Positions 1-30,259 of a stretch of 30,259 nucleotides of DNA are shown here, piece by piece. Under the pieces are notes generated by a model, which was not told the DNA's origin, made no database searches, and saw nothing but the letters and a program-made list of their open reading frames with translations. The translations under genes and the position numbers were made by a program. This DNA is from a virus: positions 1 through 30,259 of IMG/VR virus record IMGVR_UViG_3300021185_001412; one strand, given 5' to 3'. The stretch's first letter is position 1. Each line of letters starts with the position of its first letter.

Positions 1-178
1 TAGCAGAATCATCATATGATAATCCAATACCAGCACCAGCAGTTAGTAACGAAGCAACTCTATCGTCAATAGTCTCACTACCAATAGCAGCACCAGTAAT
101 AGAACCACTAGAGTCTATAACCTCTACACCACCAACGGATAGACCATTTTTAATATTAAAATTCTTTTCTCCAGCCAT
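1..178 (-). CDS. Tail-fibre-like protein, N-terminal part (cut by window start)
   Basis: The start codon is at 178 and about 59 codons are visible before the window ends; no stop is reached. The start overlaps the stop of the preceding gene as TAATG, which supports it. The visible part begins MAGEKNFNIKNGLSVGG, followed by EVIDSSG and a segment TIDDRVASLLTAGAGIGLSY. The first 30 residues align with the start of the neighbouring 76-residue protein (FVVEYGVSVGTTEVINSSG), so both carry the same N-terminal module. The T-A-G-x-G-I-x-L-x-Y phrase is common in fibres of marine T4-like phages. Inferred role: one of the fibre or adhesin proteins at the virion surface. The total length and the receptor-binding end are outside the window. 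Confidence 0.6.
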   Translation of the reverse strand, partial: MAGEKNFNIKNGLSVGGVEVIDSSGSITGAAIGSETIDDRVASLLTAGAGIGLSYDDSA

Positions 179-408
179 TATAATGTCCCTCCATCAATCT
201 GAACATTTGCCAGAGTTTTAGATGTAGATGCATCTGAAAGATGCGTATCTACTAATGAGTTTGCGTAGTACTTAGCGGAACCTTCTGCAAGATTATCAGT
301 AGTTAAATCTGATATTGCAGCTGCAACTATCTTACCTGATGAATTGATTACTTCGGTGGTTCCAACACTGACTCCGTATTCTACTACAAATTTGTTTTGT
401 GTTGCCAT
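178..408 (-). CDS. Short tail-fibre-like protein (76 residues)
   Basis: A complete small gene with Shine-Dalgarno AGGACA about 10 bases before its ATG. Residues 6-30 repeat the N-terminal module of the next gene downstream (EYGVSVGTTEVINSSGKI). Residues 35-55 contain NLAEGSAKYYANSLV, a version of the L-x-E-G-S-N-x-Y-Y-T-D-x-R motif that occurs three times in the 608-residue fibre encoded at 7288-9114. It ends IDGGTL, the same tail as two other proteins of this array. It looks like a fibre built of an N-terminal cap and a C-terminal tag with almost no shaft. It may be a small fibre accessory or connector, or a shortened fibre. Function is not known; the structural assignment rests on shared modules and position. 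Confidence 0.6.
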   Translation of the reverse strand: MATQNKFVVEYGVSVGTTEVINSSGKIVAAAISDLTTDNLAEGSAKYYANSLVDTHLSDASTSKTLANVQIDGGTL

Positions 409-450
409 TTTTTCGTGTGTCCTATTTGAAAAATTACTTTATCTACATAC

Positions 451-458
451 TATTTAGA
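451..458 (-). promoter_or_regulatory. Possible variant late promoter before the 76-residue fibre gene
   Basis: Reads TCTAAATA followed by GTATG on the - strand, one base different from the T4 late octamer TATAAATA. It lies 42 bases before the start codon at 408, in the 82-base gap after the gene ending at 491. The rest of the gap (409-490) shows only short A/T tracts. Low confidence because the second base differs from consensus. Confidence 0.35.
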
Positions 459-490
459 AGATAGTGTTCTTCATAAAGTACGTTTTTTTA

Positions 491-1234
491 CTAAACTTTT
501 AATAAATTTCTACTTATTTTGAATGCAGTAGAGGATGCTGAAGCAGGAGTTACTCTTAGTCTAACATTTCCTGAATTTGTGTCAACCGACAAACTAAAAA
601 GTGAATTGTTTGTATAGATATCCCCAAATTGAGAGAAGAAAGCATTAGTAGAATTGTGTATTACCATAACTTCTGTTGCATGGTAGTTAGTTCCTTGTGA
701 TGCTTGTATATGATACTTTGCACTTCTATAACTTAATAGTGGAAATGTATCTAAATTAACTTCCGTAGTTGCAGTTGTTGTTAAATTTTGGTCTGCGTCC
801 ATTCTCAAATTACTTAAAGAGAGTGGGCCTACTGCAGTTAACTGACCTGTTGCTTCTATATCACCAGCTTTAAAGTCTGCATATGCATAACCTGTTCCAC
901 TAATGTTTACTGTATTTCCTGGCTCGACTTCTAATCCATCAAAAAGTTTCCAAGTTGAATCACTTGCATCTCTGAAAAGACCTGTATATTCACTTGACCC
1001 GTCTGATAATCCATCATCATAGTTTCCATATACACCTATATCTAATAAATCACTTGTAGTGTTTCCACTTGCAAGTTCAAACATAGAATCAGTAACTGAA
1101 ACTGTTGTTGAGTCGATTGTTAAACTACTTCCTTGAACCGTAAAGTTACCAGTGACTGTTAAGTCACCATCTACGGTACTGTTGTCTAAGGATTGAAACC
1201 CTAAATCTGTAAAGAACTTAGTTTTAGTTGCCAT
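491..1234 (-). CDS. Modular tail-fibre protein (247 residues)
   Basis: Three parts can be seen. Residues 1-30 are a short N-terminal segment. About residues 20-125 form a module with TVTGNFTVQGSSLTIDSTTV, DSMFELASG and a stretch ending in TWKLFDGLEV; it matches the NLTVNGTTTTVNSTTV...FEIGEG...KFKFI module of the 543-residue fibre at 2583-4214. Residues about 152-247 are a C-terminal domain (TTTATTEVNLDTF ... YHATEVMVIHN ... RLRVTPASASS) that recurs in the next two genes upstream. A late-promoter octamer lies five bases before the ATG and no Shine-Dalgarno sequence is present, so its mRNA may be leaderless. Likely a trimeric fibre or receptor-binding component; which part binds the host is not visible. 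Confidence 0.7.
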   Translation of the reverse strand: MATKTKFFTDLGFQSLDNSTVDGDLTVTGNFTVQGSSLTIDSTTVSVTDSMFELASGNTTSDLLDIGVYGNYDDGLSDGSSEYTGLFRDASDSTWKLFDGLEVEPGNTVNISGTGYAYADFKAGDIEATGQLTAVGPLSLSNLRMDADQNLTTTATTEVNLDTFPLLSYRSAKYHIQASQGTNYHATEVMVIHNSTNAFFSQFGDIYTNNSLFSLSVDTNSGNVRLRVTPASASSTAFKISRNLLKV

Positions 1235-1239
1235 AATAC

Positions 1240-1247
1240 TATTTATA
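1240..1247 (-). promoter_or_regulatory. T4-type late promoter, exactly at the start of the 247-residue fibre gene
   Basis: Perfect TATAAATA on the - strand, then GTATT, then ATG. In T4 late promoters this octamer spans about -13 to -6, which would put +1 on the A of the start codon at 1234. It lies just after the terminator hairpin of the upstream gene, so it would restart transcription. Confidence 0.7.
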
Positions 1248-1255
1248 CAAAAAGA

Positions 1256-1278
1256 AAGGGGGACTTAATGTCCCCCTT
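1256..1278 (-). terminator. Rho-independent terminator after the 136-residue gene
   Basis: Nine-base-pair stem (AAGGGGGAC / GTCCCCCTT) with a five-base loop. On the - strand it is followed by TTTCTTTTT; on the + strand it is followed after a few bases by a run of seven T, so it could work in both directions. It sits 22 bases beyond the stop codon at 1301 and directly before the late promoter at 1240-1247. Confidence 0.8.
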
Positions 1279-1300
1279 AAAGATTTTTTTAAAATCCGTT

Positions 1301-1711
1301 CTAAGCGTCTACTGTAGTCCTATCGAACTTAATAACTGTAGATGATGTACTTTCGGGTGTAACTAATAATCTTAGGTTATCCCCTGAAATATCAGCATCA
1401 AATGAAGCCAGGTTACTAGATTTTAAAGTACCATATTGAGTTAACGTAACTGCAGAACCATCATGAACCACAACAACTTCAGTAGAGTGGAAATCACTTC
1501 CACTAGACATTGCAACTATGTATCTTGCAGCCCTATACGTTGCGTGAGCAAATGTATCGAGTGCAACTTCTGTAGTTGCAGTTGTTGTTGTATCATTGGA
1601 CACTCTGTCAGCAGATTGAATTTTCTTTGTAGTAGTGATTTCATCATTTGCTACATCAAATTGGATTCCACGAATTAACTCAGCAATTTTAAATGCATTT
1701 GTTTTTGCCAT
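1301..1711 (-). CDS. Small fibre-type protein with the shared C-terminal domain (136 residues)
   Basis: Residues about 1-40 are a unique N-terminal segment (MAKTNAFKIAELIRGIQFD). Residues about 42-136 are the same domain that ends both adjacent proteins: TTTTATTEVALDTF, then YRAARYIVAMSSG, FHSTEVVVVHDG and RLLVTPESTSSTV. Its Shine-Dalgarno AGGAG overlaps the stop of the gene before it, so the two are probably translationally coupled. A strong terminator follows its stop. Because it is little more than a cap plus this domain, it is the best minimal example of the domain. Position and homology suggest a virion surface protein. I do not recognise the domain by name. Confidence 0.7.
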   Translation of the reverse strand: MAKTNAFKIAELIRGIQFDVANDEITTTKKIQSADRVSNDTTTTATTEVALDTFAHATYRAARYIVAMSSGSDFHSTEVVVVHDGSAVTLTQYGTLKSSNLASFDADISGDNLRLLVTPESTSSTVIKFDRTTVDA

Positions 1712-1720
1712 GTTTTACTC

Positions 1721-2545
1721 CTATTGTAATCTGATTTGGAATGTCTTTAATGTTGTATTTGTATTAGAAGGTGTTACTAACAATCTCATATTTCCACTAT
1801 CTATATCCGAAGATAAAGCAAATAATGAAGAACTTGAGAATGCATCACCATACTGTACAAAGTATGCATTAGTGCCATCGTTAATTAATAATACTTCAGC
1901 CGCATGTGTACCAGCAGTAGCGTGAGATGCCATTATGACATATTTCACAGCTTTATTGCCGACAGCATTAGAACTCAATACTTGGTCTGCTGTAGTAGCA
2001 GTTAGTGCAGAAGTTGTAAAGAACCCCTGAACTAAATTTGATATTGAAGTCTGAGCGACTATCTCTAGTACATCTCCTGAAACTGCAGTTGCCTGTAGTG
2101 TTATTGTAGAAGTGTTTGTTCTTGCATAGTCGTCTCCGACAACAAGTTTAACACCATTTAGGTATACCTGTTCTAATCCAAGTGTGTACGATAAGGATGC
2201 TCCATTATCGTCACTACCTGAAAAAGCAGTAGTATTACCTGTAACACTATAAGTAAATGTAGTAACACCAGTTGAAGGTGCATCAGTGAAACCTATGGTT
2301 CCACTTCCGTCTGTGGATAATAATTGTCCACTTGTACCATCACTAGTTGGAAATGTAACTGCATCATTTATGGTTAGTGTAGAAGGGTTTGACCCGACTT
2401 CTACTACAGCAGCAGACCCATCATTCTTTTCAGTGTAAAACCTACCGTGGTAAGTATTTACAGCAAGCTCCCCTAGTGATAAATCACTAGTCGCAGGAAC
2501 TTGATTTTGAGTAGAACTTCTTTTAAATTGGATTACTGTTGCCAT
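1721..2545 (-). CDS. Tail-fibre protein with MATVIQ-type N-terminus (274 residues)
   Basis: Residues 1-50 (MATVIQFKRSSTQ ... LSLGELAVNT) are a widespread phage-fibre N-terminal module of the form I-Q-x-K-R-S ... L-x-x-G-E-L-A, shared with the next gene upstream and probably attaching the fibre to its neighbour. The middle has a region ending TYTLGLEQVYLNG-like (LEQVYLNGVKLVVGDDY), a pattern common in marine phage fibres. Residues about 177-274 are the third copy of the C-terminal domain in this array (AVKYVIMASHA, HAAEVLLINDG, RLLVTPSNTNTT). Shine-Dalgarno AGGAGAG precedes the ATG. Probably a fibre or receptor-binding subunit; the assignment is by module content only. Confidence 0.75.
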   Translation of the reverse strand: MATVIQFKRSSTQNQVPATSDLSLGELAVNTYHGRFYTEKNDGSAAVVEVGSNPSTLTINDAVTFPTSDGTSGQLLSTDGSGTIGFTDAPSTGVTTFTYSVTGNTTAFSGSDDNGASLSYTLGLEQVYLNGVKLVVGDDYARTNTSTITLQATAVSGDVLEIVAQTSISNLVQGFFTTSALTATTADQVLSSNAVGNKAVKYVIMASHATAGTHAAEVLLINDGTNAYFVQYGDAFSSSSLFALSSDIDSGNMRLLVTPSNTNTTLKTFQIRLQ

Positions 2546-2582
2546 TTTACTCTCCTATTGAATTGGTTAATCGGACTATTAA

Positions 2583-4214
2583 TTAAAATGTTCCACCGTC
2601 AATAGCAGTAACTGCTACAGCACCTGAAGTAACTGTAAAGTTATCTGAAGCAAAACTTGCAATACCTTTTACTGAAGTAGTAGCATCTTTAATAGATACA
2701 GCACCTGAAGATACGTCAAATATTGCAGAAGCAAAACTTGCGATACCTTTATTAGATGTTGTAGCGTCTTCTGCAGACAATGTGATTGCACCGTCAGCAT
2801 TAGTTACGTCAAGACCTTCACCTGCAGTTAAAGTTGCAAGTTCCATATCTCCGTTAGTACCGTTTCCAATCATCAACTGACCAGCAGTTGGAGCAGAACC
2901 GTCTATAGATGTTATTGAACCACTTAAAGCAAGACCAGCACCTGATAAGTTACCAGCAGTTGATAGACTTCCTACTGTTAATGCACCAAATTCTGCATCA
3001 CCAACACTTCCACTGAAGACTGAAGATGTATCTGTCGCATCTTGGATAAATTTGAATTTACCATCAGAGTCGTCCATACCAAAGAAACCAACTTTTGCAG
3101 CTGAACCATTGTGCCAGTTGAATTTGATACCTCTGTCTAAGTTATCGTCTGAAGTTCCTTCACCGATTTCAAATACAGGGTCATCAATTTCTACTGTTGT
3201 AGAGTTAACTGTTGTTGTTGTTCCGTTTACTGTCAAGTTTCCTGAAACTGTTAAGTTTCCTGTTGCAGCTATGTTTGTAGATGTGATGTCATCAGATGTA
3301 AGTGTTCCATCAACGTCTAAGTTGTTGAAAGTTACGTTATCTGTTGTACCTACTGCCTGACCAATAGCGAAAGTTGCCGCTTGTCCTGAAACAGAAGTTG
3401 TTACACCAGTTCCACCAGTAAATGTGATTGACTGTGAGTCTAAGTCGACTGCACCAGTTCCTGAATCACCAGCAAGGTCTAAGTCCTGTGCTGTTACTTG
3501 TGAATCTACATATGCTTTTACAGATTGCTGAGAAGGAACTTTAACTGCAGAGTCTGAAGCCATATTGTCTTCGTCTACTAAGAAGTCGATTTTTCCTACT
3601 GTTACATTACTGTCTGCAATCATTGCTGTTTCTACAGCGTCGTTTGCGATTGTTACAGCACCACTAGATGCCATAGTAACGTCACCACTCATTGATACGT
3701 TGTCAAAAGAATTACTTCCGTCATGAACAAGTAGTTGTCCACCTGTTGGAGAAGAGATATCTGAATCCGTTGCACCTGCTAGTGTTGATGTTGTTGATAA
3801 GAATGATAAGTTTCCACTACCGTCTGTACCAATTACTTGGTTAGCAGAACCGTCTGCAGTTGGAAGTACGAATGTTGTTGAAGCACCTAATGTATCAGCA
3901 GCTTTCAATGCAACGAAGTTTGTTCCGTTGTCTGAATCTTCTAATAATTGTACACTTGCACCAGCAGTTGAACCATTACCAACCTTAAGGTTAGCTGGAG
4001 TTGCTTTTGCACCGTCCAAGATGTCCGTGTAGTATTTACCACCGACTTCGTGAATAGCTGCAGCTCCTAATGAGTCTACTGATTCTATGTATAACTTAGC
4101 ACTTGCACCGTCATTCGACCTATCCTGAACGTACGCCAATTCACCTTCTGATAAATCAGATACTGCAGGAGCAGCGGAACCCGTACTTCTTTTAATTTGA
4201 ATTACTGTTGCCAT
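2583..4214 (-). CDS. Long modular tail-fibre protein (543 residues)
   Basis: The N-terminus MATVIQIKRSTGS ... LSEGELAY matches that of the 274-residue protein and belongs to the phage-fibre I-Q-x-K-R-S / G-E-L-A type. It is followed by an Ala/Ser/Thr/Asp-rich shaft, then at about residues 285-400 the module NLTVSGNLTVNGTTTTVNSTTV, DPVFEIGEG, GFFGMDDSDGKFKFI, which recurs in the 247-residue protein. The C-terminal part has two similar copies of a phrase (TTSNKGIASFASAIFDVSSG and TTSVKGIASFASDNFTVTSG) and ends IDGGTF. Shine-Dalgarno AGGAAA precedes the ATG. An unusually long upstream gap of 145 bases suggests its own promoter. Known marine T4-like phages carry long fibres of this design; the host receptor cannot be told from sequence. 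Confidence 0.8.
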   Translation of the reverse strand: MATVIQIKRSTGSAAPAVSDLSEGELAYVQDRSNDGASAKLYIESVDSLGAAAIHEVGGKYYTDILDGAKATPANLKVGNGSTAGASVQLLEDSDNGTNFVALKAADTLGASTTFVLPTADGSANQVIGTDGSGNLSFLSTTSTLAGATDSDISSPTGGQLLVHDGSNSFDNVSMSGDVTMASSGAVTIANDAVETAMIADSNVTVGKIDFLVDEDNMASDSAVKVPSQQSVKAYVDSQVTAQDLDLAGDSGTGAVDLDSQSITFTGGTGVTTSVSGQAATFAIGQAVGTTDNVTFNNLDVDGTLTSDDITSTNIAATGNLTVSGNLTVNGTTTTVNSTTVEIDDPVFEIGEGTSDDNLDRGIKFNWHNGSAAKVGFFGMDDSDGKFKFIQDATDTSSVFSGSVGDAEFGALTVGSLSTAGNLSGAGLALSGSITSIDGSAPTAGQLMIGNGTNGDMELATLTAGEGLDVTNADGAITLSAEDATTSNKGIASFASAIFDVSSGAVSIKDATTSVKGIASFASDNFTVTSGAVAVTAIDGGTF

Positions 4215-4313
4215 TTTTTATTTTCCTATAAAAAAGTTATGTTATTTTAAATGACCCGTCACTATCTGGGCCGTGATTTCATAATATATTTCTGTCCACT
4301 CACAATGTGGGTC

Positions 4314-4333
4314 GTTGTCTCAATGTCGACAAC
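4314..4333 (-). other. Hairpin in the long leader of the 543-residue fibre gene
   Basis: Perfect six-base inverted repeat GTTGTC / GACAAC with an eight-base loop, in the 145-base gap 4215-4359. No T-run follows on the - strand, so it is not a typical terminator. Other short complementary pieces are present in the same gap. It would sit in the 5' untranslated leader if the octamer at 4349-4356 is a promoter. Confidence 0.4.
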
Positions 4334-4348
4334 CTTGATTTGTATTAG

Positions 4349-4356
4349 TATTTAGA
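4349..4356 (-). promoter_or_regulatory. Possible variant late promoter before the 543-residue fibre gene
   Basis: TCTAAATA followed by CTAATAC on the - strand, one base from TATAAATA and the same variant as at 451-458. It starts just downstream of the stop codon at 4360. A transcript from here would have a leader of about 130 bases. Confidence 0.35.
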
Positions 4357-4359
4357 CAA

Positions 4360-4605
4360 TTAAAATGTTCCACCATCTATAGAAGTGGTAGTTGTCCATT
4401 TATCAGAAGAGGCATCATATGAAAGAAGTCCGTCATCTGTTTCTGTTGCATTTACATCTGCAAGTTCGTTTAAATTTTTAGTTGATATATCTGTAGTAGT
4501 AGATGCATTTCCTATCGCAACCTGTTTTGCACGAAGGTTGCCTTGTCCTTGTATTCGTCCACCGATAGTTGCAACTCTACTTAATGTTCCTTTTATGTTG
4601 CTCAT
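4360..4605 (-). CDS. Short fibre-associated protein ending IDGGTF (81 residues)
   Basis: The start overlaps the stop of the 110-residue gene by four bases (ATGA), which implies coupled translation. The N-terminal 30 residues are basic and Gly-rich (MSNIKGTLSRVATIGGRIQG), followed by NLNELADVNATETDDGLLSYD, a phrase that resembles the segment AGQILAWDASAGYWEP in the 608-residue fibre and marine fibre shafts generally. The last residues, SIDGGTF, match the ends of the 543- and 76-residue proteins. Likely a small structural or fibre-connector protein; no function can be named. Confidence 0.65.
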   Translation of the reverse strand: MSNIKGTLSRVATIGGRIQGQGNLRAKQVAIGNASTTTDISTKNLNELADVNATETDDGLLSYDASSDKWTTTTSIDGGTF

Positions 4606-4934
4606 CTTGTCACTCCTGGCGTCACAATTGCCTGACCTTCAACAACTCTAGTTTTGTTTCCTCCACCACTGGTGACTGTCATATCATAGACATATCTACC
4701 AGCTTCTAATGCTGTTGTTTGTGTGTCTGTTAATGCCATGGTAACTTGCCCACTTGATTCTTGTACGGTGCATGTGAATGTTCCACTTGCAGTTGAAGAA
4801 GAATATGTTTTTCTTATTTGTGCAGCTGCAGAGTATCCTGACATGTTTAATACATCACCTGAAGAGTCTGTAACATCTACAGTGATTGAAAAGTCAGCAC
4901 CTTGGTCGATAAATATGTTTGCAAGTATAGCCAT
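4602..4934 (-). CDS. Small beta-rich structural protein (110 residues)
   Basis: A 110-residue protein with the opening MAILANIFIDQGADFSITVDV followed by NMSGYSAAAQIRKTYSSS and ALEAGRYVYDMTV. The order (gap, 'I-x-Q-G-x-x-F', 'x-x-x-G-Y-x-x-x-x-I-R', 'G-x-Y-x-Y-D') recalls the immunoglobulin-like N-terminal domain of phage baseplate upper proteins (BppU type); this is a resemblance seen by eye and not proven. No membrane segment. A perfect late-promoter octamer lies six bases before the ATG and there is no good Shine-Dalgarno, so the mRNA may start one base before the ATG. It is followed by the 81-residue gene with a four-base overlap, so they are probably one unit. Confidence 0.7.
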   Translation of the reverse strand: MAILANIFIDQGADFSITVDVTDSSGDVLNMSGYSAAAQIRKTYSSSTASGTFTCTVQESSGQVTMALTDTQTTALEAGRYVYDMTVTSGGGNKTRVVEGQAIVTPGVTR

Positions 4935-4940
4935 ATATAC

Positions 4941-4948
4941 TATTTATA
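4941..4948 (-). promoter_or_regulatory. T4-type late promoter at the start of the 110-residue gene
   Basis: Perfect TATAAATA, then GTATAT, then ATG at 4934. With T4 spacing the transcript would start one base before the start codon. It fills the 19-base gap after the 316-residue gene. Confidence 0.7.
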
Positions 4949-4953
4949 CCTTT

Positions 4954-5904
4954 TTAAGTCTTGTTAAACTGGCCAGTAGGAACTGACTGGTGAATTTTCT
5001 CTACAGTTCCACTATCATTGACATATATCTCATCAACCTTTTCAACACTTCCATTATTGTTTCTGAATACACCTTTAACTTTTGCAATCGGGCCAACTGT
5101 TCTAGTTGTTGTATATGGTTGTTGGAACGTATACGATTGTTGGTATGAGTATGGCGCCTGATAAGGTTGTCTTGTAGTACTAGGTTGTCTAGCATTAGCA
5201 ATATATGGAATCGTATATGTAAACGGATGACGGTAAATAGAAGGTTGTCTATTTTGATATATTACTGGTGTCCTTGCAGGAGTTGGAGTCGTATATGTCG
5301 CTGGATGTTGATATGTAAACGGTGTTCTACCTTGTGTAGCATATGTACTAGGTGACCTATTCTGATAAGTGAATGGACTTTGTGCATTTGCTTCATATGT
5401 AGCAGGTTGTTGTGCATTCGCAGTATATGGATAGGGTTGTTGATGGTCATAGTTTACTATAGATTGTCCATTCGCAATATACGGATAAGGTCTTTGTGCA
5501 GATGCAATAGGTCTTGTTGCTGGAGTTTGTCCAGCAAATGGATATGATACCGTTCCTTGATTTATAAATGGGTAGGGAGTTTGTGCATTCGCAGTATATG
5601 GGTAAGGCCTTTGTGCAGTTGCAATAGGTCTTGTTGCTGGAGTTTGCATATTAGCAGGATATGGAACCTGAGCAATAGCAGGGCCTCTAGCAGAGTATTG
5701 TGCATTTGCAATAAAAGGTACTTGATATTGTGCATTATTTTGTGCATTTGCAATAATGGGTACTTGATATTGTGCATTATTTTGTACATTTACCTGTCTT
5801 ATTGCAGGAGCCTGATGAGAGTAAAATCTTGTTGCAGTATACTGAACATTGACTGGAGTTCTTGCAGGAGTTATGTAAGGTTGTTGTGTTTGTCCTATTG
5901 CCAT
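4954..5904 (-). CDS. Pro/Tyr/Gln repeat fibre-like protein (316 residues)
   Basis: Residues about 8-270 are low-complexity repeats built of short units such as PYIANARQ, PFTYQ, PATYE and QRPYPY; the last 45 residues are an ordinary domain with KVKGVFRNNNG and VDEIYVNDSGTVEKI, a phrase like one common in phage structural proteins. Prolines fall at odd positions from 9 to 93, at even positions from 100 to 132 and at odd positions again from 139 to 263; aromatics (except F27) take the opposite parity. No signal peptide or membrane segment. The start (TAATG overlap, Shine-Dalgarno GGAG) is well supported. It is a tandem paralogue of the upstream 460-residue protein. Probably a rigid or adhesive fibre at the virion surface. 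Composition recalls Tyr/Gln-rich repeat proteins in other marine myoviruses, from memory only. Confidence 0.75.
   Translation of the reverse strand: MAIGQTQQPYITPARTPVNVQYTATRFYSHQAPAIRQVNVQNNAQYQVPIIANAQNNAQYQVPFIANAQYSARGPAIAQVPYPANMQTPATRPIATAQRPYPYTANAQTPYPFINQGTVSYPFAGQTPATRPIASAQRPYPYIANGQSIVNYDHQQPYPYTANAQQPATYEANAQSPFTYQNRSPSTYATQGRTPFTYQHPATYTTPTPARTPVIYQNRQPSIYRHPFTYTIPYIANARQPSTTRQPYQAPYSYQQSYTFQQPYTTTRTVGPIAKVKGVFRNNNGSVEKVDEIYVNDSGTVEKIHQSVPTGQFNKT
5464..5643. repeat. Duplicated 63-base segments, 117 bases apart
   Basis: Two near-identical segments (5464-5526 and 5581-5643) encode TPATRPIA-S/T-AQRPYPY in the 316-residue protein. Their offset is 117 bases, or 39 codons, an odd number of residues, which explains the parity shift of the prolines between them. 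Confidence 0.8.
5699..5782. repeat. 42-base tandem repeat, two copies, in the 316-residue gene
   Basis: Copies at 5699-5740 and 5741-5782 differ at only a few bases and encode the 14-residue unit (QYQVP-I/F-IANAQNNA type). A third, diverged start follows at 5783. The same period occurs in the neighbouring 460-residue gene. Confidence 0.85.
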
Positions 5905-7286
5905 TAGTACATCTCCACTTTTTGTGTTCCATACGCACTAGCAACATAATAACCTGCACCAAATACACTCACTGACCAATACCAAGTATGGTCAGCTGGA
6001 GAACCAGTAGAAGTTCCTTGTGAAGTACTCAATGTAGAGGTCTGTTCATTTGGTCGTCCAATATTGGTAGTACATTTCATATATTGAATGTCAACTCCTA
6101 CATTACCTGTTGGGCCTCCACCACTCTCATCTGTCAAATCATAGTAAGTACCACTTGGTGTTCCCTTATACACATGTCCAATATAGACTGTACCAGTTGG
6201 ATTAGTGCCTGGTGTAAAGATACTGTAATGTACACCTGAATTTAATGCCCATGGTATATTTGGATTTTGAGGCCAACCATTATTTCCACTATCTGATGGA
6301 TTACCATTAGCACCCAATGGTCTACTCCCAACTGGTGCAAAAGGAGAACCGTTTCCTTTAAATCCGTTTAGAGATGAATTGTACCCATAGCCAGGATTTA
6401 CAGTATCAACTCTAGAGAAAAACGGCCCTAATACAATTGGGTCGGGATAGGTATATTCAACAGGTCTTCTTGCACCAACACTAGAAGGTTGTTGTGCAGT
6501 ACTTGGGTGTTGATAAGGTTGTGCTACAATAACAGGTGTATTATACGGCTGTGAAACAGTCGTTGGATGCTGATACGGTGCAGGTTGTTGATGCTGATAT
6601 GTCGTTGGATGCTGATACGGTGCAGGTTGTTGATGTTGATATGTCGTTGGATGTCTATATGTAACCTGATAATTTCCAGTAACCTGATGGGTATATGTTG
6701 AAGGAACCCTATATGATTGTTGGAATGAGTAAGGTTCACTCCCCTGTCTTTGATATGTAGAAGGTTGACGACCAGTATCATTGAATTCATAAGGTTGTTG
6801 ACCTTGTCCAGTATATGGGTTCTGATAACTTTGTTGAAAACTATATGGTTCTTGACCCTGTCTTGCATATGTAAATGGCTGTCTCGTTGTTGCAATAACA
6901 GGAGAAGTTCCCTGTCTCTGATATGTGAAAGGGTTTCTTGTATTTGCCTGATATATGGAAGGTTGTCTAGCATTCGCAATATATGGAGATTGTGCATTCG
7001 CAATATAAGGATAAGGTTGTTGTGCAGACGCTTGGTAAGTATAGTTTCTTACTGTTTGAACTATAGATGGTACTTGTCTGTTTGCATTATAAGGTGTCTG
7101 AGCGTTACTAGGTTGTCTAGCATCTGCAGGTTGTCTGTTCTGATAGGTAAACGGTGTTTGTACATTGACAGGTCTTCTAGCAATATACTGCGCCTGTGCA
7201 ATAGGTGTAGTACCTTGTGCAACCCCTTGTCCTTGGTAAGGTTGTTGGAACGAAGTTCCTATATTTACATAAATTTCATCAGACAT
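5904..7286 (-). CDS. Pro/Tyr/Gln repeat fibre-like protein with C-terminal domain (460 residues)
   Basis: Residues 1-38 are a short head starting MSDEIYVN, the same E-I-Y-V-N phrase found near the end of the 316-residue protein. Residues 39-283 are repeats (PFTYQ, EPYSFQQSY, ARQPS, PTTYQHQQPAPYQH). All 34 prolines in this range are at odd positions and the Tyr/Phe residues at even ones. Residues about 284-460 are a separate Gly-rich domain with several Trp and two paired motifs (NPGYGYNSS, HTWYWSVSVFGAG), plausibly a globular tip. No signal peptide. It starts one base after the stop of the 608-residue fibre gene and overlaps the next gene by one base, so it is within the fibre operon. Likely a fibre whose shaft is the repeat and whose tip is the C-terminal domain. 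The fold and receptor are unknown. Confidence 0.75.
   Translation of the reverse strand: MSDEIYVNIGTSFQQPYQGQGVAQGTTPIAQAQYIARRPVNVQTPFTYQNRQPADARQPSNAQTPYNANRQVPSIVQTVRNYTYQASAQQPYPYIANAQSPYIANARQPSIYQANTRNPFTYQRQGTSPVIATTRQPFTYARQGQEPYSFQQSYQNPYTGQGQQPYEFNDTGRQPSTYQRQGSEPYSFQQSYRVPSTYTHQVTGNYQVTYRHPTTYQHQQPAPYQHPTTYQHQQPAPYQHPTTVSQPYNTPVIVAQPYQHPSTAQQPSSVGARRPVEYTYPDPIVLGPFFSRVDTVNPGYGYNSSLNGFKGNGSPFAPVGSRPLGANGNPSDSGNNGWPQNPNIPWALNSGVHYSIFTPGTNPTGTVYIGHVYKGTPSGTYYDLTDESGGGPTGNVGVDIQYMKCTTNIGRPNEQTSTLSTSQGTSTGSPADHTWYWSVSVFGAGYYVASAYGTQKVEMY
6559..6653. repeat. 42-base tandem repeat (2.3 copies) in the 460-residue gene
   Basis: Units begin at 6559, 6601 and 6643 with the same GTCGTTGGATG; the first two copies are nearly identical and encode HPTTYQHQQPAPYQ. 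Such exact repeats change copy number easily by slippage or recombination. Confidence 0.9.
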
Positions 7287-7287
7287 A

Positions 7288-9114
7288 TCATATCACAAAC
7301 CATAAGTGTCCAGTAGACGTACCACCCACTTGAGTAGGTGCAGAACTAACGGTCTCATAGTCTAACTGAACAGAATTACTATTAATCGTTATTCCATCAC
7401 TTGTATTTAGGTCGATTGTAATTGTTCCATCTAGGGGGTCATCAGCACCACCATTTGCATTATCAACATATGTTTTTACAAGACCTGATGAAGATGCAAC
7501 ATCTATAATTGCATTCATTCTGTCATCTGAAAAATACTTATTATTGGAACCTTCTGAAACATTGTCTGTAGTATTACTTGGGTCTACAGGTTCCCAATAT
7601 CCTGCACTAGCATCCCATGCAAGTATTTGACCTGCAGTTGGGTTTGTAGTGTAATTAATATCACTTAAATCATCTGCAGTGTTATTTGCAAGGTTGTCTT
7701 CTGTTGCAGATAATCTTAACTCATCACCAACTTTACTTACGGTAATGTTAGTATGATTAGAGTGATTTAATATAGTGTCTGTTCGTGTTGATACTCTTGC
7801 ATCAGTAAAGTATTTGTTACTGCCTTCTGATAAATCATCAGTATCTTTAGTTGCAAGTCTTGTATCAAAAGCAGAGTTTACTCTTGTATCAGTATAATAC
7901 AAATTAGACCCTTCTGTCAAGTCTCCTGTATTATGATTTGATATATCTGAAACTGTACCAGTGACATCACCAGTTAAGTCTCCTGCAAAGTTTGTACTTG
8001 CAGTAATTAATGTACCAGTAATTGCAGCTGCAGTTGAACTACCGATTACTGTACCGTCTATATTACCACCATTAATGTCCACTGTAGTCAATGTGGAGGT
8101 GCCTGTTGCATTCAAATCTGTTGAGTATAGAGTTGACCACCTTTTACTACTAGACCCTAAGGCACGAGTATTATTCGTATCTGATATTATATCAGAATCT
8201 ACTGAACCTGTCAAGCTAATCGTATCACCACTGGCATTACCTAAATCAACATTACCATTAACTGTTAAGTTTGCAGTGGTAGATAAATTACCTGTAAACG
8301 TACCTGTTGTACCTGAAACTGCAGAAGAGAATGTACCTGTTGTACCTGAAACTGCAGAAGAGAATGTACCTGTTGTACCTGCAACATCTCCTGAAGAAGT
8401 AAGTGAACCAACTGCAACATTACCACTGAATGAACCAGTTGTTGCACTCGTTATTGCACCACTATTAATAGACATAGTTCCGTCTGTAAGTGTTGGTGCA
8501 GTCAATGTTTTACCACTTGCAAGTGTTACATTATCTTGGTGATATACATTTCCATCAAATTCAATCTTTGCACTTGTTGAAAGTGTAGTTGTCGCATTGA
8601 TAGAAGTTTCATTAAATATGATACCACTATCGTTGTTATTGTAAATTACATTTTCTGAAGTTTGGTTAAAGAATCCTGTTGCAACACCTGAATCTGCAAC
8701 TCCTAAATATGAACCAGTGTATGAATATACAGTAATCTTATCACCTGCAGTTGCACCACTAGTAAGTGTAATCTGACTATAAGTGTTAGCACTCAATACA
8801 CCAAATCCACCGATAGTATAGTCATCATCTTTTAATTGGTGGTCTCTTTGTATATAAACCTGTAATCTGTCTTTTTTATATTCTAATTCATTTCCATTAA
8901 TATCTAAACCCGAGAATACTTGTTGACCCGAAGTTGCAATGAATATAAATTCTTGGAAGAAGAATGATTTATCCTCAATACTATTAACTGCATCTACAAG
9001 AGTTCCTTGACTAGTAGTTCTAAGCCCACTTACATCGCCAACGTCTGTAGAAACCTGATTAAAGGTTTCTCTGAAGTTCTCTAAAGTACTGAATTGGTCT
9101 ACTTGTTTAGCCAT
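7288..9114 (-). CDS. Tail-fibre protein with fibre-shaft repeats (608 residues)
   Basis: Residues 1-60 (MAKQVDQFSTLENFRETFNQ ... SGLRTTSQGTLVDAVNSIE) and 60-140 (an F-x-G-x-D-x-N-G-N-x-L-x-Y then LQVYIQRDHQL, DYTIGG, GDKITVYSY pattern) look like the attachment part found in many marine T4-like fibres. The middle is a Gly/Ser/Thr-rich shaft with an 11-residue tandem repeat (GTFSSAVSGTT). The last third has L-x-E-G-S-N-x-Y-Y-T-D-x-R motifs at about residues 399, 427 and 519, followed by NPTAGQILAWDASAGYWEP. It begins inside the preceding 70-residue gene (8-base overlap). Probably a long tail fibre or a gp12/gp37 analogue; direct T4 homology cannot be claimed. Confidence 0.8.
   Translation of the reverse strand: MAKQVDQFSTLENFRETFNQVSTDVGDVSGLRTTSQGTLVDAVNSIEDKSFFFQEFIFIATSGQQVFSGLDINGNELEYKKDRLQVYIQRDHQLKDDDYTIGGFGVLSANTYSQITLTSGATAGDKITVYSYTGSYLGVADSGVATGFFNQTSENVIYNNNDSGIIFNETSINATTTLSTSAKIEFDGNVYHQDNVTLASGKTLTAPTLTDGTMSINSGAITSATTGSFSGNVAVGSLTSSGDVAGTTGTFSSAVSGTTGTFSSAVSGTTGTFTGNLSTTANLTVNGNVDLGNASGDTISLTGSVDSDIISDTNNTRALGSSSKRWSTLYSTDLNATGTSTLTTVDINGGNIDGTVIGSSTAAAITGTLITASTNFAGDLTGDVTGTVSDISNHNTGDLTEGSNLYYTDTRVNSAFDTRLATKDTDDLSEGSNKYFTDARVSTRTDTILNHSNHTNITVSKVGDELRLSATEDNLANNTADDLSDINYTTNPTAGQILAWDASAGYWEPVDPSNTTDNVSEGSNNKYFSDDRMNAIIDVASSSGLVKTYVDNANGGADDPLDGTITIDLNTSDGITINSNSVQLDYETVSSAPTQVGGTSTGHLWFVI
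8301..8378. repeat. 33-base tandem repeat in the 608-residue fibre gene
   Basis: Exact 33-base units at 8301-8333 and 8334-8366 with a further partial copy encode the 11-residue shaft unit GTFSSAVSGTT. Confidence 0.9.
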
Positions 9115-9319
9115 TTATCTTTTCCACTAGTTGATTAAGCATGTCTTTTATATCTCTCATGTCATCCTTAATATTATTTATTTCATCTACCTGTTTTTTA
9201 TAGTTATCTTTTCTAAGTTTATGTAATCTCCAAGCACTAACATCAGTACTTACTATTGCAGAAGATTCGGAATCCCTTAATAGAGATGTATGTCCTTCTA
9301 CTTTATAGTACTCTGACAT
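9107..9319 (-). CDS. Small coiled-coil structural protein (70 residues)
   Basis: I chose the ATG at 9319 (MSEYYKVEGHTSLLRD) because it overlaps the stop of the 2223-residue gene as TAATG; a longer reading would add six residues inside that gene. Residues 1-12 with YYKVEGH-x-x-L-x-R-D are a signature I recall from short proteins in T4-like cyanophages. Residues 30-70 are charged with hydrophobic residues at heptad spacing (I-x-x-I-K-x-x-M-x-x-I-K-x-x-L-x-x-L), a coiled coil. It overlaps the 608-residue fibre gene by 8 bases, which implies coupled translation. It could act as an oligomerisation or connector protein between the large DUF4815 protein and the fibre; this is inference. Confidence 0.7.
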   Translation of the reverse strand: MSEYYKVEGHTSLLRDSESSAIVSTDVSAWRLHKLRKDNYKKQVDEINNIKDDMRDIKDMLNQLVEKING

Positions 9320-12300
9320 TATGCAAGTCCTAAACATCTTAATGCAGATACCATAGGAACCACTGAACTATTAGAACCTTTACCTACAATCTTAATCGCA
9401 AATGCACTGAACTCGGGTAGGTCGTCTATAGTCCATTCATACTCTTTAAAGTTTCTTGCATCTGCCTCTGTTGTTGTATCGGGTGTTCCATAGTCATTAA
9501 AGTACTCCCAATTTAAATCGTCAAAAGGTGTAGATTCATCATTTTTAAGAATCTTATATAACACTTGAACATTTGTTGTTGGTGGTCTAAACACATCTGC
9601 AATAACTTTAAGTGTTGATGCAGGAGTTTTTAGATTTACCTTTCTAGTGCAATATACCATTGCGTTGTTATCTCCATCAGGTTCTGTTGATGCAGTATAA
9701 ACTGTTCCTGTAGGTACATCTGCATTGGAATCTATGTTGTTGATTCTATTTCCTATACCTATCGCACCTATTGTACCCACATCTATAACTGGAGATACAT
9801 TTGAGTTAACTGATTGTAACTGAAGTGTGCATGTGAATGATTTCTCTGATGACATCTCATTAGTTTCATTAATAGGAGATGCAATAACACTAGGAGAATC
9901 AAAGAACACATTATCATTTAGTGTTACAAATTTACTTGTATTGTTCTTAGTATATGCAGTACCATTACTATATCCTTCAGGTGAATTCATAGGTGTTGTT
10001 AATACACTTGCACTAATTCTAGTTAAAGCATAGTTTAAACTTGGAATGAGTGTGTGAATTGCATCAAAGTAATAGTTTCTTGTTGATGTTGCATTTTCTC
10101 CACCACCGACTGTTGAGTCATTTGATGAGTATGTTGTTTTAACATCAAAACTAGATAGGTCGGGTAATACTGTAAAGGAGTCTATTCCTATGTTTGCAAT
10201 AGAAGTGAATGAAGAATTCAATGAAGATACTGGAATACCACCTAATGTTTCTCCAGTTGTATCAACATCTATTGTCAAGTCTGCAGTTCCACCGTCAAAG
10301 TTTACTGCACTCAATGTATCAGTTGTTGCATATCCATAGCCTGGGTCGGTAATGAATACTGTAGTTATTGCATTATCAACAACTGTAAATTCTGCAGTTG
10401 CACCTGCACCTGTACCGCCAGTTAAGGATACATTAAATGTTCCATTGTTAGGTGTCCCACTTACTGAAGGTGTTGCAACGGTTAATACGCAATCTTCTTT
10501 ATCACCTCTAATACCTGAAAGTGTTACATTTGAGTTTGTCGTATACATACCATGCATGTAGTTATAAACTTTAACATACTGTTGTCCACTGAATGTTTCT
10601 AATGCATTACTTTGTAATTTAGAAGTGGTCAAAGGAGAATTCTCAAATTTTAACACTGGTGTTTTTGAAGTGTCAAATTGAGCAGTCTTCATGTGGAATT
10701 TCAAGTCATCTTCTTGTGTTGCAGTCCATGTGGATGCATTTTGTGATAAGAATAATGAACCAGCATACGGTTGACCTGCAATTGTCTGATTTGTTGCAAG
10801 GTCTTTCTCACCCATTCTTGAAATAAATGTTGTAAATTCATTTGAATTGGAGTATACTACGAATGAATATTCATGGTCTTCTTCTAAGAATACTGGAGAT
10901 TCAAATGTAAATGTTGTTGCAACTGAACCATCAGAAGATGTATTGACATTCGCTGGATTTATTGTTACAGTAGAGAATGGTATAACATTCTGGCCTGGAT
11001 ATCCATTTATCATATTTCTAATTTCAACAGAAACTGGTAGTGTTGAGTCTTTCTTCTCAAAGAATAAGTCTATAGATGTTACAAACATACCACCTGACCT
11101 ATCAACCAAGAATGATTGTGCAAGTGGGTCTCCCCAACCTCTGTCTAGTGGGAAATCGAAGAATCTTCTATCCTCAACCACTCTAAAGTCCATATTCCTA
11201 GTAGTAGGTATTAACATTGGAGGTGCAATAAATGGTGGTGGCTCAGGTAGTGGGGGTAATTGTGGTGGTGCAATTACTCTTGAAAATGGAGGTGGTACTT
11301 CAATTGGTACAGGGTCTTGTATAATATCGGGTATTACTGGTAACTCTGCAACAGGTGGTATTGGTGGTGCAGTCTCATCAAATACTTGTGCATTTATTCT
11401 CTCACCAGCCCTAGTTATTTGTCTAGAACCAGTACTCCTTTCTGTAATTACTCTACCATTTCTTGTAGATGTAATCTCTGTTTGGTTAGATTGTAGTAGT
11501 CCTTGTGCCTGATATATTCCACTTGCCTGTGAGCCTGGGTTATTCAAGTCATAAAAACTAGACGTTAATCTAAGTTCTCTTTGTCCTGTAGGGAAACTTT
11601 GTTTACTTGTGTTTGGTAACTCAAAGAAACCTCTTAGTCTACCATTACCATCTGACTTAAGTCCTGAAGTAACTGTTGTTCCACCGTCTTGTGAATACGT
11701 TGCATTTAAAGGTCTTACATATTCATCTACTCTGATTCCATCAAAGAAGAAGTAATGGTTTGAATTTGGTTTTAAATTAGTTGCATCTAACTCAATAGTT
11801 CTAGACCTCATGAAAGGTACTATTGTTATACTTACAACTCTATCGTTTCTTGTTTCTACGAAGTCTTCAACAACACTTGTTGTAACACCTGTTCTTGTTT
11901 GAGTCTCAACTGTTTCTGTAATTTCTCTTGATACTTGTAAACCAGCAACCCATTCTCCACCTTGTGCTGGGTCTCCACTCCAAGAACCATTAGAAGTGGC
12001 CTGCACTTCTGTTGATACTGTATTAGGTTCACCAACCCATGTTGTTTGCCATGAGTTCCAAACCGTTCCTAGTGAGTTTGTATTTTCAGAAAGAACTGCA
12101 TCATAGTTTCCTTCTCTGTTCATTCTTACTTCGGGTAATTGTTCTGTATCATTCCATATATCAGTTTCGGGTGATAACTTAACTGTACCAAAGAAATTGA
12201 ATACATGGTATGGGTTAACATTAATAGTTCTTGATGCCTTATCTTGATTTACATATGTTTGAGAACTATAAGGTAGAGTAATTAAATCTCCAGTCTTCTG

Positions 12301-15300
12301 ATAATTAGAAGATATAGCAGTATTAAAGTCTATGTCAAAGAATTGTGAATAAGATTGTGGTCTCATTGCACCAAGTTTTGTATCTACACTTATCTGATAA
12401 TCGGGATGATTCACATCTCCAACTCTATGTCCTCTGAAGTTGTCTACTAAGAACCCTGACTTAAATCTATCGAATCCATCAGCATCTAAAATTTGTTTAG
12501 ACTGTGTGTCTCTTTCTAGTAGAGACAATGCAGTGATTCTTTCTAGGTTTGTAACACGATTATTAATCTTACCAATATCCTTCATGGTAAATCTACGGTG
12601 GTCTTGTGTTCTAACTCTTACGTTTTTTAAACTTTTAGTATATGCAGGTATCTGTACTTCGAATAATTCTATTGCATCATCAACAGCCTTAGGTTTAGTC
12701 GGTGATAGTGAAGGAATACCAGCAGATGTTTGGAATGAACCCGACTTATGTAAGAATACTTTGTCTATTCTTCCAACGTAGAATGCAATGTCCCCAACAA
12801 CACTTGAACCTGTTACTGGTGTGTCGTTTGAACTTGCACCTGTACTTGAAATTCCAGTTCTTGATTGACTGAAATCTCTACCAGTGTCATATCCAAACGG
12901 TGCATAAACAGAACCCTCTGTAGAATTTGATAAGTTTACTGGGTTAGTTGGGTCTTGAGTGTTTGTTGTTCCAAATGTTGATGTACCAATAATTTGTCCT
13001 ACGACTGGTCTAAAGTCAACACAATCTGAAAGTTCAAATGTTCCATCAGGTTCTAAACCACCTAAGTCTACTCTACTTGGTGAGAACACTGGAATTTCGT
13101 CATATGGTACTGATGCATATGATTCAACGTCAAAGAAATCTCCACCATCTGAAGTGAAGTAGTCAAATACAACTAGTATTTTTCCTGACGGGGTTGGTTC
13201 TCCAACCTTTCTTGTAATTTTTGCAAGGTCATAATATCCATCTCTCTGACCATTATCAAAGAAGAATCTAGACTTGATATCGGGTGAACCTTGTGATACA
13301 CTAGTAATTGTTGCGACTGCAAGTGAAGTCTGACCGACAATACTTTCACCTTCTATAAATGTTCCTGATACCATTCTATAATATGAAGTTGCAAGTGAGC
13401 CACTATATGTAATCATAACAGCACGAGCATCTGAAGTTTGACCTATGATTGTTTCGTATACTTGGAATGTTCCACTGTCTACTGAAAAATATGATGAAGG
13501 TGGTAGAGGTGTTGTTCCTCCTACTCCTTCATATATTGCATGAATTTTATGAACGTCTGCAACACCTAAAGTAATTTCTTTATCATCATATGCAGTACCA
13601 TAGAAACCACCAGCACTTCTTGCACTTTCAACACCAAGTAATCTTGATTTTCTTAATGTCTTATTTCTAGAATCAGGATTAGTTCTATTTACTGTAAATG
13701 TAATTTTAAGTTTTGCACCATTATTATTTGGTATACTTTTAGTAAGAGTTTGTCCTGTCCCACCATCTGTTGAAGGGTCTCCTGAAAAATCTTCTATATT
13801 AAGTAGGTCACCTAAATCATATGCATTTGCATCTGAAGATTCATCAACAACTGCAATCGTAAAGTTATCTGTATTGACTGCACCGAATGTTGCATTTGAA
13901 CCAGTACTAATAGTGAAAGAACCACCTGATACATCAACAACTTGTTGTCTTCTTACCTGAATAGAATCACATGAATGTGTTTTTACCCAGTCTCTTGGCC
14001 ATGCAAAGATAGATGCAGTTTGGTCTTGGTCATATAGTTGTGTTCGTCTTCTTGTTACATTACCAGTGTATGAATTTCCAGCATTTCCTGTAAGTGTAAG
14101 AGTCGTGTCATCTGTAACACTTGCAACTACTAACTCAAATGATGCAACATCATTAGCAGGGTTTACTATTATGTCACCTTCTTTTAATTCAGTTGTAAAT
14201 GAAGTTGCAAAACCAGTAACAGTTGTAGAACCATCTGTATATGTAACTGTACCGATTAGAGTTCTAGATGCATCTACTACAGTGTTTGCAGTAAATGTAG
14301 TTGAACCTGAATCTTGTGGGTCTTGTGAAACTCCTCTAACACGGTCAATGTTATAGTTTCGAACTGCAGTAACTGTTGTTGTTCCACTAGTTGTACCGTT
14401 AGTTGTGATTGCATCATTAACTACGAATGTACCTACTACGTCATGAACAAATAACTGACCAGTTGTAGTATATGAAACAATACCAGTTGCACCTGAAGTA
14501 CCACCAATTACTTGGTCTCCTTCCGTAAAGGTTCCAGCCAAAGTTCCACTTATTTTTGTTAACATCTTGATATCAAATAGATACAAGTTCCATTGTGATG
14601 AAGCGTTATACTCTTGTGAAGATGCAGAACCACTTTGTAAATCTATGTTTCTTAATCTTGCAAAACCAATCTTTCCACTTGAAGGTTCTGTTCCACTACT
14701 TGATATTGTAGTATCCCAAAGAGTAACTTCTTTAAATGGTGTGACTGTTGCATCTCCAGTTTCATTACCAAATTCGGGTAATGAATGGACATTAGTAATT
14801 CTTAATTTATTACCAATCCTTACTGGGGTGTTTGTGTTGTTCAAAGATACTGTAGACCTTGCCTTACTGAATGATATTGGTGTTGTACCAATCTTATCGA
14901 TTTCATATCCTTTAACGTATCCTTTACCAGGCGATACCTGCATGATGAACTTATCGTCATCACCACCATTAGCAGAAGTATAATAACCTCTGTTTGTAGT
15001 GTCGTCCAAATGTTCTCTTAAACTATGTGTGAATTGTCTAACAACAAAGTCTCCATTAGCATCAAATGTTCTTCGTGCCATAGAGTTTTCAATCTCATTG
15101 TATATTGGTCTTGTTATCTTAAGTTCTATTATACCCTGATTAACTCTGACAAGTTCTATAAAGTCTACATCATCTGTAGTATCAAGTGTGTACTTAGATA
15201 GTACAAAATCTAACTTAAGTCTATCAGCACCAGCTGCATTTTCATTTGTTGTACCTGAAGAGTTATCTAAAAGACTTGTATCATCTGCAGAGGATACTAG

Positions 15301-15990
15301 GTCTTCTGCAATTGTTAGACCAACTCTGTATGTTGGTTTACCTGAATACTTTTCAAGTATGAGTTCTTGTTTGTCAACTTTACAAAAGAATCCTCTTGCA
15401 AAAACTATACCTTCTGATATACTTGCAATAGAAGAACGACCAACTGGACTATCTGTTTTTGGTTTTACTGTGAACTCATTATTATTAGCACTGTTTACAG
15501 TAACTGTTCCATCTTCACCCAATGTACACTCTTGTAGTTCTTCACCTGAATAGAATACTACAGAGTTACTTGCATCAGTTCCTTGTGAATGAAATTTAAC
15601 AAATAATGTTATAGGGTCATCTGTAGTTTCTGCAGCTGAAGAGAAAACTTTACCGACAACACCTGATGATTTACCTCTTAGGAATTTATCATGAAAAGTT
15701 TTTCTATATTCTTCTGTATTTGCATCTCCACCAGCGTTCGGGTTTGCAGAGTTTACTTTTACATAGAATACTTCTAAATCTATATCTGATTCTGCACCAG
15801 TAACTAAAGACCCCTCCTCAAACATATGAGAACCAAATCTTTCAATTTGATTTTGTAATATGGATTGGGTTTGAGTTATTTCTCTAGACTGTAGTGGACG
15901 ACCTGCTCTGAACAGAACTTTATTGAATTTCTTATCTTCCGAAAAGTCATCATAATACGGTGCTATATTTAAATCAGTTTTTTCTGGCAT
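9319..15990 (-). CDS. Giant DUF4815 structural protein (2223 residues)
   Basis: The N-terminus has the DUF4815 signature (YYDDF-x-E-D-K-x-F-N-K-V-L-F, G-R-P-L-Q-S-R-E, Q-T-Q-S-I-L-Q-N-Q-I-E-R-F-G). Residues about 480-520 and 860-930 contain GTF-x-E-G-E-x-I-x-G-Q-T-S-type repeats shared with the 1170-residue protein. A Pro-rich hinge lies at about 1537-1600. After it comes a segment with DPLAQSFLVDRSGG, VTSIDLFFEKKD and PVSVEIRNMINGYPG, a domain seen in marine T4-like virion proteins. A GYGY motif recalling those of gp8 lies further on. No transmembrane segment. The Shine-Dalgarno is AAGGA. It is by far the largest gene here. In T4 this position holds gp9-gp12, so it probably forms the baseplate periphery that carries the fibres. 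DUF4815 itself is functionally undefined. Confidence 0.85.
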   Translation of the reverse strand: MPEKTDLNIAPYYDDFSEDKKFNKVLFRAGRPLQSREITQTQSILQNQIERFGSHMFEEGSLVTGAESDIDLEVFYVKVNSANPNAGGDANTEEYRKTFHDKFLRGKSSGVVGKVFSSAAETTDDPITLFVKFHSQGTDASNSVVFYSGEELQECTLGEDGTVTVNSANNNEFTVKPKTDSPVGRSSIASISEGIVFARGFFCKVDKQELILEKYSGKPTYRVGLTIAEDLVSSADDTSLLDNSSGTTNENAAGADRLKLDFVLSKYTLDTTDDVDFIELVRVNQGIIELKITRPIYNEIENSMARRTFDANGDFVVRQFTHSLREHLDDTTNRGYYTSANGGDDDKFIMQVSPGKGYVKGYEIDKIGTTPISFSKARSTVSLNNTNTPVRIGNKLRITNVHSLPEFGNETGDATVTPFKEVTLWDTTISSSGTEPSSGKIGFARLRNIDLQSGSASSQEYNASSQWNLYLFDIKMLTKISGTLAGTFTEGDQVIGGTSGATGIVSYTTTGQLFVHDVVGTFVVNDAITTNGTTSGTTTVTAVRNYNIDRVRGVSQDPQDSGSTTFTANTVVDASRTLIGTVTYTDGSTTVTGFATSFTTELKEGDIIVNPANDVASFELVVASVTDDTTLTLTGNAGNSYTGNVTRRRTQLYDQDQTASIFAWPRDWVKTHSCDSIQVRRQQVVDVSGGSFTISTGSNATFGAVNTDNFTIAVVDESSDANAYDLGDLLNIEDFSGDPSTDGGTGQTLTKSIPNNNGAKLKITFTVNRTNPDSRNKTLRKSRLLGVESARSAGGFYGTAYDDKEITLGVADVHKIHAIYEGVGGTTPLPPSSYFSVDSGTFQVYETIIGQTSDARAVMITYSGSLATSYYRMVSGTFIEGESIVGQTSLAVATITSVSQGSPDIKSRFFFDNGQRDGYYDLAKITRKVGEPTPSGKILVVFDYFTSDGGDFFDVESYASVPYDEIPVFSPSRVDLGGLEPDGTFELSDCVDFRPVVGQIIGTSTFGTTNTQDPTNPVNLSNSTEGSVYAPFGYDTGRDFSQSRTGISSTGASSNDTPVTGSSVVGDIAFYVGRIDKVFLHKSGSFQTSAGIPSLSPTKPKAVDDAIELFEVQIPAYTKSLKNVRVRTQDHRRFTMKDIGKINNRVTNLERITALSLLERDTQSKQILDADGFDRFKSGFLVDNFRGHRVGDVNHPDYQISVDTKLGAMRPQSYSQFFDIDFNTAISSNYQKTGDLITLPYSSQTYVNQDKASRTINVNPYHVFNFFGTVKLSPETDIWNDTEQLPEVRMNREGNYDAVLSENTNSLGTVWNSWQTTWVGEPNTVSTEVQATSNGSWSGDPAQGGEWVAGLQVSREITETVETQTRTGVTTSVVEDFVETRNDRVVSITIVPFMRSRTIELDATNLKPNSNHYFFFDGIRVDEYVRPLNATYSQDGGTTVTSGLKSDGNGRLRGFFELPNTSKQSFPTGQRELRLTSSFYDLNNPGSQASGIYQAQGLLQSNQTEITSTRNGRVITERSTGSRQITRAGERINAQVFDETAPPIPPVAELPVIPDIIQDPVPIEVPPPFSRVIAPPQLPPLPEPPPFIAPPMLIPTTRNMDFRVVEDRRFFDFPLDRGWGDPLAQSFLVDRSGGMFVTSIDLFFEKKDSTLPVSVEIRNMINGYPGQNVIPFSTVTINPANVNTSSDGSVATTFTFESPVFLEEDHEYSFVVYSNSNEFTTFISRMGEKDLATNQTIAGQPYAGSLFLSQNASTWTATQEDDLKFHMKTAQFDTSKTPVLKFENSPLTTSKLQSNALETFSGQQYVKVYNYMHGMYTTNSNVTLSGIRGDKEDCVLTVATPSVSGTPNNGTFNVSLTGGTGAGATAEFTVVDNAITTVFITDPGYGYATTDTLSAVNFDGGTADLTIDVDTTGETLGGIPVSSLNSSFTSIANIGIDSFTVLPDLSSFDVKTTYSSNDSTVGGGENATSTRNYYFDAIHTLIPSLNYALTRISASVLTTPMNSPEGYSNGTAYTKNNTSKFVTLNDNVFFDSPSVIASPINETNEMSSEKSFTCTLQLQSVNSNVSPVIDVGTIGAIGIGNRINNIDSNADVPTGTVYTASTEPDGDNNAMVYCTRKVNLKTPASTLKVIADVFRPPTTNVQVLYKILKNDESTPFDDLNWEYFNDYGTPDTTTEADARNFKEYEWTIDDLPEFSAFAIKIVGKGSNSSVVPMVSALRCLGLA

Positions 15991-16007
15991 ATTCCTTAAC
16001 CTGTTGT

Positions 16008-16024
16008 GGGGACATTAAGTCCCC
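16008..16024 (-). other. Hairpin between gp8 and the DUF4815 gene
   Basis: Perfect six-base stem GGGGAC / GTCCCC with loop TTAAT on the - strand, in the 39-base gap 15991-16029, just upstream of the AAGGA Shine-Dalgarno. No T-run follows. The core is the same 17-base sequence as the terminator at 1256-1278, read on the opposite strand. It may act in mRNA stability or limit read-through. Confidence 0.6.
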
Positions 16025-16029
16025 GATAA

Positions 16030-17493
16030 TTACATTTCTATAATTAATTTAATATCTTCGATTTGGTCTGCAGCCCTAGTTACAGCACCCCTGTTTTCAA
16101 CATACAGGATGTTACCTGTAAATCTTTCTACTTCAGGGAAATTAGCATCTAGTGAATCTGCATTACCGATTGTTGTACCACCTTTGTAAACAGTATCATC
16201 TTGTGCAAAGTTTACATATCCACCTTCACTATTTACAATAGGTTGATGTGATACCACTGAACCATTAATTGATATGATTCTTGACACTGCCACTCCAGCA
16301 CCATCTGATGATGCATTACGAATAATATCATCTACTGATAGTCCTGAAACACTTGATAATGTCATCTTATTATATGCACCAAGTGTTGTTGCAGTTGCAA
16401 CTGTTGTTGTTCCTGCAGTGAATGGGTCTTGTAGTAACCCTATTCTTCTGAAATCGTTATCTGTTGGGAAGTCACCCGAACCTTCGTTAAACTCAAATCT
16501 TGAGTTTACAATTATATAGTTTCCACCTAGTTCTTCAACTGGGTCTGCACCATGTCCGTTCATAGGTGATATAATTGGTGTTAATACTGCACTTGAACCA
16601 CTTCCGATTCCTGATATACCTGCAACATCAATAGATGCACGTTTATAACCTGAACCATATGCAGATGTAGTAACTGAAACAGATGTGACACCACCGCCAG
16701 AACCAACAGTTACTGAACAAGTTGCACTTGAACCGTCACCGTCTATAGCAACATTAGTGTATGTTCCAGGCGTATAACCTGAACCAGCATTATCTACTCT
16801 TACATGGTAGATTGCACCTGAAGTTGCAGAGTTTTCTACATCCCATAGTGAAGAGGAGTCGTTTGTTGCAGTTGAACCCAACTGACCATTTGTTCCTGTA
16901 CCTGCAACAGCAGTTTTTGCACCTAATGATTTAACTGGTAAAAAGTCTGAAGTCACATACTTAATTGTATCAGCAGCAGATACTGTATACATGTACTTCC
17001 AAATATATCCTGCAGCTGCACCAGTGTCCGAGGTATACACTAAGGCTGTTGCACTTGTTCCAGTTGGTTTTACAGTTGATTCAACCGTAACACCTGAACT
17101 ATTTCTTCCAGTTCTTATACACTTATAGACATTGTAGTCATCAGTGATGACAAAAAACTTAGAATCAAATAGATTATTTGCAGATGTGCTTGATGAAGTG
17201 TTTGAAGAACTTATATCATGAGAATATTCGTCATATTTAGTTCCTGTTGTCCAGTCGTATCTTTGTATAGCATGTGATACATCAGAAGATGAAACTTTCT
17301 TCATAGAAAGCATATCTGAAAATGAATCCATCTCCTCACTTGTTCCATTTACTGGAACTGGTGGAGAAGTGTCGTCTGTCCATGGGAATGAACGACCTAT
17401 AAAGATATAAGTTGATGAGGCACTTTCACCGAAGTCCTCTTTAAATTGTTTCGCATTATGTGTACGAAACTTTTCTGTAATTATTGCTGCCAT
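16030..17493 (-). CDS. 8: Baseplate wedge protein gp8 (487 residues)
   Basis: Matches T4 gp8 along its length: residues 5-12 TEKFRTHN (T4 VTSKFRTEK), FIGRSFPWTDD (T4 FGRSEPWSSN), IQRYDWTTGTKYDEY (T4 IPRRDWGDTRYPDPY), NVYKCIRTG (T4 LVYRCL), TVKPTG...GYIWKYMYTV (T4 TIEPGDGYVWEYLFEI), and the C-terminus YVENRGAVTRAADQIEDIKL (T4 YMENRPPIIMAMDQTEEINI). T4 gp8 has 334 residues; here about 150 more, mainly at residues 215-290, with GSGYTPGTY, GGGVTSVSV and YGSGYKR repeats. The product is a wedge subunit holding the baseplate. Its own late promoter and TGAGGAGATA Shine-Dalgarno precede the ATG. Confidence 0.93.
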   Translation of the reverse strand: MAAIITEKFRTHNAKQFKEDFGESASSTYIFIGRSFPWTDDTSPPVPVNGTSEEMDSFSDMLSMKKVSSSDVSHAIQRYDWTTGTKYDEYSHDISSSNTSSSTSANNLFDSKFFVITDDYNVYKCIRTGRNSSGVTVESTVKPTGTSATALVYTSDTGAAAGYIWKYMYTVSAADTIKYVTSDFLPVKSLGAKTAVAGTGTNGQLGSTATNDSSSLWDVENSATSGAIYHVRVDNAGSGYTPGTYTNVAIDGDGSSATCSVTVGSGGGVTSVSVTTSAYGSGYKRASIDVAGISGIGSGSSAVLTPIISPMNGHGADPVEELGGNYIIVNSRFEFNEGSGDFPTDNDFRRIGLLQDPFTAGTTTVATATTLGAYNKMTLSSVSGLSVDDIIRNASSDGAGVAVSRIISINGSVVSHQPIVNSEGGYVNFAQDDTVYKGGTTIGNADSLDANFPEVERFTGNILYVENRGAVTRAADQIEDIKLIIEM

Positions 17494-17523
17494 TTTATTT
17501 TATCTCCTCAAGATATTTAATAC

Positions 17524-17531
17524 TATTTATA
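17524..17531 (-). promoter_or_regulatory. T4-type late promoter of gp8
   Basis: Perfect TATAAATA, then G, ending 30 bases before the gp8 ATG and starting 4 bases after the stop of the preceding gene. The predicted start near 17518 gives a leader of about 25 bases containing the strong GAGGAG Shine-Dalgarno, a conventional arrangement. Confidence 0.75.
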
Positions 17532-17534
17532 ACA

Positions 17535-20500
17535 CTATGCAGACTTTATGTATGCACTATATGTAATATTTGTTCTTTTTAACTCCCTTTTTTCAAATTC
17601 GGGAATGAATAGGTTAGAATAGTAATCATTTAGGTCACCAATTCGTAAGCCTTCGGGTTTGGACTCTTCACTTAGAATATTTCCATACCCATCTTCTAAT
17701 AATATATCATCCTCATCAGTTTCATCCTTTAAGTAATATGATATATCATATATTCTTTGTCCTGTAATGGTATTTAGGGATTTAAAGTTCGTTCCAAATG
17801 ATGCAAATGTTGTAGAAGGTACAGAAGAGTCTGATGATTGTTCATCAATCATTGCACTATTGTCCTCAAATACAATTCTATCCCCATTTTCAAATAGAGT
17901 AAACTTATCATTTAAGTCGGGGTTCCTTTCTGATACAAAAAACTGTATCTCTTCTGTAGTTGTTGCAGTTTCTAATCTTAATAATGTCTCACCATCTTCA
18001 GATATTATTCTGTCTCCTGCTTCACCCTTAACTTCTGCAAATTCTCTTTCTTCAAACCTCATAAAGGATGGTTGTTCTTCAAGTTCTATCCTATTACCAT
18101 CTTCCATTACTAAAACTTCTTCAGTTGGTTGATATAAATCTACAATTTTACCTTGGTCGGCTGCAACATACTTTCTATTATGATAATCTAACGTGTCTTG
18201 ATTATCCATTAAGTTTAGAGAACCTATAGAACGAACAACACCTCTTGCATTTCCTATATTAAGTGAAGGTATAGATTTATTTACAATCTTCAGAATGTTC
18301 ATATGACGACTTCTCATCATAGAGTCACCATATTCTGTATTAGGTTCAGTTATTGCACCACCAGTTCTAGGGTCTGTATTATATACAGGTTGTCCTGCTT
18401 CGTCAAGCGTTAATAGACCAATACCACCTTCAGGGCCTGTTGCAGTCATATCTGCATGTAGTAAATATGTTCTTAATGAATTTGCAAATGCATTTGTTAC
18501 AGAAAGAACAGGTTCCATTACCATAATAATTGTTGGTTGGAACTTAGAAGTTCTTGTCTGACCAGTAATTGTATTTTCTAATGCAACTTCACCAAAGAAT
18601 ATATGTCCTGCTGGATGTAGAAGGTCTTTAACTGTAGACCTATATTTGTTAATTGATTCTCCAACCTTAATAACGTATGAATGAGTTTGGTAATATCTAC
18701 CATCTTGTATGTTAGATGCGGCTGCATTTACATGTCCCTTATCTGTTAGGAACTGTTCTTGCATTATACCCTCACCACCAAACTTACCTCTTGCATTATA
18801 TGGGTTAGATTTCATAACCTCAAATTGGTCGGTGTTTTGATATGTGACAACTTCGTCTATTAGGAAATGTCCATTTAAATTTGTATACTTTAGTATGTGT
18901 CTATCTGCATCATAGTCGACAACTTCTGCAGTTGTACCTGATGCTTGACCTGTAATGGTCACACCTTTATTCAAGGTATTAGTTGGTGTGGTAATCAACA
19001 TGGGGAATACAGATTTGTCTGATACTACGGAATCATATATGTAATCATTACCCTGTTCAATAAGGTTAATTGAGTTAACACCACCAATCTCATTTGAAAA
19101 ACAGAATATCTTACCACCTGTTCCACTCGTAACTTTTACTAAAGTATTGGTACGTTGTGTTAAAGATGTTCCAGCATTGATTACTTCACCAGTAATAAAT
19201 GCACCAGTATCAGTAGGTAATCGTTTAACTACTAGTCGTTTCTTATCAGTCTCTATTCTTAAAATAGTAGCAGTTGCATTAGATGTCTGACCAGTAACTA
19301 CTTCATTAACTTGATAACCTGATAGGTCATCCATATAGATATAACCGCCAGGGAATGCAGTAGGGACTGATTCGTAACCACCACCACTACTTAAAATTTT
19401 AACACTTCTGATATTACCAACAGTAGTTTCTAAGTTAATCTCTTGTCCGTCTTCGTATACTAACTGATTAAACTCTGTGTACATGTCGACTCTCTGACCA
19501 GCAGAAAGTGCATCAGTAAATACAACTCTATCGTTTTTGTGTGAATAGTCTCTTTCAGTATATGATGTGTTTGGTGTTTGTAATACATCATCAACAAATA
19601 CTTTAAGTGTATTGTCATTGAATATAATTAGATTTCCATTGTCATCTCTAACACCAGGCCCACCCACTAGGGTTTGACCTGCAGTTGCAGTAACTTCATA
19701 GTGACCAAATGTTGACCCACCTTCTAGTAATACTTCATCTCCAACAGAACCGATTACCGCTTCTGCACCACCACCTGATGTTCCAGTGTTGTCAAATACA
19801 ATTAAGTCTTCACCTTCATAGTCTTGACCACCAGTCTCAATGAAAATTTCTGTAATACCACCCTTAGATAAACCGTCAACTCTTGCTTGACCTTCTGTTG
19901 CATTTGTGTTATCCTTACTACCTGCAAAGAATAATTTATCATTGAATGAGTATAATGAACCTACGGAAGATTCTTCCAGTAGTAAACCACCACCTGTTTC
20001 TAATAATATGTCTCCACTATCATTGTGTGATATGTAAGTAGAAGATGATTCGTCTGAAACACCATTAACAACACCTAGTACAGTTCCAGTATATTCGGTA
20101 ATACCATCACGGTCTATAAATGTTACGGTAGAGCCTTGAGTAAATTCTCCAATATGATTGTCTGTTATTTCTAATGAATACTTTCTATCCTCAACAGAAT
20201 CTACAAATACATTTTCTACGACTGATTCTGCTTGTACTTTTTTAGTTCCACTCTCAAACTGTATAACTCTGTCTGTTGCTTGTGGAGGTGCAGATAGAAT
20301 TTGCACTCTCATCCTTCTTACTTGACTGTAATCAGACTGGTTTAGATATAGTGTTTCATTGTCGGGATATCTAATGGTTGCATCTTGACCATATAACAAT
20401 CTCATTAAGAACTGTACAGACTCTGCAGTTCCTTTTGTCTGATATAAATCTTTAATGTGTTTTATAGTTAACCTTCGGTCAACTGTAGAACCTATATCCA

Positions 20501-21047
20501 AAGATGGTATAAAGTCGTTCTGAAAATACTGTAAGAATTCTTCAGATGTTTTATCGACATCAGAATAATCTAACAGTTTATTATTTGCAAGAACAGAGTT
20601 TTGTTTAAAACTTCCTACAACACCTGTCTGTTTAGATTCTCTACCAGTAATCGTCTCTCCTTTTAAGAAACCATTTCCTGATATTGTTTCAACATAAATC
20701 TTATCACCAATTACAATATCAATTTTTGCAACGGATTTAGATTTAGTACCAACAACAAACTCCCCTTTAGTAAATGGAGAAGCAAGTAAAGTTGGATTTA
20801 AAATTGATTGTTCTGTAATAATTTTAGATGAAAAGGAAGTGTCGGATTCCAATAGTAGGTCTCCGACACCATCTTCCAAACTTAAATTATCAAGAACTGA
20901 TTGCGAAGATAATGTGATTATCTCCGACTCTAAGTATTCGAAATATGATTTTACAAATGCCTCAAGTGCAGGACTTTCCTCTCTTACAAATTCAGGTAAG
21001 AGACTTGGAAGTCTAGAACTTAGACTATCTGTTGCATATTCCTTCAT
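17535..21047 (-). CDS. Large baseplate structural protein in the gp7 position (1170 residues)
   Basis: The first 40 residues (SLSSRLPSLLPEFVREESPA then FVKSYFEYLE) are a conserved opening of large marine T4-like structural proteins, followed by a helical stretch around 165-215 (TSEEFLQYFQNDFIPSL, IKHIKDLYQTKGTAESVQFLM). Several F-x-x-G-E-x-I-T-G-x-x-S-type repeats lie at about 92-145, 580-640 and 700-740. The C-terminal third is rich in L-L-E-D-G / L-L-L-E-E units. The T4 order gp6-gp7-gp8 places this between gp6 and gp8 as gp7, and length (T4 gp7 has 1032 residues) agrees, but I see no clear sequence match, so the gp7 role is inferred. Spacing to the previous gene is 8 bases; the Shine-Dalgarno is weak. 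Confidence 0.75.
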   Translation of the reverse strand: MKEYATDSLSSRLPSLLPEFVREESPALEAFVKSYFEYLESEIITLSSQSVLDNLSLEDGVGDLLLESDTSFSSKIITEQSILNPTLLASPFTKGEFVVGTKSKSVAKIDIVIGDKIYVETISGNGFLKGETITGRESKQTGVVGSFKQNSVLANNKLLDYSDVDKTSEEFLQYFQNDFIPSLDIGSTVDRRLTIKHIKDLYQTKGTAESVQFLMRLLYGQDATIRYPDNETLYLNQSDYSQVRRMRVQILSAPPQATDRVIQFESGTKKVQAESVVENVFVDSVEDRKYSLEITDNHIGEFTQGSTVTFIDRDGITEYTGTVLGVVNGVSDESSSTYISHNDSGDILLETGGGLLLEESSVGSLYSFNDKLFFAGSKDNTNATEGQARVDGLSKGGITEIFIETGGQDYEGEDLIVFDNTGTSGGGAEAVIGSVGDEVLLEGGSTFGHYEVTATAGQTLVGGPGVRDDNGNLIIFNDNTLKVFVDDVLQTPNTSYTERDYSHKNDRVVFTDALSAGQRVDMYTEFNQLVYEDGQEINLETTVGNIRSVKILSSGGGYESVPTAFPGGYIYMDDLSGYQVNEVVTGQTSNATATILRIETDKKRLVVKRLPTDTGAFITGEVINAGTSLTQRTNTLVKVTSGTGGKIFCFSNEIGGVNSINLIEQGNDYIYDSVVSDKSVFPMLITTPTNTLNKGVTITGQASGTTAEVVDYDADRHILKYTNLNGHFLIDEVVTYQNTDQFEVMKSNPYNARGKFGGEGIMQEQFLTDKGHVNAAASNIQDGRYYQTHSYVIKVGESINKYRSTVKDLLHPAGHIFFGEVALENTITGQTRTSKFQPTIIMVMEPVLSVTNAFANSLRTYLLHADMTATGPEGGIGLLTLDEAGQPVYNTDPRTGGAITEPNTEYGDSMMRSRHMNILKIVNKSIPSLNIGNARGVVRSIGSLNLMDNQDTLDYHNRKYVAADQGKIVDLYQPTEEVLVMEDGNRIELEEQPSFMRFEEREFAEVKGEAGDRIISEDGETLLRLETATTTEEIQFFVSERNPDLNDKFTLFENGDRIVFEDNSAMIDEQSSDSSVPSTTFASFGTNFKSLNTITGQRIYDISYYLKDETDEDDILLEDGYGNILSEESKPEGLRIGDLNDYYSNLFIPEFEKRELKRTNITYSAYIKSA

Positions 21048-21055
21048 ATTCTATT

Positions 21056-21529
21056 TTACTGTACTGTTGCACCGAAAACAGAAATTGGGTACCATAAAGA
21101 ACCGTCCCAAATACAAATCACAGCTTCACCTTGTGAATCAAGTACTATTTCAGTACCTGAAGTTGATGAATAACCCCATGAATCAACATTTATATTTGCA
21201 CTGTATGAACCTGCTGGTTCAGTTTTTGCATAAATGATTTTAATTTGACCAACGTCTGTTCCATCATCTAAAGTAAATGCAACTGAGCCACTAGCACCTG
21301 ACAAGTCAATCGCTGATACGAATGATGATGCAAGGTTTGCTGCTGTAGCAGTCAAAGTTGTAATATCATCTACTGCAAGGTGAGTAGGGATATTTTCAAA
21401 CAATTGACCAATTGTCATTTTCTTGTTGACGGGTGTTCCGCCTGGGTTGTCTACGATATGCAATAAATCATCAGCACCGATTTCTGAATCTGCGACTGCT
21501 GTTAAAGCACTTATTTTTTTATCTGCCAT
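21056..21529 (-). CDS. Small virion structural protein (157 residues)
   Basis: N-terminal MADKKISALTAVADSEIGADDLLHIVDNPGGTP followed by KKMTIGQLFENIP is a pattern found in phage fibre and neck proteins ('x-I-S-x-L-x-x-A-x-x-x-x-x-D-x-x-x-I-V'). The remaining 100 residues are beta-rich with SGSVAFTLDDGTDVGQ and end in WDGSLWYPISVFG, which resembles the end of small trimeric surface proteins. AGGAG Shine-Dalgarno, 75-base gap from gp6. It lies between two baseplate genes where T4 has none. A small fibre tip or a decoration of the wedge is possible; the exact role is unknown. Confidence 0.7.
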   Translation of the reverse strand: MADKKISALTAVADSEIGADDLLHIVDNPGGTPVNKKMTIGQLFENIPTHLAVDDITTLTATAANLASSFVSAIDLSGASGSVAFTLDDGTDVGQIKIIYAKTEPAGSYSANINVDSWGYSSTSGTEIVLDSQGEAVICIWDGSLWYPISVFGATVQ

Positions 21530-21604
21530 TTTAATTTTACTCCTATAAAATCCAAATTAATGGGAAACTACTCGAGGGACTCTCGACCACTTTCTTCATA
21601 ACAA

Positions 21605-23476
21605 TTAATAACTACTGGAAGAGGTTGATGTATAACCAACTCCAGCACTTGATTCACCACTTGCAATGGTGTCTATTTCACCTTTAACCACAATAGATTG
21701 TTGGTCGATATCAACTAGATTACCTCTAGTTGCAACCACATCCAAACTATTAGGGATAACGGTAAAGTCAATCGTACTATCTACATTTACTAATGAAGTA
21801 AAGAAAATGGTATTGATTGAAATCTTTCCAGTTGAATAATCTACAGTACCTGCAGAATTATCTTGATAGATTCTTGTTGACCCCGATAGATAGTATCTTC
21901 TTAGATTACCATTACCGTCATCATCAAAATACTGTGTATTTATAGAATCACCTGAAACTTTAAAACCAGTAGTGGATACTATACCACCACTAGCCTTTGC
22001 ATGACCTACATGTGGGTTGTAAAGTCCATTACCGAACTCAACAACTACACCTCTTGTAGTGTCTGTAAAAACTTTTTGAGATTTTTTCAATCTAATGTTT
22101 GTTGTATTAGATAGAATTGCATTGTTAGAACTGTCTATGAATTGTATCAATCTAGAGTGTCTAAAGATTGAATCAAAGTTACTTAGATTAGTATTATCAA
22201 ACTCATTGATTGCATTTGTTACTACAGTCTCCATCTCACCTTGTGACAATGTTGTTTGGTTTGCATTGTACTTGAATGTAGTAGAGATTAATATTTTTAT
22301 AATCTCGGGGTTTACAATAGTAGGTCTAACAGTTAACATGTTAAGTGAATTTAACTTCTTAATAACATTACTTTTTTCTGTGTCTGATAAGTAATCAGAG
22401 TTTTTAGGTTTAAGAGCAACAAATATCTTTCCATACTCGGGTGGATTGTTGTCTTCACCACCCCATACTGCAACTGCATCTGCATTCGGATAATACTCAC
22501 TGACCTTTGCCTTGTAGTCATTCAGTGTGACTAGTCTGTTTTGTGAAGTATAGAACTTATTCGCTTTAAACTTGATAGAATCTATAGACTCTTTTTCTGC
22601 ACCACCTTGAGCAACTGAAGTTGCAGTTATTTGTGCATTTGAAAATCCATTAATGTTGTTTAACATTGAAAATGTTCTAGCACCATTTGCATGGTTCTTA
22701 TCTACTATAATATACGTTATAGATATAATGTCACCATCTAATAGTTGTTTACCTAATACACCATCTCCAAAGTATATTTCTCTAAACCCATCTTCGTTTT
22801 CTTGTTCATAGAAAACCGTAGACTCTGTTGTTATTGTTGAGATATTAGTTGATAATGCATAGGTTGATGAAACACCATTTGAGTTTACACTTACTTGTAG
22901 TCTCGATTTATCAGCTCTGTTGTTAGTCAATACAAATTTAGGATTAGATAATTGTGAATCATATACGAAAGTATCACTTGCATATATTCCTTGAACTAAG
23001 TTTACCTGATTGTAAACATAAGAATCACCATTTTGTGTTGGTTTTATTGTAGTTGGACATACAAAAGAATATGTTCTACCGTCAAAGGTAGTATTGAAAA
23101 TAGAACCTCTACTTAAAGTCATTTCAGTAGTTGTCGGGTAAGTTCCATCAGGATTTCTCACATCACTAAGTGTAATATCTACAATTGCAGTTGAACCCGT
23201 TTCTGATTGAGGAACAAATCCTAAATCCTTTGCACGAGACACTACGTTCTTTCTGATTTGAGCAGAATCTAAGAACAGTTCTGAAGCTGCAATGTTAGTA
23301 TTAACTGCACCAATGTGTGAAGCATATGAAAGTAGGTCTATTAATATTGACATGTTTGAACCATCAAAGTCATAGTCTTTGAATTGGTCTTGACCTTTAA
23401 GATAATTTCTAAGGTTTACTGATATATCATCAAAATCTAAATCGGTTATGTTTAATTGTGAACTTTTTATAGCCAT
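21605..23476 (-). CDS. 6: Baseplate wedge protein gp6 (623 residues)
   Basis: Residues 1-90 (LNITDLDFDDISVNLRNYLKG, FKDYDFDGSNMSILIDLLSY, NTNIAASELFLDSAQIRKNV, RAKDLGFVPQSETG) are the hallmark N-terminal region of T4 gp6 and the gpJ-like wedge family. The middle contains the REIYFGDGVLGKQL and VTLNDYKAKV (baseplate J domain) segments. Length agrees with T4 gp6 (660). The product forms the ring of wedges around the hub together with gp25 and gp53. Its start codon overlaps the gp25 stop by one base, with AGGAC as Shine-Dalgarno within gp25. It is followed by a 75-base gap. An internal octamer (21937-21944) is treated as chance. Confidence 0.95.
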   Translation of the reverse strand: MAIKSSQLNITDLDFDDISVNLRNYLKGQDQFKDYDFDGSNMSILIDLLSYASHIGAVNTNIAASELFLDSAQIRKNVVSRAKDLGFVPQSETGSTAIVDITLSDVRNPDGTYPTTTEMTLSRGSIFNTTFDGRTYSFVCPTTIKPTQNGDSYVYNQVNLVQGIYASDTFVYDSQLSNPKFVLTNNRADKSRLQVSVNSNGVSSTYALSTNISTITTESTVFYEQENEDGFREIYFGDGVLGKQLLDGDIISITYIIVDKNHANGARTFSMLNNINGFSNAQITATSVAQGGAEKESIDSIKFKANKFYTSQNRLVTLNDYKAKVSEYYPNADAVAVWGGEDNNPPEYGKIFVALKPKNSDYLSDTEKSNVIKKLNSLNMLTVRPTIVNPEIIKILISTTFKYNANQTTLSQGEMETVVTNAINEFDNTNLSNFDSIFRHSRLIQFIDSSNNAILSNTTNIRLKKSQKVFTDTTRGVVVEFGNGLYNPHVGHAKASGGIVSTTGFKVSGDSINTQYFDDDGNGNLRRYYLSGSTRIYQDNSAGTVDYSTGKISINTIFFTSLVNVDSTIDFTVIPNSLDVVATRGNLVDIDQQSIVVKGEIDTIASGESSAGVGYTSTSSSSY

Positions 23477-23895
23477 TATCGTGTCCTTGTTAATACATAT
23501 GAAAATTCTTCTATATTAACACTGTTGATTACTCTAAAGTAAATTGTCATGTTTAGTTCATTACCGTCTACTTCGTTTATTGTTATTTTTACATTAGTCA
23601 CTCTAGGTTCTAATATCTCTATAGTTTCTGCAATTTGTTTTGCAACCCTAGGTCTACCAAATAATGTAGTGTCTAATTCGAATAACATAGACCTTATGTT
23701 TACACCAAAATTTGGTTTGAATGGTCTTTCATATGCATTAGTTGATACTATATTTTTTATAGACCTTATAACTGCATCAACATCAGTGGTTCTTGTTACA
23801 TCACCTGTAATTGGATGTGCCTTAAAAGAAAGGTTTAAGTCCGAGTAAATGTTCTCACTTGCGACTGTCTTTCCATTGTTAACATATTGTGCCAT
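23476..23895 (-). CDS. 25: Baseplate wedge protein gp25 (139 residues)
   Basis: A T4 gp25/lysozyme-like fold protein: residues 24-45 (FKAHPITGDVTRTTDVDAV), then SIKNIVSTNAYERPFKPNFG, IRSMLFELDTT and the diagnostic EPR motif at IEILEPRV (about residues 93-96). T4 gp25 has 132 residues. It works with gp6 and gp53 as the sheath-initiation and wedge core; related proteins occur in type VI secretion. No Shine-Dalgarno; a perfect late octamer sits five bases upstream. The stop overlaps the gp6 start by one base. Confidence 0.95.
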   Translation of the reverse strand: MAQYVNNGKTVASENIYSDLNLSFKAHPITGDVTRTTDVDAVIRSIKNIVSTNAYERPFKPNFGVNIRSMLFELDTTLFGRPRVAKQIAETIEILEPRVTNVKITINEVDGNELNMTIYFRVINSVNIEEFSYVLTRTR

Positions 23896-23900
23896 AATAC

Positions 23901-23908
23901 TATTTATA
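23901..23908 (-). promoter_or_regulatory. T4-type late promoter exactly at gp25 start
   Basis: TATAAATA then GTATT then ATG at 23895, the same 17-base string as before the 247-residue fibre gene. It overlaps the stop codon of the 360-residue gene at 23904. T4 spacing puts +1 on the start codon. Confidence 0.7.
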
Positions 23909-24986
23909 CGTTCTTGGGAAGTGAAATGTCAATTGATTGTGGAAAGCCTACAAGTTTTAGTAAATCACAAAATGTTAGATTTATGAAATCAAATATCTTA
24001 CCAAGTCCTATTGCTTTAAAGAACTTTTCTACAATTTTAACCCAATCAAATAGTAGTTTCTTTTTCCAGTTAATTATAAAATCTCTAAAGTCTGAAATTA
24101 TCTCATTGATTTTATCTTCTAGTGATTGTACAGTTAATTCAACCTTACTACCTATGATTGCAAGTATGTCAAACCCAGCAATTTTTAAACTTTCTAGTTT
24201 GTTTATAATATACTCTCTATACTCTTTAGTCTTTTCCCCAAACTTTGCTTTTGCTTGTGCCTTCCATAGATTGATTAATGCACCCAAATCAAATGAAAAA
24301 AGAGCAGGTAGACTTGGTAGTTTTAATGCTTTCCATATATCTTTAAACTTACCTATAAGTTTATCAAATAACTTGAATATGGAGTTAGTCACCCAATCCA
24401 TAATTTCACTTTTTAGATACTTCCATATAACTTTTGCTTTCCACTCATTACATTCTATTCCAAACTCACCGTCAAATAATTTATACTCATCAGGAATGAG
24501 TGCATAAAAGGTATCTACCTTTGCACCGATTTGGATTTTTATATTTGTCTGTTCTTCTTTGGTTAAGATTTTAAGTACATCTATACTTATTCCTAAAAGA
24601 GTGACCGTGAATGACACTGGAATAATCTTACTAATCAATTCCATAATCTTTACTGGAATGTAGATATGAAACTCTTGTAATAGTTCTTCTATTGCTTCTC
24701 TGGCCTCTTTACCCCAATTACGAACTGTTCCCTTATCCCAATAAGGAGAAGCGATATTTGCAAGTTTGTCCATGAAGTCTTCTACTTCTTTGATAATTTT
24801 TTCAATCTGTTCTCTTGCCTCTGCAGTTATCTCACTTGCATTCGTTACAAGATAAACTTTTAGTTGACTGGGTATATCTCCTATCTTTGCAATTGCATTG
24901 GCTAAGTCTGCCTTTGTTGGTAGATTGATTATAGTTCCATCAGGACATGGAAGACTTAGAGGTATTACTGGAAGTACAAGTGCCAT
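23904..24986 (-). CDS. Unrecognised helical protein between gp5 and gp25 (360 residues)
   Basis: I do not recognise this protein. Residues 1-35 are hydrophobic and Pro-rich with PCPDGTIINLP; residues 50-105 form an amphipathic charged helix or coiled coil (EITAEAREQIEKIIKEVEDF, EAREAIEELLQEF); residues 108-141 are a hydrophobic segment containing IPVSFTVTLLGISIDVLKIL, long enough to lie in a membrane. The rest is Lys- and Trp-rich and mostly helical (AFGD-less; KLFDKLIGKFKDIWKALK, YREYIINKLESLKIAG). Only one recognisable Cys pair region. It starts by one-base overlap with gp5, so it is co-translated with the hub. In T4 this position holds repEB/segB/5.1-5.4, including the PAAR tip gp5.4, but I see no PAAR features. 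It could be a hub or tail-tip protein, or one that goes into the host membrane. Confidence 0.7.
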   Translation of the reverse strand: MALVLPVIPLSLPCPDGTIINLPTKADLANAIAKIGDIPSQLKVYLVTNASEITAEAREQIEKIIKEVEDFMDKLANIASPYWDKGTVRNWGKEAREAIEELLQEFHIYIPVKIMELISKIIPVSFTVTLLGISIDVLKILTKEEQTNIKIQIGAKVDTFYALIPDEYKLFDGEFGIECNEWKAKVIWKYLKSEIMDWVTNSIFKLFDKLIGKFKDIWKALKLPSLPALFSFDLGALINLWKAQAKAKFGEKTKEYREYIINKLESLKIAGFDILAIIGSKVELTVQSLEDKINEIISDFRDFIINWKKKLLFDWVKIVEKFFKAIGLGKIFDFINLTFCDLLKLVGFPQSIDISLPKNV

Positions 24987-26032
24987 TATGAGTTCAACTT
25001 AATTGTGCCACCATTGATACTTACTTCAGGTGCAACGACTGATAGGTTTCCTGCAGATTCTATATCTGTTTTTCCTCTGACTTCTATCTTTGCATCTCCT
25101 TCCACGAACACTTTACAATTACCACCAACATACATTTCATTATCTTTGTATACAGCATACCAATTGTCGTTTACGATTCTAGTTACCTGACTTCCATCAG
25201 GATGTATTTCAAAGAAGGTTCCTGTTCTATGTTCCACTGCAATCCTTTCTGCATCTCTTGTATCGTCTACTTCTATTATGTGACCCGATTCAGATTCATA
25301 AACTTTGTTATATGGATATTGTGGTGAAGGTATATCATGAAAACTGGAAGGTGGATTCATAACAGTAGAATTAAAATAAGTCTCCCTTCCTCCTAATTCT
25401 ACGACACCAGCTTTCTCATTATCACCACCTTTATCATATTCTATCTCACCTCTTGCATATTTTGATACATCTGATTCGTCTGTATATAAAGGATATAGTG
25501 GTAAATCTTTTTTAGTAAGTTTTGGATTTTCAAATGAAGACCCCTTTCCTGAATGGTTTAACTTTAATTTTTTTGGTTTGATAGGTGCAGTGTCTAATCC
25601 ATTTTCTAGTCCAAAAGGTCTTTTAACTTCGGGTGGATTTTTACCGTCAACCGTTTTATCATAATCAGATTTAGTTAATCGTCTAGGGTCACTAAAACCT
25701 TCATCAGGAGTTCTTTTTTTAATCTTATCGTTTACATCTTTTCGATAACCTTCTGAAGGTATACCTGCAACAGAACCAATGATAATAAAGTCTTGCATAT
25801 CAATATCATTTCTAAAAAACCCTACAACTGTAGACCCTTCAACTAAACCATGTTGTGTTCCAAATCCTGAAAGACCTGCAGAGGTTGTTGGAAGTAATAC
25901 TTGAGACCATGGAAGGTCGGGTGTTGCAATTAGTGATTTATTTTCAGTATGAATACCATAGATACGAACTCTCACTCTACCTATTTCAAGAGGGTCATTT
26001 CTATCTTCAACTATTCCGTAGTGATGTATCAT
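24986..26032 (-). CDS. 5: Baseplate hub spike protein gp5-like, no lysozyme domain (348 residues)
   Basis: Residues 1-100 are the OB-fold hub domain of gp5 (YGIVEDRNDPLEIGRVRVRI, LPWSQVLLP, GTQHGLVEGSTVVGFFRN, IIIGSVAG). The region PQYPYNKVYESESGHIIEVD then ERIAVEHRTGTFFEIHPDG is the conserved start of the gp5 C-terminal spike. The last 60 residues have V-x-G-x-x-x-V-x-V-type short beta repeats of the needle. T4 gp5 (575 residues) carries a lysozyme between these parts; the linker here (about 100-225) is short and Lys/Pro-rich with no lysozyme catalytic Glu/Asp pattern. This matches gp5 of marine cyanophages, so the host wall must be opened by another enzyme. Start overlaps the hub gene by four bases. 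Confidence 0.9.
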   Translation of the reverse strand: MIHHYGIVEDRNDPLEIGRVRVRIYGIHTENKSLIATPDLPWSQVLLPTTSAGLSGFGTQHGLVEGSTVVGFFRNDIDMQDFIIIGSVAGIPSEGYRKDVNDKIKKRTPDEGFSDPRRLTKSDYDKTVDGKNPPEVKRPFGLENGLDTAPIKPKKLKLNHSGKGSSFENPKLTKKDLPLYPLYTDESDVSKYARGEIEYDKGGDNEKAGVVELGGRETYFNSTVMNPPSSFHDIPSPQYPYNKVYESESGHIIEVDDTRDAERIAVEHRTGTFFEIHPDGSQVTRIVNDNWYAVYKDNEMYVGGNCKVFVEGDAKIEVRGKTDIESAGNLSVVAPEVSINGGTIKLNS

Positions 26033-27396
26033 ATTGGTGATTGAAATTTACTTTCTTTTGAGCATTCTAAGTTAGTAGTACCTATGTGTGTAACATTATC
26101 TATATGAATTGAAACACCTGTAATTAAATATGTATTATCTTGTTTAACTTGGTCTTGCAGGCCAATAGATACTTCCCCCAATGGTAAGTCAAGACTTATC
26201 GAATTGCCAGCACTCAAATCAGTTGTAAAAGGTACAACGACCTCTATTCTATTTTGATTTAATATCTCTATCAATGCATGTCTTTCCAATTTACTATTAT
26301 CAGTATGTTTAACACCTATAAAAACTTCTTCATCATCAACACTGTCTTTATTATCAAACATATGAGTTGTAGTATATTCATGAAGTATAGTAGCAGGTTG
26401 TTCTAACTTATGTGGTTTAGGAAGTGTACCCTCTTTTGTTATGAGAGGTGTTAGTGGACTTTCTTTTGCAAGAAAACTATTATTATCTCTAGAATCTTGT
26501 CTTCTTTGAGTAGTATCCTCAATATCATATTCTTTAATACTCTCTATTTTTCTAATAGGGTCATATATTTTTAATAGTGAGGCGTATGCACCAGTAGACA
26601 ATCCACGAAGAGTGTCAAACTCTTGTGGTTTATTTGAACTTAGTATAACTTTTCTACGTTCAAATTCAGGAGATTTTGGGTCTATTTGACCACGTCCAAG
26701 ATGAGTAAACCCATCTTGTTCTGAATCATATAACATACTGTCCATAGATTTAAATCTATACTGACCAAAGAGGTCTTGATATAAAAACATTGAGTTCTTA
26801 TATGACTCTTCCTTGATTGGATTACTATTGTTTACCAACCAATCTAATGTTTTATTAACAGACCAATTTGGTACAACAAATTGATGATTGTCACCTTGTG
26901 TTTCTTCAAATTCAGTAAATAGAGGTATGAACATTGGGTCTCCACTAATTTCTTCAAAAAGGGTTTCAAGCATATCTTTATGGGAACCCCTAAGAGCTTG
27001 ACTTATTCTTTCTTCTTTACTTCTATACATCAATGGGTCACAAAAGTGCATAGTATATGTCTGAATTAAATCACCCTGTCTTATAAGGTTAGAAATTTTA
27101 TATAATCTAAAAGTTCTCTGTATTTCTCTACCACCGCTTCTGTTATCGGGGTCATCCATTGAACAAGTGATTGTAATATTTTCTTGACCAGTTAACAATT
27201 TGTTCTTTATAAGATTATTTGCATCAACTACAACCACATTTCCAGTAGTATGTTTACTGAATATACTTTCGTATATAGAAATTCTATCCACTAAATTTAT
27301 TATATCAGTTTTTTCACTTTCATTACTACCATATTGAATAGTAACTTCTTGTAGATTGACCATTCCTACTTGGTCTCTGTCTTGTGTGTTCATCAT
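26029..27396 (-). CDS. 27: Baseplate hub protein, gp27-like (455 residues)
   Basis: Placed directly before gp5 and ending in a four-base overlap with it, which is where the gp27 hub partner is expected in compact T4-like genomes. Visible segments: NVVVVDANNLIKNKLLTGQENITI, YTMHFCDPLMYRSKEERISQALRG, NWSVNKTLDWLVNNS, and FGQYRFKSMDSM, typical of hub proteins with the gp27/VgrG-N type fold (each half a beta-barrel). Length 455 against 391 for T4 gp27. It forms the trimeric torus holding gp5. The start uses ATGATG overlapping the gp53 stop (TAATGATG); either ATG is possible. The homology is moderate: called by context and fold-like pattern. Confidence 0.75.
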   Translation of the reverse strand: MMNTQDRDQVGMVNLQEVTIQYGSNESEKTDIINLVDRISIYESIFSKHTTGNVVVVDANNLIKNKLLTGQENITITCSMDDPDNRSGGREIQRTFRLYKISNLIRQGDLIQTYTMHFCDPLMYRSKEERISQALRGSHKDMLETLFEEISGDPMFIPLFTEFEETQGDNHQFVVPNWSVNKTLDWLVNNSNPIKEESYKNSMFLYQDLFGQYRFKSMDSMLYDSEQDGFTHLGRGQIDPKSPEFERRKVILSSNKPQEFDTLRGLSTGAYASLLKIYDPIRKIESIKEYDIEDTTQRRQDSRDNNSFLAKESPLTPLITKEGTLPKPHKLEQPATILHEYTTTHMFDNKDSVDDEEVFIGVKHTDNSKLERHALIEILNQNRIEVVVPFTTDLSAGNSISLDLPLGEVSIGLQDQVKQDNTYLITGVSIHIDNVTHIGTTNLECSKESKFQSPI

Positions 27397-28133
27397 TATT
27401 TGGACATTAAGGTTTCAAACTCTCGTAAAACTACATCCATATAAGATGGTTTGACTATTCTTATTCGCCTTTTGTTTTCATTTTTATTGTATTCGTTTTG
27501 CCATAAAGAGACACTAGTATAACCATCTGTAGAAACATTGGTTCTAACTCCATCAGCATTTTCGTAATGTACTATGATATCTCTAGGTTCTATGATACTT
27601 GTAATTACAGATGATTTATTTAATCCGACTAAGGTTTCCCCTTGTTCCCATTGTCCTCTCTCTACTCTAACTCTTTTATTTAGAGGGTCTACTTCTAAGA
27701 TATGTCCAGTTCCTTTTACAGTATCAACCTTCTCTCCTAATAGATATTTTCTAGTGTTTAGTAAGTTTCCTTGACTGTCATAATTAGGGTATTGTACAAC
27801 ATCATCAGTTGTTGCAAAGGTTAAGTATTGACCAGTATACTTAGAGTCTATATGTGTTTCAAATGTCTCCGAACTCATATACCAGTCATAGTAATTTTCC
27901 ATGTCATTGACCAAAAAGAAAATCCAATGTAAATCACTGTCACCATATAATTTAGATGCAACCACATCAGGTCTTTCACCTTCCTGCAATTCATAGTATT
28001 CATAATCAACAACTTTATCAAGACTGAAAGATGTTATTCTAGCCTTTCTAAAGAAATCTTTTATTGTGACAATTTTACCATTAGATAAAGTATATTGTAT
28101 TTCAGGAAAATTCTTATATAATTGATTTGCCAT
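27396..28133 (-). CDS. 53: Baseplate wedge protein gp53 (245 residues)
   Basis: N-terminal LYKNFPEIQYTLSNGKIVTIKDFFRK followed by YYELQEGERPDVVASKLYGDSDLHWIFFLVNDMENYYDWYMSS is the conserved gp53 signature (a LysM-like segment with R-P-D-x-V-A-x-x-x-Y-G and the W-x-F-x-x-x-N). T4 gp53 has 196 residues; the extra 50 lie in the C-terminal half. It closes the wedge around the hub with gp6 and gp25. It is separated from the upstream gp48-like gene by three bases and overlaps the hub gene by one base, so all are one operon. Confidence 0.93.
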   Translation of the reverse strand: MANQLYKNFPEIQYTLSNGKIVTIKDFFRKARITSFSLDKVVDYEYYELQEGERPDVVASKLYGDSDLHWIFFLVNDMENYYDWYMSSETFETHIDSKYTGQYLTFATTDDVVQYPNYDSQGNLLNTRKYLLGEKVDTVKGTGHILEVDPLNKRVRVERGQWEQGETLVGLNKSSVITSIIEPRDIIVHYENADGVRTNVSTDGYTSVSLWQNEYNKNENKRRIRIVKPSYMDVVLREFETLMSK

Positions 28134-28136
28134 ATT

Positions 28137-29324
28137 CTAGTCCTCCCAAGGCATTTTAGTTGGGCCAGCTCCGAAAGAATCTAAGAAATCTTCTTTCAAA
28201 CCGCCTGGTGGGAGTATTTTAGTTTTAGTCCAATCAGTTGCAGGATATGTACTTTTTTCTTGTTTACGTTCTACTTCTTTTGTTTGATTGTCTGATATTA
28301 AATCTCTGGCAGATGGTGGTTCGTCTATATTCGTCAAATCCTTTTTACTAGAAGCAGTTATTCTTTGATAATTTTCTTGTGTCATTAATACATTTTCTAC
28401 AAACGAAATTGACATGTCTATAACTAAAGGCATACCATCTTTAAAAGTTTCCATTTTATTACCACCATTATATTGAACTGATACATTGGTTATGAAAGAC
28501 TTTTGGAACCCATCAATTCTATCTTTAATTTTACCAAACCATTCTATTTCTATAATATTGGGTAAGTTAAAGTAATTTTCAGAAATATCAGCTGCGACTT
28601 GATTATCTTTCAATTGATATGTATCTGGCAACATTGCAGTTTTAAATGCCCATATAATGTTATTAATTTCTTCTGACTCATTTATACTATTCGGTCTAAA
28701 TTGAAATGCCATATCGAAACTTCTAAACTGGATACCCTCAAACATAACCTCTTGTTGTGGGTTGACTGTTCTATTCTGTTCAAAGTCCCTTGTACCCAAA
28801 TAAATTTTATTTAATGTTTTTGCCAAGATTTCACTAATCTCAGCTCTAACACCACCATCCATATCAAAAAACCCATTATTTAATATATCTCTTTGTACGT
28901 TTCCAAAATCAACATTGTTGTAAGAAATTGATGGTGCATCATTTTTTACATTTGGAGCATATAAATAAATTTCAGTTTTTCCAGTTGATAGTAAATTTCC
29001 ACCACTTCTTTGACTTCTTGGTAGGATTGTAAAGTGAATATAATTATCTACAGGATTCTCTCTAGGATATACTAATTCTTGAGAACTTGGCACTATTGGT
29101 TGAGATGCATACTTCGTACCTTGAAACTGTAAGGGATTTGATGCACCTTTTAAAGCTTTAGCATTTTGTTGAAGTCTTCTTCTTTCAGTTTCAACATCTT
29201 GTTCTTGTGTAGATACATTTGTTTGATATCCTGTACCAAATATTTTACTTGATATACCTTTAACTGACTTAAGTGCTGTAGATGCTTGATTGATTTTTGA
29301 TAGAAATTTGTTTATTGACGCCAT
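28137..29324 (-). CDS. 48: Baseplate tail-tube cap protein, gp48/gp54-like (395 residues)
   Basis: The central and C-terminal parts fit the gp48/gp54 tail-tube cap family, with RSFDMAFQFRPNSINESEEINNIIWAFKTAMLPDTYQL in the centre (F-x-F-R-P-x-S-x-x-E-x-x-x-I-x-x-I-I-x-x-F) and VSVQYNGG... and MSISFVENVLMT near the end. T4 gp48 has 364 residues, gp54 has 320. The N-terminal 100 residues are helical and polar (FLSKINQASTALKSVKGIS). The protein caps the baseplate and starts the tail tube. Leader has AAAGG as Shine-Dalgarno at about 10 bases; the late promoter is 29357-29364. It could equally be gp54; only one of the pair is in this window. Confidence 0.82.
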   Translation of the reverse strand: MASINKFLSKINQASTALKSVKGISSKIFGTGYQTNVSTQEQDVETERRRLQQNAKALKGASNPLQFQGTKYASQPIVPSSQELVYPRENPVDNYIHFTILPRSQRSGGNLLSTGKTEIYLYAPNVKNDAPSISYNNVDFGNVQRDILNNGFFDMDGGVRAEISEILAKTLNKIYLGTRDFEQNRTVNPQQEVMFEGIQFRSFDMAFQFRPNSINESEEINNIIWAFKTAMLPDTYQLKDNQVAADISENYFNLPNIIEIEWFGKIKDRIDGFQKSFITNVSVQYNGGNKMETFKDGMPLVIDMSISFVENVLMTQENYQRITASSKKDLTNIDEPPSARDLISDNQTKEVERKQEKSTYPATDWTKTKILPPGGLKEDFLDSFGAGPTKMPWED

Positions 29325-29325
29325 G

Positions 29326-29333
29326 TATAAATA
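29326..29333 (+). promoter_or_regulatory. T4-type late promoter of gp4 (+ strand)
   Basis: Perfect TATAAATA followed by CC, immediately beyond the start codon of the opposite gp48-like gene. Predicted +1 near 29339 and leader of about 23 bases; no good Shine-Dalgarno seen in front of gp4. Confidence 0.7.
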
Positions 29334-29356
29334 CCTTTATATAACTTATTCATATC

Positions 29357-29364
29357 TATTTATG
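29357..29364 (-). promoter_or_regulatory. T4-type late promoter of the gp48-gp5 operon (- strand)
   Basis: CATAAATA followed by G, one base from the T4 octamer, whose last three + strand bases are the ATG start codon of gp4. Predicted start near 29351 gives a leader of about 27 bases with the AAAGG Shine-Dalgarno. Confidence 0.6.
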
Positions 29365-29793
29365 TCATACAGCGGAAGGTTTAAACCAAAGAACTATAAA
29401 AAATACAGAGGAGACCCCACAAAGATAATATACAGGTCTTTATGGGAACGAAGGTTTATGGTCTATTGTGATAATAATACTAATATCATAGAGTGGGGTA
29501 GTGAAGAAGTTATCATTCCATACAAGTCTCCTTTAGATAAAAAAGTACATAGATACTTTCCTGACTTTTACATAAAGTATGTTAACGATAAGGGTCAATC
29601 TATAAGAGAGATTATAGAAGTTAAACCCAAGAAACAACTTAAACCCCCAAAGGAACCTAAACGACAAACCAAACGATACCTCAATGAGATTGCAACCTAT
29701 GCTGTCAATCAAGCAAAGTTTAAAGCTGCAGAAGAGTATTGTAAAGATAGACGATTGAAGTTTAGAATATTAACTGAAGACCACCTAACATGA
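29362..29793 (+). CDS. 4: Head-completion protein gp4 (143 residues)
   Basis: The ATG at 29362 gives MSYSGRFKPKN, aligned with T4 gp4 MAYSGKWVPKN; an upstream ATG would add 24 unrelated residues. Shared segments: KYRGDPTKIIYRS, WERRF, NIIEWGSEEVIIPY, HRYFPDF, IIEVKPKKQLKPP, RYLNEIATYAVN and KFRILTEDHL. Length 143 against 150 in T4. D68 and E86-x-K88 (PDF ... IIEVKPKK) make a PD-(D/E)XK nuclease-like core, consistent with its role in finishing filled heads before tail joining. Transcribed opposite to all other structural genes of the window, unlike T4, where gene 4 and gene 53 share a direction. Its stop overlaps the next gene by four bases. Confidence 0.96.
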   Translation: MSYSGRFKPKNYKKYRGDPTKIIYRSLWERRFMVYCDNNTNIIEWGSEEVIIPYKSPLDKKVHRYFPDFYIKYVNDKGQSIREIIEVKPKKQLKPPKEPKRQTKRYLNEIATYAVNQAKFKAAEEYCKDRRLKFRILTEDHLT

Positions 29794-30259
29794 AGACATT
29801 ATACATATTCGATTTAGATGGAGTCTTAATTGATTCAAAGGAGAACATGGAGAAGTCATTCAACTCTCTTAACACTGGTAGAGACTTTAAAGATTACTTC
29901 AAGTTAATAGGTAAACCATTCAAAGATATACTAACTGAAATAGGTATACTTACTGACCAAGATGAACTCATGAGAAAGTACAACCAATTCTCTTCAGAGA
30001 ATAGTGACCTAATCAATTTCTATGATGGTGTAGAAAAACACTTACAACACCTTAAGTCACAAGGGAAGAAACTTGCAGTCGTCACATCTAAACATAAAGA
30101 TAGAACACATGACATTCTATCCAAACTAGATGTTGAGTTCGACTTCGTATGTTGTCCTACTGAAGGATTGAGAGGTAAACCCTCACCCGACCAATTATTA
30201 TTTACTCTTGCACATTGTAATACTAATCCTAAAGATGCAGTCTATGTTGGAGATATGAT
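29790..30259 (+). CDS. HAD-superfamily phosphatase-like hydrolase (cut by window end)
   Basis: Starts as ATGA overlapping the gp4 stop. 156 codons are visible, with all four HAD motifs: FDLDGVLID (nucleophile D8, acid D10), VVTS (S/T at 99-100), K130 in GKPSPDQ, and GDM (D155) at the edge of the window. The helical cap lies between motifs I and II (residues about 16-80), the type of phosphoglycolate phosphatase and nucleotidase relatives. Likely acts on small phosphorylated metabolites or nucleotides in the infected cell. The substrate is not inferable from the visible part. It is not a structural gene; its joining to gp4 suggests expression late in infection. Confidence 0.85.
   Translation, partial: MKTLYIFDLDGVLIDSKENMEKSFNSLNTGRDFKDYFKLIGKPFKDILTEIGILTDQDELMRKYNQFSSENSDLINFYDGVEKHLQHLKSQGKKLAVVTSKHKDRTHDILSKLDVEFDFVCCPTEGLRGKPSPDQLLFTLAHCNTNPKDAVYVGDM

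Follow-up and report, generated by a model that had tools for sequence, protein, structure and literature searches.

We show that P0001 and P0003, two adjacent proteins encoded in a viral DNA of 30,259 nucleotides (IMG/VR record IMGVR_UViG_3300021185_001412, analysed over this whole length and here called the window), carry long domains in which the residues follow a two-letter code. Pro and a set of further residues occupy one of two alternating phases, Tyr, Phe and a second set the other. The register is real and seems to be maintained by selection. It is not absolute, since rare one-residue slips occur, one of them in P0001 itself. Fixed-length repeats are the usual mark by which long protein fibres are recognised. 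Here the conserved quantity is parity alone, held through changes in length and through substitutions. We lean towards the reading, with somewhat more confidence than doubt, that P0001 and P0003 belong to the shaft of a tail fibre or tail adhesin in a T4-like phage and that this shaft rests on a two-residue beta register. The coordinates of the features are collected in Table 1.

Table 1. Features of the window that bear on the register proteins.
Feature	Positions	Strand	Description
P0001, register protein type A, 460 aa	5904..7286	minus	N-cap, two-residue-register domain and C-terminal tip-like domain
P0001 strict register domain, residues 39-283	6438..7172	minus	Pro 34/34 odd, Tyr/Phe 34/34 even
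P0001 N-terminal 38 residues, cap MSDEIY...FQQPYQGQ	7173..7286	minus	conserved in an alignment of 25 type A proteins; phase slips by one residue at residue 29
P0001 C-terminal tip-like domain, residues 284-460	5907..6437	minus	46% identity to the type C tip in the record carrying a 100% identical A
P0003, register protein type B, 316 aa	4954..5904	minus	same register; slips at residues 94, 133, 271
P0003 conserved C-terminal cap, residues 273-316	4957..5088	minus	weak match to phrog_13729 (E 0.0037)
LtfC-like tail-fibre attachment/assembly protein, 110 aa	4602..4934	minus	phrog_1084 2.4e-28, phrog_3304 1.2e-23; Pfam LtfC 25.0 bits, under the 27-bit cut-off
P0002, upstream structural protein, 608 aa	7288..9114	minus	phrog_697 structural protein, E 3.6e-7
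Very large DUF4815 protein	9319..15990	minus	stands where HTVC008M has the gene annotated VrlC
Baseplate wedge gp8 homologue	16030..17493	minus	36.6% identity, full length, to gp8 of Pelagibacter phage HTVC008M

The initial annotation of the window had placed all 34 prolines of P0001 at odd positions. By position count this is correct for residues 39-283, where the claimed even positions of Tyr and Phe (34 of 34) and the Pro spacings of 2, 4, 6, 8, 10 and 18, never odd, are found as described. It does not extend to the whole protein: P0001 has 51 Pro, of which Pro16 and Pro28 are even and the 15 beyond residue 283 are of mixed parity, so the parity rule belongs to one domain. If 34 Pro were placed at random in residues 39-283, the probability that they share one parity would be 8e-12, for boundaries picked after inspection. 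A two-sided alternation, with Pro and Gln on one side and aromatics on the other, had been suggested as well. The alternation is seen, and for many residue types beyond Pro and the aromatics, but Gln is merely biased in this domain (30 odd, 14 even). P0001 is not a fresh array of copies, as had been recognised, because among its 33 Pro-to-Pro units 29 peptides and 31 DNA sequences are distinct, and all four Pro codons are in use across the whole protein. At the slip at residue 29 the unit has 11 residues, compared with 10 in relatives such as L003, whose Pro16 and Pro28 are in phase with their remaining Pro.

The start codon of P0003 shares one base with the stop codon of P0001. Within residues 8-272 of P0003, 30 of 38 Pro are odd by position count, and seven of the other eight form one block flanked by seven-residue units (93 to 100 and 132 to 139), the first of which shifts the phase and the second restores it. 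The motif P-I-A-x-A-Q is present at the P0001 slip and at the first two P0003 slips.

The parity observation is correct and wider than first claimed. Scans of viral contigs yielded 77 loci, in which a filter recognised 73 distinct register proteins (121 minus identical sequences), P0001 and P0003 included. In their automatically bounded domains 2771 Pro-Pro spacings are even and 175 odd, the odd count being inflated because the boundary overruns into the C-terminal tails of some proteins (e.g. L007); 1000 residue shuffles give 46% even spacings. A second set, obtained from a type D scan (best 80 of 229 relatives) and two loci from bacterial MAGs, adds 83 distinct proteins, in which 3738 spacings are even and 54 odd; although new as sequences, these include many close relatives of the first 73, and contig ends truncate some of them. 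The controls were other ORFs of the first loci having at least 20 Pro spacings, 53 of them once three family members missed by the filter (in L076, L038 and L065) are removed from 56; their highest even fraction is 0.62. The parity test on relatives proposed at the outset, in which odd spacings as frequent as even ones would have spoken against the rule, leaves the rule standing in both sets. Register domains extend to about 550 residues per chain. The commonest unit of the family has 8 residues (1007 of 2,946 units) and lengths are mostly 2-10. A phase model counts 72 slips in 16,113 residues over 51 proteins, domain overruns counted in, and places one slip in P0001 and three in P0003.

When phase is assigned relative to the flanking Pro in the 73 proteins, most residue types take sides. 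The opposite phase holds Tyr (26 in the Pro phase, 2442 out of it), Phe (32/774), Gly (81/711), Val (59/472), His (6/228), Lys (0/69) and Ala (284/1782). Residues of the Pro phase are Gln (2177/815), Arg (1112/434), Ile (810/135) and Asp (122/42), while Thr (1293/754), Asn (967/597) and Ser (456/846) are weakly biased. We trained a two-phase model solely on 26 proteins of types C and D, members of a second pair of register genes described below; it assigns +97 bits to residues 16-283 of P0001, a type A protein, compared with -78 for the best of 2000 shuffles. Once Pro is made uninformative, the score is +64 bits and the best of 1000 shuffles reaches -53. Seven other proteins of the window score -18 to -51 bits in their best 150-residue stretch. 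Phase log-odds of types A/B and C/D correlate at 0.84 (Pro, Cys, Trp and Met excluded).

Insertions, deletions and substitutions between relatives bear on whether the register is kept by selection or is left over from copying. Indels were counted with well-matched flanks in protein pairs at least 60% identical, a limit that also applies to the second-set substitutions; first-set substitutions come from pairs at least 55% identical. Since sequences of the first set were kept in the second-set counts, the two sets overlap in part and are not independent; events were deduplicated by local peptide alone and pairs share ancestry, so that Fisher values serve as guides. In the first set, indels in the register domain are 16 even and 2 odd versus 50 and 94 in other ORFs. 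The second set gives 158 even and 1 odd in the domain versus 24 and 44 in other ORFs of the same loci, and single-residue indels account for 0 of 159 events in the domain versus 34 of 68 in the other ORFs. Outside the domain, register proteins themselves show 0 even and 3 odd indels (first set) and 1 and 5 (second set). The odd indels counted as domain, two in the first set and one in the second, sit by sequence in tip or tail regions; the odd indel of P0001 near residue 29 is a true one-residue change that the identity cut excluded from the test. Substitutions that involve Pro number 93 of 598 in the Pro phase versus 2 of 773 in the opposite phase in the first set, and 53 of 931 versus 0 of 1374 in the second.

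Under neutral copying, the register would go back to an ancestral row of units of even length that duplicated and recombined in phase, with no constraint from the protein. Recombination of in-phase repeats can give even changes only, many domain indels are of 8, 10, 12, 18 or 20 residues, and some units recur often. Copying alone is nevertheless insufficient, because indels of the domain are even and never of one residue, unlike those of other ORFs, and because Pro gain and loss is nearly confined to the Pro phase, although the opposite phase has more changes in total and is rich in Ala, Ser, Thr and Gln. Nor is the diversity of units in its favour, given the mostly distinct units of P0001 and the 402, 289 and 197 distinct units of 8, 6 and 10 residues, respectively, in the 73 proteins. 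The substitution counts contradict neutral copying, which is largely refuted, and we regard it as very improbable.

Synteny and the adjacent LtfC-like gene support placing the register genes in a T4-like tail-fibre block, with baseplate genes on one side and neck genes on the other, in agreement with the myovirus setting first suggested. The attribute "marine", given at the same time, has its support in the nearest cultured relatives, Pelagibacter phages and cyanophages. Gene order in the window is that annotated in Pelagibacter phage HTVC008M; gp6, gp8 and the DUF4815 gene lie upstream of the register genes, and further baseplate homologues are also encoded. For pelagimyophages, an excerpt of PMC7029224 describes the stretch from VrlC to gp14 as the host-recognition and fibre region. 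An LtfC-like gene begins no more than 60 bp downstream in each of the 30 distinct type A/B loci long enough to show it, and a P0002-like gene lies upstream in 31 of 31, counts that omit loci whose register members escaped the family filter. Pelagibacter phages HTVC008M and Mosig share the order gp8, VrlC, small protein and further genes; no register protein is recognised among their ORFs of at least 120 aa in two 41 kb stretches. The most even ORF there (10 even, 3 odd) is a 167-aa antisense ORF.

Further along in the same phages lies a second pair of register genes, types C and D, with a connector gene (phrog_211) downstream of it in locus L094. Nine of 15 catalogued records carry A, B, C and D, four carry a fused A-B plus C and D, and two, G003 and G014 (31 kb), the first site only, so that three or four register genes are present in 13 of 15. 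By text pattern, a B-like cap terminates 12 of 32 complete type A proteins, and the D cap 2 of 56 type C proteins. These fusions suggest that each pair, A-B and C-D, may work as one unit. Among bacterial and archaeal genomes (one per species), 54 candidate stretches include two relatives, both of them phage loci by their neighbours. A photosystem gene, which would hint at a cyanobacterial host, is found in none of nine records (eight viral, one MAG); this says little on the host.

A globular-looking domain closes the split type A proteins and some of type C. Seven genomes have both, and five of these are close relatives of the phage in the window; in all seven, the closest C-tip of each A-tip is that of its own genome. 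Identities within genomes are 96, 95, 92, 90 and 87%, followed by 46% for the record that is identical to the window and 36% for G007 (there with the last 160 residues taken as type C tip, the usual boundary motif being absent); between genomes they range from 22 to 83%, so that the 36% is barely above background and the 46% moderately so. As the A and C loci are kilobases apart, this likeness suggests that the tip is exchanged or jointly constrained between A and C, and that it may contact a single receptor or partner. Tip likeness is not family-wide: the remaining catalogued C genes end in a Hint-like domain or a short tail. The Hint (self-cleaving) type makes up 12 of 56 type C proteins by text pattern; of three searched against Pfam, L063 (Vint 32.5, Hint 31.4 bits) and L071 (Vint 27.5 bits) pass and L033 falls below the cut-off.

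In an extended strand, alternate residues, with their backbone NH groups, face opposite sides, and Pro has no backbone NH. We propose that the long middle domain would be an extended beta chain whose residues alternate strictly between two environments, one lined by Pro, Gln, Arg, Asn, Thr and Ile, the other by Tyr, Phe, Ala, Gly, Val, His and Lys. Positions of the Pro phase would be those whose NH is not hydrogen-bonded, on a solvent or edge side. Residues of the opposite phase would hydrogen-bond to a partner chain and pack their aromatic rings against it, probably within an oligomeric fibre. A chain whose Pro all share one phase could form hydrogen bonds freely only via the other, which would fit an edge-on or two-stranded assembly. 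Unit length, 2 to 18 residues in P0001, would be free in even steps only, because an odd change would turn the remaining chain over. The resulting oligomeric beta shaft would be attached via the N-cap and the LtfC-like protein and would carry the tip. The counts above establish the register, its persistence through substitutions and indels, the two residue sets and the genomic context; beta conformation, oligomer, fibre shaft and receptor binding by the tip are what we infer from these patterns, together with a putative adhesive function. AlphaFold2 monomer models have mean pLDDT values of 37.6 for P0001 (alignment of 25) and 36.7 for a type D protein (alignment of 12), and in the P0001 model strands occur solely beyond residue 300, outside the register domain; models of such low confidence neither support nor exclude a beta conformation or an oligomer.

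Low-complexity composition and the very low confidence of both models would also suit a flexible, disordered adhesive or linker rich in Pro, Gln and Tyr, sticky through Tyr and Arg and of no fixed structure. It is not evident why such a chain would hold Lys, Tyr, Gly and Pro in phase along hundreds of positions or keep odd indels out, and we consider this reading unlikely. Alternatively, the extended chain might be donated along another virion protein by strand augmentation, as a tape or lasso on the tail and not as a self-assembling shaft. One-sided hydrogen bonding would produce the same Pro rule, the LtfC-like gene adjoins in 30 of 30 loci, and there is a precedent: an excerpt of PMC10713586 on phage DT57C describes LtfC as the fibre-attachment ring and the N-terminal part of LtfA as donating strands to the LtfC sheets and forming a lasso, with LtfA employing an alpha-helical bundle. 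The register proteins resemble this module of T5-like phages in that a gene for a small LtfC-like protein, whose Pfam score is below the cut-off, adjoins the fibre genes; they differ in their T4-like baseplate context. P0001 has no PHROG match linking it to LtfA, and the domains reach about 550 residues per chain. We know of no donated strand of that length, and donation, too, has a low probability in our judgement. A partner-bound or even a disordered chain could yield part of the same statistics.

Known fibres share some features with the register proteins and differ from them in others. The triple-stranded beta-helix of phage T4 gp5 is, in an excerpt of PMC4576200, described by a VxGxxxxx repeat. 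Both are phage fibrous proteins, 8 residues is the commonest unit here, and beta alternation is proposed here too. The unit of the register proteins is not a constant 8 residues and varies in even steps (2-18 in P0001, mostly 2-10 in the family), its conserved position is Pro, and no PDB sequence match is found. Collagen-like fibres have a Gly-X-Y repeat. They share with the register proteins a Pro-rich repetitive rod and, nearby, 2OG-Fe(II) oxygenases, but a collagen-like fold was rejected: the period is two, residues 16-283 of P0001 (268 aa) contain 11 Gly and none of the Gly-every-third pattern, and Gly in the family lies mostly opposite Pro.

Searches with P0001 and P0003 return no match in Pfam or PDB, and a type D profile none in PDB. 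P0001 has no match in PHROG either; P0003 matches weakly, via its cap, a PHROG family of unknown function. By tblastn against 50,697 cultured-phage records neither protein has a match, a result weakened for the register domain by the low-complexity filter, and the P0003 cap has none among cultured phages. The first 177 residues of a type C protein hit two Mycobacterium phage records at E 0.1, judged to be chance. In the open PubMed Central literature, no title describing an even-parity Pro rule was found. This is a phage fibre-like family with a rule not found in the literature searched, the repetitive fibre as a kind being already known. The rule also singles out uncultivated phages whose host-contact apparatus is without annotated relatives in the libraries covered here. 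Should the beta reading be true, both faces of the fibre can be read straight from the sequence, and the family shows how a natural fibre may alter its length yet keep its fold.

Downstream genes hint at modification. Directly after D, a glycosyltransferase-like gene is present in 13 of 13 records with D placed (it is absent from HTVC008M and has a partial relative elsewhere in Mosig), and in each of the 12 records that extend far enough, 2OG-Fe(II) oxygenases, of the prolyl hydroxylase superfamily, are encoded 2.5-2.7 kb beyond D on the downstream side. Because these genes follow D, Pro hydroxylation and glycosylation are possible, as in plant extensins or collagen. The oxygenase link may be mere synteny, since HTVC008M, which is without register proteins, likewise has an oxygenase after its fibre block. 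We put forward only tentatively, as the less probable outcome, that the family represents a new class of fibrous beta fold, with a two-letter code, lengths in even steps, several fibres per phage and a dedicated modification cassette.

A second-order period is superimposed on the register. Compared with shuffles of unit order, Pro positions are in excess at lags 10, 18, 20, 28 and 36 in both groups and depleted at lags 16, 22 and 24, with spectral peaks at 9.0-9.5 residues. This period may stem from copying, and the main argument does not lean on it. After clustering at 60%, spans of 18 and 20 residues also lie under the shuffles (ratios 0.78 and 0.82), versus 0.50 and 0.58 for 22 and 24. Spans of 18 or 20 residues arise by differing partitions, such as 8+10, 6+6+8 and 2+8+8.

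Proline positions in the register domains, where prolines are spaced in even steps, were analysed in 51 proteins of types A-D and are also ordered near 9.0-9.5 and 18-20 residues, beyond what shuffles of unit order give; possibly this longer order is a product of copying. The motif P-I-A-x-A-Q is found where the phase slips by one residue, at one site in the type A protein P0001 and at two in the type B protein P0003, and is perhaps a beta-bulge signature.

Within single genomes, the C-terminal tips encoded by the separate A and C fibre genes are 87-96% identical (locus pairs L003/L129, L006/L169, L008/L146, L009/L147 and L012/L164); between genomes they are mostly far diverged. This is a sign of exchange between the A and C loci. 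By pattern, 12 of 56 type C proteins carry an intein-like (Hint) domain at their C-terminus, preceded by a Gly-rich linker, and self-cleavage of these fibres is possible.

Immediately after the type D gene, all 13 records carry a gene for a protein of about 520 aa, which matches phrog_28018 (PHROG label: function unknown). Its C-terminal half is glycosyltransferase-like (GT8, E 9e-4, under the cut-off), and some phage relatives are annotated as sugar transferases. In 12/12 records with room, a 2OG-Fe(II) oxygenase gene follows type D at a distance of 2.5-2.7 kb, as a tandem pair in nine. These oxygenases are possible prolyl hydroxylases of the register fibres; alternatively, their position may be mere synteny, since Pelagibacter phage HTVC008M has such an oxygenase too.

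Coordinates of register-protein features and genes near type D
Feature	Location	Strand	Remark
Slip site, P0001	residues 28-34 (window 5904-7286)	minus	P-I-A-x-A-Q
Slip sites, P0003	residues 93-99, 132-138 (window 4954-5904)	minus	P-I-A-x-A-Q
Type C with Hint end	L063:5073-6368; L071:2547-4367; L033:6579-7778; others		by pattern
Glycosyltransferase-like gene	L094:7313-8878	minus	equivalents in G002, G004-G013, G015
2OG-Fe(II) oxygenase genes	L094:5984-6703; L094:4428-5132	minus	downstream of type D

Two contigs bearing the register-protein phage locus (L109, L110) are filed in Sphingobacteriales and Flavobacteriales MAGs. This assignment weakly hints at these orders as hosts; alternatively, the placement may be a binning error.
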